Part shown: in pieces, positions 1-64,000 of the stretch | Numbering within the stretch: position 1 is the first letter of the stretch | Layout of the letters: each line of letters opens with the position of its first letter | From: Halothermothrix sp. | GTDB taxonomy: Bacteria > Bacillota > Halanaerobiia > DY22613 | DNA: 64,000 bases | Assembly: GCA_016841825.1 (NCBI GenBank) | Contig: JAENYK010000002.1 | Span: 186,001-250,000, forward strand | Reading direction: 5' to 3' | Notes under the pieces: generated by a model | Told to the model about the DNA's origin: nothing | Databases searched by the model: none | What the model saw: only the letters and a program-made list of their open reading frames with translations | Program-made: the position numbers and the translations under genes

Positions 1-3000
1 TCCCCGATAATTATGCCAGAGCAAGTATGATAAAAATCTCCCCTGATGGTCAATATATTTCTACTTATGGATGGCATGAGGTTACCGGGAAAGGTAAATT
101 ACAGGGCAAAGATGATCAAACTACATTGGTGAGGCTTTCTGACGGGTTTGGCGTTTCTGTCTTTAGGTTAGATGGAGATAAGATTGTTCCTGTAATTGAG
201 GGGTTTATGCAGGATTATCAGAATGAAGATGAGGAGAAAGTTGGTTCATTCATGTTTTTACCCGATTCAGATCAGTGCCTGTTCGTTCAGGGTGGGGCGA
301 CAAAGTTGGCCAAAATTATACCAGATCAGAATCAGAATTATCAGGTATGGGCTGCGGGACCAGTAAGTTTTTCGGATATGGCGGTCGGTCCGCAGGGTAG
401 GTACTTATTCTATACTGACAAGACATATGATCCTGATAAGCGATTTATCCTGGAATATCAACAGATCAATACACAGTTTTCTAAAGTACAGGAAATCGAA
501 TGGCCAGAAGAGAAGTCACCTAAAGATATTGTGTACAATATGGAGACTGGTGAATGGCTAGTGGCGGGAGAACAGTTATATAGACTTAAATCCAAAGCTA
601 CTGGATTCATTATGGGTGAACCGGGTTCAATATTAGCTAAAGCTCAGGAGTTATTAGAAGTCGGATTTACCGGAGAAGCTATCCAGTTGATTAAAGATGC
701 GATTATCGCAGAACCGGCGAAAGATATCTTTAAAAATACGGATTTTTATGCATTTCTGGCGCAAAAGTATCAACTAAGTCTGTATGAGATTGGTGATCTA
801 TTATTGACACATCTGACTGAATTATTAAAAGGTGAAGTTCAATTAGGGATTGGTATCACTCCAAGCACTGCTCTGAACCAGATTCAGATGGGAGCGGCAA
901 TTCAGAGTGTTCGGCAAGGTAGTCCGGCAGACCTGGCAGGGATCACTACTAATTGTAGTATTCAGAAGATTAATCAGCAGATAGTAAGAACGACTAAAGA
1001 TCTGGCACAGCTATATTCATTGCCTCCCGGGAGTCCGGTGGAAGTAATAGTGTATGATAGTGTTCTTCGGGATTTTGTTAATTTTAGCCTGAAGATGCAG
1101 TTAGGTTTTGTTGATCAGAGCTTATTCAATATTGCTATAATGCGTTTAGTGGACTATGCCATGTTAGCTGGTAATGCAGGTCAAGTTGAATGTATTCGTC
1201 AGGCTGAACAGATCTTTAAAGATTTACGAGAACAATATCCACTATCTACAGACTGGCAGCAGATTGGTAAGGTCGATATCTTATTGGAGGCTTATGCAAT
1301 CGCCATTGAGGAGAGTCCCGATGCGGCGTATAAGTATTTATTGCAGCATGATCGTCTGGATGCCCCTGGAGAGAGTTCGTTTGCCAGTTATTATCTGCTA
1401 AGATACTCTACATCCTGGTCTGTCTTCTATCAGGATAAGAAGAAGTTAGCTTATTTTCTGGGAAAACAGGCTTCTGAACTGCCAGCGGTAGAGTATATGA
1501 TTCCCGAAAAAGCAGATTATCCAGATATTCCCAGGGGAGTGATTCCGGATTTGGCTTCAGTTCAACAGAATCTGAAAACGGAGATAAGCGGACTGGCTAA
1601 TCAGGAGGAAGAGAATGTTCCTTATTTTCAGAAATTGATCTCAACCGGAAGCCCAGCAGAGATTAAAGCTGCAATCAACCTGGGCGAGGACGTCAATCAG
1701 AGATTTGACACATTTTTTGATTCCTTTTCAGTTTTACAGTGGGCGATTATGCAAAATCGTGAACCAGAGGTTATTCAACTCTTATTAGAGGAAGGAGCCA
1801 ACTGGGAGGAAGATATTTTGTTTGATGTCGTGAATTATAACAACCATTTTGCTGTTTTAGAACTATTCATTGATGCAGGTGCAGATGTCAGTTACACTGA
1901 TGAATGGAATACATCACCTCTAATTATCTGGGCAGTTAATCCGGGAGCAAATATTCAGGCTTCAAAAGAGATAGTAGAACGATTGATTGAGTTAGGCCAG
2001 GATATAAATGCAGTAGATTATACTGGAAGATCGATACTATTTTCTGCCAGTCAAAACAATAATTTTGCGATTAATAAATTATTGCTGGAAGCCGGTGCTA
2101 ATCCTAACACTCCGAATAATCAAGGTCTGACGCCATTTATGGAAGCAGTCAAAAATGCCACTCCTGAGATGATAAAATTATTTTTACAGTATGGAGCAGA
2201 CCCCTTATGGACAAATGCTGCAGGTCAAACCAGTTTGATGCAGGCTGCCTGGTATAATCCTCAACCTGAAATATTGGATCTTTTGATTCAGGCAGGTGTT
2301 GATCCAAAAGCTCTCTGTTTGAAGGGTAGAAATGCTTTACACTATGCAGCTGCTTATAATACTAATCCTGAAGTTGTCAGATATTTGATAGAACAGAGTC
2401 AGATCGATCCTGGGCAAGGAGATTATAACAATATGACCCCATTCCAACTGGCTATTAGTCAGGGAGATCCCGGAGTAGTAGAAGAGTTAGTCAATCTGGG
2501 AGGAGATCTGATCGGGTCTGAATATTATCAGGACAGTCTGCGTTATAGTTCACCGGCATTGGCGTTGAGTGCAGATGGGGAAGCTATGGTGACTGTTGAG
2601 TTGGACGATATTGGTTATAGAATACGGGCCTGGCAGAGCTATCAGAATAAATACTTCCTTTCCCCTGTAGATCTGTTAGTTGAAAATCCTTGTCCGCTAA
2701 ATTATCTTCATTCCAACCTCGCTTTCTCGGCTGATGGGAAAGTGTTGGTGGTTAGAGAAACAGATGGAACTTTGAGTAAGTATGACGTGGTAACTGGAGA
2801 GATGCAGTCCCTAAGATCAGATGAGCTACCGGATGTAAATCTGGTGGCAGAAATATATATGACAGTAAATCGCTATGGTAATCGACTGATAACCCTCTAT
2901 TCAACAGAAGAAGGTTATCAACTGTCGACATGGAGTACCAGCTTTTTCGGAGAGGATAAGATGATTAATCTTCCTCTAGAGGTTGTTCAGGCTGATGAAG

Positions 3001-4169
3001 TGCTGTTAAGGAGAGTTCAATTCTCGGCTAGTGATAAGTATTATATTGTCTCCGGTGAGAAAAGATATGAGAATAGCGAGGCTATCAGAGCTTTTGCTCT
3101 GGTCTATGATGCCTGGACTGATAAGTTGGTTAATCTGATTGATGTGGACGGATCTCAAGGTAATACCGGAATAGTCGATATAGTCCTGAGCAGTTTTTCT
3201 GACCATGCTATGGTTAAATATTTCTCGGGAGATAAGTATTTTACGAGCCTGGTAGGTCTTACTCCAGGTACTGCCAGAGGAAATTATGCGGGAGATTTTG
3301 AGATGATGACCTTTAATGACAATGATCGTTATCTGGTAGGTCAAGGGAATTTGTTAATTGAATTTGCACTTCTTTCGCAGGGAATAATCCCGATTAAGGA
3401 ATATTCGATTGAACAGGAGTTGACACCTGTCACTGTCACTTATAATCAGGACTTAGCTCAGTGGGTTTTAGTATGTAAAGAAGAGATTATCACTTTCGAT
3501 ACTGCCGAACCGGAGTTGACTGCAGCTAAGCTGGCTATTCAGGCGAGAGATATGGTCAGGGCAGGCTTTTATGAAGCAGGCCTAGAAAAAGCTAAAGAAG
3601 CAATTGGGATGGCACCTCCTGGATTGACTTATAAAAACAGTGAATATTACAGTTCGCTTGAACGACTGGGATTACCTTTAGAACAAGTAGGTGAATTGAT
3701 TTTATATCAGTATAATCTGGTAAAAGATAGCGAAGATGTCAATTTGACCGCTTATGAGATTATGGAAGGACGATTAATTGATTATGCAATGTTTGCAGTT
3801 AAGGCAGGACATTCGGATTTGGCCCGGGATGCACTGATGATATTAAAAAGGATGTATCAGGAGATGGATTCAGATTTGAACTGGCAGCGAGATGTGCGGG
3901 CAATTCTGGTGGACAGTATGATCATAGCTGCTGAAGAAGGAGTCGACCAGGCTTATAGCAGGATTATGCAGGAAGGAATTTTCCAGGGGATGGATAAAAG
4001 TTCTCCATTGATTCAAAGTATCTTGCTTGAGCCTGAGCAGTGGGCTATACTGTACTCCAATCCGAAAAAGTTAGCTTATCTATTAAATCTCGGGGTTGAA
4101 GAACTTCCTGAAATGAGCCCAGTTGATGTGGAATCGGTAGAATATCCGTCTATTGTAAATTCTATTTGA
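1..4169 (+). CDS. Giant WD40-like / PDZ / ankyrin protein, 5' end outside window
   Basis: The frame is open to the window edge with no stop, and the codons before the first internal Met (position 27) read as the same beta-propeller-like repeat, so the gene is 5'-partial. Counting from that Met, residues about 1-195 look like WD40/TolB-type strands (SPDG, SADG motifs). Residues 200-500 are a helical module interrupted by a PDZ-like domain (about 272-358, with GIGI and the GSPADLAGI turn). Residues about 540-820 are around eight ankyrin repeats (LLLEAGANPN, LLIQAGVDPK). A second propeller-like region follows (835-1160), then a second copy of the helical module without the PDZ. Probably an extracytoplasmic or scaffold protein, but no catalytic residues are visible. 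Domain calls are by eye. Confidence 0.85.
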   Translation, partial: PDNYARASMIKISPDGQYISTYGWHEVTGKGKLQGKDDQTTLVRLSDGFGVSVFRLDGDKIVPVIEGFMQDYQNEDEEKVGSFMFLPDSDQCLFVQGGATKLAKIIPDQNQNYQVWAAGPVSFSDMAVGPQGRYLFYTDKTYDPDKRFILEYQQINTQFSKVQEIEWPEEKSPKDIVYNMETGEWLVAGEQLYRLKSKATGFIMGEPGSILAKAQELLEVGFTGEAIQLIKDAIIAEPAKDIFKNTDFYAFLAQKYQLSLYEIGDLLLTHLTELLKGEVQLGIGITPSTALNQIQMGAAIQSVRQGSPADLAGITTNCSIQKINQQIVRTTKDLAQLYSLPPGSPVEVIVYDSVLRDFVNFSLKMQLGFVDQSLFNIAIMRLVDYAMLAGNAGQVECIRQAEQIFKDLREQYPLSTDWQQIGKVDILLEAYAIAIEESPDAAYKYLLQHDRLDAPGESSFASYYLLRYSTSWSVFYQDKKKLAYFLGKQASELPAVEYMIPEKADYPDIPRGVIPDLASVQQNLKTEISGLANQEEENVPYFQKLISTGSPAEIKAAINLGEDVNQRFDTFFDSFSVLQWAIMQNREPEVIQLLLEEGANWEEDILFDVVNYNNHFAVLELFIDAGADVSYTDEWNTSPLIIWAVNPGANIQASKEIVERLIELGQDINAVDYTGRSILFSASQNNNFAINKLLLEAGANPNTPNNQGLTPFMEAVKNATPEMIKLFLQYGADPLWTNAAGQTSLMQAAWYNPQPEILDLLIQAGVDPKALCLKGRNALHYAAAYNTNPEVVRYLIEQSQIDPGQGDYNNMTPFQLAISQGDPGVVEELVNLGGDLIGSEYYQDSLRYSSPALALSADGEAMVTVELDDIGYRIRAWQSYQNKYFLSPVDLLVENPCPLNYLHSNLAFSADGKVLVVRETDGTLSKYDVVTGEMQSLRSDELPDVNLVAEIYMTVNRYGNRLITLYSTEEGYQLSTWSTSFFGEDKMINLPLEVVQADEVLLRRVQFSASDKYYIVSGEKRYENSEAIRAFALVYDAWTDKLVNLIDVDGSQGNTGIVDIVLSSFSDHAMVKYFSGDKYFTSLVGLTPGTARGNYAGDFEMMTFNDNDRYLVGQGNLLIEFALLSQGIIPIKEYSIEQELTPVTVTYNQDLAQWVLVCKEEIITFDTAEPELTAAKLAIQARDMVRAGFYEAGLEKAKEAIGMAPPGLTYKNSEYYSSLERLGLPLEQVGELILYQYNLVKDSEDVNLTAYEIMEGRLIDYAMFAVKAGHSDLARDALMILKRMYQEMDSDLNWQRDVRAILVDSMIIAAEEGVDQAYSRIMQEGIFQGMDKSSPLIQSILLEPEQWAILYSNPKKLAYLLNLGVEELPEMSPVDVESVEYPSIVNSI

Positions 4170-4189
4170 AAAGAGTAGATTAAATGAGT

Positions 4190-4230
4190 GCCATTCTCTG
4201 AAGACAGCTTGCTGTGAGTACGACTTTGAC
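4190..4230 (+). repeat. Degenerate partial copy (E) of intergenic repeat
   Basis: Just after the giant gene there is a small hairpin ACAG-CTTG-CTGT (4204-4215) followed by CGACTTTG. This matches the 3' end of the repeat family described at 21598, 36740 and 58401. Only the last 40 bases are recognisable, so assignment is tentative. Confidence 0.35.
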
Positions 4231-4263
4231 AATAAGATACTGCCCGGGAATTATCCATATAAA

Positions 4264-4295
4264 AAGCCCATCTAGTTGCATCTCTAGATGGGCTT
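4264..4295 (-). terminator. Intrinsic terminator of the lipoprotein gene
   Basis: Perfect 12-bp stem AAGCCCATCTAG / CTAGATGGGCTT with an 8-nt loop. Read on the minus strand it ends in TTTTTAT. It sits 10 bases beyond the stop of the minus-strand lipoprotein gene. It may also stop the converging giant gene, although the plus-strand U-tract is poor. Confidence 0.8.
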
Positions 4296-4305
4296 AACAT
4301 TCTGG

Positions 4306-4863
4306 CTATTCGATAATTACAGAGTCTCGCATCTTATTGAATAATTCCGAAATAAGATTGTAAGTATCTATGGAGCTATAATAGGTCAACCAGATAATGG
4401 TGTTATCTTTGTAAAGAAAATACCAGACCTCTTTCTGATTAGTCTCATTGTCAGTTTTAACTAACCCAATAGTTGGATGGTCATTAATAGTAACATTTTC
4501 GATAAGTGTATAATTGCTGTCATTAGCCTCCAGAGCTTCCAGACCGGCTTGAATATCTGCAAACTCCCGCTCGGTAACTACCTGATCATCTACATAGGCA
4601 TAAATACCAATAATTGCATCACTCGTATCGTCAGGTGCAAAGAAAGCCATCTCTTCTAATTGACGATTGACAAACCCTGAATCCTGGGCATCTTCGGTAA
4701 TCTCTTGCCAACTTTCCGGGTATTCAATACTGACATAATCTCCATTATAGGTGGTCCAGAGGGTATTACCGTTGTCACCAGGATCATTAATATTTCCCAG
4801 GCATCCTGCAATAAGCAGCGAGGCCAGTACCATTATACAGCTCAGTGAGAGTTTTCTACTCAT
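4306..4863 (-). CDS. Small secreted lipoprotein, PsbP-like fold possible
   Basis: 185 residues. The N-terminus has two basic residues, a hydrophobic core and a lipobox LIAGC (Cys about 21), so it is probably a signal-peptidase-II substrate anchored in a membrane. The mature part begins with a Gly/Asn/Asp-rich linker and continues with YVSIEYPESW, a signature seen in PsbP/DUF1795-type small lipoproteins that bind no obvious cofactor. No catalytic motif is visible. It is transcribed alone and converges on the giant gene. The function is unknown. Confidence 0.75.
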   Translation of the reverse strand: MSRKLSLSCIMVLASLLIAGCLGNINDPGDNGNTLWTTYNGDYVSIEYPESWQEITEDAQDSGFVNRQLEEMAFFAPDDTSDAIIGIYAYVDDQVVTEREFADIQAGLEALEANDSNYTLIENVTINDHPTIGLVKTDNETNQKEVWYFLYKDNTIIWLTYYSSIDTYNLISELFNKMRDSVIIE

Positions 4864-5181
4864 TTATATCAGTCATCCTTTCGTTTTGATTTTAGTTATA
4901 TGTATTCTATGGAGGGTAGTGAAATACCTTTTTGATTTTTGTTTTGACGATAATTTTTAGATTTGTCATTTTATTGGATTTAATTAATTTTAAAGTTTGT
5001 TATAATATTGAGATAAGATGTGCTAATGATTTAGAAAATTATTCTATGGACGAATTTTTACAAAAACTTTCACAAATCAAAGGTAATTCTCACCCACTGG
5101 AGAATTATTCGGGTAAACCGGGAAATTATTGAGAATGAGATTGGGTAAATGCTGGCCAAAGAAATATGAGGAGGAAAACTT
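4864..5181. other. Divergent intergenic region
   Basis: This 318-base gap separates the minus-strand lipoprotein from the plus-strand DUF2785 gene and must hold both promoters. A TATAAT lies near 5000 on the plus strand without a convincing -35 box. A short hairpin AATTCTC/GAGAATT (5085-5106) precedes the downstream gene. No known riboswitch is recognised. Confidence 0.5.
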
Positions 5182-6012
5182 ATGGATAAAAACAGATTTA
5201 AAGAAGTACTGATCAAAATACGGGATAATGGATATGACATTCTGGAGGGATTAGACTTGGAAGAGATGACTCAATTGTTGTTAGAGCATATTGGAGATCA
5301 GGACCCTGTATTACGGGATGATCTTATCTTAAATGTTTTATGGTATTGGATTGCGATCCAAAAGTATTATGATGCCAGATCTTTACCCGGGGTTTTGCAT
5401 ACCCTTTTAGATGACGATCACTTATTCTTTAAGCTGGGCAATCGGGATGATGATTCAGTTTTTGCACGCTCTTTTTCCAGTTTACTGGTGGGACTTATTA
5501 TTAGACGTCATTTGGAGGATAACCTTCTGTCAGAGGAAGATCTATTACTGATTAAGGAGAGATTATTAACTTATTATCAGCAAGAAAAAGACTATCGGGG
5601 GTATGTAGAGGTCAAAGGTTGGGCACACGCAGTAGCTCATGGAGCAGATGCCCTAAATAGTCTGGCACGGTGTTCCTTTGTTCAGACTGATGATCTTTTA
5701 CTAATATTAAAGGAATTTGCAGTCAAAGTTCGGATATCTGATTATGTGTACACAGCTAATGAGGATGAACGGATGGTTACTGCTGTCATTACTGTTCTTG
5801 AACGGGGATTAATTTCGGATACTGAGGTGAAGAATTGGATTCATGGATTAGCAGAAGTGGATAAATCAGGAGGATACATCTCATATTACAGATTAGAGAT
5901 TAATGTCAAACATTTTCTCAGAAGTCTGTATTTCAGGCTTTTGCGGAATAGGAACTTAGCAGATCTGGCCGATTATGTAAAGGAGACTCTGTTTAAGTTG
6001 AGTGATGCGTAA
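5182..6012 (+). CDS. DUF2785 domain protein
   Basis: 276 residues, cytoplasmic, mostly helical. The family signature is clear: LRDDLILNVLWYWI near residue 50, DSVFARSFSS near 92, and GYVEVKGWAHAVAHGADAL at about 139-157. These are the conserved blocks of the DUF2785 family found in Bacilli and Clostridia, whose role is unknown. A strong Shine-Dalgarno (GAGGAGGAAAA) precedes the ATG. The S41 protease starts 35 bases after the stop and is probably cotranscribed. Confidence 0.85.
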   Translation: MDKNRFKEVLIKIRDNGYDILEGLDLEEMTQLLLEHIGDQDPVLRDDLILNVLWYWIAIQKYYDARSLPGVLHTLLDDDHLFFKLGNRDDDSVFARSFSSLLVGLIIRRHLEDNLLSEEDLLLIKERLLTYYQQEKDYRGYVEVKGWAHAVAHGADALNSLARCSFVQTDDLLLILKEFAVKVRISDYVYTANEDERMVTAVITVLERGLISDTEVKNWIHGLAEVDKSGGYISYYRLEINVKHFLRSLYFRLLRNRNLADLADYVKETLFKLSDA

Positions 6013-6047
6013 AAGAAAAATATTTTTACTACTATCAGAGGAGGCAG

Positions 6048-7481
6048 ATGAATTTGTTCAAAAAGGGGAATGTCTGGCCTGGAGTATGTACTGCTCTTGT
6101 CATATTGGGAATGGTCTGTGGTGGATATTATTATTTAAAATCTACATCTGCCTTTAATGAAGAAGAATTTTTACAAAAGTATTATTCTACAGGAGATAAG
6201 GCAGGATTCTTTGAATTGGTTGTGGATACTATTGAGGAAGGATATAGCTATCTTGACTATAAAGAAGCGACTTTGGGCTTTGATTGGCAAAAAGTAGCCG
6301 CATATTATCGAGAGAAACTAAAATTTGTTTGGGATGATTATGAGTACTTTTATTATATAAACGAGATGATTGGACTTCTGCGGGATGGACATACTGGTAT
6401 AGGTATAACTATGTCTGATCTGTTCAATATTCCACCCGTTGAAATTTGTAAAGATGGCAGCATTTTTAGAATCGCCAGGTTTGTTCCTTCAATGGCAAGA
6501 GTATATCCAGATTTAAGGCCAGGGTTAGAGATTGTATCTATAGATGGTGTACCGATTAACCAGGTGGTAGATCAGATTATCGCCAGTACAGGTTTGAAAT
6601 TTTTGCAAAAAGCAGAAGAGGTCATGATTGATTCTTTTTTCAATTACTATTATGTTAATTTATTTGAAAAAAAGCCAGATATATGTATAATTAGGGTCAG
6701 AGATCATACTGGACAGGAAAGGGACTATCAGTTCCGATGGACAAATTGCTTGAAAGTGCAGAGGGAGTATCATCTGGGGAAAATTGATAAACCATATGAT
6801 GTACGATTAGACATAGGCAAAATTGGTTACCTGAAGGTGGATTCTTTTGGAGGAGGCTATGGTAAAGCCGTTTTTGATCAGGCATTCAAAGAATTGAGTG
6901 GAATGAAGGGGTTAATCCTGGATATTCGGCATAATGGTGGTGGGGATATCTCGAACTATGGTATTCAAGTATTAAATCATTTAGTTGGGAAAAGACAAAT
7001 TGCTTATACAAAGCAGTTCAGGATTTCTGAAGTAATGAGATTAACTCAGCAGAGAAAAAATTATGATCCGCGTTATAAAGGTGAGTATGGCAAGATTGAT
7101 TCATTTTATGTTCGACCTACGAATAGAGATAACTATGCTGATATTCCGGTAATTTTGCTTGTTGATGAAACCTGTTTTAGCGCTGCAGATATATTTATCT
7201 CAGCGTATAAGGATTTGAATGTTGGATTGATTATGGGACGAAATGATCTGGCTAATTCTGGGCAGCCAGGCAGTATAGAGTATGGGAATAGTTCTTTATC
7301 TGGCTCCTATGTATTACAGTTTTCAACAATGGTTAGCCGCAGTGCATCTGGCGAAATTATTGAAGATCGTATGGTTGAACCTGATATAATAGTACCGCTC
7401 ACTAGAGAAGAGATTTTAGGAGAGAAGGATGTAATTTTGGAAAAAGCTTATGAGAAGATGAATGAGTTAATGGCTGAATAG
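6048..7481 (+). CDS. S41-family (C-terminal-processing-like) serine protease, membrane-anchored
   Basis: 477 residues. An N-terminal hydrophobic segment (about 10-30) looks like an uncleaved signal anchor, placing the enzyme outside the cytoplasmic membrane. The middle has a PDZ-like stretch (DGHTGIG near 110, then LRPGLEIVSIDGVPINQVV). The C-terminal S41 core shows IGYLKVDSFGGG, GLILDIRHNGGGD and the nucleophile region CFSAAD (Ser about 378). This architecture is closer to tricorn/RBP3-type S41 enzymes than to CtpA. The SD AGGAGG is 3 bases before the ATG. The substrate is unknown. It follows the DUF2785 gene closely. Confidence 0.85.
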   Translation: MNLFKKGNVWPGVCTALVILGMVCGGYYYLKSTSAFNEEEFLQKYYSTGDKAGFFELVVDTIEEGYSYLDYKEATLGFDWQKVAAYYREKLKFVWDDYEYFYYINEMIGLLRDGHTGIGITMSDLFNIPPVEICKDGSIFRIARFVPSMARVYPDLRPGLEIVSIDGVPINQVVDQIIASTGLKFLQKAEEVMIDSFFNYYYVNLFEKKPDICIIRVRDHTGQERDYQFRWTNCLKVQREYHLGKIDKPYDVRLDIGKIGYLKVDSFGGGYGKAVFDQAFKELSGMKGLILDIRHNGGGDISNYGIQVLNHLVGKRQIAYTKQFRISEVMRLTQQRKNYDPRYKGEYGKIDSFYVRPTNRDNYADIPVILLVDETCFSAADIFISAYKDLNVGLIMGRNDLANSGQPGSIEYGNSSLSGSYVLQFSTMVSRSASGEIIEDRMVEPDIIVPLTREEILGEKDVILEKAYEKMNELMAE

Positions 7482-7545
7482 GATATCCAGTAGAAAAAAT
7501 GTTTAACGTATTTAACTTGTGCAGCAAAAATTTTCCCAATACCTC

Positions 7546-7573
7546 TTGCAGAATAAAAATTATATGCTATAAT
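7546..7573 (+). promoter_or_regulatory. Sigma-A promoter of attenuated ABC-exporter leader
   Basis: -35 TTGCAG (7546-7551), 16-base spacer, -10 TATAAT (7568-7573). Transcription would begin near 7580, just upstream of the leader-peptide SD. Confidence 0.7.
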
Positions 7574-7613
7574 GTAATAGGAATAAGAATTTTTGAAAGG
7601 AGGTCGTGTTGAG

Positions 7614-7703
7614 ATGATTAATTTGATGAGAATATCTAGCGGTGTTACTAATCCATCTTTAACTTCATATATCTTTAATACACGACCTGGCTGCAGAATT
7701 TAA
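7614..7703 (+). CDS. 29-residue leader peptide of the ABC-exporter operon
   Basis: A short ORF with a near-perfect SD (AAAGGAGGT at 7596-7604) and ATG at 7614. It starts MINLMRISSG and ends FNTRPGCRI before TAA. It is followed by two intrinsic terminators and then the exporter genes, the layout of a ribosome-mediated attenuator such as that reported for B. subtilis bmrBCD. The last codons contain ACACGACCT (7680-7688), an exact 9-base complement of AGGTCGTGT (7601-7609) covering the peptide's own SD. Translation to the end would open that pairing. The peptide role is inferred; the pairing is visible. Confidence 0.7.
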   Translation: MINLMRISSGVTNPSLTSYIFNTRPGCRI

Positions 7704-7752
7704 TTAATAAATTATCAAGGTTTTGCAGGATTAATCTGTCATTAGAAGAATT

Positions 7753-7790
7753 ACCCACAGGTGTGTATTAACTATTACCTGTGGGTTTTT
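7753..7790 (+). terminator. Leader terminator 1
   Basis: 10-bp perfect stem ACCCACAGGT / ACCTGTGGGT with a 14-nt loop and a following run of five T. It lies 50 bases after the leader peptide stop and 116 bases before the second-gene GTG/ATG region, so it can only act as an attenuator for the exporter operon. Confidence 0.85.
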
Positions 7791-7847
7791 AATATACGTA
7801 AAGTGTATTAAAAACTTATTAATGGAGTAATTTATGTTTATTTTTCT

Positions 7848-7877
7848 CCACAGGTAACTAAACCTGTGGTTTTTTTA
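7848..7877 (+). terminator. Leader terminator 2
   Basis: 8-bp stem CCACAGGT / ACCTGTGG, 6-nt loop, seven T. Its stem repeats the core of terminator 1. The 3' arm of terminator 1 can therefore also pair with the 5' arm of terminator 2, which would disrupt both hairpins together. Confidence 0.85.
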
Positions 7878-7926
7878 TACCCAAAAAGCTCATGCGACAA
7901 ATCTTATGATTGGGGTGATTTATGTA

Positions 7927-9744
7927 ATGAAGAATTTGAGATTAATGTGGAATTACATGAAAGGTAACCGGACTTTGTATGTTGCTGCAATCATCAGTGT
8001 TGCCCTGGCAACTCTATTAGCAACATTCAATCCGCTAATAATTAGGATCACTATAGATTCAATCATTGGCGATCAACCTTTAGAGACTTATGATTGGCTA
8101 ACAAAATTAATTAATAATCTGGGAGGTACTGATTCATTAGTGCATAACCTCTGGTTAATTGGCTTGATTTTGCTTGTAGTCACTCTATTACAAGGTATCT
8201 TTCAATTTGTGAAAGGTAAATGGTCTGCCCAGGCAGCAGAGACTATTGCCCGTAACTTACGGGGTAATCTGTATGATCATTTACAGCATATGCCTTATGA
8301 GTACTTCATCAGTGCTCAGACCGGAGATATTATTCAGCGGTGTACATCAGATGTAGATCAAATTCGGCAATTCCTGGCAGTGCAGTTGGTGGAAGTCGGA
8401 CGGTCCATCTTTACGCTAGTCTTCGTCTCGTCTATTATGTTTGCTTTAAATTTTAAGCTGGCTTTAGTCTCGATGTCAGTGGTACCAATTATCTTTAGTT
8501 TCTCATATTTCTTTTATCGGGAAGTCAAAAAGACTTTTAAAGATGCGGATGAAGCGGAAGGTAGGATGTCAACAGTGCTTCAGGAGAATCTCACTGGTGT
8601 AAGGATTGTCAGAGCCTTTGCCAGACAAGATTATGAGATTGATAAATTTGATGAGAGAAGTGTTCAGTATAGAGATAAGGTGTATCGGGTGATTAAATTG
8701 ATGGCCTGGTATTGGTCATTGTCAGACCTACTAAGTATGTTTCAGATTGGAATAGTACTGGTTTTTGGAGCTTTTTGGGCAGCCCGGGGAGTCATTACTC
8801 TGGGAACACTAGTATTGTTTACTACCTATGAAGGTATGCTTCTCTGGCCTATCAGACAGATGGGGCGAATCTTGACTGACCTTGGTAAGACTCTGGTATC
8901 TTCAGAGAGGATTCAAGAGATCTTAAATGAGCCTCTAGAAGTTGTTGAGCCAGATGAATATCAGCCTGAGATTAAAGGGGATATCGTCTTTGACGATGTG
9001 TCTTTCTCTTATGACGACGGAAGAGAGATTTTACAGAATGTATCCTTTACAGTCAAAGAGGGAGAGACTGTCGCTATCCTGGGCCCTACTGGTTCAGGAA
9101 AAAGTACTCTCGTCCATCTTCTGGCAAGGTTATATGACTATGATCAAGGTTCGATTAAAATTGGTGAACATGAACTCAAAAATATTGAAAAGAAATATTT
9201 AAGACACCATGTTGGTTTAGTTCTCCAGGAACCATTTCTCTTTGCCAGATCTATCAAATCGAATATTAGCCTGGCCAGACCGGAAAGTCACGATGAAGAG
9301 GTCACCGAGGCTGCCAGGTCAGCTGCTGTTCATGATGTGATTCAAAATTTTGAACTTGGATATGAGACGCTGGTTGGTGAGCGGGGAGTATCTCTCTCTG
9401 GAGGGCAAAAGCAGCGGGTGGCTATAGCCAGAACATTGATCAGAAATTGTCCAATTTTGATCTTTGATGATTCATTGAGTGCAGTAGATACTGAGACAGA
9501 TGCTGCCATTCGACAATCTCTAAAGGAAAAAAGTGCGAGAGCTACGACCTTCATTATCTCTCATAGAATCAATACTTTAGCAGAAGCAGATAAAATTCTG
9601 GTAATTGAAGATGGACGGATCACGCAGATGGGTACTCATGAGGAACTGCTAAAGCAGACTGGACTTTATCGACGGGTCTGGCAGATCCAGAACTCTCTGG
9701 AGACAGAAGTTTTAGAGGGGGATCAGAGAAAGGGGGCTAAGTAA
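7927..9744 (+). CDS. ABC exporter half-transporter A (BmrC-like, degenerate catalytic site)
   Basis: 605 residues from the ATG at 7927, chosen over 7906 because GGGGTGA lies 8 bases before it. The N-terminal half has six membrane helices; the C-terminal ATPase has Walker A GPTGSGKST, signature LSGGQ, and Walker B ILIFDD with Asp replacing the catalytic Glu. That substitution is typical of the non-hydrolysing site of heterodimeric multidrug exporters (BmrCD, TM287/288). The partner gene starts one base after this stop. Expression is probably controlled by the preceding attenuator, so ribosome-targeting drugs are the likely inducers (inference). Confidence 0.9.
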   Translation: MKNLRLMWNYMKGNRTLYVAAIISVALATLLATFNPLIIRITIDSIIGDQPLETYDWLTKLINNLGGTDSLVHNLWLIGLILLVVTLLQGIFQFVKGKWSAQAAETIARNLRGNLYDHLQHMPYEYFISAQTGDIIQRCTSDVDQIRQFLAVQLVEVGRSIFTLVFVSSIMFALNFKLALVSMSVVPIIFSFSYFFYREVKKTFKDADEAEGRMSTVLQENLTGVRIVRAFARQDYEIDKFDERSVQYRDKVYRVIKLMAWYWSLSDLLSMFQIGIVLVFGAFWAARGVITLGTLVLFTTYEGMLLWPIRQMGRILTDLGKTLVSSERIQEILNEPLEVVEPDEYQPEIKGDIVFDDVSFSYDDGREILQNVSFTVKEGETVAILGPTGSGKSTLVHLLARLYDYDQGSIKIGEHELKNIEKKYLRHHVGLVLQEPFLFARSIKSNISLARPESHDEEVTEAARSAAVHDVIQNFELGYETLVGERGVSLSGGQKQRVAIARTLIRNCPILIFDDSLSAVDTETDAAIRQSLKEKSARATTFIISHRINTLAEADKILVIEDGRITQMGTHEELLKQTGLYRRVWQIQNSLETEVLEGDQRKGAK

Positions 9745-9745
9745 G

Positions 9746-11563
9746 ATGCAGCGTTTTGAAGAACAGGAGTATGATAAGCGATTTGACTGGGGCTTATGGA
9801 GAAAACTCTTCAAATATATTAAGGCTTTTAAAAAAGAGATGATTATCTTATCTATTGTTATGGTAGGGGTTGGTGGTATTGATGCTATCTTCCCGATGCT
9901 TACTAAAGAAGCTGTAGATCGATTTGTTATCCCCGGGAAAGTGGATGGCTTGTTAGGATTTGGATTAATTTATGGGCTGTTGGTGGTTGTTCAGGCTGTT
10001 AATGTGTGGGCTCTGGTCACCTTTGCCGGGAAGATGGAGACAGGGATTAGTTATAATATTAGAAAGGTAGGATTTGAGCGCTTGCAGGAATTGTCTTTTT
10101 CATATTATGATCAGACTCCTGTAGGTTGGTTGATGGCCAGAATGACATCGGATATTAGGAGATTGGGTGAAGTTATCTCATGGAGTCTGGTTGATATGGT
10201 CTGGGGAATTACGATGATGATTGCGATGGCAGGAATTATGCTTTATCTTGATTGGAAGCTGGCCCTGATCTCATTATCTGTTGTCCCGGCTCTGGGGATT
10301 GTCAGTATCTACTTCCAAAAGAAGATTCTGAAAGCGTATCGGAAAGTGCGGAAGATTAATTCTAAGATTACTGGTTCATTCAATGAAGGAATTATGGGAG
10401 CCAGAACAACCAAGACACTGGTTAGAGAAGAGAAGAATTTACATGAGTTTGAAGACCTGACAGGACAGATGCGAGCCGCTTCTATTCGGGCAGCAATCTT
10501 TTCGGCCCTTTTCTTACCGATTGTTTTGAGTTTCGGCAGCATTGGAACAGGGTTAGCTCTCTGGTATGGAGGTCAGGCAGTTTTTATGGAGAAGATTAGT
10601 TACGGTATTCTGGTGGCATTCATCTCTTATACAGTGCGATTTTTTGAACCGATCAGTCAGCTAGCCCGAATTTTTGCTGAACTTCAGTCGGCTCAGGCCT
10701 CCGCTGAACGCACTCTATCAATGATTGGTACCGAGCCTGAGATTCAGGATAGGCAAGATGTACTGGATATTTATGGTGATTCTTTCAAACCCAAAAGAGA
10801 GAACTGGCCCGAACTTCGAGGTGATATTGCCTTTGAAAATGTTACTTTTGCCTATAAAGATGGGGAAAAGGTGCTGGAGAACTTTAATCTGCAGATTAAA
10901 GCAGGGCAGACTATAGCTCTGGTTGGTGAGACCGGGGCCGGTAAGAGTACTATTGTGAATCTAGCCTGTCGTTTTTACGAACCAACCGCTGGCCGAATTT
11001 TGATTGATGGTGTTGATTATCAGGAGAGATCACAACGTTGGCTGCATGAGAATATTGGTTATGTGCTGCAGACACCGCACTTATTTAGTGGCACAATAAA
11101 AGAGAATATTCGTTATGGACGGTTGGATGCATGCGAATTGGATATTATCCGGGCAGCTAAGCTTGTTAATGCACATCAATTTATAATGAAGTTGGAAAAG
11201 GAATATGATACGGAGATTGGTGAAGGTGGAGGTAATCTTTCCACTGGAGAGAAGCAGTTAATCTCTTTTGCCAGAGCGATAATTGCTGACCCGAAGATCT
11301 TCGTTCTTGATGAAGCAACATCTTCAATAGATACAGAGATGGAACAGATTATCCAGGAGGCGATTAATCAACTTTTAACCGGACGAACCAGTTTTATTAT
11401 TGCCCATCGACTGTCAACTATCCGACGGGCTGATCGAATCCTGGTGCTCAAAGATGGAAAGATCCTTGAGGACGGTAATCATCAGGAGCTGCTGCAAGAG
11501 AAAGGGTATTATTATCGACTGTACACCAATCAGTTCATGGAAGAGAGTCGCATGATGTATTAA
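9746..11563 (+). CDS. ABC exporter half-transporter B (BmrD-like, catalytic partner)
   Basis: 605 residues: N-terminal six-helix membrane domain, then an ATPase with Walker A GETGAGKST, Walker B IFVLDEATSSID (intact Glu) and a non-canonical signature LSTGEK in place of LSGGQ. Together with the Asp in half A this gives one active and one degenerate ATP site, the expected asymmetry of a heterodimer. The genes are one base apart and share the leader and a strong terminator (11576-11618). Confidence 0.9.
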   Translation: MQRFEEQEYDKRFDWGLWRKLFKYIKAFKKEMIILSIVMVGVGGIDAIFPMLTKEAVDRFVIPGKVDGLLGFGLIYGLLVVVQAVNVWALVTFAGKMETGISYNIRKVGFERLQELSFSYYDQTPVGWLMARMTSDIRRLGEVISWSLVDMVWGITMMIAMAGIMLYLDWKLALISLSVVPALGIVSIYFQKKILKAYRKVRKINSKITGSFNEGIMGARTTKTLVREEKNLHEFEDLTGQMRAASIRAAIFSALFLPIVLSFGSIGTGLALWYGGQAVFMEKISYGILVAFISYTVRFFEPISQLARIFAELQSAQASAERTLSMIGTEPEIQDRQDVLDIYGDSFKPKRENWPELRGDIAFENVTFAYKDGEKVLENFNLQIKAGQTIALVGETGAGKSTIVNLACRFYEPTAGRILIDGVDYQERSQRWLHENIGYVLQTPHLFSGTIKENIRYGRLDACELDIIRAAKLVNAHQFIMKLEKEYDTEIGEGGGNLSTGEKQLISFARAIIADPKIFVLDEATSSIDTEMEQIIQEAINQLLTGRTSFIIAHRLSTIRRADRILVLKDGKILEDGNHQELLQEKGYYYRLYTNQFMEESRMMY

Positions 11564-11575
11564 GATATCATAATT

Positions 11576-11618
11576 AAAAGAGGATTTTTGATGATACTGA
11601 ATCAAAAATCCTCTTTTT
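11576..11618 (+). terminator. Terminator of the ABC-exporter operon
   Basis: 17-bp perfect stem AAAAGAGGATTTTTGAT / ATCAAAAATCCTCTTTT with an 8-nt loop, ending in T. It starts 13 bases after the stop codon. Confidence 0.9.
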
Positions 11619-11619
11619 C

Positions 11620-11680
11620 GTAGTCGTCACACTCAAGGCCTTAATAGCCTGCTTTTAAGACGATTTTAATTAATTATGAT
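11620..11680 (+). repeat. Partial copy (D) of intergenic repeat
   Basis: Matches the 3' half of the repeat family: outer stem AGTCGTC (11622-11628) with GACGATT (11659-11665), enclosing a smaller hairpin TTAATAGCCTGCTTTTAA (11641-11658), then TTTAAT. The outer stem uses different base pairs from copies A and B, so the pairing is conserved rather than the sequence. It sits directly after the exporter terminator. Confidence 0.55.
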
Positions 11681-11870
11681 AAAAAAGGATCTGATAATAG
11701 TAGTTATTAGGGCGTTTGTCCCCTTTTTACTTGTCTCTTTTTATAGTAAAATAAAGATAGGGAAATAATTAAGCATTCTTTTCCAAAAAAGATACCGTGA
11801 ATTTTCTCAATAGAGTTCGTATATATTAGTGAGAAGTTATAAGGTAGATTCACAGTAAGGGGGGGAGAAA

Positions 11871-12413
11871 ATGCAGCGAGAAGATGATGAATTGATGAGA
11901 TTAGTGATTGAATCCAATGATATGCAGGCCTTTAACCAACTTGTCTTACGTTATCGTAAACCTGCTGTGAGTTTTGCAGTCAGATATAATGGCGATTATT
12001 ATCTGTCGGAAGATATGGTACAGGAAGCCTTTGCCCGAATTTATCTGCGGAGAGATAGATATCGTTTTAAAGGGCAATTTCGTGCTTATCTGTTTAAAAT
12101 TATTCGCAATATATGTATAGATCATTATCGGAAACATGGTAAAAGATCGGAACAGCAACTAATTGAAAATATGATAGATAATGGCTCTACCCCTGAAGAG
12201 TTAACTGTGCAGAAAGAGACCTTTGGTATATTGAACAGACTTCTGCAAGATTTAAATGAAAGATATAGAACAGCATTATATCTGCGAGAATATGCAGAAA
12301 TGTCTTATCAGGAGATTGCTCAAACTATGGGAATTAGTCTGGGGCAGGTCAGGATGCTAATCTATCGGGGTCGGAAAAAACTCAAAAAATTAGCTGAACA
12401 GGAGTTGAGGTGA
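11871..12413 (+). CDS. ECF-type RNA polymerase sigma factor
   Basis: 180 residues. Region 2 is seen in FNQLVLRYRKPAV, EDMVQEAFARIYL and FRAYLFKIIRNICIDHYRK. Region 4 is in LNERYRTALYLREY, MSYQEIAQTMGISLGQVRMLIYRGRKKLKK. The length is normal for ECF factors. The start has a purine-rich SD (GGGGGGAGA) before the ATG. It is the first gene of a four-gene operon with a small membrane protein and an ABC transporter, so it probably controls that transporter. No classical anti-sigma ZAS motif is present in the neighbour. Confidence 0.92.
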   Translation: MQREDDELMRLVIESNDMQAFNQLVLRYRKPAVSFAVRYNGDYYLSEDMVQEAFARIYLRRDRYRFKGQFRAYLFKIIRNICIDHYRKHGKRSEQQLIENMIDNGSTPEELTVQKETFGILNRLLQDLNERYRTALYLREYAEMSYQEIAQTMGISLGQVRMLIYRGRKKLKKLAEQELR

Positions 12414-12415
12414 AG

Positions 12416-12712
12416 ATGAGAAGGTTACCATATCGGAAAGTCAGGAGTGATGAGGAGTTTTTACAGGGAATTCAGAAGAAGATCAATATTCTCGACTATG
12501 CTCTAAAAGAGGAGGAACGGGTTCAAAAGTTGACAAAAATGAGATTCGTAGCGCATTGTCGTCTTATTTCTCTTCTGGGCATTATTAGTATTATATGCTG
12601 GCTTGTACTTCCAGAATATTATGATACAACGGGTGTAGCATATCTCTGGTCTATCTTGATTTTGACGATTGCTGCTTTTTATGAATATTTTCTGGAAGCC
12701 AGGAGGAATTGA
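12416..12712 (+). CDS. Small membrane protein, possible anti-sigma partner
   Basis: 98 residues from ATG 12416; a GTG at 12410 with AGGAG 5 bases upstream is an alternative. It has a charged cytoplasmic N-terminus (about 45 residues) and two predicted membrane helices (LISLLGIISIICWLVL and YLWSILILTIAAFYEYF). It sits between the ECF sigma gene and the ABC genes, the usual position of an anti-sigma or sensor subunit, but shows no HxxxCxxC zinc motif. The role is inferred from context. Confidence 0.65.
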   Translation: MRRLPYRKVRSDEEFLQGIQKKINILDYALKEEERVQKLTKMRFVAHCRLISLLGIISIICWLVLPEYYDTTGVAYLWSILILTIAAFYEYFLEARRN

Positions 12713-12713
12713 C

Positions 12714-13586
12714 ATGATGGAGATAAGAATACGCAATCTGACAAAAAAATATGGCGGCAAATTGGCTTTAGATGAGATCAGTCTGGATATTAATGGTGGA
12801 CTGTATGGTTTACTTGGTCCTAAAGGTGCAGGAAAGACAACGCTATTGCGAATTATAGCAACTCTTATGAACCCTACTTCGGGGGATATCTGTATCGGAC
12901 ATCTGGATCTGGGACAGAGAAAAGCTATTAGAGATATTCTGGGATATTTACCCCAAAATTTCTCCTTTTATCCCCAGTATAGTGTTTATGAAGTGATGGA
13001 TTATCTGGCGGTTTTGAGCGGACAAAAAGATCCAGTGTGGAGACAAGAAAAAATTACGCAGCTTTTGCAGCAAGTGAATCTCTGGGAGAATCGAGATACT
13101 AAAACCAGGGTACTCTCTAAAGGGATGAAGCGGCGTCTAGGATTCGCTCAGGCATTGATCAATGATCCGCTAATTTTGCTTGTCGATGAACCGACTGCTG
13201 GTTTAGACCTGGAAGAACAGGTGCGTTTTCGTAATCTATTATCAGATTTTGCCCTTGAGCGAACTGTAATTCTCTCAACACATATCGTGGCAGATGTGGA
13301 ATTTATCTGCGAAAATTTGGCGATTTTAAAAGAAGGTGGTCTGATTTATGAAGGTAGAATTCGTGATCTGGTGAGAAAAGGCGAAGGTAAGGTCTGGAGC
13401 TTGCTTGCTGAGAGAGAGGATACTCTGGATATTAGATCAGATTATCAGGTGATCTCTTATGTTCCTGAGGGTGATATGATGAATTTTCGACTTATTTCTA
13501 ATCATCAGCCAGGGCCAGGAGCTGAATTGGTAAAACCGACCATTGAGGACGTATATCTGGGAATAATGGGGGGTGTCATGGGATGA
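12714..13586 (+). CDS. ABC transporter ATP-binding protein
   Basis: 290 residues from ATG 12714, which has AGGAGG 7 bases upstream; earlier in-frame Met codons lie inside the preceding gene. Walker A is GPKGAGKTT, the signature is LSKGMKRRLGFAQA and Walker B is LILLVDEPTAGLD. This is the CcmA/NatA-like cytoplasmic ATPase type. It overlaps the permease gene by four bases (ATGA), indicating translational coupling. Confidence 0.92.
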   Translation: MMEIRIRNLTKKYGGKLALDEISLDINGGLYGLLGPKGAGKTTLLRIIATLMNPTSGDICIGHLDLGQRKAIRDILGYLPQNFSFYPQYSVYEVMDYLAVLSGQKDPVWRQEKITQLLQQVNLWENRDTKTRVLSKGMKRRLGFAQALINDPLILLVDEPTAGLDLEEQVRFRNLLSDFALERTVILSTHIVADVEFICENLAILKEGGLIYEGRIRDLVRKGEGKVWSLLAEREDTLDIRSDYQVISYVPEGDMMNFRLISNHQPGPGAELVKPTIEDVYLGIMGGVMG

Positions 13587-14695
13587 TCTGGATGAATATC
13601 TTTAAAAGTGAGATCAAATATCAGTTGAAAAGTATTGTGTTTTGGGTTTTAGCTATTGCAGTTCTGGGATTTGTCTTCTCGCAATTTACTGAAGAATATG
13701 TAAAATTTCCGGGAGATCAAGCTAGTGGAATAGAGGGACAGGCTAATTCTGCCTCTTATGGTGTAACACATAATCTGTCTTCAGAAGAAGAGATACAACT
13801 TATTAGAAGGCATTTATGGAAAGACCTTTTTCAAAAAGAAGGTTTTACCCGTTATGGGTTAATTATTAAAGATATAAGGGTAGATGAAGTTCAAAAAAAA
13901 GCTATGGCTCAATTAATTGATAAGATAGATAATCACAGTAGTTATCAGGAGTTTGTGGTAGAGGTGAATAAGCTAGACACAGTTTTAGGTGGTAACACCA
14001 TATATGGTGATAAATTTAGACCTATGCTAAGTCGTAAGTTAACTTATGAAGAAGCTGTAGAGAATTTTGAGAACAGGGTAGAAGAAGGAATGACTAATGT
14101 TTATGGGAGATTGTTTGCAGATTATCTGGGATTAACTGCCGGTTTGTTTCCCGTATTCATCGGTGCTTTTTTGCTCGGTAGAGATCGCAGATGGCGAATG
14201 GATGATTTAATCAAGATACGGGGTATTAGGTCATTGGTTTATGTTTCTGCTAAATATCTGGCTGTGGTCTTACTGTTGGTCGGGGTTTATCTGATTATCT
14301 CTCTGATTCCAACTGTAAAATTCTATTTTTTAAGTAAAGCCAATGGCTGGCCTTTTCATCCTCTGGGTTTTCTCAAATATACAGTAGCCTGGGTTTTGCC
14401 AACTGTTCTGTTTACGATAGCTTGTGGAATGACCATTGCTGAATTGGTTGGGTCTGGTCTGATTGCTGTTGCGGCACAAATCGTCTTTACTTTTAGTAAT
14501 TCACTCCCATTAAAAGGAAATTATTCTTTAAGCAGATTTATCATTCGTTTCAATACCATTGAGGGGCATGATATATTGGTTAAATCTCATGATGCTATTT
14601 TATTAAATCGACTCTTTTATCTCTTATTATCAGGTCTGCTGGTAGTTCTTTGCGCCTGGGTCTGGGAGAAGAAAGAGGCTCAGGGTAGGAGGTAG
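13583..14695 (+). CDS. ABC-2-type membrane permease
   Basis: 370 residues. One membrane helix near the N-terminus (residues 15-32) is followed by a long polar region of about 150 residues that is probably extracytoplasmic. Five or so helices follow (LTAGLFPVFIGAFLLG, YLAVVLLLVGVYLIISLIP and others). This matches the ABC-2 permease layout. With the adjacent ATPase it should form an exporter whose operon is headed by the ECF sigma factor. The substrate is unknown; peptide or lipid-antibiotic export is only a guess. Confidence 0.8.
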   Translation: MIWMNIFKSEIKYQLKSIVFWVLAIAVLGFVFSQFTEEYVKFPGDQASGIEGQANSASYGVTHNLSSEEEIQLIRRHLWKDLFQKEGFTRYGLIIKDIRVDEVQKKAMAQLIDKIDNHSSYQEFVVEVNKLDTVLGGNTIYGDKFRPMLSRKLTYEEAVENFENRVEEGMTNVYGRLFADYLGLTAGLFPVFIGAFLLGRDRRWRMDDLIKIRGIRSLVYVSAKYLAVVLLLVGVYLIISLIPTVKFYFLSKANGWPFHPLGFLKYTVAWVLPTVLFTIACGMTIAELVGSGLIAVAAQIVFTFSNSLPLKGNYSLSRFIIRFNTIEGHDILVKSHDAILLNRLFYLLLSGLLVVLCAWVWEKKEAQGRR

Positions 14696-15011
14696 TTAAG
14701 TGAGCAATTGTAGATGTCATCCATTCATCGTCGTCCGATCAAATAGCAAAATCATCTCCTGAGACGTAGTGCAAAGTTTTTCAAGATCAGATATTCTGAG
14801 GTTTTTGGAATAATCTGAATGGTAAGATAGTAAGGTGAAATTATTATTTTTAGCTAAAAAAAAATTCCTTTTGGAGAGGAAATTACTCCTTTTTGTTGAA
14901 TTCATTGAATATAAATATTTAGTAGAGCGAAGTATTCCAATCTTGTTGGTGGAATACTGGAAGTGGGGTAAGCTCATTGGCAATTAGAAGGAGAATAGGA
15001 GGAGAATAGGC
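14696..15011. other. Intergenic region upstream of third exporter
   Basis: Apart from the sigma-H-like promoter at 14875-14903 and a repeated SD (AGGAGAATAGGAGG at 14992-15006), no gene, terminator or repeat is recognised. A 268-base minus-strand ORF here lacks an SD and is not credible. Confidence 0.5.
14875..14903 (+). promoter_or_regulatory. Sigma-H-like promoter
   Basis: AGAGGAAAT (14875-14883), 11-base spacer, GTTGAATTC (14895-14903). This fits the B. subtilis sigma-H consensus RnAGGAwWW-N11/12-RnnGAATww at each specified position. It lies about 110 bases upstream of the exporter gene. It suggests transition-state or early-sporulation expression. Confidence 0.55.
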
Positions 15012-16757
15012 ATGAAGGAGTTTAAGGCATTATATCGATTTATTAAACCTTATCGGGCTACATTAGCTCTGGCGATGTTTTGTATGATTTTGGTAACTAC
15101 CATGAGTCTGACTGGCCCGTGGATGATCAGAATGTTGATAAAAACAGTGACGGATGGGGTACAGGGGGAGGCTAATTTTGGGCAGATTTCCTGGCTTGCA
15201 GGGTTATTGATTGGGGTGTATATTTTACGGGGAATAGGTCAATTCGGTGAAAATTACGTCTCTCATTATGCAGCCTGGCATATTCTCAAGGAGATTAGAC
15301 AGTATCTGTATAGCCATTTGCAGGCATTATCTCTACGGTATTTCCAGGATAAGCAGACAGGAGAGTTGATGTCTAGAGTAATTAACGATACCCGAAATTT
15401 TGAGTTACTGATCGCCCATGCTATACCCACATTTTTAGTTAATGGTTGTATGGTTATTGGGGTCTCAGTAATTTTATTTATGCTGGACGTTCGCCTGGCT
15501 CTGTATACATTAATTCCGATACCATTGCTTGTTGTTATCGTAATCAACTTTAGTAAAATATCCCGACCATTATTTAAGGTAGCTCAAAAAGAGATTGCTG
15601 AAGTTAATGCTATTCTGCAAGATAATTTTTCGGGTATAAAGGAGATTAAGTCATTTACTCAAGAAGAGTATGAGAGTGATCGGACGGGGTCACGGATTGT
15701 GGCTCATACTTCTGCCATTTTGAAAGCATTAAAACTGAGTGCAACCTATCAGCCAACTATTCAATTTATCTCAGGTATGGGAACAGTTATTGTTATCTTT
15801 TTTGGAGGACGATTGGCGTTAAGCGGAATGCTTCCTTTAGAAGATCTGGTAGCTTTTTTACTCTATCTGAGTATGTTCTATGAGCCGATTACTGCATTGG
15901 GGAGAGTCAATGAAGGTCTGCAGCAGGCTTTAGCCAGTGCTGAACGGGTTCTGGAGATATTGAGTGTCCAACCAGAGGTTGATGATCTGCCGGGAGCGAA
16001 ATCAATCACTCAGATCGAAGGTAAGCTGGAATTTAGAAATGTGGACTTCTGGTATGATGATCAGATTCCTGTTTTAAAAAATATCTCTTTTGAAATACAG
16101 CCAGGTGAAACAGCCGCATTGGTAGGACCAACAGGTGTAGGTAAGACTACTATTGCTCATCTAATACCTCGTTTTTATGATGTGAAAAAGGGCGGCATCT
16201 TTCTGGATGGTCAGGATATTCGAAATTTAAAGGTTTCAGATCTGCGGAGGGGAATTAGTTTTGTTTCCCAGGATGTTTTTTTGTTTAACGGTACAGTGAA
16301 GGATAATATCTTATATGGTAGACCTGATGCCACAGAAGAAGAGGTTATTGCTGCTGCTAAGACTGCCAATGCCCACCAATTCATCTCTGAACTTTCCAAT
16401 GGTTATGAGACACAGGTGGGAGAACGGGGTGTGAAGCTATCTGGTGGTCAAAAACAGCGAATTTCCATTGCCCGTGCTATTTTAAAGGATGCACCAATTC
16501 TGATTCTGGATGAAGCCACTTCTGCAGTCGATACTCAGACAGAAAGACTAATCCAGGAGGCACTGAATAGATTAATGCAGAATAAGACAACGGTTGTGAT
16601 TGCCCATCGCCTGTCAACTATTCAGGATGCCAACCAGATCGTGGTTTTAAAAGAAGGCGAGATTTTAGAAAAAGGAAAACATGATGAACTACTGGCAAAG
16701 GGAGGTCTCTACAGTGAATTGTGCCAGGCTCAAAGTACGGGGCGGCTTGTTGGATAA
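15012..16757 (+). CDS. ABC exporter, homodimer type (MsbA/BmrA-like)
   Basis: 581 residues: six-helix membrane domain followed by an ATPase with Walker A GPTGVGKTT, signature LSGGQKQR and Walker B ILILDEATSAVD. All catalytic residues are intact, so it should work as a homodimer, unlike the pair at 7927-11563. The SD AGGAGG precedes the ATG. It is monocistronic, with a terminator at 16804 and a sigma-H-like promoter upstream. Likely substrates are lipids or amphipathic drugs (family-level inference). Confidence 0.9.
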   Translation: MKEFKALYRFIKPYRATLALAMFCMILVTTMSLTGPWMIRMLIKTVTDGVQGEANFGQISWLAGLLIGVYILRGIGQFGENYVSHYAAWHILKEIRQYLYSHLQALSLRYFQDKQTGELMSRVINDTRNFELLIAHAIPTFLVNGCMVIGVSVILFMLDVRLALYTLIPIPLLVVIVINFSKISRPLFKVAQKEIAEVNAILQDNFSGIKEIKSFTQEEYESDRTGSRIVAHTSAILKALKLSATYQPTIQFISGMGTVIVIFFGGRLALSGMLPLEDLVAFLLYLSMFYEPITALGRVNEGLQQALASAERVLEILSVQPEVDDLPGAKSITQIEGKLEFRNVDFWYDDQIPVLKNISFEIQPGETAALVGPTGVGKTTIAHLIPRFYDVKKGGIFLDGQDIRNLKVSDLRRGISFVSQDVFLFNGTVKDNILYGRPDATEEEVIAAAKTANAHQFISELSNGYETQVGERGVKLSGGQKQRISIARAILKDAPILILDEATSAVDTQTERLIQEALNRLMQNKTTVVIAHRLSTIQDANQIVVLKEGEILEKGKHDELLAKGGLYSELCQAQSTGRLVG

Positions 16758-16803
16758 TGTTGATTGATGCTTATCTGTAACATTTTGAATAAATAAGCTA
16801 GAG

Positions 16804-16845
16804 AAGTCCTGATTAGACCTTTGTAAAAGGAGATCAGGACTTTTT
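16804..16845 (+). terminator. Terminator of third exporter gene
   Basis: Stem AAGTCCTGAT / ATCAGGACTT with an inner stem CCTTT/AAAGG in the loop, followed by TTTTT. Confidence 0.85.
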
Positions 16846-17204
16846 CATATCGGAGAAAAATTTATTGCTATCTTTAAATCAAGGTATCAGCTGATTGGAA
16901 TAGGGAGCAGAGACCTTGAATTCTGTACCAGAGATGTCAGGTCATATTTCTAAAGTCTGGAAACCGATGAAGGACAAAGAATTGCTAGAGGTGTAAGTTT
17001 GAATATAAATTCTATTATCAGAAATATTTTGGCGGGGTTTCATATTTAATGAAGCTTCGCTTTTTTTTTGAACTATTTTGTAAAAAGTAATTTCATTTAG
17101 AGGGAAAATCTAACTCAATGTTTAAATATTATTTAGGGCTCTACGAAAAGGGATTTTATGAAGGGGGGGTGTCTGGAAATAAAAATCTTAAGGAGGGGAA
17201 ATTT
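16846..17204. other. Intergenic region with an isolated promoter and terminator
   Basis: No gene is seen. A possible promoter TTGCTA-16-TATAAA lies at 16982-17009, and a complete intrinsic terminator follows at 17032-17069. The remaining sequence matches no riboswitch class I can recognise. Confidence 0.4.
17032..17069 (+). terminator. Isolated terminator ahead of the broken kinase
   Basis: 12-bp stem GCGGGGTTTCAT / ATGAAGCTTCGC (three G-U pairs), 5-nt loop, nine T. No CDS ends upstream of it after the terminator at 16845, so it may be an attenuator or the end of a short RNA. Confidence 0.7.
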
Positions 17205-18119
17205 TTGAAAGGTGAAAAAGATATTGCATTATTTCAGTACTCTAATCATGATCAACTCTATGAACGAATTGTCAAATTAGAAGGAAAAAATAGGGAATTG
17301 GAGATGATGTTAGAGAAGGGAGAAGATCGTTTCCGTATTGCTTTGAGGCAACTACATGTTTTTGCAGCAAATGTTGATTAGTGAACTGAAGAAGTTACAG
17401 GAACAGCTTATTGAAGCAAGTAAAATTAAAGCTTTAGGTCAATTAGCTGTTGGTGTAGCCCATGAGTTTAACAATATTTTCGCTATCACTAAAGCTACAG
17501 CTCAGCTAATCCTAAACAAAACTGAAAAGGGAATTATTGAGCTTCCCGCAGATTTTCAGGGAAAAGTCTGGAAAATTATTGAACATAGTAGGCGAGGTAA
17601 GGTGATTTCAGCCAATCTGCTAGACATTGGTAAGCCTAAAACCTTGAAAAAACAATTATGGGATATTATTGATGTCATCGAAAAAATTCTGATTATGCAA
17701 ACAGACGATCTTAATGTAGAAAACATAAAGATTATGCGAAAGTATTATTCTAGAAAGAAAATGATGATAGATTGGTATCAGATGGAACAGGTGTTTTACC
17801 ATTTAATCATTAATGTCAGGCATGCTATGAAAAAATTTGGTCAGGGAGTATTGACAATTGTTGTAAAGGAGACTGAGGAGAATATCATTATTAGATTTAC
17901 AAATTCTGGTATTGATATGAATGAGGAGATCAGAGAAAGAATATTTGAGCTTTTTTTACCACTAAAGGTGGATATAACAGAGATAATCCCCTGGTCAGTG
18001 GAATAGGTTTAGGGCTACCATTAGTGCTGCAGATAATCCAGAATCACAATGGAACAATTGAGATTGAGAGTGAGGAGAATAAGGGGTCTAGTTTTATTAT
18101 CAAAATTCCTCACAAATAA
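17205..18119 (+). pseudogene. Decayed sensor histidine kinase (PAS region lost, two frame breaks)
   Basis: A TTG start at 17205 has AAGGAGG 8 bases upstream. The coiled-coil N-terminus (YERIVKLEGKNRELEMMLEK) runs into RFRIALRQL and stops at 17381. A different frame resumes with LQEQLIEASKIKALGQLAVG, the HisKA H-box AHEFNN and the N-box, then ends early at 18006. The missing tail, with the G-box GIGLGLPLV, continues in the next frame to 18119. Compared with the neighbour at 18168, the PAS sensor is absent at the first break. The second break lies in a run of seven T (near 17949-17956), where eight would restore ELFFTTKGG. Confidence 0.85.
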
Positions 18120-18167
18120 AAAAACAAATTCGATAAAAATTTTATGTATAATAGGAGGATAAAATGC

Positions 18168-19346
18168 ATGGGAATTCAATCTAAATCTCAGAATCAATTA
18201 TATAAGCAGATGGATGTTTTAAAGCAGAGGATTTCTGAACTGGAGGCGGAAAATGTAACACTTCGTGAAGAGTTACATTTGGGAGAGCAGAGACTACAAT
18301 TGGTAGCAAAAAACACTCTAACTACCTTAGCTGATAATGATCTCAATTTAGAGGTAGTTAAAATTTACAATCCTCATCCAGATTTTGAAAAAGGTTTTGT
18401 CGGGACATATCCAGACCCTCACTTAGATCCTAATTTTCAGGAGATTGACCTTCTAAAACGGGAGATCATCAAAACTGGTGCCGGCCACAGGAAAGAGGTT
18501 GTGCTGAGTTTAAGTGATGGAATTTTTACCTACAATGTAGCAGCTGAACCATTAAAAAGTTTATCGGGAAAAACGGTGGGAATTGTAGTAGTGGCTACAG
18601 ATATAACTGAAAGAAAACAGGTTGAGCAGTATCTTTTGGAGGCAGAAAAACTTTCAATGGTAGGAGAGTTATCAGCTAGCGTATCCCATGAAATAAAAAA
18701 TATTCTTGCTGTAATAATGGCTAGTGCTCAATTGATTATGAAGAAGATGAATAAAGATAGTTCGATTAGTTATAAAAGTATTCTTCCGTGGATTAATACT
18801 ATTACAGAACAAGGCAAAAAAGGGACTAATGTTATTAGCAACATTTTGGATATAGCAAGAGGTGGTGATTCTCGAAAAAGGTTAGTGGATATACGTGAGA
18901 TTATTGATAGAGTTCTGGAATTACAGAAGAATCAACTTCAATTAGAGCATATTACTATCGTGAAAGATTATGCGGATATTCCAAAGATAAAAGTAAACCC
19001 TGAGATGATTGAGCAAGTATTTCTCAATCTGTCAATAAATGCTCGTCATGCTATGAAAGGTTATGGAAGTGGGACTATCACCATTTCTGTTAGAGAAGAA
19101 AACCACCATGTGGAGATACAGTTCACTGATACTGGTATTGGGATTAAGGATGGAATTAAAGATAAAATATTTTCACCTTTCTTTACAACAAAGAGTACAT
19201 ATTCGGGAAATGTAAAAAAAGTTAAAGGCTCTGGTCTGGGGTTATCTATCATCTCTCAGACGATCAAAAGCCATAGTGGGACGATTAATGTTGAGAGTAA
19301 AGAAGGGGAAGGGGCTTCTTTTATTATCAGACTACCTCTTGGATAA
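18168..19346 (+). CDS. PAS-containing sensor histidine kinase
   Basis: 392 residues from ATG 18168, with AGGAGG 9 bases upstream. An N-terminal coiled coil (about 8-45) leads to a PAS domain (about 50-155, ending VVATDITERK). HisKA has the H-box SHEIKN, and HATPase_c has the N-box NLSINARHAMKGYG and G-boxes TGIGI and GSGLGLS. There is no membrane segment, so it is a cytoplasmic NtrB/AtoS-like kinase. It lies directly after a decayed relative of similar architecture. No response regulator is adjacent. Confidence 0.9.
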   Translation: MGIQSKSQNQLYKQMDVLKQRISELEAENVTLREELHLGEQRLQLVAKNTLTTLADNDLNLEVVKIYNPHPDFEKGFVGTYPDPHLDPNFQEIDLLKREIIKTGAGHRKEVVLSLSDGIFTYNVAAEPLKSLSGKTVGIVVVATDITERKQVEQYLLEAEKLSMVGELSASVSHEIKNILAVIMASAQLIMKKMNKDSSISYKSILPWINTITEQGKKGTNVISNILDIARGGDSRKRLVDIREIIDRVLELQKNQLQLEHITIVKDYADIPKIKVNPEMIEQVFLNLSINARHAMKGYGSGTITISVREENHHVEIQFTDTGIGIKDGIKDKIFSPFFTTKSTYSGNVKKVKGSGLGLSIISQTIKSHSGTINVESKEGEGASFIIRLPLG

Positions 19347-19370
19347 AGCTTGGCTCTGCTAAGCTTTTTT
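19345..19370 (+). terminator. Terminator of histidine kinase gene
   Basis: Stem AAGCTT-GC / GC-AAGCTT followed by six T, overlapping the stop codon. Confidence 0.7.
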
Positions 19371-19512
19371 CCTGTCCAATTATCCACAAGAAGGGGAAAT
19401 AGAGGAAAACAAAACACCTTGGTAGAATAGAAATATATGAAGAGATTATAATTTTTTTAATTATTTTCTGTAAATGATGATTATAAAGATCGTAGAATAG
19501 GAGGATGCAGGA

Positions 19513-20499
19513 GTGCTAAATTCAAGAGATACCTGGGATAGAAAAATTGATTATTTACGCATATCCATTACTGATAGATGTAATCTGCGCTGCCAATATT
19601 GTATGCCTCCGGAGGGAATTATCCAAAAATCCCATGATGATATCTTGCGCTATGAAGATATTCTACAAATTGTAGCTGTTGGAACGGAGTTGGGAATTAA
19701 AAAAATTCGGATTACTGGAGGTGAACCATTAGTTAGGCTTGGAGTGATAGAGTTTGTGGAAAAGCTAAATCAGATTCCGGGATTAGTTGAGATTAGTATG
19801 ACCACCAATGGTATTCTCCTGGCAGAATATGCTCAAAGTTTGAAAAAAGCAGGATTGAGCCGAGTAAATATTAGTCTTGATTCCTTACAAAAGAATAGAT
19901 TTGAGGAGATTACTCGTCGGGACAATTTAGATCAGGTGATGGTCGGAATTCAGGCAGCTTTAAAGTTTGGTTTGAGTCCAGTAAAAGTAAATATGGTGGT
20001 CATTGGGGGCATTAATGATGATGAGATCATGGATTTTGTAGATCTCAGTAGACGATATCCAATCCATGTGAGATTTATTGAATTTATGCCTTTGGGGAGA
20101 TCAAATATCTCTCACAGTGAGGGATTTGTCTCTCTAAACCAGGTTAAAGAGATTATCTGTGATAATCTCCACCTAATCCCCATCGGTGTAAAAGGCAGTG
20201 GTCCAGCTGAAAGTTATACTTTTGAAGGGACGAAAGGAACTATTGGTTTTATTGCACCTTTGAGTCATAACTTTTGTTCTAAATGTAATCGGCTGCGTTT
20301 GACTGCAGACGGTAGATTACGTCCATGCCTGGATAATAATTTGGAGATCGATCTTCATGAACAGCCAGGACGGATTGGAGATAATGATTTTATCAGGAAT
20401 AGATTTATCGATGTTCTCAGACTTAAACCCAACCATCATAGTTTTCTGGAGGAAGGGAATGATATATCTAATAGGAATATGTTTCAGATTGGAGGTTAG
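19513..20499 (+). CDS. moaA: GTP 3',8-cyclase (MoaA), radical SAM
   Basis: 328 residues from GTG 19513 (AGGAGG 8 bases upstream). It catalyses the first step of molybdenum cofactor synthesis, GTP to 3',8-cyclo-GTP. The radical-SAM cluster ligands are in CNLRCQYC (Cys 23, 27, 30), with the GGEPL motif near 72. The second cluster ligands are in CSKCNRLRLTADGRLRPC (Cys about 255, 258, 272). It heads moaA-moaC-MOSC, with moaC 3 bases after the stop. No canonical Moco riboswitch is seen upstream. Confidence 0.95.
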   Translation: MLNSRDTWDRKIDYLRISITDRCNLRCQYCMPPEGIIQKSHDDILRYEDILQIVAVGTELGIKKIRITGGEPLVRLGVIEFVEKLNQIPGLVEISMTTNGILLAEYAQSLKKAGLSRVNISLDSLQKNRFEEITRRDNLDQVMVGIQAALKFGLSPVKVNMVVIGGINDDEIMDFVDLSRRYPIHVRFIEFMPLGRSNISHSEGFVSLNQVKEIICDNLHLIPIGVKGSGPAESYTFEGTKGTIGFIAPLSHNFCSKCNRLRLTADGRLRPCLDNNLEIDLHEQPGRIGDNDFIRNRFIDVLRLKPNHHSFLEEGNDISNRNMFQIGG

Positions 20500-20502
20500 G
20501 AG

Positions 20503-20982
20503 ATGAGTGAGTTAACCCATCTTGATAAAACTGGAGACGTCAGAATGGTTGATGTCACTACCAAAGATGAGACTAAAAGAGAAGCTATGGCTTATGGAAG
20601 TATTACTATGAAATCAGAAACTTTACAGTTAATTCTTCGCAAAGAAGTGACAAAAGGGGCGGTTTTGGAGACGGCTCGTGTTGCTGGCATTATGGGAGTA
20701 AAGCGAACTGCTGAGTTGATTCCCATGTGTCATCCGTTATTGATTACAGGAATTGCTATAGATTTTCAAATTGAAGATGACAAAACTATTGGTATTAGAG
20801 TAACGGTAAAAACAACGGGTAAGACCGGTGTAGAGATGGAAGCATTAACGGGAGTGTCAGTAACGGCACTTACGATTTATGATATGTGTAAAGCTGCTGA
20901 TAAAGGAATGGTGATTGGAGAGATCAAACTTCTCTACAAGACAGGGGGCAAGAGTGGAGCTTATATTAGGGAGGAGGTGTGA
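20503..20982 (+). CDS. moaC: Cyclic pyranopterin monophosphate synthase (MoaC)
   Basis: 159 residues. It converts 3',8-cyclo-GTP to cPMP, following MoaA. Family motifs are present: PMCHPLLITG, KTGVEMEALTGVS and YDMCKAADKGM with the conserved catalytic Lys. Length and order fit the family. It is translationally close to the MOSC gene. Confidence 0.95.
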   Translation: MSELTHLDKTGDVRMVDVTTKDETKREAMAYGSITMKSETLQLILRKEVTKGAVLETARVAGIMGVKRTAELIPMCHPLLITGIAIDFQIEDDKTIGIRVTVKTTGKTGVEMEALTGVSVTALTIYDMCKAADKGMVIGEIKLLYKTGGKSGAYIREEV

Positions 20983-20986
20983 TAGT

Positions 20987-21439
20987 GTGGCAGGTATAGT
21001 ACTGGCAGTCTGTCGGAGTGTAGAGAAGGGAACAGTTAAGCTTCCAATTCCGGTGGGCCATATTGTTAAAGATTTTGGGTTAGAGGGAGATGCCCATGGA
21101 GGTGACTGGCATCGACAGGTTAGCCTTCTGGCTGAGGAGAGTGTTCAGAAGATGCGAAATCAGGGATTTGATTTGGGATATGGGGATTTTGCTGAAAATA
21201 TTACAACTAAAGGTATTACTTTATTTGAGTTACCTATCGGTACAATACTGAAACTGGGAGAGGAGGTACTTCTGGAAGTAACTCAGATTGGGAAAACATG
21301 TCATCACGACTGTGAGGTTTATCATAAAATAGGGGCATGTGTGATGCCACAGGAAGGTATCTTTACGAGAGTTCTCCAATCAGGGATTGTTAAAGCTGGA
21401 GATAAAATACAGATATTTAATCACAAGAAAGGGTGTTGA
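20987..21439 (+). CDS. MOSC-domain protein
   Basis: 150 residues from GTG 20987 with GGAGG upstream; the longer frame from 20915 overlaps moaC without an SD. It has the MOSC core: GLEGDAHGGDWHRQVSLL near 36, FAENITT near 73, and a Cys-rich stretch GKTCHHDCEVYHKIGACVM that may hold the Moco-sulfur-binding Cys. Such single-domain MOSC proteins often follow moaC in Clostridia and may act as sulfur carriers for Mo enzymes. The precise role is unknown. Confidence 0.88.
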   Translation: MAGIVLAVCRSVEKGTVKLPIPVGHIVKDFGLEGDAHGGDWHRQVSLLAEESVQKMRNQGFDLGYGDFAENITTKGITLFELPIGTILKLGEEVLLEVTQIGKTCHHDCEVYHKIGACVMPQEGIFTRVLQSGIVKAGDKIQIFNHKKGC

Positions 21440-21505
21440 TTATGTGACGGTTTTACAGGATGGAGTAGTGGGTCGCTGCGGATTGGCGGGAGAGATTGAT
21501 TTAGA

Positions 21506-21534
21506 CCATTAGTAAAGCGCTAGTGGTTTTTTTT
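21506..21534 (+). terminator. Terminator of moaAC-MOSC operon
   Basis: Stem CCATTAG / CTAGTGG (one G-U pair), 7-nt loop, eight T, 67 bases after the last stop. Confidence 0.8.
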
Positions 21535-21597
21535 AAGCAAAAAGAAGGAGTATTTTTTTTGGTGTCTAAAATATTTAGCATAAATATCCATCTAAAG

Positions 21598-21736
21598 ACA
21601 TTTCAGTAGGGAAGTCTCTCAGCCCATATAGGCGGGAGAATAAATAATTGAATGGTGTTTACTTCAGTGGAGGTATAATCTCTTTTTGGAGTCGTTAAAC
21701 CCAGGGATTAACAGCCTGCTGTTAATCGACTTTAAT
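21598..21736 (+). repeat. Intergenic repeat, fullest copy (A)
   Basis: About 139 bases from ACATTTCAGTAGGGAAGT to CGACTTTAAT. A hairpin-prone GCCCATATAGGCGGG lies in the middle. The next block is ACTTCAG (21661-21667), pairing with TTGGAGT (21686-21692). Then AGTCG-TTAA can pair with TTAAT-CGACT, enclosing a perfect hairpin TTAACAG-CCTG-CTGTTAA (21708-21725). It shares these blocks with the copies at 36740 and 58401, all on the same strand and all just after a gene or terminator. It is non-coding. It could be a structured RNA or an IS200/IS605-derived unit. Confidence 0.75.
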
Positions 21737-21772
21737 TGTATTTATTAGATATAAAAGAGGGGGATGGGTGCA

Positions 21773-23302
21773 ATGGAGCTTCAAACCCAGAAGGATACCA
21801 CGTTAGTAGGTCAATTAAATCAACTCCAGTTACGTGATCACCTGGCACTTATTTATGATGGGAATTTTCAGGAGTGGAAAAGAACGGTGGTTCCTTTTAT
21901 GTTATTTGGGCTTTTTCAGAATGAAAAGTGTGTGTATATTCTTGAGGATGAGACCCCAGAACAGATTAGGGCGTTCTGTCTGGAACTTGGCGTTAATCTT
22001 AAAGCATATGAGAAGACGGGAGCTTTTGTTTTTCTCAACAAAACAAAGTTATATTATCAGAATAATGTTTTTGACCTTGATTTTATAGTGAGTTTTCTAA
22101 TTGCCACTATCGAAAATGCACTAACTGAAGGGTATAGTGGACTACGAATTACAGGTGATATGGCCGGATCAGATAATATAAAATATGGATTGGAGAAAGC
22201 TATCGATTACGAAGTTAGAATGAATCAGGAGATATTTTCAAAATATCCTATAATAGCCTTATGTAGATATAATATAAACCGATATGATACTGATTTAATA
22301 AAAAACATCTTAAAATTTCACCCCTATATTGTCTGGGAGAACAGAATTCATGAGAATCCGTATTATATTTTCCCGGAAGAGTATTTAGCGGAAGAAGCTA
22401 ATCAAGAGGAGACATTTCAATTGTTAGAAGATATAAGTGCTTTTACTCAAAAGAAGAGTAGCTTTTTTAATAAAGTCATGGTTTTGGAAAAAAACTATGC
22501 AATCTTTGAGGCACAATTGGGTTACGAAAAACTAAAAAATGAATTTCTTCTGAGTCTATCACATGAGTTCCGAACCCCGTTGAATTTGATGTTTACTGCT
22601 CTACAGCTTCTGGACCTTCAGCTCAAAGCAGACGAAAAATCCCGGCGTTATCTAAATATTTTAAAGCAGAACAATTATCGTCTAATAAAGTTAGTCAATA
22701 ATTTATTGGATATCACCAGGATTAAATCTGGTTCTTATAGTTTAAAGATGCAAAACTGTGATATTGTTTATCTGGCACGAAATCTGACCTCTTCTGTGGA
22801 AAAATATTTTAAAGAACAGGGTAAAAAAATTCAATTTATCTGCAATGTGGAGAGAAAAGTTATTGCCATTGATCCCTTAAATATTGAAAGAATTATGTTA
22901 AATTTGCTGTCTAACGCAATCAAAGCTACCCAACCTAATGATCTGATTCTGGTTCGCGTGGATGAGGTGGAATCTAAAGTAATAATGTCCATAGCCGATA
23001 CCGGTAGGGGTATTAAAGAAGAAAAGAAAAAGATTATCTTTGAGCAATTTAGACGGGTTGAAGATAGCTTTGTACGGAATAGTGAAGGTAGTGGATTAGG
23101 ATTGTGGATTGTTAAATCTTTAGTGGAACTGCATTCAGGCACCATTGATTTAGAAAGTAGTTATGGAGAAGGTAGTGAATTTATCATTACTTTGCCAGCG
23201 TCTAAGTTATCAGAGGAGATGGCAGAAACAATAGATGAACAGGAGACCCCGAGTTTACTTGATCGTTTGGGGGTGGAATTTTCAGATATTTACGATATAT
23301 GA
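21773..23302 (+). CDS. MEDS-domain sensor histidine kinase
   Basis: 509 residues from ATG 21773 (GAGGGGG 9 bases upstream). The N-terminal 200 residues resemble the MEDS/DcmR sensory domain: HLALIYDG, GLRITGDM and ALCRYNINRYD. A linker follows, then HisKA with SHEFRTPLN and HATPase_c with the N-box NLLSNAIKAT, TGRGI and GSGLGLWIV. It is soluble. MEDS is proposed to sense small hydrocarbon-type ligands in methanogens and methylotrophs. The methyltransferase gene starts 24 bases downstream. No response regulator is nearby. Confidence 0.88.
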   Translation: MELQTQKDTTLVGQLNQLQLRDHLALIYDGNFQEWKRTVVPFMLFGLFQNEKCVYILEDETPEQIRAFCLELGVNLKAYEKTGAFVFLNKTKLYYQNNVFDLDFIVSFLIATIENALTEGYSGLRITGDMAGSDNIKYGLEKAIDYEVRMNQEIFSKYPIIALCRYNINRYDTDLIKNILKFHPYIVWENRIHENPYYIFPEEYLAEEANQEETFQLLEDISAFTQKKSSFFNKVMVLEKNYAIFEAQLGYEKLKNEFLLSLSHEFRTPLNLMFTALQLLDLQLKADEKSRRYLNILKQNNYRLIKLVNNLLDITRIKSGSYSLKMQNCDIVYLARNLTSSVEKYFKEQGKKIQFICNVERKVIAIDPLNIERIMLNLLSNAIKATQPNDLILVRVDEVESKVIMSIADTGRGIKEEKKKIIFEQFRRVEDSFVRNSEGSGLGLWIVKSLVELHSGTIDLESSYGEGSEFIITLPASKLSEEMAETIDEQETPSLLDRLGVEFSDIYDI

Positions 23303-23326
23303 AGATCAGTTATGGAGTGAGATTAT

Positions 23327-26300
23327 ATGTCAACCAATCATAGTCATGATCAAAAGGAGTGTAGTCTACACTCTGACCCAAAATTATTTCAATTCATAGG
23401 ACAGCAGGTTAGAGAATGTGTTGAAACTATTATTGACCAGATTAATTGTACATACCAGTGTAATCCCCGGTTTTTAGATGAATTGATAATCACAACAGAG
23501 GATGTATATCCAAAAAAACAGGTCATCAATAGGATCTATCAGGTTATCTGTCAGACCATTTTACGTCTGGCGATAATTTCCTGTGCGGAAGTGTTGGGTT
23601 TACTTCCGATTAAAGAGCATACTTATAGTGTCAGATATAGCTTAAGCGGCTTGTGTCTTCAGCTGCAGGAGAAATTAACAAAAGATGATAAACAAAATTT
23701 TGCAAGCAGATTTGACGGTTGGGTCAGGGTACTTAGACTTTTTCAGATCATGGTTGAAGGACTGGATGAACAGGAATTACATATACCTGCTTACGGCGGT
23801 CAACTATTCACCAGTATAGATGGTATCAGCAATGCTTCTACTGCTGGAGATTTGTCTGACTTTGACTCTTCCTGTGTTCAAATAGATAATTGTCATCTAT
23901 CCAGAATTTTGACTGGTTTGAACTTTGAGGATATACTTACCGCTGAAGATGAGTGTTATCCAAAATCCAATAATAGTGATCTATCTCTGCAGTGTATAGA
24001 ATATCTGGGGATAATTCACGAAAGCATGTTAGATTACCATCTTAGCGTAGTTGAGAGCAAAGATGGAGGAGTAAGTTCGTTAGAGTTATGTTTAAATGAG
24101 TGGGATAGGAATAGAAAAGGAATGGGTGCTTTTTATACAAGATGGGAATTGGCCTGGCATACTGTTCGCCATACTTTGGAACCTCTGGTATATGAAAAAG
24201 ATTCAGTTGGTAAGTTGATTCCACGTCTTCCAGAAGAGATACTATCATTAAAAGTCTGTGATCCAGCCTGTGGGTCAGGGTCATTTCTAATCACAACACT
24301 CAAATACCTTCTTCAGAGTTTACAGAGGTCAGTGGAATACCATCAAAGATTAAGAATAAGTGAGCAACAGATAATCCTTTCTTTGACTGGAGAAGAGGAT
24401 GTTATACAAATTCAGAGTCCAATTCCCGAGCAGCGGGATAGTCTGTTAAGAAAAATTTATTGTTTCCAAATTACCCAAAATTGTCTCTATGGAGTGGATA
24501 TCAATCCTCTGGCTGTGGAGTTGGCAAAAGTCTCTCTCTGGATGGAGACTGGCGATCCAGATCTAGCTTTTTCATTCGTAGACCACAGGTTAAAGACAGG
24601 TAATTCATTATTGGGCTGCTGGTCAGATTACTATCAAGAATACCCGATATTAGCCTGGGCAAGAGATGGTGGAGATACTGGTCATTGCGGGGTTCATTAT
24701 CAGAAAGGTCAGTGGAATAAAGAGATTACTGATTTCTTAAAGAGAAGAATCAAACCTGAGATGGTTAAACTAATTCAGGGTGGGCAGGAGCATATATTAG
24801 TAGGACATGAGGATTTACGCGAAGCATTTGATACCTGGTGTGCGATCTGGTTCTGGCCAGCTGATCAACTCAATCAGGATACTCCTACACCACTTAACTT
24901 TAGAAACTTATCTGCAAAAGCTAGTGAGATGGTCAAAGCATTGCGAGAAAAATGGGGATTTTTCCACTGGGAATTGGAGTTTCCGGAAGTTTTTCAAGGG
25001 AAAGATGCGGGTTTTACTGCTCTTGTGGGCAACCCTCCCTGGGAAGTTACTAAACCTAAATCGCAGGAGTTCTTTTTAAAATATGACTCTCTTTATCGAA
25101 AATATGGAAAGCAAAAAGGTTTGAAGATACAGAAAAAATTATTTCAACAACCTCAGATTGAGCGGGACTGGTTGGCTTATCTGGCTGGATTTAAGGCTCT
25201 GACTAATTTTATCAACACAGTAGCTCATCCCTTTGGAGATTGTAAGATCAATGGCGTTAATAGGTTAAATTTGTTATCGAGAAAACAATGGAGTCATAGT
25301 CATAGTTTGCATAGGCAATGGAGAGAAGGTCGTCAGCAGCGAAATCCGGGAGCCGAAGATTATCATCCATATAGATATCAAGGTACTGCAGATCTCAATA
25401 TGTATAAGATATTTTTAGAGATGTCTTTGTATATATTAAAACAAGGCGGTAGATTGGGGATGATATTTCCTTCAAGTATCTATACAGATAAGGGATGTAC
25501 GGAACTTAGAAAGTACCTTTTACAGAAAAATGATTGGGAATTGTTGTTTGGTTTTGAAAATCGCAAGGGCATCTTCCCGATTGATGCCAGATTTAAATTC
25601 TGTGTTATCGTACTGGTCAAGGGCGGAACTACAGAGAAGATTCTGACCAGTTTTATGCGGCATGAGCTTAAAGAACTGCAAAATATAGGAGAGTTCTGTA
25701 TTCCTTATCCCAAAAAACAGGTGCAAACATTTAGTCCATCCAGTATCGCCTGTTTAGAGATTAGATCAGTCAGGGACCAGGAGATTTTAGAGAAGATGTA
25801 TAGTACAGGAGTGCTGTTAGGTGAGAAGAGTAATGGGTGGGATATTCAATTTAATCGGGAGTTTGACATGACTTTGGATTCAGCACTATTCTCAACTCTA
25901 TCCCAGATAAAGGATTTGGGTTATCAATTAGACCAATATGGATATTGGATAGGTCCGGATAAAGAGGTAGCACTACCATTATACGAAGGTCGGATGATCG
26001 GACAGTTTGATTTTTCTGCTAAAGGATGGCTTGCAGGTAGGGGAAGAAGTTCCAGATGGCAAGACATACCCATCGAATCAAAGAGAATTCAGCCGCAGTA
26101 TCTGGTAGCACTATCTGCTCTTGATAAAGAGAGGCTTATGGGGATCAAAGGTTTAAAGTTACCGCTAATGAACATAACCAGTGCTACCAACAGTCGAACC
26201 GTTATCGGAAGTCTTTTAAGAGATTATCCCTGTAATAATGCTCTAAATGCTGTAAGAGTCACAGGTCAGAAAGAGAGACTCTATCATTTAGCGGCATACT

Positions 26301-26902
26301 TTAATTCATTTAGTTATGACTATCTGGTCAGACAAAGATTGGGCGGCTTGAATTTGAATTTTTTTATTCTGGATGAGACTGTGATTCCTCCAATTGGATC
26401 TATGAAGAGAGTCTCCCTTCTTCCTATCTATGTGGCCAGGTTGAATCTGATTCATGAGTGTTTTGCTGTAGAGTGGCTGGAATTGGTCAGAAAATACCCG
26501 GAGATTAAAGTAAATTCCTGGAGATCTCTCTGGGCATTAACAGATCACGAGAGATTGCGATTACGTTGCATTATAGATGCAATAGTAGCAGAACTGTATG
26601 GTTTAGATTGGAGTGATCTGGCCTGGATTTTACGCAATGATTCTACTGACCTCAAAGGTTTCTGGCGAATTGATGAAGATAGACCAGAGAAGATGTGCCA
26701 TACTTATCTGACTCTTGAAGCCTTTCACTATTTGAAGAAAGTCGGACTTCAGGAGTTTTGTCAGGGACAATGGCAGCTGCCCTCTGAGATCGTCAATGAA
26801 TTAGGTCCAGCCTTACTACCACAGCAAGCAAATGAGGATGTGGAAAGTAGTTGGAGAGACTGTGAACTACATGCCAGAAATTATGTCAAAAGTTTGGGTT
26901 AA
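23327..26902 (+). CDS. Large Eco57I-type N6-adenine DNA methyltransferase, solitary
   Basis: 1191 residues. The N-terminal 250 residues (LRLAIISCAEVLGLLP, LHIPAYGGQLF) match the helical region that precedes the methylase in type IIG/IIL enzymes and in DISARM DrmMI proteins. The SAM-binding motif I is DPACGSG (about 312-318), the catalytic motif IV is NPPW (about 569-572), and YGVDINPLAVELAK lies between. The C-terminal half probably recognises the target. I see no clear PD-(D/E)XK nuclease, and no DISARM or BREX partner gene is adjacent. It is therefore either an orphan methylase or a single-chain type IIG enzyme. Confidence 0.85.
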   Translation: MSTNHSHDQKECSLHSDPKLFQFIGQQVRECVETIIDQINCTYQCNPRFLDELIITTEDVYPKKQVINRIYQVICQTILRLAIISCAEVLGLLPIKEHTYSVRYSLSGLCLQLQEKLTKDDKQNFASRFDGWVRVLRLFQIMVEGLDEQELHIPAYGGQLFTSIDGISNASTAGDLSDFDSSCVQIDNCHLSRILTGLNFEDILTAEDECYPKSNNSDLSLQCIEYLGIIHESMLDYHLSVVESKDGGVSSLELCLNEWDRNRKGMGAFYTRWELAWHTVRHTLEPLVYEKDSVGKLIPRLPEEILSLKVCDPACGSGSFLITTLKYLLQSLQRSVEYHQRLRISEQQIILSLTGEEDVIQIQSPIPEQRDSLLRKIYCFQITQNCLYGVDINPLAVELAKVSLWMETGDPDLAFSFVDHRLKTGNSLLGCWSDYYQEYPILAWARDGGDTGHCGVHYQKGQWNKEITDFLKRRIKPEMVKLIQGGQEHILVGHEDLREAFDTWCAIWFWPADQLNQDTPTPLNFRNLSAKASEMVKALREKWGFFHWELEFPEVFQGKDAGFTALVGNPPWEVTKPKSQEFFLKYDSLYRKYGKQKGLKIQKKLFQQPQIERDWLAYLAGFKALTNFINTVAHPFGDCKINGVNRLNLLSRKQWSHSHSLHRQWREGRQQRNPGAEDYHPYRYQGTADLNMYKIFLEMSLYILKQGGRLGMIFPSSIYTDKGCTELRKYLLQKNDWELLFGFENRKGIFPIDARFKFCVIVLVKGGTTEKILTSFMRHELKELQNIGEFCIPYPKKQVQTFSPSSIACLEIRSVRDQEILEKMYSTGVLLGEKSNGWDIQFNREFDMTLDSALFSTLSQIKDLGYQLDQYGYWIGPDKEVALPLYEGRMIGQFDFSAKGWLAGRGRSSRWQDIPIESKRIQPQYLVALSALDKERLMGIKGLKLPLMNITSATNSRTVIGSLLRDYPCNNALNAVRVTGQKERLYHLAAYFNSFSYDYLVRQRLGGLNLNFFILDETVIPPIGSMKRVSLLPIYVARLNLIHECFAVEWLELVRKYPEIKVNSWRSLWALTDHERLRLRCIIDAIVAELYGLDWSDLAWILRNDSTDLKGFWRIDEDRPEKMCHTYLTLEAFHYLKKVGLQEFCQGQWQLPSEIVNELGPALLPQQANEDVESSWRDCELHARNYVKSLG

Positions 26903-26920
26903 ATATCTCGACAAAATGTC

Positions 26921-26949
26921 TTGTAAATCAGGAAGATGTATGATAGAAT
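26921..26949 (+). promoter_or_regulatory. Promoter of ABC-F leader transcript
   Basis: TTGTAA (26921-26926), 17-base spacer, TAGAAT (26944-26949). Transcription would begin near 26956, leaving a 5' leader of about 430 bases before the ABC-F start. Confidence 0.6.
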
Positions 26950-26994
26950 TTTTAATAAAGAAAGTTAATTTTTAAAACGAGAAAGGAGACACCG

Positions 26995-27006
26995 ATGCGC
27001 AAATAA
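26995..27006 (+). CDS. Three-codon leader ORF (Met-Arg-Lys-stop)
   Basis: ATG CGC AAA TAA preceded at 6 bases by AAAGGAG, an SD stronger than many full genes here have. The initiator and stop are so close that a ribosome fills the whole ORF. This is the format of minimal stalling or sensing ORFs ahead of antibiotic-inducible ABC-F genes. Function is inferred from SD quality and position. Confidence 0.6.
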   Translation: MRK

Positions 27007-27206
27007 TGGCTTTTTAAACCTAACTGGATAATTATTATTCATGACTGGTTGGAGTACAACTTGCGTAAGGTTAGTCTATCCTTTTTTAAAACAGAAGTTA
27101 TTTGACGTGCTTGTTAGCACAGTATCTAATGCTACCAAAGCTTATTCATATTCTTCATGAATTTGTGTAAGCTGTGGAAGAGTATTGGCATAGGATGATT
27201 TACCCT

Positions 27207-27242
27207 GCCATAGTTGGTCATACAACCAGCTATGGCTTTTTT
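27207..27242 (+). terminator. Attenuator terminator before ABC-F gene
   Basis: 12-bp stem GCCATAGTTGGT / ACCAGCTATGGC (one G-U), 6-nt loop, six T. It lies 200 bases after the Met-Arg-Lys ORF and 146 before the ABC-F start, with no other gene between. Confidence 0.88.
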
Positions 27243-27306
27243 ATTGTTGAAAATTAGCAGGTTAAAAAATATTAAGGAGTTATCTTAGCAAGGAGGTTTA
27301 CAAACG

Positions 27307-27336
27307 ATGATTAACAGATGGAAGTCTTCATATTAG
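27307..27336 (+). CDS. Second leader mini-ORF, 9 residues
   Basis: Encodes MINRWKSSY, with AAGGAGG 10 bases upstream of the ATG. It lies between the terminator and the ABC-F gene, so it could add a translational layer of control. Its SD is very strong for a chance ORF. Confidence 0.5.
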   Translation: MINRWKSSY

Positions 27337-27387
27337 ATTAAAATTAACAGGGATAAAATTCTAAAATTATATATTTGAGGTGATTTT

Positions 27388-29142
27388 ATGGATATGGTAA
27401 ATTGTCAAAATATCAAAAAATCTTTTGCAGATACAGTAGTTTTAAACAATTTGAATATGCAGATTAAAGAAGGAGAGCGGCTGGGTTTAGTCGGTTCTAA
27501 TGGGTGTGGAAAGAGTACTCTGGCGAATATGCTTTTTGGCAGCATGGATTATGATGATGGGGTAATAACTTATTATCGTTCAGACTTACGGATTGGATAT
27601 CTGCTGCAGTCTAAGGAATATATGTTGAATGAGATAAATCCTTTTGCAGGAACAGAGATTCCAGGTCAAGATAGTTATTCTAACGACTGTTATACAATGA
27701 TCAAAAATCTGGGTCTGGAGGATGTTCAACAGTGGGAGGCTGAGCGATTCTCCGGGTTGAGTGGTGGTGAAAAGACCAGATTAGCTCTAGCCAATATTTG
27801 GGCAAAGAGTCCAGAGTTTTTGATTTTAGATGAACCGACTAATCATCTGGATTTCCAGGGTATTGATTGGTTGATTGGGGAACTTCAATCATATCGGGGA
27901 ACAGTATTGATTATCTCTCATGATAGATATTTTTTGGATCAGGTTGTCACCCGGATAGTAGAGATTGAAGATGGTCAGGCCACCAGCTATCCGGGTAATT
28001 ACACCGCTTATCGGGAAGAGAAAGCAAGACAGTATGAGATTCAACTCCATCAATATGTTGAGCAGAAGAAGAAAGAAGAGAAGATCGAAGGTGAGATCGA
28101 TCGACTGAAGAATTGGTCAGCAAAAGCTCATCGGGAAGCTAAATATACAGAGATTAAGAAAGGTGGAAAGGAATTTTACCGTTCTAAGGCAAAGCGAATG
28201 GATGTTGCAGTTAAGTCGCGAATTAAACGTCTTGAAAGGATGCGTGGAGCAGGGGTATCTAGACCGAAAGAGGAACCCACTGTTAGTTTTTCACTCAAGG
28301 ATGCTAAAAAACATGGTCGAAGGATTCTGGAAGCTGTAGAGATTAAGAAAACTTTTGGAGAGCGGACACTTTTCGCAGACAGTTCATTTTGCATTCAACG
28401 GGGTGAACGGGTAGGGTTGCTGGGGAATAATGGTTGTGGCAAAACTACATTGCTTAAAATTATACTGGGTGAAGTAGATCTAGAGCAAGGTGAGGTCTGG
28501 ATTAGTCCTTCGGCACAGATTGGCTATCTAAGTCAAGATATGCAGGATGTGCAGCCAGAATTAACAGTGCTGGAGAGTCTGGGATTGAGTAAACAGATCT
28601 TTATTGATTCAGCACGCAAAGTTTTGGCAAATCTGGGCATAGATGAGATGAAAATTGAGAAACGGATTGAACAGCTTAGTATGGGGGAACGGGTGCGAAT
28701 ACAGCTGGCAAAACTTATTCTCAATCAGGCAGATTTGCTTATCTTAGATGAGCCAACCAATCATCTGGATTTATATAGTCGAGAAGAGTTGGAAGATTCC
28801 CTGACAACCTATGAAGGTACTATGATAATAGTCTCCCATGATCGTTATATGTTAGAAAAATTATGCACCCATCTGTTAATTTTTGAAGATGCCAGAATCA
28901 GAAAATTAGCGGGTAGTTTTCGGGAATATCAACCAAAACAGATCAAGAAAGAATACTGTGATTTAGAAAGGTATAAAGAAGAATTGCTGATAGTTGAAAA
29001 TCGTCTGATAGGTGTATTGGGTTCGCTTAATCAATACACAGATGGGGACCCTGAATATGCTCAGTTAGATAGTGAATTCCAGCAATTAGCTAAAAGAAAG
29101 CTGGAATTAAAGTCGAAACTGGAACAGTCAAAAATGTGCTGA
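27388..29142 (+). CDS. ABC-F ribosome-protection ATPase (antibiotic-resistance type)
   Basis: 584 residues, two ATPase domains and no membrane segment. Domain 1 has Walker A GSNGCGKST, signature LSGGEK and Walker B FLILDEPTNHLD. Domain 2 has GNNGCGKTT, LSMGER and LLILDEPTNHLD. The interdomain linker (about 200-300) is long, charged and helical (KKKEEKIEGEIDRLKNWSAK), as in target-protection ABC-F proteins (Vga/Lsa/CplR/VmlR group) that dislodge drugs from the peptidyl transferase centre. The attenuated leader supports a resistance role over a housekeeping EttA-like one. The drug spectrum cannot be read from sequence. Confidence 0.88.
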   Translation: MDMVNCQNIKKSFADTVVLNNLNMQIKEGERLGLVGSNGCGKSTLANMLFGSMDYDDGVITYYRSDLRIGYLLQSKEYMLNEINPFAGTEIPGQDSYSNDCYTMIKNLGLEDVQQWEAERFSGLSGGEKTRLALANIWAKSPEFLILDEPTNHLDFQGIDWLIGELQSYRGTVLIISHDRYFLDQVVTRIVEIEDGQATSYPGNYTAYREEKARQYEIQLHQYVEQKKKEEKIEGEIDRLKNWSAKAHREAKYTEIKKGGKEFYRSKAKRMDVAVKSRIKRLERMRGAGVSRPKEEPTVSFSLKDAKKHGRRILEAVEIKKTFGERTLFADSSFCIQRGERVGLLGNNGCGKTTLLKIILGEVDLEQGEVWISPSAQIGYLSQDMQDVQPELTVLESLGLSKQIFIDSARKVLANLGIDEMKIEKRIEQLSMGERVRIQLAKLILNQADLLILDEPTNHLDLYSREELEDSLTTYEGTMIIVSHDRYMLEKLCTHLLIFEDARIRKLAGSFREYQPKQIKKEYCDLERYKEELLIVENRLIGVLGSLNQYTDGDPEYAQLDSEFQQLAKRKLELKSKLEQSKMC

Positions 29143-29159
29143 ACAGATTGAATAGACAT

Positions 29160-29196
29160 ACAGCCAGAAGTTAAGAGACTTCTGGCTGTAATTTTT
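29160..29196 (+). terminator. Terminator of ABC-F gene
   Basis: 12-bp perfect stem ACAGCCAGAAGT / ACTTCTGGCTGT, 6-nt loop, then AATTTTT. Confidence 0.88.
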
Positions 29197-29267
29197 ATAG
29201 TGATTGAAGATTAAAATTCTAAACTTTAAAAATTAACATAAATATGTAGGAGGAGGTGAAGGATGCT

Positions 29268-31526
29268 ATGAACAGGTTATCACATTGGGTTTCAAGTTAC
29301 TCCCGGGTAATTATTGGTATAGTTCTGGTGATTACAGTCGTTTTCGCCTATTTTGCAATAAAGATTGATATAAAAGCCGGAATTAAAGAGATGTTTCCGG
29401 AACAAGATCAGGCGGTTCAAACCTATGATCACGTAGAGGCGCTTTTCGGAGGAATTGTCTATGTGGTGATGATGATTGAAGATGATCAGATCTTAGATCA
29501 ACCCACTCTAACACTGGTTAACGAGCTTAGTTGCCGATTTTCGCAAATTGTCGGTGTAGATGGAGTGACCAGCCTGGCGACGATAAAAAATATTCGCAAT
29601 GATGACTTTGGAATTGAGATTACTAATTTTATGGAGAATGTACCTCAAAATGAAGCAGAAATTCTTCGTTTAAAGGAAGATCTTCAGGCGAGTGATAATT
29701 ATCTGGGTTCTGTGATAAGTGAAGATTTTAAATCAACAGTGATTTTGGTTAAAATTAATACCAGAGATAGTCAGGCAGAGAGTATTCTGGCTGAGATGGA
29801 AGAGATAGCTGGGAGTTATCAGGGAACCGAAAGATATTATATCACAGGGCCAACGGTTTTAGCGTCAATAGCCACCGACTATATAAAGAAGGATTTGACT
29901 AAACTCTTGCCCTTCATAATCGGGATCATTATCCTCATACTCTGGCTCACCTTTAGAAGTTTGCGGGGTGTGGTCTTACCTTTAATTACTGTTTTGATCA
30001 GTGTAATCTGGACAGTAGGTTTACTATCAATGATTGGCAAATCTTTATCGATGATCAGCACTGTTCTACCCGTGTTGTTAGTCAGTGTGGGAAGTGCCTA
30101 TGCCATTCACTTTATCGCCAGATATTATGAAGAACTCAATCATGGGTTTGGAGTAGAACAATCTCTTGACAATACCATTAAGCATGTGGGTGCTGCAGTA
30201 ATCATGGCAGGAGGTACTACTATTGCGGGTTTTTCTTCCCTCATAACTTCACCGCTTCGTATCATTAAAGAGTTTGGTCTGGCTACTGCTTTTGGGGTCG
30301 GAGTAGCTCTAATCGTTGCCATAACTTTTGTTCCGGCAGTGTTATTAAATCTATCCCCACCGAGAAAACTACGATTAACAGAGAACAGTTGGTTGAATAA
30401 GCTTTTTCGTCGGATTTCACAGATGATTTCTAAATATCGTCTGGTGATAATTGGTCTGGCAGTTTTGTTGGCGGTGGCGTCGATAATAATTATGCCACAG
30501 CTTAAACCTGAGACCAATTATATTAGTTATTTTAAGCAGAACTCATCTCCACGGGTGGCTATGGAACAGGTTGATCAGAGGTTTGGTGGTGCCATGTCTT
30601 TAGAATTGGTCATTTATGGAGATATAAAAAATCCTGATCTTTTGAGTAGAATGGAGATCTTTCAGCAAAAGGTTGAGGAACTGGAGAGGGTTAATCAGTG
30701 TATATCAATGGTAGATATATTTAAAGAAGAGAATAAAGCTTTACATAATGGTGATCAGACGATGAAAGTAATTCCGACTACGGAAAATCAGATTGCCCAA
30801 TATCTATTGTTATTGACACTATCTGATGAACAGTTTATCAGAGATTATCTGACCTTTGATTATGGGGCAACCAAAATCCAGATAAAAATAAGCAATGCAT
30901 CCAGTAATCAGTTAAAACAGACAATCGGAGAGGTAAAAATGTTGGTCGATCAGTATTTTGGAGAGAACTATGACATAGAGTTAACGGGAGTTCCTGTATT
31001 AATGAGTGAAATGATGAATCGGGTGGTCACAAGTCAGATTAATAGTTTAATTCTCTCAGTCATCTGCGCCTTTATTCTCACCAGCCTATTTTTAAAATCT
31101 GTAAAATACGGTCTATTCTGCTCACTGCCGATCTGTTTAACTATTTTGTTGAACTTTGGAATAATGGGATGGACCGGGATACCTCTCGATTTTGCTACTT
31201 CAATGATCGCCAGTATAGCTGTGGGAATAGGTGTTGACTATAGTATTCATATCTTCTCCCGTTATCTAGAAGAAAAAGTAGAGCATGAAGATTCTCATCA
31301 GGCTTTGATCACAGCAATCTGCACAGTGGGGCAGGCTAACCTATACAATGCGTTGGCAGTAGTTGCTGGATTTTCAGTAATCCTCTGTTCATCATTTTCT
31401 CCACTGGTGAACTTCGGTGGATTGACAGCTACTACAATGATAGTATCATTTTTCGGAGCTGTACTTATATTGCCAGCTGTAATTATATGGGCTTTACAGA
31501 TTCAACAGAAAAATAAAAACCTATAA
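29268..31526 (+). CDS. RND/MMPL transporter, HAE3-like
   Basis: 752 residues from ATG 29268; AGGAGGTGA lies 8 bases before it, and the GTG at 29256 falls inside that SD. There are two repeats, each with one helix, a large exported loop (GIKEMFPE near 40; TNYISYFKQNSSPRVA near 420) and five more helices, twelve in all. Motifs include GVGVALIVAITFVPAVLLNL and GIGVDYSIHIFSRYLEE with the conserved Asp pair region. The HAE3 type is found in archaea and diverse bacteria and may move lipids or hopanoid-like molecules. It is monocistronic. Confidence 0.88.
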   Translation: MNRLSHWVSSYSRVIIGIVLVITVVFAYFAIKIDIKAGIKEMFPEQDQAVQTYDHVEALFGGIVYVVMMIEDDQILDQPTLTLVNELSCRFSQIVGVDGVTSLATIKNIRNDDFGIEITNFMENVPQNEAEILRLKEDLQASDNYLGSVISEDFKSTVILVKINTRDSQAESILAEMEEIAGSYQGTERYYITGPTVLASIATDYIKKDLTKLLPFIIGIIILILWLTFRSLRGVVLPLITVLISVIWTVGLLSMIGKSLSMISTVLPVLLVSVGSAYAIHFIARYYEELNHGFGVEQSLDNTIKHVGAAVIMAGGTTIAGFSSLITSPLRIIKEFGLATAFGVGVALIVAITFVPAVLLNLSPPRKLRLTENSWLNKLFRRISQMISKYRLVIIGLAVLLAVASIIIMPQLKPETNYISYFKQNSSPRVAMEQVDQRFGGAMSLELVIYGDIKNPDLLSRMEIFQQKVEELERVNQCISMVDIFKEENKALHNGDQTMKVIPTTENQIAQYLLLLTLSDEQFIRDYLTFDYGATKIQIKISNASSNQLKQTIGEVKMLVDQYFGENYDIELTGVPVLMSEMMNRVVTSQINSLILSVICAFILTSLFLKSVKYGLFCSLPICLTILLNFGIMGWTGIPLDFATSMIASIAVGIGVDYSIHIFSRYLEEKVEHEDSHQALITAICTVGQANLYNALAVVAGFSVILCSSFSPLVNFGGLTATTMIVSFFGAVLILPAVIIWALQIQQKNKNL

Positions 31527-31751
31527 TTTTGTAGATAAGAGGATATAGGAAGATTGTTATATTCTTATGTCCTCTTATCCTGGTTATTTATTCTTTTACT
31601 CAAATAAATTGAAGATATTCTATACAGTAGTGGCAGGCATGTTTACAAAAGGAGATCTTTTGTTTACGTTCCTTTGACTTAAAGTTAACCTTGATTATTA
31701 TCAGCTGTAACATAATTAATGTATAATTTGAGTAAGAGAAGAGGTGGTGGG
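31527..31751. promoter_or_regulatory. Intergenic region with palindrome upstream of c-di-GMP gene
   Basis: A weak hairpin AAGAGGA/TCCTCTT follows the RND gene. A 7+7 palindrome ACAAAAG-GAGAT-CTTTTGT (31645-31663), flanked on both sides by GTTTAC, could be a repressor site or a small hairpin. TATAAT occurs near 31722 without a good -35. Confidence 0.35.
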
Positions 31752-34076
31752 ATGAAAACTGAGTTTATTAGATATAGGTTATGGGGACTTGTGAAGAAGT
31801 TATTTGGGCAGAATCAGAGTTCTTTGAGTGGTTTGAGTTCTCTGTTTACTGTAATGCCAGAGATTAAATTCTATCTGAAAAAAGATAAGCAGATAAATTT
31901 CCTATATTTTGATATAAAAAATTTTACCCATATAGAGAACGTATATGGTTGGGAGATATGTTATCGGATTTTGATGGCATTTGCCCAGATGATGCTTGAT
32001 TGGAAAAAAAAATTAGAAGAAACTGGTTCTAAGGTTGAGGTGATTTATGGTGGTGGAGATGATTTTATTTTGCTTGTCTTCTCTACCAGTTATCTGGAGA
32101 CAGAAATTGATCAGTTATGTATATCGATAAAGAATTCTATCATTACCGAATTGAAAAAGACAACATATCCTACCATTGATCTTCATTATAGTTATACTCT
32201 GATTAAATCTGACGGTAATGAGAATATAGAACATCTAATCTATCGGGAGTTAAAGGCCGTCAGCTTAAAGGCTAAAGATCATCAGTATCGGGCACATCTG
32301 GAGAAGAAGAATATTATGCAAGATATTATTGTTAGACATCGGGTGTATCCAGTTTATCAACCAATAATCTCTTTACGAACCGGAGACGTCTTTGGTAGAG
32401 AGGCTTTGACCAGAGGAGAGAAAGATATTGGGATGAATCCTACTCAATTATTTGGACTGGCCCGGGAGACTGGAATGTTGTTGAAGTTCGAACGTTTGGT
32501 CAGAGAGATGGTTATTAAAGGTGGGATGAAGCGTCAACCTGGAGAGAAATTATTTATTAATCTAACCCCGGAGATTGTCAATGAATTAAATTTCCGGCGG
32601 GGTGAAACCCATCGGTTTTTACGGGAATATCAATTTGTTCCCGAAGATATTGTCTTTGAAATTACGGAGAATCATGCAATTAAAGACTTTAAACTGTTTC
32701 GCAAAGTAGTAGAACATTATCGTGCTCAAGGTTATAAGATTGCAGTAGATGATGCTGGTTCGGGATTCTCTACTTTACAGGTTATTGCTGAATTATATCC
32801 GGATTTTATCAAAATTGACATGTCTCTAATCAGGGATCTGGATAAGACTCCCATTAAATTGGCTTTAGTTGAAGCATTGGTAGATTTCTCGAAAAAAACA
32901 GGTGCCCAACTGATCGCAGAGGGAATTGAAACGATTACCGAATTGGAGTGTCTGTTGGAATTAGGTATTGAATATGGACAAGGTTATCTTATTGCCAGAC
33001 CTGGTGATATCGAAACCTGCCCTGAAGGTCGAATTGTTGAGATTGTGAAAAAACGTAGTAAGGTTCGTGAATTGGAAAAGATGATGGGTAATTCTCAACT
33101 CAAAGATATAGTTGAATTTAATCAGGCGATTACTCAGGATATCCTGGTCAAAGATATGGTTGATATGTTTGATGAATTTCCCGGGATACAGGGTGTTGTA
33201 GTGATAGATAAAGCTCAGAAACCGGTAGGTTTAGTGATGAAAGATAGATTATATTATAAGTTAGGATCAGCCTTTGGAGTAGCCCTATTCATGAAGCGTC
33301 CAATCTTTCAACTGATGGACTGTTCGCCACTTATCGTGGATATTTATACTAATCTACACACGGTTGCCAAGATTGCGATGGAGAGGGATTCGAAAAAGCT
33401 GTATGACTATATTATTGTTACTAAAGATGAGAAGTATTATGGGACTATCTCTGTCAGGAGTCTCCTGGAGAAGATTAATCAGATGCAGATAGAACTGGCC
33501 CGGGATGCCAATCCACTTACTGGATTACCGGGTAATAAACAGATTGAGCGGGAGTTGAATTTCCGTCTGAGTCAACAAACTCCTTTTGGAGTGATTTATG
33601 CTGATCTGGATCATTTTAAAGAGGTAAATGATAGTTTTGGGTATGAGATCGGTGATGAGATCCTGTTAATTGTAGCTAATATTTGTAAAAATACTACTAA
33701 TGGATTTGTAGGACATATAGGTGGCGATGATTTTATTCTGATTACTGAGGTAGATTGGTTACATGAGGTTGCGGAGAATATAATCAAATCCTTTGACGAG
33801 AAGATGAAAATATATTTTGCTGAAAAAGGCTTTTTCCCTGAAGGAATTACAGTGAAAAGCCGCAAAGGCAAAAAAATGACTTTGACCGGTGTTTCTATCT
33901 CTCTGGCGTCAGGTATTTATAATGGTACAGAATATTCTAATTGTTATGAGGTCAGCAAAGATTTGGCATTATTGAAGGGGAAAGCTAAGGGGGTTACAGG
34001 TAGCAGCCACTGGCATAGAGATACAAATCTATCTGTAAATACTGAGTGGGGAAGGGAGAAAAAAAGACCAGTTTGA
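31752..34076 (+). CDS. GGDEF-EAL-CBS-GGDEF cyclic-di-GMP protein
   Basis: 774 residues from ATG 31752 (GAGGTGGTGG upstream). Residues about 35-165 form a GGDEF-like domain with GGGDD at the active-site loop. Residues 195-440 form an EAL domain with GREALTRG, FEITENHAI, VDDAGSGFSTL, IKIDMSLI and IAEGIET, so the phosphodiesterase residues appear present. Residues 450-570 resemble a CBS pair. Residues 600-760 are a second GGDEF with GVIYADLDHFKEVND and GGDDF. It is soluble. It could make, degrade or sense c-di-GMP; the CBS pair suggests nucleotide control. Confidence 0.9.
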   Translation: MKTEFIRYRLWGLVKKLFGQNQSSLSGLSSLFTVMPEIKFYLKKDKQINFLYFDIKNFTHIENVYGWEICYRILMAFAQMMLDWKKKLEETGSKVEVIYGGGDDFILLVFSTSYLETEIDQLCISIKNSIITELKKTTYPTIDLHYSYTLIKSDGNENIEHLIYRELKAVSLKAKDHQYRAHLEKKNIMQDIIVRHRVYPVYQPIISLRTGDVFGREALTRGEKDIGMNPTQLFGLARETGMLLKFERLVREMVIKGGMKRQPGEKLFINLTPEIVNELNFRRGETHRFLREYQFVPEDIVFEITENHAIKDFKLFRKVVEHYRAQGYKIAVDDAGSGFSTLQVIAELYPDFIKIDMSLIRDLDKTPIKLALVEALVDFSKKTGAQLIAEGIETITELECLLELGIEYGQGYLIARPGDIETCPEGRIVEIVKKRSKVRELEKMMGNSQLKDIVEFNQAITQDILVKDMVDMFDEFPGIQGVVVIDKAQKPVGLVMKDRLYYKLGSAFGVALFMKRPIFQLMDCSPLIVDIYTNLHTVAKIAMERDSKKLYDYIIVTKDEKYYGTISVRSLLEKINQMQIELARDANPLTGLPGNKQIERELNFRLSQQTPFGVIYADLDHFKEVNDSFGYEIGDEILLIVANICKNTTNGFVGHIGGDDFILITEVDWLHEVAENIIKSFDEKMKIYFAEKGFFPEGITVKSRKGKKMTLTGVSISLASGIYNGTEYSNCYEVSKDLALLKGKAKGVTGSSHWHRDTNLSVNTEWGREKKRPV

Positions 34077-34096
34077 GTTCCAGACTGGTCTTTTTT
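34061..34096 (+). terminator. Terminator of c-di-GMP gene
   Basis: AAAGACCAGT / ACTGGTCTTT with an 11-nt loop and six T. The 5' arm lies inside the last codons. Confidence 0.85.
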
Positions 34097-34183
34097 GATT
34101 CTACTAATACGGATTGGAATAATTTTGGAAGAGGATAAATGATTGCGAAAAAACCGTGAGAAAAACTTTTATTTCCCTTTTTT

Positions 34184-34885
34184 TTAGAAATCGTATTGTA
34201 ATCCCAATCCTAAGCGTAAACCACTCATATCTGTGATATAGTCTTGTTCTCCAGATTCAGAGTTGTCATAAGTACCATCTGTAATGACTATTTTGTATTT
34301 GTCAATATTAACCTTGGCTATACGATAACCACCGGAAGCATTAATGTTTATATTAGAGGTAAGAGGAATAGATATATCCAAACTGGTATAACCGCCAAGT
34401 CCAGAACCTGAAAAGAGGAGGTAATAATCGAGGTTGGGGATATCTTCAAAATTCCAGTCATATTTTTCATTATATAAGTACATTGTCAGACCACCAGTTA
34501 CTTTGATGAATTTGATAGGTTTAATGATGGCCTGTAAAGTTGGGCCATATAAATTAATATTGGCGAATTCATCGTAGTACAGTCCGGTAGTATCCAGTAT
34601 GTTATTTGTAGCATTATTGGCATTAGCAGTATCAAATCCAAAACCTAAAGCGAATTTGTCGTTAAGGTGATACTCTCCAATTGCGTAAAAGCCAAATCCA
34701 GAAGTAAATTCTTCACCTAAATTATCCTGAAAGTTGTCGCTATATATATCCCCTTTAAAAGTGTTATAGGTAAATCCTCCAGAGAATTCTAGATTTTCAA
34801 GACCTCCTGCAAATACCGAGCAGCTCAATATTAACACCAATAATCCAACAAATAGTGTGAAACTAAACTTTTTCAAAAAAATCAC
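34184..34885 (-). CDS. Candidate outer-membrane beta-barrel protein
   Basis: 233 residues with a cleavable signal peptide (hydrophobic core about 8-22, SVFAG cleavage site). The mature part is built of alternating polar and hydrophobic strands rich in Gly, Tyr, Phe and Asn (FSGGFTYNTF, FGFYAIGEYHL, GLRLGLGLQYDF) and ends in Phe. A terminal aromatic residue after an amphipathic strand is the BAM recognition signature of outer-membrane proteins. It resembles OmpW/OmpA-barrel-like 8-strand proteins. AAGGAGTGAT is the SD. It argues that the host is diderm. Confidence 0.75.
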   Translation of the reverse strand: MIFLKKFSFTLFVGLLVLILSCSVFAGGLENLEFSGGFTYNTFKGDIYSDNFQDNLGEEFTSGFGFYAIGEYHLNDKFALGFGFDTANANNATNNILDTTGLYYDEFANINLYGPTLQAIIKPIKFIKVTGGLTMYLYNEKYDWNFEDIPNLDYYLLFSGSGLGGYTSLDISIPLTSNININASGGYRIAKVNIDKYKIVITDGTYDNSESGEQDYITDMSGLRLGLGLQYDF

Positions 34886-34986
34886 TCCTTATTATTTAAA
34901 TATAGACTAATAAGTATTACAATGTAAAACAAAATTCTCCTGCAACAAAATCAAATATATAAATAATTTTTGCAAATTATTCAAAA

Positions 34987-35799
34987 TTAAATATTTATCG
35001 TTTTGAAAGAGCGATAGATCTCCAAATATGCATCAGCCGAGTGGCGCCACTCCCTGGTGTATCCTAAACTGTTACAGATGAAAGTAGTATCCCCGATCTG
35101 TTTTTCTTTACGGTGATGAATATGCCCGAAGATAGCGTATTTGACTCCAGAGTTGAGAACTAACTCTCCATAGTCTTTACTTCCCAAAAATCCATTAAAA
35201 TAATCCCACATTTGGGGATAATATTTAACAGTAAAATCTTCATGGGGTACAACGTGAGTCATAAAAATTATCTTCTTATTCGCATATCTTTGTAAAAGCT
35301 GTTCCAATTTACGATAAAAATAATGATGGATTTCTCTGGTAGGTCGATCCCACTGAACGAAGATTTTATCCATCCAGATACGTTCATTGGACTCCATTCG
35401 GTCAAACTCTTCTAAATCAAATTCCGGACTTCCAAAAGAGTAATCATACCAACCTGCATCTCCAATGACTACCCAATCTTCATTAATCATGTAAGGCTCC
35501 CGGGAGAGATTGCCGGGGAATGCCTGTAATGCATTATAAATATCCCAGGCATTTTTATCCTGATGTTTTACATTCCACAGATCGTGATTGCCGGGGACAA
35601 AGAGGCATTTGACTCCAGTCATATATTCCATTTTTTTGAGAATTTCAAGACTAAACTGATAATCGTTAGCTATATCACCTGCGATTAACATTAGGTCAAC
35701 TTTGTAATTGATGATATTATTACATAGATCAAGAATAAGATTTTTCTCTTTGCGGAAGTTTAAGTCTACATGTAAGTCTGACAAAATTCCTATTTTCAC
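34987..35799 (-). CDS. Calcineurin-like metallophosphoesterase
   Basis: 270 residues from GTG 35799 (AAAGGATGTGATA upstream). Metal-binding motifs run in the expected order: SDLHVD (8-13), GDIAND, GNHDLW, TH near 180 and GHIHHRK near 230. Cytoplasmic. The family includes nucleases, nucleotidases and protein phosphatases, so the substrate is open. The outer-membrane protein gene lies 101 bases downstream on the same strand but has its own promoter-like sequence. Confidence 0.88.
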   Translation of the reverse strand: MKIGILSDLHVDLNFRKEKNLILDLCNNIINYKVDLMLIAGDIANDYQFSLEILKKMEYMTGVKCLFVPGNHDLWNVKHQDKNAWDIYNALQAFPGNLSREPYMINEDWVVIGDAGWYDYSFGSPEFDLEEFDRMESNERIWMDKIFVQWDRPTREIHHYFYRKLEQLLQRYANKKIIFMTHVVPHEDFTVKYYPQMWDYFNGFLGSKDYGELVLNSGVKYAIFGHIHHRKEKQIGDTTFICNSLGYTREWRHSADAYLEIYRSFKTINI

Positions 35800-35968
35800 A
35801 TTATCACATCCTTTTGTTCAACTATCCAGAAATTAAGGCTAAAAGTAAATCTTACCTCATGTGGTTGTTATTTGTTTTTCTATAAATATATTAGACCTGT
35901 ACATAATTATCTCCTCTTAATTCGCTGTCAATATTTATTTTATCGAAAAAATAAAAGGAGAATAGCTC

Positions 35969-35997
35969 TTGACAGATGTTTTAGATAGGAGTACAAT
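35969..35997 (+). promoter_or_regulatory. Strong promoter of DUF134/NifX-like operon
   Basis: Consensus -35 TTGACA (35969-35974), 17-base spacer, -10 TACAAT (35992-35997). The predicted transcription start falls inside the 16-bp palindrome just downstream. Confidence 0.8.
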
Positions 35998-36001
35998 GTA
36001 A

Positions 36002-36017
36002 TTGTGCATATGCACAA
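36002..36017. promoter_or_regulatory. Perfect 16-bp palindromic operator candidate
   Basis: TTGTGCATATGCACAA is identical to its reverse complement and lies between the -10 box and the SD of the DUF134 gene. Its position suggests a repressor site covering the transcription start. The DUF134 protein next door has a helix-turn-helix and is the obvious candidate ligand (inference). Confidence 0.65.
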
Positions 36018-36031
36018 AAAGGAGGTCTAAA

Positions 36032-36328
36032 ATGCCCAGATGTAAGAAAATGAGGTGTTGCCGACAATTAGATGGTGAAAAAGTCTATAAACCAATCGCG
36101 ATTCCGATGTCTAAAATAGAGCTTATTGATGTCGACTTAGATGAATTTGAAGCTATTAGGCTCTGTGATCTAGAAGGGAAAAGTCAGATTGAAGCTGCTG
36201 CTGCTATGCAGGTATCCAGAGGCACTGTTCAGCGACTCCTCCAATCTGGCAGACAGAAGATTGTTTTTGCATTGCTGCATTCTCAAGGTTTAAGAATTAA
36301 AAATCAAACATATAAGGAGGAAGAATGA
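36032..36328 (+). CDS. DUF134 helix-turn-helix protein
   Basis: 98 residues from ATG 36032 (AAGGAGG 6 bases upstream). The N-terminus has the Cys-rich MPRCKKMRCC motif usual for the family, possibly a metal or cluster site. The C-terminal half has a sigma-70 region-4-like HTH (DLEGKSQIEAAAAMQVSRGTVQRLL). The DUF134 family usually precedes NifX/NafY-like proteins, as here, and probably regulates them. Overlap ATGA with the next gene shows translational coupling. Confidence 0.9.
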   Translation: MPRCKKMRCCRQLDGEKVYKPIAIPMSKIELIDVDLDEFEAIRLCDLEGKSQIEAAAAMQVSRGTVQRLLQSGRQKIVFALLHSQGLRIKNQTYKEEE

Positions 36329-36693
36329 TGAGAATTTGTTTACCAACTATGGGTGACGGTGGTTTGACTGAGAAGGTGCATAATCATTTTGGAAGTGCCG
36401 GCTTTTTTACTATCTATGATACTGAAAGCAAAGAAGTCCAGATTATTGATAATAATAACCAGCATCATACTCACGGTGCATGTCAACCTTTAAAAGCTTT
36501 AGATGGTTATGATGTAGACATAGTTTTGACCAGTGGTATGGGTCAAAGGGCAGTTAGTCTGATGAATGAAGGCGGAATTAGAGTGTATCTTCTGGAAGGT
36601 GAGACAGTTGAAGAGGCTGTGAAAAAGCTAGAGGCTGGTCAGTTAAGAGAATTAACTCTGGAAAACGCCTGTGGCGGTCATGGCTGCCACTAA
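36325..36693 (+). CDS. NifX/NafY-type dinitrogenase iron-molybdenum cofactor-like protein
   Basis: 122 residues. It has the Fe-Mo-co binding fold: RICLPTMGDG, VHNHFGSAGFFTIYD, THGACQPLKAL, DIVLTSGMGQRAVSLM. The C-terminus CGGHGCH is Cys/His-rich and may bind metal. No nif genes are in the window, so the role is probably metal-cluster or Mo handling rather than nitrogen fixation. It is coupled to the DUF134 regulator. Confidence 0.88.
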   Translation: MMRICLPTMGDGGLTEKVHNHFGSAGFFTIYDTESKEVQIIDNNNQHHTHGACQPLKALDGYDVDIVLTSGMGQRAVSLMNEGGIRVYLLEGETVEEAVKKLEAGQLRELTLENACGGHGCH

Positions 36694-36704
36694 TCTGAAG
36701 ATAG

Positions 36705-36735
36705 AATCCCTGTTGATAAGAGACAGGGATTTTTT
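36705..36735 (+). terminator. Terminator of DUF134/NifX-like operon
   Basis: Stem AATCCCTGT / ACAGGGATT, 9-nt loop, then TTTTT. Confidence 0.85.
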
Positions 36736-36739
36736 AATG

Positions 36740-36878
36740 ATATTTCAGAAGAGAAGTCTTTTGTTCTCTATAGGTGGGAGTGTCATAACTGAATAATATT
36801 CACTGCAGTGCAGGCATAAATCTTTCTGCAGTCATTAAACACTTAAGAATGAGCGGCTTGCATTAATATGTCTTTAAT
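36740..36878 (+). repeat. Intergenic repeat, copy C
   Basis: About 139 bases, starting ATATTTCAGAAGAGAAGTC and ending TCTTTAAT. It keeps the GAAGTC, CTATAGGTGGGAG and GTCATTAAAC blocks. Its central stem is ACTGCAG (36802-36808) with CTGCAGT (36826-36832). The changed central pair is matched on both arms relative to copy B, a compensatory change. It follows a terminator directly. Confidence 0.7.
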
Positions 36879-37009
36879 AAGGAAAGATGACTGAAAGTTT
36901 AATATTCTATTGGACAAATAGTCAAGTTGTGATATAATACTAAAGATAAATTAATTTGAATTTATGATTTATGAGGAATAATTGCAATACAAATTGGGGA
37001 TAATTAACC

Positions 37010-37038
37010 TTGACGAATGATGTTCCCTTTGATATAAT
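37010..37038 (+). promoter_or_regulatory. Promoter of SRP RNA
   Basis: TTGACG (37010-37015), 17-base spacer, TATAAT (37033-37038). Transcription would start near 37045, about 70 bases before the mature RNA, so a 5' leader with a CCAGTTAACTGG palindrome (37094-37105) must be processed off. A second TATAAT with TTGGAC lies near 36911-36939. Confidence 0.75.
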
Positions 37039-37112
37039 TATTCCTGTCGTGAGGGGGATGTATTACTCCTCGAGATTATAAGTTGTTAATAAGCCAGTTA
37101 ACTGGTTTCAAA

Positions 37113-37388
<276 letters not shown>

Positions 37389-37460
37389 TATTTTTTACCA
37401 ATTAGGGAAAATTTTTCTTTTTTATAATGTTTATTTGGCATTTTAGGAGGAGGGAAATGG

Positions 37461-38006
37461 ATGTTAAAAGGCAGACTGATAGCTATCAAACCAATGGAAT
37501 GGGAGGATATAGAGGTCTTACAAAAATGGTATCTAGATCAGGAAGTAATGTATTGGGCCAGTGCTGCCAATCCCGATAATATCTATTCTAAATATGATTT
37601 AGAAGAGGGTTATCAGAAGGAATCCAAAAGCTTTACCAGTCGGCGTTTTATTATTGAAACTCGTGAGGGAGAGAAGATCGGAACCATTAGTTATAGATCA
37701 ATGAATGCTCAAGTGAGAAGTACAAACATTGGAATGTTAATTGGTGAAAAAGATTATTGGGAGAAGGGATATGGTACCGATATACTACAGACTTTTCTCC
37801 GATATCTCTTTGACCAATGGAATATGAATCGGGTGGAATTATCGACCTGGGATGATAATCAGAGAGCGATCAAACTCTATCAAAAGTGTGGTTTCCAGAT
37901 CGAAGGTCGTTTGCGTGAGGCATTTTTTGTTCATGGAAAATATCGAGATAAGATAGTGATGGGGATCCTTCGAAAAGATTATGAAACGATTCAGATCACC
38001 TGGTAA
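37461..38006 (+). CDS. GNAT acetyltransferase (RimJ/RimL/SpeG-like)
   Basis: 181 residues. The GNAT fold is clear: ITKP-type start (LIAIKPMEWEDIEVLQKW), GTISYRSMN, acetyl-CoA-binding EKGYGTDILQTFLRYLF near 112 and the C-terminal block NQRAIKLYQKCGFQIEGRLRE. These enzymes acetylate protein N-termini or polyamines; the acceptor is unknown. SD GGAGGAGGG. It splits the usual SRP RNA-dnaX adjacency. Confidence 0.9.
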   Translation: MLKGRLIAIKPMEWEDIEVLQKWYLDQEVMYWASAANPDNIYSKYDLEEGYQKESKSFTSRRFIIETREGEKIGTISYRSMNAQVRSTNIGMLIGEKDYWEKGYGTDILQTFLRYLFDQWNMNRVELSTWDDNQRAIKLYQKCGFQIEGRLREAFFVHGKYRDKIVMGILRKDYETIQITW

Positions 38007-38083
38007 TTGATTATGATTTTGTGATCACATTTTGATATTAGCGTGAAGTGCTGTTGATTCAGATAATTGTTGAGGTCGATAAA

Positions 38084-38116
38084 AAGTTGGGTTAAACCCG
38101 ACTTTTGTGTTATAAT
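38084..38116 (+). terminator. Terminator of GNAT gene overlapping a dnaX promoter
   Basis: Stem AAGTTGGG / CCCGACTT (one G-U) with TTTT. A TATAAT (38111-38116) follows immediately, with TTGGGT 18 bases before it, so the terminator arm may double as the -35 of the dnaX promoter. Confidence 0.55.
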
Positions 38117-38169
38117 GGGAGGAGATACAAAGTGGCTAGCGAATAACTATATGTGGGGTGATCTAAGCT

Positions 38170-39975
38170 ATGGGCTATTTATCATTGTATAGAAAATGGC
38201 GACCGAAAAATTTTGATGAGCTGACGGGACAGACTTCTGTTGTAAAAACTTTAAAAAATGCATTACTGAATAATCGAATTGCTCATGCTTATCTTTTTTG
38301 TGGCCCCCGGGGAACAGGGAAGACTTCAATGGCTAAAGTTTTTGCTAAAGCCCTTAACTGTATCAAAGGGCCCACTATAGAACCGTGTAATCAGTGTTTC
38401 TCCTGTCAACAGATTAACTCAGGACGTTCAGTTGATGTGATTGAGATTGATGCGGCATCTAATCGTGGAGTGAACGAGATTAGGGACCTTCGAGAGAAGG
38501 TAAAATATTCGCCCAGTGAGGGTGACTACAAAGTCTACATTATTGATGAGGTTCATATGTTAACTAAAGAGGCGTTTAACGCCCTGTTAAAAACTTTAGA
38601 AGAACCACCTGAGAATGTAGTGTTTATTCTGGCAACAACTGAACCTCATAAAGTAATACCTACTATTCAATCCCGTTGTCAACGTTTTGACTTTGGGCTT
38701 TTCGCTATTCGGGATCTCAAAGCCAGATTGCAATTTATTGCCGAAAAAGAAGGAATTGAGATTGGTGATGGTGCACTGACTCTGATTGCACGAACAGCAG
38801 AAGGCGGAATGCGAGATGCCATCAGTATTTTAGATCAGGCTATTGCCTATGGAGGGGATCGCGTTACGATTGAAGACGTGGTCACCATTCTGGGTAAAGT
38901 TGAGCAGCAGGTTTTGGCAGATCTTGTGAAGGCTGTAGCCAGACATGATACTGAATCCTGTTTAAAATTAATTAACCAGATTGCTGATCAGGGTAAAGAC
39001 CTAAATCAATTTATTAAAGACCTTTTGTTTCATTTTAGAGATCTGATGTTAATTAAGGAATGTGGTCTGCAAAATACGATAATAGATCTACCGGAAGAGT
39101 TAAAAGCTGAATTAGAAGAACAGGCTCGGCGGTTTACTATTAAAGAAGTTTTAAGGATTATGGAGATTTTGAGTGAGACAGATCAGAGTTTCAAGTTTGC
39201 CAGTCAGCCAAAATTGTTATTAGAGATGGGCATGATTAAGTTGGCTTCTCCAGAAGTTAATACTTCTATGACTAACCTTATTACTAGATTAGCGAAAATA
39301 GAGGATAGATTAGATAGTGGTGAGTTGGTTCAGACCAGTGGTAGAGATAAATCTCTCAAAGCAGCTGCTAAACCAATAGAGGGTCATACAGTTGAGAATG
39401 ATACTAAAGACTCTACCGATAAAGCATTATCAATCAGATCAACCGGGCATCCACAACCGAAAACCAGTGATCTTTCTACTACTCAGCCTGCTATAAATGA
39501 AGAGAATCCAGCAGATTTAGATGATTCCGGGGAAATGGTGAAAGATCTAAATATTTCCTTTGAAGAGTTGGAAAAATATTGGGATGTTACGATGGACTTT
39601 TTAAATAAGTTCAAAGAAACCCGCCAATTGCGAGCATTTTTACTTAAAGGTAAACCCTACAAAATTATTGGTGATCTTTTATATATAGTTTTTCCTGAAT
39701 CCAGTACATTTCACAAGACCCATGCAGAAAAGGAGACAGGAATTTTGGAAAGAGCTTTCAAAAAGGTAATTGGGAAAAATTTGCGAGCTACCTGTATTTT
39801 TGAAGGAGAAGAACCAGAGGATCAAAATCTGGCAACCTTGACCAACACTGATCAATCTCAGGTTGTGACAGAGCCTAAATCTTACTCTACCAGTAATAAT
39901 GTTGAAGATGATTCGTTGGTTCAGAAGGCATTACAAACTTTTGGTGGAAAGATTATTCGTGTTGAAAAGGAATAA
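38170..39975 (+). CDS. dnaX: DNA polymerase III subunit gamma/tau
   Basis: 601 residues. Clamp-loader AAA+ ATPase: Walker A GPRGTGKTS near 45, a zinc module with CNQCFSC, Walker B YIIDEVHML, sensor TTEPHK and the conserved SRCQRFDF. Residues about 380-450 are a polar, low-complexity linker, and the C-terminal domain (about 460-601) resembles tau regions that bind the polymerase and helicase. No convincing A-rich frameshift signal for a separate gamma form is seen. It is followed by yaaK and recR as in most Firmicutes. Confidence 0.96.
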   Translation: MGYLSLYRKWRPKNFDELTGQTSVVKTLKNALLNNRIAHAYLFCGPRGTGKTSMAKVFAKALNCIKGPTIEPCNQCFSCQQINSGRSVDVIEIDAASNRGVNEIRDLREKVKYSPSEGDYKVYIIDEVHMLTKEAFNALLKTLEEPPENVVFILATTEPHKVIPTIQSRCQRFDFGLFAIRDLKARLQFIAEKEGIEIGDGALTLIARTAEGGMRDAISILDQAIAYGGDRVTIEDVVTILGKVEQQVLADLVKAVARHDTESCLKLINQIADQGKDLNQFIKDLLFHFRDLMLIKECGLQNTIIDLPEELKAELEEQARRFTIKEVLRIMEILSETDQSFKFASQPKLLLEMGMIKLASPEVNTSMTNLITRLAKIEDRLDSGELVQTSGRDKSLKAAAKPIEGHTVENDTKDSTDKALSIRSTGHPQPKTSDLSTTQPAINEENPADLDDSGEMVKDLNISFEELEKYWDVTMDFLNKFKETRQLRAFLLKGKPYKIIGDLLYIVFPESSTFHKTHAEKETGILERAFKKVIGKNLRATCIFEGEEPEDQNLATLTNTDQSQVVTEPKSYSTSNNVEDDSLVQKALQTFGGKIIRVEKE

Positions 39976-40039
39976 ACTTTTGCCACTGGAAATAATAAAA
40001 TAATGATGGATGGAATATTTAAAAGGGGGTTTTTAGTCA

Positions 40040-40348
40040 ATGAATATGAATAAACTGATGAAGCAGGCTCAGCAAATGCAAGCTAAGATGGCTAAATTGC
40101 AGGAGGAGCTAGCCCAAAAGACTGTTGAAGCAACTGCCGGTGGTGGTGTGATTAAGGTAGTCGCCAATGGCCAACAGGAGATTGTTGATATCAATATTGA
40201 ACCAGATGCAGTAGATCCTGATGATGTGGAGATGTTAGAAGACCTGATTTTGGCAGCTGTTAATGAAGCATTGCGAAAAGTTCAGGAGATGAATGCCAGT
40301 GAGATGTCCAAAATTACCGGGGGATTAAATATCCCAGGAATGTTCTAA
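40040..40348 (+). CDS. YbaB/EbfC nucleoid-associated protein
   Basis: 102 residues: a coiled N-terminus [22 protein letters not shown] and the core [20 protein letters not shown], a textbook member. It forms a dimer that binds DNA without strong sequence preference. It sits between dnaX and recR, 1 base before recR, and ends in the common NIPGMF motif. Confidence 0.96.
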
Positions 40349-40349
40349 G

Positions 40350-40946
40350 ATGCGGTATTATGCAAAACCGTTAGCAAACTTGATTGGGGAGTTAAGTAAA
40401 CTTCCCGGTATTGGAACCAGAACTGCTCAAAGATTAGCTTTTCATCTATTGGAAGGGGATTATTCTGATGCCAAAGCTCTGGCAGATGCGATTATTGATG
40501 CGAAAGAGAAGATCACATATTGTTCGATTTGCAGTAATTTGACTGAGACTGACCCTTGTTATCTGTGTACTGATCTAACCCGGGAAAAGAATACAATCTG
40601 TGTAGTGGAAAGCCCCCGGGATGTGATAGCTATGGAGAAGACTGGAGAATTTAAAGGACAATATCATGTTCTCCATGGGGCTATCTCTCCTATGGATGGG
40701 ATTGGCCCGGATGATATCAGGATTAAAGAACTGTTATCAAGGGTAAATGATCAGATACTAGAGGTCATAATTGCAACAGATCCTAATGTAGAGGGTGAAG
40801 CAACTGCTATGTATATCTCCAGGTTGTTAAAACCACTGGGCGTTAAATGTACTCGATTGGCTGCCGGGTTACCTGTCGGGGGAGATTTAGAATATACTGA
40901 TGAGGTGACTCTTTCAAAGGCTCTGGAGGGTCGAAGAGAGATCTAG
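40350..40946 (+). CDS. recR: Recombination mediator RecR
   Basis: 198 residues. HhH ([17 protein letters not shown]), four-Cys zinc finger ([16 protein letters not shown]), Toprim ([33 protein letters not shown]) and the Walker-B-like C-terminus ([16 protein letters not shown]). Acts in RecFOR gap repair. It ends the dnaX cluster with a terminator at 40957. In many relatives yaaL and bofA follow directly; here they are 13.6 kb away. Confidence 0.97.
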
Positions 40947-40956
40947 TCGGATACAC

Positions 40957-41001
40957 AAAGGTGAGGTAATTGGGGGAATACCAATTTACCTCACCTTTTT
41001 T
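40957..41001 (+). terminator. Terminator of dnaX-yaaK-recR
   Basis: AAAGGTGAGGTAA-TTGG with CCAA-TTTACCTCACCTTT, about 16 bp, followed by T. On the minus strand it could also end the miniprotein at 41026. Confidence 0.9.
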
Positions 41002-41025
41002 ATGGGTATAAGTTATTATATGATT

Positions 41026-41124
41026 TTAAAAGAAACCATCAAAAGCTCCAAATAAAAAGAGGATTAAGAGAATAATTAATATCCAAATAATCCAATTATC
41101 ATCAAATCCTTTAGTTTTACTCAC
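41026..41124 (-). CDS. 32-residue membrane miniprotein (YjcZ-like)
   Basis: GTG start with AGGAGGGGAA upstream on the minus strand. The product starts MSKTKGFDDNW and continues with one very hydrophobic helix (IIWILIILLILFLFG), ending AFDGFF. It resembles the YjcZ family of small sporulation-associated membrane proteins in length and layout. Identity rests on SD and composition only. Confidence 0.55.
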   Translation of the reverse strand: MSKTKGFDDNWIIWILIILLILFLFGAFDGFF

Positions 41125-41367
41125 AAGTTCCCCTCCTATCTCCATTTATGGTTTGTTAGTATATATTATGATATATAAATGTATTGTGGAACAATTATCG
41201 GTAATATTATATGTGTTGATATATAATATATAGGACTTCGAAGACATATTAGAATCAATCACCTAGCATTAAGTATTTTATGTTCATAAAGGGGATACTT
41301 CTGCACAGTTAGGCTGTAGACAGAATAAATTAGTTAATGAAATTAAAATACAAAGGAGTTGGTCTGT

Positions 41368-42177
41368 GTGTTCAAAAATGGGTGGGGTATTGATATAGAA
41401 TTTCCTCTATTAGATCGTAGAACAAAACCGCGAAATATCGGTTTAACAATGGTTTTAGATAAAGGATTAGGAATTGGTGAAACTACGGATCTATTGGAGA
41501 CATCTGGGGAACATATAGATTTTTTAAAGTTAAGTTTTGGCACATCAGCTTTATATTCTCCCCATGTTTTACATAAAAAAATTAATCTGGTAAGATCATA
41601 TGAAGTAGATATTTACCCGGGAGGGACATTTTTGGAAGTGGCTTTATTACAGGGCAAGTTAGATCAGTTTTTGTATCGGGCAAAAGAGTTAGGGTTCACC
41701 TGTATTGAAGTTTCTGATGGGACCATTGAAATGGAAAAAGAGACCAGAAAGGAAGTGATTTTCAAAGCCGTAGATCTGGGTTTTAGAGTGCTGACTGAAG
41801 TGGGGAAAAAGGATGCTAATGAAAAGTGTTTGGTTGATGAGATGGTTAAACAGCTCAATGAGGATCTGGAAAATGGAGCATATCGGGTGATTATTGAGGC
41901 GAGAGAATCAGGAACTGTGGGGGTATATAATTCTGCAGGGGATACAGATTTAGAAGCCTTTGAAAAAATTTTACGGGGAGCACCCAATCCAGATGTAATT
42001 ATCTGGGAAGCACCGCTAAAAAAACAGCAGGTTCATTTAATTAAAACTTTAGGTAATAATGTAAACTTAGGAAATATTCCAACAGGTGAAATTTTAGCAT
42101 TAGAAGCTTTGAGAAATGGACTTAGGGGAGATACTTTTAAAGATACTTTGACTCGTTTTTCGAAAAATTTCCTATAA
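41368..42177 (+). CDS. comA: Phosphosulfolactate synthase (ComA family)
   Basis: 269 residues from GTG 41368 (AAAGGAG 9 bases upstream). The family adds sulfite to phosphoenolpyruvate. The TIM-barrel motifs LSFGTSALY, DIYPGGTFLEVA, FTCIEVSDGTIEM, VLTEVGKKD and VIIEARESGTVGVY match ComA/YitD. It is followed by comB, so the pair should yield 3-sulfolactate, a known spore component in Bacillus. comC, comD and comE are not in the window. Confidence 0.93.
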   Translation: MFKNGWGIDIEFPLLDRRTKPRNIGLTMVLDKGLGIGETTDLLETSGEHIDFLKLSFGTSALYSPHVLHKKINLVRSYEVDIYPGGTFLEVALLQGKLDQFLYRAKELGFTCIEVSDGTIEMEKETRKEVIFKAVDLGFRVLTEVGKKDANEKCLVDEMVKQLNEDLENGAYRVIIEARESGTVGVYNSAGDTDLEAFEKILRGAPNPDVIIWEAPLKKQQVHLIKTLGNNVNLGNIPTGEILALEALRNGLRGDTFKDTLTRFSKNFL

Positions 42178-42232
42178 TTTAAATAAAAAAATACACAACA
42201 TTTAGTTAAGTGTGACGAAAGTAGTGATAGCA

Positions 42233-42949
42233 ATGCGTGTAGAGATTATTTTAACAGGAAAAGAAATTGATGAATTTTACTTACCGGGAAAGACAGCGAT
42301 AGTAATTGATACTTTAAGGGCTACCAGTACTATTGTGACAGCTTTATATAACGGTGCCAGAGTAGTTGAACCAATGATGGGAATATATGAAGCCCGGCAG
42401 CGGAGTCAAGATCTGGAAATTGGCACATATTTGCTCTGCGGCGAACGGGAAGGTGTTAAGATATCTGGTTTCGATCTGGGGAATTCTCCTCTGGAATATC
42501 AACCAGATGTAGTTTCTGGTAAGAGAGTTATCTGTTCTACAACTAACGGTACTATGACAATCCAGAAAGTTAGTAAGGCTAAATTTGTCTTGATAAGTTC
42601 TTTTTTAAATCAGGCTGCTACTATGGATGAGGTGATTAGGCTGGGCCAGGATTTAATCTTATGTTGTTCGGGTACTAAAGGTCACTTTAGCCTGGAGGAT
42701 TTTGTTACAGCAGGGGCGATGGTTTCTGAATTAAATGCTAGAGGAGTAAAGATCTATGGTGATGACAGAATCCAGACTGCCAGACTTTTGTATGAAAGAT
42801 ACAAAGATGATCTGGTGGAATTGATGAGTTGTTCGCAAAATGGTAGTAGATTAGTAGAAATTGGGAATTATCGGGATATTAAATTCTGTGCTCAGAGGAA
42901 TATCTACCCCCTGGTCTGTTATTTTACGGGGCAGATAATCTGTGTCTAA
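42233..42949 (+). CDS. comB: 2-phosphosulfolactate phosphatase (ComB family)
   Basis: 238 residues from ATG 42233; a GTG at 42212 is possible. The family hydrolyses 2-phosphosulfolactate to sulfolactate. The motifs AIVIDTLRATSTIVTAL, LCGEREGVKISGFDLGNSPLE, ICSTTNGT and LILCCSGTKGHFSLEDF are typical. It is the second enzyme of the pair with comA, 55 bases downstream. The SD is weak, which suggests partial coupling to comA. Confidence 0.93.
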   Translation: MRVEIILTGKEIDEFYLPGKTAIVIDTLRATSTIVTALYNGARVVEPMMGIYEARQRSQDLEIGTYLLCGEREGVKISGFDLGNSPLEYQPDVVSGKRVICSTTNGTMTIQKVSKAKFVLISSFLNQAATMDEVIRLGQDLILCCSGTKGHFSLEDFVTAGAMVSELNARGVKIYGDDRIQTARLLYERYKDDLVELMSCSQNGSRLVEIGNYRDIKFCAQRNIYPLVCYFTGQIICV

Positions 42950-43023
42950 AACTTCTATCCCACCACACCTCCGCATATCATGTAATAGCATGATGGTGAG
43001 AACTATTGAGGAGTTGAGGTGGG

Positions 43024-43473
43024 ATGAGTTATTTCCTGATTCTGCTAGTTTTGTTAATGGGACTTCTGGCTAGATCTAAATTAATAGCATTGGCTGCAGC
43101 AATACTTCTGTTGATTAGGTTATTTAATTTTAAGGAAATTTTTAAAATTATCTCAGATAAAGGTATTAATTTGGGTCTATTATTGTTAATTATAACAGTA
43201 CTAGTTCCTCTGGCATCAGGCCAGGTCACGATTAAGGATTTAAAAGAAACTGTGACTTCTATTCCGGGGATTGTGGCTATTGTTGGTGGACTTTTTGCTA
43301 CTAAGTTAAATGGCATGGGGATTGATTTATTGAAAATCGAACCACATTTGATTATTGGGATGATAGTTGGTTCGATTATTGGGATTATTTTTTGGGGTGG
43401 TGTACCTGTGGGACCATTAATGGCAGGGGGACTAACTGCTTTATTGATGAAGATTATCGGTATTTTCGGCTAA
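43024..43473 (+). CDS. DUF441 / UPF0756 membrane protein
   Basis: 149 residues with four predicted membrane helices. Family blocks are clear: LLGLLARSKLIALAAAILL-like start, GINLGLLLLIITVLVPLASG and a long C-terminal PVGPLMAGGLTALLMK. The function of this family (YtwI-like) is unknown. SD GAGGTGGG. It follows comAB and precedes a 46-residue membrane protein. Confidence 0.9.
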   Translation: MSYFLILLVLLMGLLARSKLIALAAAILLLIRLFNFKEIFKIISDKGINLGLLLLIITVLVPLASGQVTIKDLKETVTSIPGIVAIVGGLFATKLNGMGIDLLKIEPHLIIGMIVGSIIGIIFWGGVPVGPLMAGGLTALLMKIIGIFG

Positions 43474-43489
43474 AAGGAGGCCAGAAACT

Positions 43490-43630
43490 ATGTTAATCAT
43501 ATCAGTGTTGGTGGTAGCAATGTTTATCTGGCTTATTTTTAATCATCCATTCAAAGAGCGGGAAGTAGAGGATACATACGGTTATTTTTTGGAAAAGATA
43601 AAAGAAAAGGATCGACATGGTCAGGTTTAA
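43490..43630 (+). CDS. 46-residue single-helix membrane protein
   Basis: ATG at 43490 with AAGGAGG upstream. MLIISVLVVAMFIWLIF forms one helix, followed by a charged tail (KEREVEDTYGYFLEKIKEKD). It starts 17 bases after the DUF441 gene and is probably cotranscribed. Not recognised as a known family. Confidence 0.6.
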   Translation: MLIISVLVVAMFIWLIFNHPFKEREVEDTYGYFLEKIKEKDRHGQV

Positions 43631-43732
43631 GTTAAATTTTTGCAACATGGAATAAACTGCTTGAATTTATTAGAAGAGATGATAAAATAAGTATTAAGGA
43701 TTAATGAAAATGCCTTGGAAAGAGGGGAAAAA

Positions 43733-44578
43733 ATGTTACATGAATTTGCAGCTTACAGTCTAGCCAATGAGTTGGAATTAAATAACCTGGCCACTCAATT
43801 GGGAATGAATCGTAAATATCGGTGGGAAGAGCCAATGATTCTTACACAAAAAGAGTTGCCAGATATTCTGCCTGCAGGAATTGAACAGGGAAAAGTTATC
43901 TATTTGTTCAGTTTTGGAAGTGTTGTCTTTATTAATTTTACTGAAAGAGAGATTGATTTAGTTTTAAAAGAACTGAGAGAGATTCAAGATAATACGGTAT
44001 CTCTGGATAATATCGAGACTTATCGATTAGAGATCAGTAAAGGTAAAGCTCAGAAGATTACCAACCATTATGCAATTATTCCCGAATATAAACCCAATGT
44101 TAGAGATATGATTAGTACTGTTATTGCCAAATCAGTGGCTCTGGAACGGATAGAAAAGAATATTGAGAAGATTTTTGACGAGATTGAAGGAATTGTCAAA
44201 CGTCTGGAGTTAGGTAAATTAGATATTAACGATAAAAGAATTTCTAAACTGGTAGCTAAGGTTATGTCAATCAATTTAGGCACTCTATCTTATATCATGG
44301 TTCTGGACAAACCTGATGTTACCTGGAATAATATTCTGGCGGACAAGTTTTATATTGAGATGGCTGAGATCTTTGAATTGATTGATCGTTATGAAGATAT
44401 TAAACATAAATCTTCGGTGATTAAGGAGACGATAGACTCTTTTTCCAATCTGGCTCATGCCAAGAGGGCAACTAGATTAGAGTTAATGATTATATATTTG
44501 ATTCTTTTTGAGATCTTATACGCTTTTTATGAGAAAGGGGAGAGGTATATTTGGGAATTTTTGCGATCACTGTTTTAG
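43733..44578 (+). CDS. DUF155 / RMD1-family protein
   Basis: 281 residues from ATG 43733 (AGAGGGGA upstream). The N-terminal domain has FSFGSVVFINFTEREID, the DUF155 signature of RMD1/Sif2-like proteins. A helical stretch follows, ending in a C-terminal membrane helix (LELMIIYLILFEILYAFY). In yeast and other systems RMD1 proteins are linked to meiosis or mitochondrial translation. The bacterial role is unknown. Confidence 0.85.
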   Translation: MLHEFAAYSLANELELNNLATQLGMNRKYRWEEPMILTQKELPDILPAGIEQGKVIYLFSFGSVVFINFTEREIDLVLKELREIQDNTVSLDNIETYRLEISKGKAQKITNHYAIIPEYKPNVRDMISTVIAKSVALERIEKNIEKIFDEIEGIVKRLELGKLDINDKRISKLVAKVMSINLGTLSYIMVLDKPDVTWNNILADKFYIEMAEIFELIDRYEDIKHKSSVIKETIDSFSNLAHAKRATRLELMIIYLILFEILYAFYEKGERYIWEFLRSLF

Positions 44579-44954
44579 ATTAAGATAAAGTAATTATTTC
44601 AAGTGTAAAATAAAATATGAGCAAAATAATTGGTGAATTAGGTGGTTATTTGTTGACAATAATATAATAATCTATCTGGATCACCATTTTTTATAATTTT
44701 AATATTGTAAGATTAGTAGAGCTAAAAAGCCTGGATATTTGCCCACAGAGCTTGACATCTAATGGACACAATAGTATAATGTTCAGTGTATAGTAAACAT
44801 TAATATATTTTGTTTATCTACTATACTGATATGGTGTAGAGTGCTCCTTTTAGGATATCAGAAAATATTTATGAGGTGAAGGCTTTTTGAATCACAGTAT
44901 TTGATTACAGGTTTAATGAAATTTGGGTAATTCTAGAAAAAGGAAGTGAGAGAG
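44579..44954 (+). promoter_or_regulatory. Consensus promoter and hairpin leader of GIY-YIG gene
   Basis: TTGACA (44752-44757), 17 bases, TATAAT (44775-44780), a perfect sigma-A promoter. The predicted transcript opens with a long hairpin built of TATAGTA/TACTATA and AAACA/TGTTT (44783-44828), without a T-run. About 120 further leader bases show no recognised element. The stretch before the promoter holds nothing I recognise. Confidence 0.6.
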
Positions 44955-45302
44955 ATGGATCGCAAAAAAGAACTGAAGTTGTTATACAAAGAGAAAGAGG
45001 TTCAAGCCGGTGTTTATCAGATTAAGAATACTCAAAATCAGAAGGTTTTTGTTGGCAGTACTCCGAATTTAAGGACATTAAATGGAAGAAAATTTGAATT
45101 AAAATTAGGTGGGCACACGAATAAAGATCTTCAAAAAGATTGGAATCAATTCGGTGAAGATGCTTTTGTTTTTGAAATACTGGAAGTTTTGGAGGAGAAA
45201 GAGGGAGAATATTTTGATGTAAAAGATGCTTTAAAAAAACTTGAAGATAAATGGCTTGAACAACTTAGACCAGAATATAACAATATGGTTAAGAGTGATT
45301 AA
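44955..45302 (+). CDS. Standalone GIY-YIG domain protein
   Basis: 115 residues from ATG 44955. The N-terminal GVYQIKNTQNQKVFVGSTPNL is the GIY-YIG-like strand pattern with some divergence (GVY, VFVG). The catalytic Arg and Glu positions are plausible (LRTLNGRKFELK; DKWLEQLRPEYN). It is too short to have a DNA-recognition domain. Members of this small family are of unknown role; repair or stress are possible. The terminator at 45331 follows. Confidence 0.8.
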   Translation: MDRKKELKLLYKEKEVQAGVYQIKNTQNQKVFVGSTPNLRTLNGRKFELKLGGHTNKDLQKDWNQFGEDAFVFEILEVLEEKEGEYFDVKDALKKLEDKWLEQLRPEYNNMVKSD

Positions 45303-45330
45303 CCAATGATGAAAAATGTCTTTCATTGAA

Positions 45331-45378
45331 AACAGCGTATGCTACATTTTGATTGATGTAGTATACGCTGTTATTTTT
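45331..45378. terminator. Bidirectional terminator between GIY-YIG and MFS genes
   Basis: 17-bp stem AACAGCGTATGCTACAT / ATGTAGTATACGCTGTT with one mismatch, T-run on the plus side and TTTT on the minus side. It serves the two converging genes. Confidence 0.88.
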
Positions 45379-45433
45379 GGGGATAGGCATTCTTTTCATC
45401 TGCCAATCTCATTATCCTGTTTTGAGTTACCTG

Positions 45434-46717
45434 TTATTCAGGTTGTTTTCCCTGTTGTTTATTACCACCTGGAATTAATTTTTGTTCTTTTAGGAAGATA
45501 AAGACTAATCCGATAACTACTGCTGCTACCCCTGTTCCAGACCAGAACATAACTTTTTCATTTATCCCAAAGAGCAGACTAAAGATAGGTGGCCCAACAG
45601 CTACCCCCAGAAAGCGAACACTACCATAAAGACTGGTTACTCCCCCCCGTTGTTGACTGGTTGTACTACTGGTTACTAATGTATTGACAGAAGGTAGAAC
45701 AAGACCACTGCCTAAACCCATTAAAGTCAGGATCGAGATATAAATATAGGGATTGTCAAAGAAAGGCAGGAAAATCAGGGATAAACCGACAATTGATAAC
45801 CCGATAATGATAGCGATTTTGAAATACTTACCCTTCTGTTTCAAAATTTTACCTGTAATAAATGCAAAAGATGACATAAAGAGAATAGGTATAGCGATAA
45901 CCAGACCTTTGATTAATCCTTGCAGATTATAATCCTTTTCTAATACATCGGAGATATGGGCTAATACTCCAAAAAGGATGAAGAGTACGGTCATTCCGGC
46001 CAGAAGGCTGACAAGCAGTGAAGGGCCTTTTTGTTGAAAGATTTGCAGAATTTTTTTAAAATATGCACCGACCTGATCTTTTTGCTTCTCCTGTGTAGGC
46101 TCTTTGGTAAAGAAAAGAATTGCCAGGGATATGGGTACAGCCAAAATAGAATAAGAGAAGAAAAGTGCCCACCAGGAGATGAGGGCTACTAAAGAACCTA
46201 ATACTGGGCTTAATACTTTACCCATTCCATTAGCTGCTTCGATTACTCCCATGGCTTCACTTCGCGCGTTAGATTTATATAGATCACCAACCATCGCCAT
46301 AACTATTGGTGCTGTACCTGCAGCCCCAATTCCCTGCACTACTCTACCTACCATAATAATCAGGTATGATTTACCCAGCAGAGTTGCTCCTAAACCTGAA
46401 ATTAATCCACCTATGCCATAAAGAATTACAGAAGGAATAATAACAATCTTTCGACCATATTTGTCAGATAAAAATCCCAGAATAGGTATAGATAGACCGG
46501 CTGCTGCAGAAAAGAGGGTGATAAATAACCCAACCTGAAATTGATTGATATTTAACGCTGTTTTGATTTTTGGGAACTCGGGAATTAGCATGGAATTTCC
46601 CAATACCATTAACAAGGGAACCGTGCTCAAGGCAGCTAAAGCTAGTTTTGAGGTCTTTTGAGTGCCGGTCGTTGAATCGGTAGTATCTTGTTGTTGGGTA
46701 CTCTGATCTTTTATCAT
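45434..46717 (-). CDS. MFS drug-efflux-type transporter
   Basis: 427 residues, 12 predicted helices. After a polar N-terminal tail the MFS motif A appears as GFLSDKYGRK, with the motif-C-like GMGKVLSPVLGSLVALISW in helix 5, typical of drug:proton antiporters. Closest in look to the EmrB/Bmr-like antiporter group. It is transcribed opposite to its neighbours with its own region. The substrate is unknown. Confidence 0.88.
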   Translation of the reverse strand: MIKDQSTQQQDTTDSTTGTQKTSKLALAALSTVPLLMVLGNSMLIPEFPKIKTALNINQFQVGLFITLFSAAAGLSIPILGFLSDKYGRKIVIIPSVILYGIGGLISGLGATLLGKSYLIIMVGRVVQGIGAAGTAPIVMAMVGDLYKSNARSEAMGVIEAANGMGKVLSPVLGSLVALISWWALFFSYSILAVPISLAILFFTKEPTQEKQKDQVGAYFKKILQIFQQKGPSLLVSLLAGMTVLFILFGVLAHISDVLEKDYNLQGLIKGLVIAIPILFMSSFAFITGKILKQKGKYFKIAIIIGLSIVGLSLIFLPFFDNPYIYISILTLMGLGSGLVLPSVNTLVTSSTTSQQRGGVTSLYGSVRFLGVAVGPPIFSLLFGINEKVMFWSGTGVAAVVIGLVFIFLKEQKLIPGGNKQQGKQPE

Positions 46718-46906
46718 CGTCTACAAATCCCTCCATTTATTATATTCCAGATTCATTAAAAGCTAGTATTCCCTAAAATCTAAAAAATGTTGATGAAATA
46801 TAATAATATTATTCGATTCTCAACTACAAATTTAGTCACAATTTAGACTGTGTAAACATAATCTGTGGATGAATGGTTTTAAGACATTTTTAAGGAGGTG
46901 GCGTTG

Positions 46907-47020
46907 TTGAAACTACTGTTTGAAAGAATTGGTGTGAGCACAGACTGGAAAGCAGTATTTATTGCAGTAATTCTCCTGGGTTTAATTAAGCTAGGAGTGA
47001 TTACCTCGATACCATGGTAA
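46907..47020 (+). CDS. 37-residue hydrophobic companion of the YeiH-type exporter
   Basis: TTG start (46904 or 46907) with AAGGAGGTGG upstream. The product starts MKLLFERIGVSTDWKA, has one helix (VFIAVILLGLIKLGVI) and ends TSIPW. It lies 90 bases before the YeiH-type gene and is probably in one operon. It could be a small subunit; the family is not recognised. Confidence 0.6.
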   Translation: MKLLFERIGVSTDWKAVFIAVILLGLIKLGVITSIPW

Positions 47021-47110
47021 AGCATGTATCAATGGAACTAATGGGGTAAAGCTGCTTCTGGGCGATGTGACAAGCCATACATGGTAAAAAGAGATGAGAG
47101 GAGTGGTATC

Positions 47111-48154
47111 ATGCAAGCTTCTTCGACCGAAGTCTTGACCAATGAAAAAAGATTATTTAAAAAATTTTATGAAATGATTCCAGGGATAATACTGTTATTT
47201 GTTGTAGGTTATGCAGCAAAATATATTGCTAACTTTGTACCACATGTTGATTACATATTGATTGCTATTGCTTTGGGGATGGTGATTTCTAATACGGTTG
47301 GTGTGCCGAAAGTTTTTATTCCAGGAGTGAATACATATGAACTGTGGTTAAAGATTGGGATTGTTTTTCTGGGAGCCAAACTGGCGTTGGGGAGCCTTTT
47401 TGGTTTAGGAGCTGTTGGTCTTGGTCTGGTGGTTATTGAGATTATTGTGTCGATTGGGACAGTAACCTGGTTAGCAAAAAAATTTGGTTTACCTGAGAAA
47501 ACTGGTTCATTGCTGGCGATAGGAGTAGGGATATGTGGTGTTTCAGCTATTATTGGAGCAGCAGGGGCTATCGATGCTAAAGAGAGAGATTCGTCTCTGG
47601 CAATAGCTACAATTCTAATATTTGGTGCAGCAATGATATTTATCTTTCCATACATGGGCCATCTTTTGGGTTTAACTGACCAGGCATTTGGATTCTGGGC
47701 AGGTTTAGCGGTAGACAATACAGCGGAAGCGGTGGCTACGGGTTTTGTTTTTTCTGAGACCGCTGGGCAGATTGCTACTTTAACAAAATTATGTCGTAAT
47801 GCTTTGATGGGTTTTGTAATCTTATTATTTGCTGTTCATTATGCAAAAAAAGGCCTGGCAGCAGATGTGCAGCATAAAGGGAAATTTATATGGAAAAAGT
47901 TCCCTAAATTTTTATTGGGATTTTTACTTTTATCCATATTGATTACTATAGGTTTTTTTAGTGATGGAGAGATAACTGCAATTAATAATCTGGCAAAATG
48001 GGCATTTATGCTTACTTTTGCCGGTGTAGGTTTCAGAACCCAGTTTTCAGAGATGAGAAAAGCAGGTTTTAAAGCATTTTTTGTAGGGTTGGGTGCGGAA
48101 CTTGTTGTTTGCGTAGTAACATTACTCCTGGTGGTCACTGTTTACATGTTATAA
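47111..48154 (+). CDS. YeiH-family (UPF0324) putative sulfate/anion exporter
   Basis: 347 residues from ATG 47111 (GAGAGGAG upstream). About 10 helices, with the family motifs LKIGIVFLGAKLALG, GVGICGVSAIIGAAGAI, DNTAEAVATGFVFS and FAGVGFRTQFSEMRKAG. UPF0324 proteins export sulfate- or sulfonate-like anions in a few studied cases. Its nearness to comAB, which would make a sulfonate, is suggestive but unproven. Confidence 0.9.
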   Translation: MQASSTEVLTNEKRLFKKFYEMIPGIILLFVVGYAAKYIANFVPHVDYILIAIALGMVISNTVGVPKVFIPGVNTYELWLKIGIVFLGAKLALGSLFGLGAVGLGLVVIEIIVSIGTVTWLAKKFGLPEKTGSLLAIGVGICGVSAIIGAAGAIDAKERDSSLAIATILIFGAAMIFIFPYMGHLLGLTDQAFGFWAGLAVDNTAEAVATGFVFSETAGQIATLTKLCRNALMGFVILLFAVHYAKKGLAADVQHKGKFIWKKFPKFLLGFLLLSILITIGFFSDGEITAINNLAKWAFMLTFAGVGFRTQFSEMRKAGFKAFFVGLGAELVVCVVTLLLVVTVYML

Positions 48155-48244
48155 TAATACAATTGCTAAAGATATTATATCTGAGATATTTGAGAGTAAT
48201 TTTATTTTTGTTAAAATTTTTCGGAAAATGTGAAGGAGAAAATA

Positions 48245-48344
48245 GACGATGTCTGGAAAGATTATAGATACATTATTTTATCGAAAATAAAAAATCCTAA
48301 ATAGATTATTTGTAATAATTCGCTATATAATTCCAGACATCGAC
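48245..48344. repeat. 100-bp imperfect inverted-repeat element
   Basis: GACGATGTCTGGAA (48245-48258) and TTCCAGACATCGAC (48331-48344) are inverted repeats (13 of 14 match). The interior is AT-rich and partly self-complementary. It may be a MITE or a long hairpin. No second copy is seen in the window. Confidence 0.5.
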
Positions 48345-48520
48345 ATTTATTTAATGTATTCAACGGAAAATTCACTTGTTTGTTCTTATGTTATATGGGA
48401 TAATCTGTTTATGATTAAGATTTAAACTAAATATCTGGAAGTAATTATTGGTTAGAGAGGTAAAAGATGCTTGCCTATAAGGGATTTTATGGAAATTATG
48501 ATTAATTTAACATAAAATTA

Positions 48521-48549
48521 TTGATTATAAGGTGAAAGAGTACTATAAT
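48521..48549 (+). promoter_or_regulatory. Promoter of TPR gene
   Basis: TTGATT (48521-48526), 17-base spacer, TATAAT (48544-48549). Confidence 0.65.
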
Positions 48550-48592
48550 AGAGTTAAGGATAGACAACAAATTTATCTAGAGGTGTCTAAAG

Positions 48593-49555
48593 ATGTTGAA
48601 ACAGTTTAAAGCAGAGGTGCAAAAAATATTACAGAATGCGCAAGAAAATCCAAAAATTAAGCAATTACATAATGATCAGGTGCAGATTTTATTTGAATCT
48701 ATTATGGATGCCCAAACTATCGAGGACATAGCTATTCAGGTTAATTTAAGACAAGTGAACGAATTTTTTGATCAATATAGGTATAGTGAAGCTCTGGTAT
48801 TGATTGAAGTTCTATTAGAAAATCGGGACTTACTGTCAGATCAAGAATTATTGGAAGTGTTAGATAAAAAGGGAGTGGCTTTAATATATACCGGGAAATA
48901 TGAACAGGCAGAGAGGATATTTAAATATTTAATTGAATCTGATATACGAACCTATAAGTGTAAAGGACTAGCCAATCTGGGAATCACTTATCATCATTTG
49001 ACCAAATATACCAATAAGAAGTTATTAAACGACGCTTTTCAACTTTTTTTAGAAGCTCAAAAGATTGTTGATTTGGACAATCGTAAAGACCAATTTAAGA
49101 TATTATATAATTTGGCCATTATATTTTATGAGAAGGGTAGATTTGAAGAAGCTTTTAAAAATTTAGAGGATAGTTTGAATTTTGCTGATACTTCAAAACA
49201 CAAAGCGATGGTTTATAATGAGATGGCCAGAATATATATCATTGAATCCAGGTTGGATTTGGCTAAAGATTACTTAGATATGTCTGAGAGGATTTTGATT
49301 AAACGACCGAATTATCATGAACTGGCATTAGCGTGGAATTTGCATATCCGCGGTCTCTGGTTGAAGAAAAAAGGTGAATATACTAATGCGATAAATTGTT
49401 TTGAATTGGCGATGAATACTTTTGTTGAACGGGAACTTTTTTCTGAAGCCGCAGAGGTAAGTTATGAGTTATATGTTTTGAATAAGTTTTTAGAGACGGA
49501 AGATGCTGATGAGTTTTTGGCGGATTATCAATATTATAGTCGTTTTTTTAATTAA
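48593..49555 (+). CDS. TPR-repeat protein
   Basis: 320 residues, almost entirely helical, with tetratricopeptide-type repeats: YSEALVLIEVLLENRD, GKYEQAERIFKYL, GRFEEAFKNLEDSL, SRLDLAKDYLDMSERI and GEYTNAINCFELAM. It lacks the N-terminal HTH of PlcR/Rgg regulators and resembles the TPR part of Rap-like proteins. It is probably a protein-interaction or signalling protein with an unknown partner. It has its own promoter and is followed by a terminator. Confidence 0.8.
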   Translation: MLKQFKAEVQKILQNAQENPKIKQLHNDQVQILFESIMDAQTIEDIAIQVNLRQVNEFFDQYRYSEALVLIEVLLENRDLLSDQELLEVLDKKGVALIYTGKYEQAERIFKYLIESDIRTYKCKGLANLGITYHHLTKYTNKKLLNDAFQLFLEAQKIVDLDNRKDQFKILYNLAIIFYEKGRFEEAFKNLEDSLNFADTSKHKAMVYNEMARIYIIESRLDLAKDYLDMSERILIKRPNYHELALAWNLHIRGLWLKKKGEYTNAINCFELAMNTFVERELFSEAAEVSYELYVLNKFLETEDADEFLADYQYYSRFFN

Positions 49556-49616
49556 AGTGATTTGATGTTTATATTAAATAAAGTAAAAGGTGTGGGGCTA
49601 TTTTTATCGTTGATTG

Positions 49617-49716
49617 TTGAAATTTAGTGTATATGCATTATACTATTCATAGAAGAGACTCATTTTCTGATGATTTTTATACGGTACTTAATCTTATCAG
49701 AAATTGAGGTCTTTTT
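49617..49716 (+). promoter_or_regulatory. Promoter running straight into an intrinsic terminator
   Basis: TTGAAA (49617-49622), 16 bases, TATACT (49639-49644). A predicted start near 49651 is followed at once by a hairpin, 49654-49716: TTTCTGAT/ATCAGAAA plus flanking pairs, then TTTTT. It could attenuate the genes at 49746-53699, make a 65-nt RNA, or simply end the TPR gene. Confidence 0.5.
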
Positions 49717-49745
49717 CTATATAGACTTACTATTCCACTTAATAG

Positions 49746-49883
49746 GTGAAAGGACAGATTAAGGCACAAATCCAGACAAATGAACTAACTCGCAGGGGTT
49801 ATCTTTATTTTTTTATGGTGGGAATTTTTAACATGAATGGATTGCCTTTGCTCAATTTACCGATCTCGATGATTAAGGCTTGA
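49746..49883 (+). CDS. Possible 45-residue small protein truncated from its operon by an IS
   Basis: GTG 49746 to TGA 49883. The product starts MKGQIKAQIQTNELTRRGY and continues with a hydrophobic stretch (LYFFMVGIFNMNGLPLLN) ending SMIKA. There is no good SD, so confidence is low. The composition looks protein-like. The IS begins 8 bases after the stop. Confidence 0.3.
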   Translation: MKGQIKAQIQTNELTRRGYLYFFMVGIFNMNGLPLLNLPISMIKA

Positions 49884-49890
49884 TTAAATA

Positions 49891-51541
49891 GGGGTTGCTG
49901 AAAAAGTCAAAAACCTTTGATAACACTAGATTTCTAAGGCATAAAATGATATAATAGTGCATGGGAAATGCATATTACACTAAAAAATCCGTGCACTTAG
50001 GAGTGTGATTTTATGTACCGTAAGCCTGGTCGTCAACTATCACTTTTAGATGATTTTTACCTTCCGTTTAGTGGTAAATTACGTGCTGATAATCGCTGGG
50101 TTGAACTCTCTCAGATTATCCCCTGGAAAGAGATTGAAAAAAAGTATTCAGCTTTATTTGCAGATGGTCTTGGTGCACCTGCCAAACCAGTACGGATGGC
50201 TTTAGGAGCACTTGTTATCAAGGAAAAGTGTGGTTATTCAGATCGGGAAAAGGGTCGAACAGATTATGGAAAATCCATATCTTCAATACTTCGTTGGATT
50301 AAAAGAATTTCAAGATGATGCTCCTTTCGATCCCTCATTAATGGTGCATTTCCGTAAACGGTTAGGGCTTGAGATCATGCAAGAAATCAATGAACTTATT
50401 TGCATCGGGAAGCAAGAAACTGATCTGCTGAGAATGATTCAAACGACAACAACCATGATGACAGTAACCATCGTTCAGGTCAAGGTGGATTAACCGACCA
50501 AAAAGAGAGTCAAAATCAAAGCAACAGCCAATCTAAACCCCTGAATGGTAAATTGCTCTTAGATGCCACATGTGTTCCTTCGGATATTCGCTATTCTACT
50601 GACTTATCTTTGCTCAATGAAGCACGTGAGAAACTGGAAGCAATAATTGATACTCTTCATCAACCCTTACGTGGAGAGATTCGTAAGCCTGGAACATATC
50701 GTAGAAAAGCACATAGGAATTATCTGGCGATAGCCAAATGCCGTAAAAACAGTAATAAAAAGCTTCGTAAAGCTGTTGGACAGCAACTACGTTTTGTAGC
50801 ACGAGATTTACGAATCATTGATACATACCTAATCAGAAGTGACTCTGGGAAAATCTCAGCAAAGCAGTATAAAGAATTGGAGGTTATCAGAGAACTGTAT
50901 CAGCAGCAAAAAACTATGTTTGATCGTAAAGAACATAGAATTGAAGATAGGATTGTTAGTATCAGTCAACCCTACGTTCGGCTTATTGTCCGAGGTAAGG
51001 CTAAAGCCGAAATGGAATTTGGTGCCAAAGTATCAATCAGTCTTGTTAATATGGATATTCCTTCATTGAGCAGTTAAGTTGGAATAACTTTAACGAAGGA
51101 ACAACTCTAAAAGAAGCAGTAGAAACATATTATAGTCGATTTGGTTATTATCCTGAAGTAATCCTTGCTGACAAACTCTATCGAAACCGCGAAAATCTCC
51201 GTTACTGCAAAGAGTTAGGAATCCGTCTGAGTGGTCCTAAATTAGGGCGACCTTCAAAGCAGGATGAATCTGCCCATAAACGCCAGGAATATGAAGATGC
51301 CAGGGAACGGAATGCAGTTGAAGGAAAGTTTGGCGAAGGAAAACGCTGCTATGGGTTAGATAGAATAATGACAAGATTAAAAGAGACCAGTGAGACAGTG
51401 ATCGCACTTCAGTTTCTGGTTATGAATCTGGAGCGTAAGCTCAGGGCTCTTTTTTATCTTTTTTTCAAGGAACATTCAACCAAACTTAATATAATGATTT
51501 TGGGTTATAATTTTTGATAATGGGGCTTTTTCAGTAGCCCC
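49891..51541 (+). mobile_element. Degenerate IS element, IS1182/IS5-like
   Basis: 1651 bp bounded by matching terminal repeats: GGGGTTGCTGAAAAAGTC (left, 49891-49908) and GGGGCTACTGAAAAAGCC (right, reversed, 51524-51541), 15 of 18 identical. It is flanked by the direct repeat TAAATA (49885-49890 and 51542-51547). The transposase is broken by at least three frameshifts. Confidence 0.85.
50013..51517 (+). pseudogene. IS1182-like transposase, three frameshifts
   Basis: Fragments in order: YRKPGRQLSLLDDFYLPF with PWKEIEKKYSALF; NPYLQYFVGLKEF and PFDPSLMVHFRKRLG; KLLLDATCVPSDIRYSTDLS through RIVSISQPYVRLIVRGK; and a last part with YPEVILADKLYRNRENL, GIRLSGPKLGRP and RNAVEGKFGEGKR. Breaks lie near 50250, 50425 and 51040-51050. 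Together they make a nearly complete DDE transposase of the IS1182 type. It is non-functional as sequenced. Confidence 0.88.
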
Positions 51542-51573
51542 TAAATAAAATAATATAATAATTATCAGGGGGT

Positions 51574-52269
51574 ATGATAGTGAATATAAAGGAGACTATG
51601 GTCGAAGTGTTGACTGCAATATTACCAATAACACTGGTTATCTTACTATTACAGTTAACAGTTATTAAGGCTGAATTACAAGATTTTTTCAGTTTCTTAG
51701 TTGGAGTAATTTTGACGGTTCTTGGGTTCACCCTTTTTTTAATCGGAGTGAAATCCAGTCTGTTATCAATGGGGGAGATGCTGGGTGTTTCTTTATTTAA
51801 GAGTGGAAAAATCTGGTTTGTATTGGGATTAGGAGTAGCAGTAGGCTTTTCTGTTACTTTAGCAGAACCAGGAGTCCAAATATTAGCTAATCAGATAGAA
51901 CGAGTTTCTTCTGGCGATATATCGAAAAATCTACTGGTAATGGTAGTTTCTTTAGGTGTAGGCATTTTTCTTGCCCTATCATTAATCCGTATCGTTTTTA
52001 GAATTCCTCTGGTCTATTTAATTTTGAGTGGTTATGGACTAGTATTCATTTTGGCCATATTTACACCAGAGAATTTTTTGGCAGTCTCTTTTGATGCAGG
52101 GGGAGCTACTACAGGTCCGATAACGGTGCCTTTCATTCTATCGCTGGGTGTTGGTATGTCCTCAATTAGAGGTGGTCAGACGTTGTCAGAAGATAGCTTT
52201 GGGTTTGTTGGATTAGCGTCCATTGGTCCTATCCTAGCTGTAATGATTTTGGGGGTGATCTTTGGATGA
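51574..52269 (+). CDS. DUF1538 membrane protein, subunit 1
   Basis: 231 residues (ATG 51574; GTG 51580 is also possible after AGGGGG). About six helices. It has LQLTVIKAELQDFFSFLVG, GFTLFLIGVKSSLLSMGE, AVGFSVTLAEPGVQILANQ and SFDAGGATTGPITVPF. The AEPxVQ and DAGGxTTGP motifs recur in subunit 2, so the two are paralogues. DUF1538 is often one double-length protein; here the halves are separate genes overlapping by four bases. It lies 26 bases after an IS duplication site. A membrane transporter is likely; the substrate is unknown. Confidence 0.88.
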   Translation: MIVNIKETMVEVLTAILPITLVILLLQLTVIKAELQDFFSFLVGVILTVLGFTLFLIGVKSSLLSMGEMLGVSLFKSGKIWFVLGLGVAVGFSVTLAEPGVQILANQIERVSSGDISKNLLVMVVSLGVGIFLALSLIRIVFRIPLVYLILSGYGLVFILAIFTPENFLAVSFDAGGATTGPITVPFILSLGVGMSSIRGGQTLSEDSFGFVGLASIGPILAVMILGVIFG

Positions 52270-52979
52270 TGGCAATACTATTAGCTGGGTTTTGGGATGC
52301 AGTGCAGGATGTATTATGGGCGTTAATGCCATTGATAGTATTCTTCTTATTGTTTAACTTCATAAGCCTTAAATTACCTGCAAAAGAGTTAAGCAAGATT
52401 TTGCGAAGCCTATCTTTAGTTTTTTTCGGACTGATACTGTTCCTCCACGGTGTAAATATTGGATTTATTAGTGCGGGAGGGGCGATTGGTCAAACATTAG
52501 GTGCTTTACAGTATAACTGGCTTTTAATACCCATTGGGTTTTTGCTGGGATTTGTCGTTACTTTTGCTGAACCAGCTATCCAGATACTGAATATTGAGGT
52601 AGAGAAGGTCTCGGGAGGATATATTAAGAGTAAACTAATGCTGTATTTTATGTCTATTGGCGTAGCTTTGGCAGTCGCCTTATCAATGATAAGGATTTTA
52701 ACGGGAATATCCCTCTGGTATTTTCTTGTGCCCGGTTACTTACTTGCATTCATTCTTATTAGATTTGTTAAGCCAATATTTGTGGCAATCGCCTTTGACT
52801 CTGGTGGGGTGGTGACAGGTCCGATGATAGCAACATTTATTCTTGCGCTAACAGTTGGGAGCTCATATGCGGTAGAAGGCAGTAACCCGATTACAGATGG
52901 ATTTGGTATGATAGCTTTAGTGGCGATGGTGCCAATCCTGTCAGTTCTGATTTTGGGTGTCCTATATGGAAATAAATAG
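52266..52979 (+). CDS. DUF1538 membrane protein, subunit 2
   Basis: 237 residues, six or so helices. It repeats the motifs of subunit 1: GLILFLHGVNIGFISAG, VTFAEPAIQILN and AFDSGGVVTGPMIATFILAL. Its start overlaps the stop of subunit 1 (ATGA), indicating coupled synthesis and probably a 1:1 complex. It is followed by two P-II-like genes. Confidence 0.88.
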   Translation: MMAILLAGFWDAVQDVLWALMPLIVFFLLFNFISLKLPAKELSKILRSLSLVFFGLILFLHGVNIGFISAGGAIGQTLGALQYNWLLIPIGFLLGFVVTFAEPAIQILNIEVEKVSGGYIKSKLMLYFMSIGVALAVALSMIRILTGISLWYFLVPGYLLAFILIRFVKPIFVAIAFDSGGVVTGPMIATFILALTVGSSYAVEGSNPITDGFGMIALVAMVPILSVLILGVLYGNK

Positions 52980-52998
52980 CTTTACGGAGGGGATGATT

Positions 52999-53349
52999 AT
53001 GATTCAAGAACTTATGAAGGGCATTAAATATTATAAATTGATAACAGTTATTGTGAAAAAGGGATTAGCCACCAGAATAGTAACTGCTGCCAAAGAAGCT
53101 GGCGCCGGCGGTGGTACTATCCTTTTAGGTAAAGGAGCTGCTGAAGAACATATTTATGAAACTATATTAGGCATTAAGTATGAACCTGAAAAGGAGATAG
53201 TATTTATTGCTGTTGAAGATATCTATGTAGAAAGTGTATTAAATATTGTTACCCGGGAAGGGGAACTGAATAAATCGGATACAGGTATTGGATTTGTTGT
53301 GGATTTAAAGAAATGTATTGGGATTGCACACCTGTTAAAGAGTTTATAA
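52999..53349 (+). CDS. P-II-like (GlnB-fold) protein 1
   Basis: 116 residues from ATG 52999 (GGAGGGG 6 bases upstream). The GlnB-like fold is shown by YKLITVIVKKGLATRIVTAA, the T-loop-like GAGGGTILLGKG, PEKEIVFIAVEDIY and GIGFVVDLKKCIGIAHLL. The canonical T-loop Tyr51 and B-loop are altered, so it is not ordinary GlnB. It probably regulates the adjacent DUF1538 pair as GlnK does AmtB. Confidence 0.8.
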   Translation: MIQELMKGIKYYKLITVIVKKGLATRIVTAAKEAGAGGGTILLGKGAAEEHIYETILGIKYEPEKEIVFIAVEDIYVESVLNIVTREGELNKSDTGIGFVVDLKKCIGIAHLLKSL

Positions 53350-53372
53350 ATTATTATGGGGGAGGTATGGAA

Positions 53373-53699
53373 ATGTTGGATAATAAAGTTGATTTCGATT
53401 TGATCGTTACGATAGTTAACAAAGGTGATGCTGCAGATGTTATCCAGGCGTCTAAAAAAGCAGGTGCTGAAGGAGGAACTGTTATGAATGGAAGAGGTTC
53501 TGGAATTCGCGAAAATACCAAGATTTTTGGGATTCCTATCGAACCTGAGAAAGAGCTAGTCTTGACTCTGATTGATCGTCAGAAGACAGATCAGGCCTTA
53601 CAGGCGATCACGTCAGCATTGGATTTGAATGAACCAGGTAAAGGTATCGCTTTTGTGATCGAAGTGGAAAAAACTGTTGGCATATCTCATCTCCTATAA
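53373..53699 (+). CDS. P-II-like (GlnB-fold) protein 2
   Basis: 108 residues from ATG 53373 (GGGGAGG 7 bases upstream). A paralogue of protein 1: FDLIVTIVNKGDAADVIQAS, GAEGGTVMNGRGSG, PEKELVLTLIDRQ, GIAFVIEVEKTVGISHLL. The two may form mixed trimers. It ends the DUF1538/P-II cluster; a perfect 15-bp hairpin without a T-run follows (53725-53760). Confidence 0.8.
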   Translation: MLDNKVDFDLIVTIVNKGDAADVIQASKKAGAEGGTVMNGRGSGIRENTKIFGIPIEPEKELVLTLIDRQKTDQALQAITSALDLNEPGKGIAFVIEVEKTVGISHLL

Positions 53700-53945
53700 G
53701 CTATGAAAACGATAATCAGGTATTGGAAGAACATTTATTTGTCTGAATAAATGTTCTTCCCGTCCAGATAGAGAGATCAGCAGAAGAAAATTTTTCCAAT
53801 ATGGAAAGATTAACAAACAAAAACATTTTTCAACCTACGTTTCTTAAGTGAGATAGTGGGTTTTTTTGGTGGAATATCTCTGCCAGGAATTATTTTTTTG
53901 ATTAAGGGAACAATGAGGATATATTCTAAAAGTAGGAGGATAAGT

Positions 53946-54392
53946 ATGGCTTTTTCACCAATTGCATTATTTATTGCGTTAGTAGCAGGGATTACTATGG
54001 CTTTACAGGGCTCTCTCAATTCTTCATTAACCAAAAAAATTGGTCTCTGGGAAGCTACTTTTATTGTGCATTTGATAGCAACATTGGTTCTGATTTTGAT
54101 CGTCTTTGTCTTTAGAATGGGTAAAGGTAGTTTTCAGGATCTATTTAAAATTCCATGGTATTTGTATCTGGGAGGGCTTTTAGGAGTAATTATTACTGCA
54201 ACAGTAGTACTTAGTATTCCTAAATTGGGTGTAGCAGTGGCCACTACAGCAATTATCGTTGGTCAGGTAGGAACTGCCTGTCTTATCGATCATCTGGGGC
54301 TTTTCGGTCTTGAACAGATTCATTTCAGCTGGTTGAAAGCTATAGGGATTGTGCTATTGGCAGCAGGAGCGGGATTTATGTTGAAAGGATAG
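53946..54392 (+). CDS. DUF606 / DMT-type membrane transporter (YdcZ-like)
   Basis: 148 residues from ATG 53946 (AGGAGG upstream). Four or five helices with GITMALQGSLNSSL, WEATFIVHLIATLVL, PWYLYLGGLLGVIIT and VGQVGTACLIDHLGLFG, all conserved in DUF606 proteins. These are half-size DMT-superfamily members that usually pair with a second copy; none is adjacent here. The substrate is unknown. Confidence 0.88.
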   Translation: MAFSPIALFIALVAGITMALQGSLNSSLTKKIGLWEATFIVHLIATLVLILIVFVFRMGKGSFQDLFKIPWYLYLGGLLGVIITATVVLSIPKLGVAVATTAIIVGQVGTACLIDHLGLFGLEQIHFSWLKAIGIVLLAAGAGFMLKG

Positions 54393-54546
54393 AAGTGGTT
54401 TATGCACTTATTTGAGAGAATTCAGGTATTAATATATATTAGAGTAGTTAGACTGGAGGAAAAATTCTGCTTTGTAATGCTGTAAGTATACAAGTTAAAA
54501 AAAGGGAGATACTAATTCTGAAGACTTAAAGCAGGAGGCTTGTTTT

Positions 54547-54825
54547 ATGAATTGGACTACCGAAGTGGTACAGAATGTATCAACAATGCTTAAAGGTGTT
54601 TGGAATGACTTTTTAACTCCCACATCCCGGGAATATTTGAGCTTAAGAGAACAAATTGAGTCGGCAAAAAAAGATTGGGTTTATGCACATAACTATTTTC
54701 AAAATGTGACGGACCCTGATCTGATTGATCATGCCATTTTTATGTTAGAGGCCGCTGAAGCTAAGTATACTTATTTGTTAAAGAGGGCTAGAGAGACTTC
54801 TGGTCATTTAAAAGTACAGATCTAA
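54547..54825 (+). CDS. yaaL: YaaL-family protein (DUF2508)
   Basis: 92 residues. The family block is REQIESAKKDWVYAHNYFQNVTDPDLIDHAIFMLEAAEAKYTYLLKRA in two parts (about 35-80), all helical. In Bacillus yaaL lies between recR and bofA. Here bofA follows after a terminator, but recR is 13.6 kb upstream. Function unknown. Confidence 0.88.
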   Translation: MNWTTEVVQNVSTMLKGVWNDFLTPTSREYLSLREQIESAKKDWVYAHNYFQNVTDPDLIDHAIFMLEAAEAKYTYLLKRARETSGHLKVQI

Positions 54826-54833
54826 TAATGCAG

Positions 54834-54871
54834 AGACCAGTTCGGGATATTTGCCTGACTGGTCTTTTTTT
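54834..54871 (+). terminator. Terminator between yaaL and bofA
   Basis: AGACCAGT / ACTGGTCT, 16-nt loop, seven T. It separates the two genes, so bofA needs its own promoter. Confidence 0.85.
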
Positions 54872-54934
54872 GTACATTTTCTCTCTGTTTATGGAATAAG
54901 AATAACATAGAAGACAACTTCGGGAGGGGAGATT

Positions 54935-55198
54935 ATGGACTGGCAGACTTTGATGGCATATTTATTTGGGTTGGGGTTGATCTATTTATTTATCTGGATT
55001 CTTTATTATCCACTAAAATGGACTACAAAAGTTCTCTTGAATGTTGTATTTGGAATAATTATTTTGTTTGTCTTAAATATGATCGGTAATTTTATTAAAT
55101 ACACTTTGCCAATTAATGTAGTCACTGCATTGGTAGTTGGATTTTTGGGAATTCCCGGAGTGGTGTTATTGATCGTCATAAAATACTTTATTTTATAA
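54935..55198 (+). CDS. bofA: Pro-sigma-K processing inhibitor BofA family
   Basis: 87 residues: two or three hydrophobic helices and the C-terminal TLPINVVTALVVGFLGIPGVVLLIVIKY split over about residues 58-83, the conserved BofA end. In Bacillus BofA holds the SpoIVFB protease inactive in the forespore membranes until SpoIVB releases it. It supports endospore formation in this organism. SD GGGAGGGGAG. Confidence 0.92.
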   Translation: MDWQTLMAYLFGLGLIYLFIWILYYPLKWTTKVLLNVVFGIIILFVLNMIGNFIKYTLPINVVTALVVGFLGIPGVVLLIVIKYFIL

Positions 55199-55359
55199 AG
55201 ATTATAAAAAAATATGTTATAAATCTCTATTGATTACCGAATAATAATCAGGGAATCTATATATAGTCTTATCAGTAGTTAGAGGAGGTGTCACAGCTTT
55301 TGAAGTCAATTTAAATTTTTGGATTATCTATGCACCTGCATATGAAAGGAGGACAATAA
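55199..55359. other. Upstream region of por operon
   Basis: Contains an early SD-like AGAGGAGG near 55281 followed only by a very short frame, and the true SD AAAGGAGG before porC. No terminator or riboswitch is recognised. Confidence 0.4.
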
Positions 55360-55935
55360 ATGGCCCAAATGTTAGAAATTCGGTGGCATGGCCGTGGTGG
55401 ACAAGGTTCCAAAACTGCATCTATTTTGTTGGGAAAAGTGTGCTCTGCAGCTGATAAATATATTCAGGCGTTCCCGGAATACGGTCCTGAGCGAATGGGT
55501 GCACCTGTTATCGCGTATAACCGGATTAGTGATCACAGAGTAACAGTTCACTGTCAGATTGAAGAACCAGATTTGGTGGTGGTTTTGGATCCTACTTTAA
55601 CAGCTACTATTAATGTAACTGAAGGCTTAAAAGAGGGCGGTAAGGTTATTATTAACACGGATTTACCTGCCGGTAAGATGAAAGAAAAACTAAACTTTAA
55701 TGGTGAACTGTACACAATTGATGCTAATGGGATCTCTGAGAAGGAGTTAGGTAAAGCATTCCCTAACACACCGATGCTTGGTGCCGTAATTAAAGTAACT
55801 GGGATGTTCACTATGGATAAGTTTATGGAGATGATCCGTAAAGAGTTCTCAACTAAGTTTGCCCATAAACCTGAGGTGATTGAAGGTAACATGAACTGCA
55901 TCAGAAGGGCTTTTGAGGAGGTGAAGAGCGAATAA
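55360..55935 (+). CDS. porC: Pyruvate:ferredoxin oxidoreductase gamma subunit
   Basis: 191 residues. Part of the four-subunit enzyme that oxidises pyruvate with CoA to acetyl-CoA, CO2 and reduced ferredoxin. The gamma signature is WHGRGGQGSKTAS and AFPEYGPERMGAPVIAYNRIS. Gene order gamma-delta-alpha-beta is that of archaeal-type POR. Its TAA overlaps the next ATG by one base. Confidence 0.92.
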   Translation: MAQMLEIRWHGRGGQGSKTASILLGKVCSAADKYIQAFPEYGPERMGAPVIAYNRISDHRVTVHCQIEEPDLVVVLDPTLTATINVTEGLKEGGKVIINTDLPAGKMKEKLNFNGELYTIDANGISEKELGKAFPNTPMLGAVIKVTGMFTMDKFMEMIRKEFSTKFAHKPEVIEGNMNCIRRAFEEVKSE

Positions 55936-56252
55936 TGGGAACACCAATTAAAAAACCAGGTTGGATGGAGATTCCCATTGGTGGTCGAATTGAAGAGGCC
56001 GGAAATGCTCACAAATATCATGTAGGTGGTTGGAGGATTCGTCGGCCAGTCTGGGTTAAAGAAAACTGTATCCATTGTTTGTTCTGTTGGGTATCTTGCC
56101 CTGATTCGGCAGTAGAAGTTCATGATGGTAAGATGCATGGATTTGACTATAATCACTGCAAAGGGTGCGGCATTTGTGCTCAAGAATGCCCTACTAAAGA
56201 CAAGGCTATTGAGATGGAACCAGAAGATATTGAGAATCAATTTGATAATTAG
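55935..56252 (+). CDS. porD: Pyruvate:ferredoxin oxidoreductase delta subunit (2x[4Fe-4S])
   Basis: 105 residues. Two ferredoxin motifs, CIHCLFCWVSCP and CKGCGICAQECP, carry electrons out of the complex. The short N-terminus with PxKKPGWxEIPIGG is typical of PorD. It lies between gamma and alpha with a one-base overlap upstream and a 17-base gap downstream. Confidence 0.93.
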   Translation: MGTPIKKPGWMEIPIGGRIEEAGNAHKYHVGGWRIRRPVWVKENCIHCLFCWVSCPDSAVEVHDGKMHGFDYNHCKGCGICAQECPTKDKAIEMEPEDIENQFDN

Positions 56253-56269
56253 AGGAAGGGGGAAAAACA

Positions 56270-57451
56270 ATGGGGAATAGAATAGCCCTGACTGGTAATG
56301 AAGCTGTAGCATTAGCAATGAAACAGATTGCTCCAGATGTAGTCGCCGCCTACCCAATTACACCACAGACCGAGATTGTTCAAATCTTTTCTCAGTTTGT
56401 AGCTGATGGCGATGTAGATACTGAGTTTGTTACTGTGGAAAGTGAACATAGTGCAATGAGCGCTGCTGTAGGTGCGTCGGCAGCTGGTGCGCGGTCAATG
56501 ACTGCCACTTCGTCAAATGGCCTGGAGCTAATGTTTGAGATTGTAAACATTGCATCATCACTTCGGCTACCCATAGTAATGCCTATCGTAAATAGGACGA
56601 TTTCTGGTCCGATTAATATTCATTGTGACCATAGTGATGTGATGGCGATTAGGGATAGTGGTTGGATTTTACTCTTTGGTGAGAATGCTCAGAATGCTTA
56701 TGATAATCTTTTGATGGCGAATCGAATTGCCGAACATCAAGACGTTATGCTGCCTGTAGCCGTTAATCTGGACGGCTTTATTATCTCTCATGCTGTAGAG
56801 AATATTGACATTGTAGCCAATGAAGATGTTCGGGATTTTGTCGGTGATTATTATCCGGAAAAATATCTTTTGGATGAGGAACATCCTCTTACCATGGGCC
56901 CAGTTGATTTACAGGATTTTTTGTTTGAGCACAAAAGGCAGCAGATAGAGACTTTAAAGATTGTTCCACAGATTGTTCAGGAGATTAGTGACGAATTTGC
57001 GGAATTAACTGGTCGTCAATATGAGTTTTTTGAGAAATATAAGTTAGATGATGCTGAGATAGCGATAGTTGCTATCGGTTCTACTGCAGGTACTACTAAA
57101 GCCGCGATTGATAATCTACGAGAGCGGGGTTTGAAAGTTGGTCTTTTGTCAATAAGGCTGTATCGACCATTTCCGGCTGATGCCATTGTGAAAGCTTTAA
57201 GTCATGTTAAAGCCATTGGAGTTATGGACCGTTCAGAGTCTTATAGTAATACTGGTGGCCCTTTATTTTCAGATATTCGGGCGGCAATGTATGATGCGGG
57301 TGAAACGGCTAAGATCATTAACATTATTTATGGTCTTGGTGGACGAGATATTACTGTCAAAGATTTGGAGAATGTAATAGGTAGAGTGAAAGAAGTTCAG
57401 GATAGTAATCAGATTGCTGAGAAAGTAATTTATTACGGAGTACGGGAATAG
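56270..57451 (+). CDS. porA: Pyruvate:ferredoxin oxidoreductase alpha subunit
   Basis: 393 residues. It has the alpha motif AAYPITPQTEIVQ, then VESEHSAMSAAVGASAAGAR, TATSSNGLELM and IHCDHSDVMAIRDSGWI. These residues shape the thiamine-diphosphate-site half contributed by alpha. The pattern fits pyruvate rather than 2-oxoglutarate enzymes, though the substrate is not certain from sequence. SD AGGAAGGGGG. Confidence 0.92.
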   Translation: MGNRIALTGNEAVALAMKQIAPDVVAAYPITPQTEIVQIFSQFVADGDVDTEFVTVESEHSAMSAAVGASAAGARSMTATSSNGLELMFEIVNIASSLRLPIVMPIVNRTISGPINIHCDHSDVMAIRDSGWILLFGENAQNAYDNLLMANRIAEHQDVMLPVAVNLDGFIISHAVENIDIVANEDVRDFVGDYYPEKYLLDEEHPLTMGPVDLQDFLFEHKRQQIETLKIVPQIVQEISDEFAELTGRQYEFFEKYKLDDAEIAIVAIGSTAGTTKAAIDNLRERGLKVGLLSIRLYRPFPADAIVKALSHVKAIGVMDRSESYSNTGGPLFSDIRAAMYDAGETAKIINIIYGLGGRDITVKDLENVIGRVKEVQDSNQIAEKVIYYGVRE

Positions 57452-57462
57452 GAGGTGTGTAA

Positions 57463-58398
57463 ATGGCAACTTTGAAAGAACTATCAACACGTGCCGGTAA
57501 GTTTAGTGGTGGTCATCGACTTTGTCCCGGTTGTGGTGCAGGAATAATTACCCGTCAAGTGCTGGCAGCAGCTAAAAATCCAGTGGTTGTAGGCTGTGCT
57601 ACTGGTTGTCTGGAAGTTTCTACGACGATTTATCCCTATACAGCCTGGAACACTTCCTATATTCACAATGCTTTTGAGAATGCAGCTGCTACTGTGTCTG
57701 GGGTTGAAACTGCATATCGGGCGTTAAAGAAAAGAAAGAAATTCGGACTGGAAGATACTGAATTTAATTTTATTGCTTTTGGTGGTGATGGTGGAACTTA
57801 TGATATCGGTTTTCAATCACTCTCTGGTGCCATGGAGAGAGGTCACAAAATGCTCTATGTTTGCTATGACAATGGAGCCTATATGAATACTGGTATACAG
57901 CGCTCTTCGGCGACTCCCCTGGGCGCAAATACAACAACTAGTCCGGCCGGAAAAGTAATTCCCGGCAAAACACAGTATAGGAAAGAGTTAACTGATATTA
58001 TTGCAGCACACTATATTCCCTATGTGGCTCAGGCTTCTCCATCTAACTGGAAAGATCTTACACGAAAAGTTGAAAAAGCACTATCTATTGATGGCCCATC
58101 CTTTATTAATATTTTATCCGTATGTCCGCGTGGTTGGCGTACTCCCGAAGAGAAGGGTCTGGAAATTCAGCGAACAGCTATTGATAGCTGTTTTTGGCCA
58201 CTTTTTGAGATTGAAAATGGAGTAAAATATACGGTGAACTATAAACCAAAGACTAAACGTCCAATTGAAGAATGGTTAAAGCCACAAGGTCGTTTCAAAC
58301 ATTTGTTCAAACCGGAGAATAAGTATTTAATTGAAGAAGAGCAGAAGCGTGTGGATAATAGATGGGAGATGTTGTTACAACGCGCTGGCGAAATTTAA
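57463..58398 (+). CDS. porB: Pyruvate:ferredoxin oxidoreductase beta subunit
   Basis: 311 residues. Thiamine-diphosphate-binding subunit with the cluster ligands CPGCGAG near 22, GDGGTYDIGFQSL near 108 and YDNGAYMNTGIQRSS. A [4Fe-4S] cluster is held by CPGC and downstream Cys. It completes porCDAB. The intergenic repeat copy B and a terminator (58526) follow. Confidence 0.93.
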   Translation: MATLKELSTRAGKFSGGHRLCPGCGAGIITRQVLAAAKNPVVVGCATGCLEVSTTIYPYTAWNTSYIHNAFENAAATVSGVETAYRALKKRKKFGLEDTEFNFIAFGGDGGTYDIGFQSLSGAMERGHKMLYVCYDNGAYMNTGIQRSSATPLGANTTTSPAGKVIPGKTQYRKELTDIIAAHYIPYVAQASPSNWKDLTRKVEKALSIDGPSFINILSVCPRGWRTPEEKGLEIQRTAIDSCFWPLFEIENGVKYTVNYKPKTKRPIEEWLKPQGRFKHLFKPENKYLIEEEQKRVDNRWEMLLQRAGEI

Positions 58399-58400
58399 CG

Positions 58401-58511
58401 ACATTTTAGAAGGGAAGTATCTAAATAGTGTTTACTTCAGTGTGGGTACAAGTCTTCTTCTGAAGTCGTTAAACTAAAGAATTAACAGCTTGCTTTTAAT
58501 GCGACTTTAAT
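58401..58511 (+). repeat. Intergenic repeat, copy B
   Basis: About 111 bases, with the middle hairpin missing compared with copies A and C. It has GTGTTTACTTCAGTG, then ACTTCAG (58434-58440) pairing perfectly with CTGAAGT (58460-58466), AAGTCGTTAAAC, TTAACAGCTTGC and GCGACTTTAAT. It starts 3 bases after the porB stop. Confidence 0.75.
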
Positions 58512-58525
58512 GGATTTCTTAAAAA

Positions 58526-58554
58526 AACCTCTGTTGTATTGGCAGAGGTTTTTT
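58526..58554 (+). terminator. Terminator of por operon
   Basis: AACCTCTG / CAGAGGTT, 9-nt loop, TTTTTT; it follows repeat copy B. Confidence 0.85.
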
Positions 58555-58697
58555 AATATAAAGAATATTAGGATCATTGATGGTTTTATTATATCTGCTA
58601 TAATTTCCCGCATAAGTGATTTATGGTACGAATAAAGGGATTTATGTGTTAATGGAGAACTAATTTATTAAGTAGAGAGAATAGGGGGGGGGAGAAA

Positions 58698-59579
58698 TTG
58701 CGAAACACGTTATATATACTTTTGCTGGTTGGACTTCTAATTTTTACTTATATCCCGGAAGTTGGGGCTCGGGGAGTTACTTTATCATATCAACCAGTAG
58801 GTGGAGATTTAACATATCAGACAATAATTTTATTAGATAGCGTTGTGGATTCTGGAAGTACTCATATCTCTACGAGAATAGCCCTTAGTAGCAGAATGGA
58901 GAATGCTATTACCGATGATAATGGGAATCTATTCTTCAAAGTCACCTTTAAAGATATCAAATTGGAGAAATACAACCGGGAGATACAGATAACAGAAAAA
59001 GTGGCTCATAAATCTGGACTGGATGACAGGAGAGATATTGAAGTAACTCTTCGAAATGATGTTTTACATAAATGGAATAATTTGGTCATAACTGATAAAG
59101 GATTGATTTTGGAAAAATATTTCTCCTTTGATCTGGGTAAAGTAGATTTTTTCGACATGACGAGAATTGCAGAACAGTTTTTTATTCTTTTACCTGACAA
59201 AGAATTGGAAGTAGGTCAACAATGGGTTGACACATATACATCTATTTTTCCACCATACGATCAGGGAGATCCTTTTCTGGGGTTTATTACTTATACTTAT
59301 TTAGGTCAGGAAGAACACATGGGGATTGTCAGTCATAAGATAAAGGCTGTCACTTACTTTGATCAGGAGGAACGAATGAGTGAAGATCGAGGTATGACCA
59401 AAGCTTCCTGGGTCAGTATGGGGAATTTGTATTTTGCAGTTGATGGCAATTATCTGATAGAAAGCGATTTTACCAGTGATTTTTCCGTGTTCATTAAGAT
59501 GGTAGGAGAGGATCAGACTGAGGTGAAGAACTATATTCAGACAGGGGTTAAGTACAATATCCAGCTGGTCACTAATTGA
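58698..59579 (+). CDS. Secreted protein of unknown function
   Basis: 293 residues from TTG 58698 (purine-rich SD GGGGGGGGAG). A signal peptide is clear (LYILLLVGLLIFTYI, then GARG). The mature part is beta-rich: YQPVGGDLTYQTIILLDS, KYFSFDLGKVDFFDM and LEVGQQWVDTYTSIFPPYDQ. No catalytic motif or known domain is recognised. Possibly a DUF6263-like periplasmic protein. Followed by its own terminator. Confidence 0.7.
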   Translation: MRNTLYILLLVGLLIFTYIPEVGARGVTLSYQPVGGDLTYQTIILLDSVVDSGSTHISTRIALSSRMENAITDDNGNLFFKVTFKDIKLEKYNREIQITEKVAHKSGLDDRRDIEVTLRNDVLHKWNNLVITDKGLILEKYFSFDLGKVDFFDMTRIAEQFFILLPDKELEVGQQWVDTYTSIFPPYDQGDPFLGFITYTYLGQEEHMGIVSHKIKAVTYFDQEERMSEDRGMTKASWVSMGNLYFAVDGNYLIESDFTSDFSVFIKMVGEDQTEVKNYIQTGVKYNIQLVTN

Positions 59580-59616
59580 TAATGATCAAGCAAGGTTAAT
59601 AGATAACAGAGGGTAC

Positions 59617-59662
59617 AAAAAGCCACCGGGGAATTTATTGGAATACATCTGGCGGCTTTTTT
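59617..59662 (+). terminator. Terminator of secreted-protein gene
   Basis: AAAGCC-A-CC / GG-C-GGCTTT with a 20-nt loop and TTTTTT; one internal mismatch. Confidence 0.7.
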
Positions 59663-59695
59663 GTATGTGAGTTATGGATTTGAATAATTCTAACT

Positions 59696-60808
59696 CTAAT
59701 CTAATTTGACAAGTTCATATTTTCTGCTGCCCATACCCAGTTCTTCAGCGTATTTTAACAAATGTTGTCCGTCAATATCTTGATGAACTCCTCTAAACTT
59801 ATCAGCACCTGGTTCCAGATTAGTTTTCAAAGCAGAATTGGGGAAGCCTTCCTGCTGATTGATTAGATCTATAGAAGCCTGGTCAATGGCGACCGGGTCT
59901 TTGGAGAAGAGGATACCCACATCAGGAACAATAGGCATGTCACTCCAACCACAACAGTCACAGTCTGGAGTGACATTCATCACAAAGTTAATGTAACCAA
60001 CTTTGGATTCTCGACCTTGAATTACACCCAGAGTATATTCAACCATCTTCTCCATAACAGCTTCTGATTCTGACTGCCAATTAATTTTGATGGCTTTATT
60101 CCGACAGGTAACAACACACTCTCCACAGCCAATACATTTCTCATGGTCAATTACACTGGATTCTCCTTTGATGAGTATAGCATCTTCCGGACACCATTTA
60201 ACACATTGTTGACATTTAGTACATTTTTCTTCTGTGATAGTAGGCAGGACTGCAGAGTGCATCATCTGCTTACCACTACGACTGCCTAAGCCCATACCAA
60301 TATTTTTGAACGCTCCGCCAAAACCAGTCAGCGCATGTCCTTTAACGTGGGAGACAGCTATTAGTGCATCTGCATGCATAACTTCTGCACCAATTTTTAC
60401 TGAATCAAAGTGTTTGCCTCCTGTAATCGGAATATCCAGATAACTTTTGCCGGTTAGACCGTCAGCGATAATGACCGGGGCATCAATAGTGGCATAGCTA
60501 AATCCGTTGTGCAAAGCTGTAACGATATGGTCTACAGAGTTGGCCCTACTGCCGACATAGAGAGTATTAGAATCTGTCAGAAAGGGTTTAGCTTTGATCT
60601 TTTTAATCTCCTGAACCAATTTTCGAATGTATATCGGACGAATAAAACCTGTATTTCCTTCTTCACCAAAATGTAATTTGATGGCTGTTAAGTCGTCTTG
60701 ATTTAACATCTGGTGAAATTCAGCCAGATAGAATAGTTTTCCCAGCTTAGCAATTAAACTTTCAGAATGTTTATTTGCACGCATATCTGCAAAAAAAACT
60801 TTACTCAT
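59696..60808 (-). CDS. DUF362 protein with two [4Fe-4S] motifs
   Basis: 370 residues, ATG at 60808 on the minus strand after an AAGGGGG SD. The N-terminal DUF362 part has LHFGEEGNTGFIRP and VSHVKGHALTGFGGAFKNIG. It is followed by ferredoxin pairs CTKCQQCVKWCP and CIGCGECVVTC (about 205-250) and a late CDCCG. Such proteins occur near corrinoid and hydrogenase genes in anaerobes and may transfer electrons; the role is unknown. Monocistronic. Confidence 0.85.
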   Translation of the reverse strand: MSKVFFADMRANKHSESLIAKLGKLFYLAEFHQMLNQDDLTAIKLHFGEEGNTGFIRPIYIRKLVQEIKKIKAKPFLTDSNTLYVGSRANSVDHIVTALHNGFSYATIDAPVIIADGLTGKSYLDIPITGGKHFDSVKIGAEVMHADALIAVSHVKGHALTGFGGAFKNIGMGLGSRSGKQMMHSAVLPTITEEKCTKCQQCVKWCPEDAILIKGESSVIDHEKCIGCGECVVTCRNKAIKINWQSESEAVMEKMVEYTLGVIQGRESKVGYINFVMNVTPDCDCCGWSDMPIVPDVGILFSKDPVAIDQASIDLINQQEGFPNSALKTNLEPGADKFRGVHQDIDGQHLLKYAEELGMGSRKYELVKLD

Positions 60809-60888
60809 TAAAATTAACCCCCTTTTTACCATAATTTAAATCAATATTAGTATAACCCAAAACATCAATAAAATCAAATCTTAAATCC

Positions 60889-60917
60889 TTGTCACTTTAA
60901 GGCGAATAGTGTATAAT
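60889..60917 (+). promoter_or_regulatory. Promoter of HD-GYP gene
   Basis: TTGTCA (60889-60894), 17-base spacer, TATAAT (60912-60917). Confidence 0.7.
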
Positions 60918-60973
60918 AAAAATAACTTCAGGAAGATACTGTAATCGGCGAGTCCAAAAAGGTGGTGTCAGTT

Positions 60974-62158
60974 ATGGATGAGAGTTTTAGTAATTTGCCA
61001 GAATCCGCGATGGAATTAATGCGGAGAATGGCTTCCGAAAATAAGCGGTTAAGAATAGAGAATAAGGGATTATTCAAAAAAGTCCGGGAGCTATCATTAT
61101 TGTATGATATGAGCCAGATGCTAAATGAATCTTCGGAGAGCCAATATTTCTATCAGTCTATTTTAAAGCTGGCTTTAAAGGTTACCGATAGCGAAGCAGG
61201 AGGTATTTTCTTGGTTAATCCGGCTAGTAATCAACTGGTTCTTAAGGTGTCTTTGGGGGAGATTGAACCTGGGATTTTAAGGTGGTTGAGTGAGATTCCA
61301 AATGATGTTGGACGTCTTTTGGTTCATGGTAAGGTAAGAGAGTTAATCTATGATGAACCACTGCTGCAGGAGTTTCAGAGACGTGATTCTTACATCAAAT
61401 CTGTTCTATTCTTTCCACTAATTTTTAGTCGCGAAACCATTGGGTTAGGATTTGTGATGCACAGACACCAGGAATATAGTAACCATTCAGCCCACTATGG
61501 TGAAGATCTCAAGTTCTTAACGACACTTGCTCAACAGGCTTCAATGATTGCTGAGCTAAACCGTTTGAAGTTTGAACATAAGAGTCAGCAACTTTATTTT
61601 AAGACGATTACTGCTCTTACTGAAGCGATAGATGCTAAAGATATGTATACTGCCGGTCATTCTCAACGAGTGGCTGAGATCTCTACTTCTATAGCTTATG
61701 AATTAGGCTTATCGCAAAAGGAGATAGATACCATTCATTATGGTGCTTTACTTCATGATATAGGGAAGATAGGGATTCCGGAGTCAATTTTGAATAAAAA
61801 GGGACGTTTGACCGATGAGGAGTTTTTTAATATCAAAAGACACCCTGTGATTGGGACTAATATTTTACGTTCAATAGATTTTCTTGATGATGCTTTATAT
61901 ATTGTCCATTATCATCACGAAAGATTTGATGGTAAAGGTTATCCTGAAGGTATAAAGGGAGAAGAGATTCCTTTCATGGCTCGTATTGCCTGTGTGGCAG
62001 ACGCCTGGGATGCCATGACTTCAAATCGTTCGTATAGAAAAGCTTTACCCGTGAAGGCAGCTATTGAGGAGTTAGAAAAGAATAAGGGTACTCAATTTGA
62101 CCCTTACATCATTAATACGCTTCAAAAAGGTTCTTTCATTCAATTGAAAAAAATTTAA
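60974..62158 (+). CDS. GAF-HD-GYP putative cyclic-di-GMP phosphodiesterase
   Basis: 394 residues from ATG 60974 (AAGGTGG 8 bases upstream). A coiled-coil start leads to a GAF domain (about 45-190, LYDMSQMLNESSE, SEAGGIFLVNP). The HD-GYP domain (about 205-394) has HSQRVAEIS, LLHDIGKIGIPESIL, the GYP motif HHERFDGKGYPEGIKG, and VADAWDAMTSNRSYR. It should split c-di-GMP, opposing any diguanylate cyclase such as the one at 31752. Confidence 0.92.
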   Translation: MDESFSNLPESAMELMRRMASENKRLRIENKGLFKKVRELSLLYDMSQMLNESSESQYFYQSILKLALKVTDSEAGGIFLVNPASNQLVLKVSLGEIEPGILRWLSEIPNDVGRLLVHGKVRELIYDEPLLQEFQRRDSYIKSVLFFPLIFSRETIGLGFVMHRHQEYSNHSAHYGEDLKFLTTLAQQASMIAELNRLKFEHKSQQLYFKTITALTEAIDAKDMYTAGHSQRVAEISTSIAYELGLSQKEIDTIHYGALLHDIGKIGIPESILNKKGRLTDEEFFNIKRHPVIGTNILRSIDFLDDALYIVHYHHERFDGKGYPEGIKGEEIPFMARIACVADAWDAMTSNRSYRKALPVKAAIEELEKNKGTQFDPYIINTLQKGSFIQLKKI

Positions 62159-62508
62159 AATTGTTATTTTTCAATGAGCGTCAGTTATTTCTGACGCTTT
62201 AATTTATGTTTCATGTGAATTATTAATAACTCCTGAAAAAAGGGGAGAAAAGTTTTTTTGCTTAATATGTGTAACTTCTTTCAGAAAAAGAGGTAATTTT
62301 ATTAAAAGGAAGGATGGTCGATAGGTAATTTGTTCATGTTTCAGTAAAATACTATCTCAATTATTATGGAAATAGTACCTGTAATTTGTGGTAGACTTAG
62401 ATGGTTAATAATAAATGCTAAAGTAATTTAGATTAATGATGAGGTATGTACTAAATACTATCAGAAAATTTGAAAAATAAAGAAAGTATAACACTAACTA
62501 AAAATTAC
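62159..62508. other. Intergenic region before guaB
   Basis: A terminator AGCGTCAG/CTGACGCT (62177-62198) with a weak T-run ends the HD-GYP gene. The rest, AT-rich, holds no gene or known riboswitch. Confidence 0.5.

Positions 62509-64000
<1,492 letters not shown>

Follow-up and report, generated by a model that had tools for sequence, protein, structure and literature searches.

A predicted vmlR-type transcription attenuator with a three-codon Met-Arg-Lys uORF ahead of a VmlR2-like ABC-F gene in Halothermothrix sp.

The closest described counterpart of the locus studied here is the vmlR leader of Bacillus subtilis. Its three-codon upstream open reading frame (uORF), MIN, lies within stem-loop SL-1, an anti-antiterminator, and is followed by an antiterminator capped by SL-2 and then by the terminator, a layout proved by mutation (PMC9226507). 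Induction by lincomycin requires the start codon and the Shine–Dalgarno (SD) sequence of the uORF, and the natural uORF variants MDN, MDK and MRK from other Bacilli worked when tested, with MRK inducing less well than MIN (PMC9226507). Further three-codon uORFs are MK[L/Q] in vmlR2 and MRI in cplR of Clostridioides difficile (PMC10201436), as well as MLV in are5sc of Streptomyces, where lincomycin, clindamycin, tiamulin and pristinamycin IIA stop ribosomes at the start codon (PMC12421871). For msrD, induction is described as macrolide-specific (PMC10314930).

By prediction, the window analyzed here, a stretch of 64,000 nucleotides from Halothermothrix sp., would share every sequence-testable feature of the vmlR type except a clear SL-4. 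Its + strand encodes a VmlR2/VmlR-like ABC-F ATPase of 584 aa (27388–29142; SD at 27377–27383). The protein scored 483.7 bits against the NCBIfam model NF000355 for ribosomal-protection-like ABC-F proteins (cut-off 380) and stayed under every cut-off of the named resistance subfamily models Vga, Msr, CplR and Sal. Among solved structures, VmlR2 was nearest (8buu, E 4.5e-156, residues 4–577), followed by B. subtilis VmlR (6ha8, E 2.1e-105). Family membership thus points to a ribosome-protection protein of the VmlR/VmlR2 group, a function that it would be expected to exert in cells. The genome carries a single copy, and its other ABC-F proteins are far weaker matches.

The leader of this gene, also on the + strand, starts behind a sigma-A type promoter detected by consensus scan (TTGTAA-17-TAGAAT with an extended -10 TG, 26921–26949), from whose position an RNA start at ~26956 is expected. 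At the 5' end of the leader, the SD AAAGGAG (26982–26988) precedes uORF1, ATG CGC AAA TAA, which encodes Met-Arg-Lys (26995–27006); the string ATGCGCAAATAA with AAAGGAG spans 26982–27006. Scan and fold located an intrinsic terminator at 27207–27242, comprising a 12-bp stem (GCCATAGTTGGT/ACCAGCTATGGC, 27207–27236) and U6. Beyond it, a second SD, AAGGAGG (27290–27296), leads a nine-codon ORF, MINRWKSSY* (27307–27336). A preliminary description had named a mini-ORF, a terminator, a second ORF and an ABC-F gene at this locus, and each of these elements was confirmed in its place. Upstream lies a gene for an adenine-specific DNA methyltransferase-like protein (1191 aa, 23327–26902) with weak matches to Alw26I/PglX-type enzymes. 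Its stop codon at 26902 is followed by the ABC-F promoter, and the scan found no terminator between them. Downstream, a terminator-like hairpin (29159–29190, strand not assigned) was found by scan 3' of the ABC-F gene, and an HAE3/MMPL-family RND transporter-like gene (29256–31526) lies beyond a terminator. The window also contains a bacterial large SRP RNA at 37119–37385 (Rfam RF01854, 199.5 bits).

The leader is strongly structured, with a folding energy of -87.7 kcal/mol compared to -58.9 +/- 4.4 kcal/mol for shuffles (z -6.6). Both the minimum-energy and the centroid fold contain a long hairpin, SL-1 (26979–27087), as the predicted anti-antiterminator. In the free fold, its 5' arm (26979–27002), which holds the uORF and its SD, pairs with the 3' arm (27061–27087), and the latter contains the predicted antiterminator strand. 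When the uORF region was masked, the fold placed this 5' antiterminator strand (27057–27082) opposite a 3' strand at 27192–27216 that overlaps the left arm of the terminator, with SL-2 (27123–27197) at the apex. Rfam searches covering the whole window, and the leader again at loose thresholds, returned no leader family or riboswitch at gathering score within the leader. SL-1 runs straight into UCCUUUUUUAAAA (27079–27091) and could, therefore, itself terminate transcription weakly at an early point or make the polymerase pause.

In the full-length minimum-energy fold, the terminator was kept even with the uORF masked, and the switch is not visible at equilibrium. The switch must, therefore, be kinetic, with the antiterminator forming ahead of the terminator while the RNA is being made, as is usual in attenuators. 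Because full-length folds are blind to such a switch, the terminator always winning, the test was done on a transcript ended at the terminator left arm, with the 30 nt under a start-codon ribosome kept unpaired. In this masked fold, the SL-1 3' arm and 27192–27216 formed five helices with 20 pairs, carrying SL-2 at the apex and occupying the terminator left arm. The antiterminator gained 3.9 kcal/mol over the free state, a value that one in 500 shuffled versions of the intervening sequence reached. Moving the 30-nt mask along the leader gave gains of 2.6–4.4 kcal/mol only with the P site at 26983–27001 and ~0 elsewhere. The gain was 3.95 kcal/mol with the start codon in the P site, 4.05 with the second codon and 2.58 with the third; with the ribosome positioned upstream or downstream of the uORF, pairing of the terminator left arm did not change.

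To compare leaders, we collected orthologues from other genomes (41–52% identity) and inspected 21 loci including the window, calling uORFs by pattern and by eye. An SD-led uORF of three to nine codons was present in 18 of the 21, with differing peptides. Three-codon forms are MRK (window and L038), MRR (L036), MWN (L040) and MKY (L047). The longer ones comprise MRKCILA (L037, L039), MHKRTLA (L048), MRHILDRSE (L015), MFIRS (L032, L033), MFIHVLN (L034), MFIKFLAF (L035), MFRNLTQ, MFRTLAH and MFRTLTR (L016–L018), MKFLLI (L014) and MINLFLA (L041). SD spacing was unusually long in L014 and L016–L018, and the SD was weak in L040 and L047. Nearly all loci have a terminator between uORF and gene (assigned by eye in L032, L033 and L041), and in most relatives the uORF sits within the SL-1 5' arm, as in the window. 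In three loci, L031, L049 (from Paenibacillus) and L013, the leader and the uORF are both missing; by family, L013 is the closest relative. In the protein tree, uORF types follow well-supported clades, and the MRK/MRR loci lie on unresolved deep branches. Combined over the 18 leaders, the ribosome-dependent gain was significant at P ~6e-6, and at ~6e-4 with one leader per clade and the window left out. Covariation was assessed in the MFI group, the window's own SL-1 having no close orthologues for this purpose; the covariation score beat most shuffles (17 of 500 reached it), whereas counts of changes on both sides did not.

The uORF motif also recurs at the DNA level. The pattern AAAGGAG-N3-9-ATGCGCARRTAR matched five times in 398 genomes of the phylum, and the reversed control pattern had no match. 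Three of the five matches lie ahead of this same ABC-F gene, in three different families, namely that of the window and two others. A recurrence of the motif ahead of ABC-F genes, suggested in the preliminary description as something to look for, was thereby found. The remaining two matches (L045, L046) were discarded as one site inside a coding gene in two species of one genus. The same-family genome G001 contains no MRK motif.

Several of the collected loci showed features of their own. L031 represents the loss of the leader in one species whose genus sisters carry MFIRS leaders; upstream of position 1501 of this locus, another gene is followed by a short SD-led ORF, whose end overlaps the ABC-F start (MNGIRVKKIEKLYRGDLYAIALH). 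In L040 and L047 (reoriented where needed), the terminator's right arm, at about -100 to -50 relative to the start of the ABC-F match, contains the SD of the following ORF, which is the ABC-F gene itself in L040 and a nine-codon ORF in L047. The same arrangement is reported for cplR, and it would couple termination to masking of the SD. The genome of the window also shows, at L003:775–1048 on contig C2, an SD-led mini-ORF, MLLMC* (819–836), and a terminator (about 990–1018) just before the start of a second ABC-F gene (about 517 aa, NF000355 480 bits). Folding this leader gave no ribosome-dependent gain with its terminator. A single-protein search of genome contigs recovered only distant ABC-F paralogues (25–31%), which were not used.

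Taken together, the anatomy, the mutually exclusive pairings, the dependence on ribosome position and the recurrence in relatives, all established by computation, point to a vmlR-type ribosome-mediated transcription attenuator in which a uORF-stalled ribosome would be the drug sensor. We put the probability of this reading at roughly 85% and regard the switch as real and probably functional, on evidence that is computational throughout. Leader attenuation of the ABC-F gene in the manner of vmlR, as anticipated in the preliminary description, is thus backed by the blocked fold, the position scan and the motif recurrence. Against it stand the full-length fold that keeps the terminator, the missing leaders of L013, L031 and L049, the weaker induction by MRK than by MIN in B. 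subtilis, the weak covariation in the MFI group and five leaders in which the ribosome effect, taken singly, is absent: L036 (MRR), L038 (MRK), L048, L016 and L017.

From these data we infer uORF translation, cellular termination and read-through, the classes of inducing drugs and the action of the protein as follows. RNA synthesis would begin near 26956, and a ribosome would load on the three-codon uORF before the SL-1 3' arm is transcribed. In the absence of drug, the ribosome would complete MRK at once and depart; SL-1 would then close over the uORF and its SD, and formation of the terminator (27207–27236) would end transcription. A drug that arrests the ribosome on the start codon or immediately past it would mask the SL-1 5' arm, with pleuromutilins, lincosamides and streptogramin A expected from family membership. 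The freed strand 27057–27082 could then pair with 27192–27216 around SL-2 and take up the terminator left arm. RNA polymerase would read into the ABC-F gene, whose product would release ribosomes from the drug.

What such a sensor detects across the VmlR2-like lineage could be the place of the ribosome rather than the peptide, a proposal that we hold tentatively and at somewhat worse than even odds. Selection would keep the SD, the start codon and the RNA stem while the uORF drifts between three and nine codons and, in the MFI group, changes frame. Members of this group retain the stem element GUUCUUAAC/GUUAAGAAC, with one A-U to G-C exchange in L035, while small indels shift its reading frame (...CGT TCT TAA, ...CAC GTT CTT AAC TAA and ...AAG TTC TTA GCT). 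The RNA stem seems to be conserved here rather than the peptide, which agrees with drugs acting at or just after initiation. Likewise, the letters TGCGCAA of the window uORF may be conserved because they are paired in SL-1. With the SD of the window buried in SL-1, probably only the first ribosome on the nascent RNA would sense the drug, unlike in vmlR.

The preliminary description had further assigned translational control to the second ORF. Attenuation would then be joined by a second layer in which the nine-codon ORF (27307–27336) controls access to the ABC-F start, an addition that we consider unlikely. An SD with an ORF behind the terminator arose in only 0.4% (strict) to 1.5% (relaxed) of dinucleotide shuffles, so that chance is an unlikely origin of the ORF in the window; SD-led ORFs past the terminator also occur in L032 (MIRIKRA), L033 (MFRKEQA) and L047 (MDKILTFIQ), and vmlR carries a partial SD-sequestering hairpin, SL-4. 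However, such an ORF was seen in these three relatives only and their peptides are unrelated, the ABC-F SD is only partly paired (unpaired probability 0.30–0.46) with no strong hairpin in the fold, and a clear alternative structure that a ribosome on the second ORF would release was not found. The translational role finds no support here.

Still within attenuation, the signal might instead come from a ribosome arrested during termination or through its nascent MRK peptide, with Arg-Lys itself being sensed through a context-dependent stall of the kind that macrolides and ketolides cause at R/K-x-R/K. The recurrence of MR[KR] at the DNA level in three families, the frequent basic residues at codons 2–3 of other uORFs and the opening of the antiterminator by a ribosome whose P site holds the third codon (2.58 kcal/mol) all fit this proposal. 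We nevertheless judge it improbable: the start- and second-codon positions work better (3.95–4.05 kcal/mol), orthologous uORF peptides vary widely (MRK, MWN, MKY, MFIRS, MINLFLA), the MFI group keeps the stem GUUCUUAAC while indels alter its frame, TGCGCAA conservation may come from its SL-1 position and vmlR accepts MIN, MDN, MDK and MRK alike as working uORFs.

A general translation or starvation sensor, in which any slow uORF translation rather than antibiotics specifically causes read-through, be it from a shortage of charged tRNA-Arg or tRNA-Lys or from an initiation slowdown, would be consistent with the equal effect of masking codon 2 and the start codon. It is very improbable given that the uORF has a single Arg and a single Lys codon with other residues in relatives, that the controlled gene encodes a ribosome-protection ABC-F protein and that the cognate drugs are what vmlR responds to. 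Least credible of all is a chance SD-ATG in front of a terminator that merely ends the upstream methyltransferase transcript, for although the methyltransferase gene stops at 26902 and no terminator separates it from the leader, the leader has its own promoter downstream of that stop codon, an SD with ATG and short ORF appeared in only 0.5% of dinucleotide shuffles of the leader segment, the motif recurs at the orthologous gene in other families and the switch is position-specific.

The attenuator proposed here closely resembles vmlR in its SD-led three-codon uORF within SL-1, the apical SL-2, the terminator and the VmlR-like ABC-F gene. It differs in its longer leader (about 430 nt versus 219 nt), in the uORF SD, which lies inside the SL-1 lower stem and in vmlR in single-stranded RNA before SL-1, and in having no strong SL-4 and instead a second SD-led ORF after the terminator. 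With vmlR2, compared by protein and uORF, it shares the nearest solved protein (8buu, E 4.5e-156, 574 residues) and a three-codon uORF, which reads MK[L/Q] there and MRK here. As in cplR, a three-codon Met-Arg uORF with a hairpin around it and a terminator precede an ABC-F gene, but the cplR terminator hairpin also sequesters the gene SD, whereas the terminator here lies 151 nt before the gene. The are5sc system likewise places a three-codon uORF, with a stop at the start codon, ahead of an ABC-F gene, but is actinobacterial, uses a TTG start and belongs to another ABC-F subfamily. In msrD, an ABC-F gene is similarly attenuated by a ribosome that a drug stalls on a short uORF, but stalling there is nascent-peptide dependent. 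The proposal that a minimal ORF makes the ribosome itself the drug sensor is thus supported by the folds and the position scan as regards a ribosome held at the uORF, but not as a new idea, given the published vmlR, cplR, vmlR2 and are5sc precedents. With the mechanism already described for three-codon uORFs and even for the MRK variant, the locus is a well-supported new example rather than a new mechanism. It would carry the vmlR attenuator type, three-codon uORF included, beyond the Bacilli to distant relatives. The 18 leaders form a set in which the contributions of the start codon, the peptide and the RNA stem can be distinguished, and a uORF cut down to three codons would provide natural evidence that a stall at or just after initiation suffices to induce resistance ABC-F genes.
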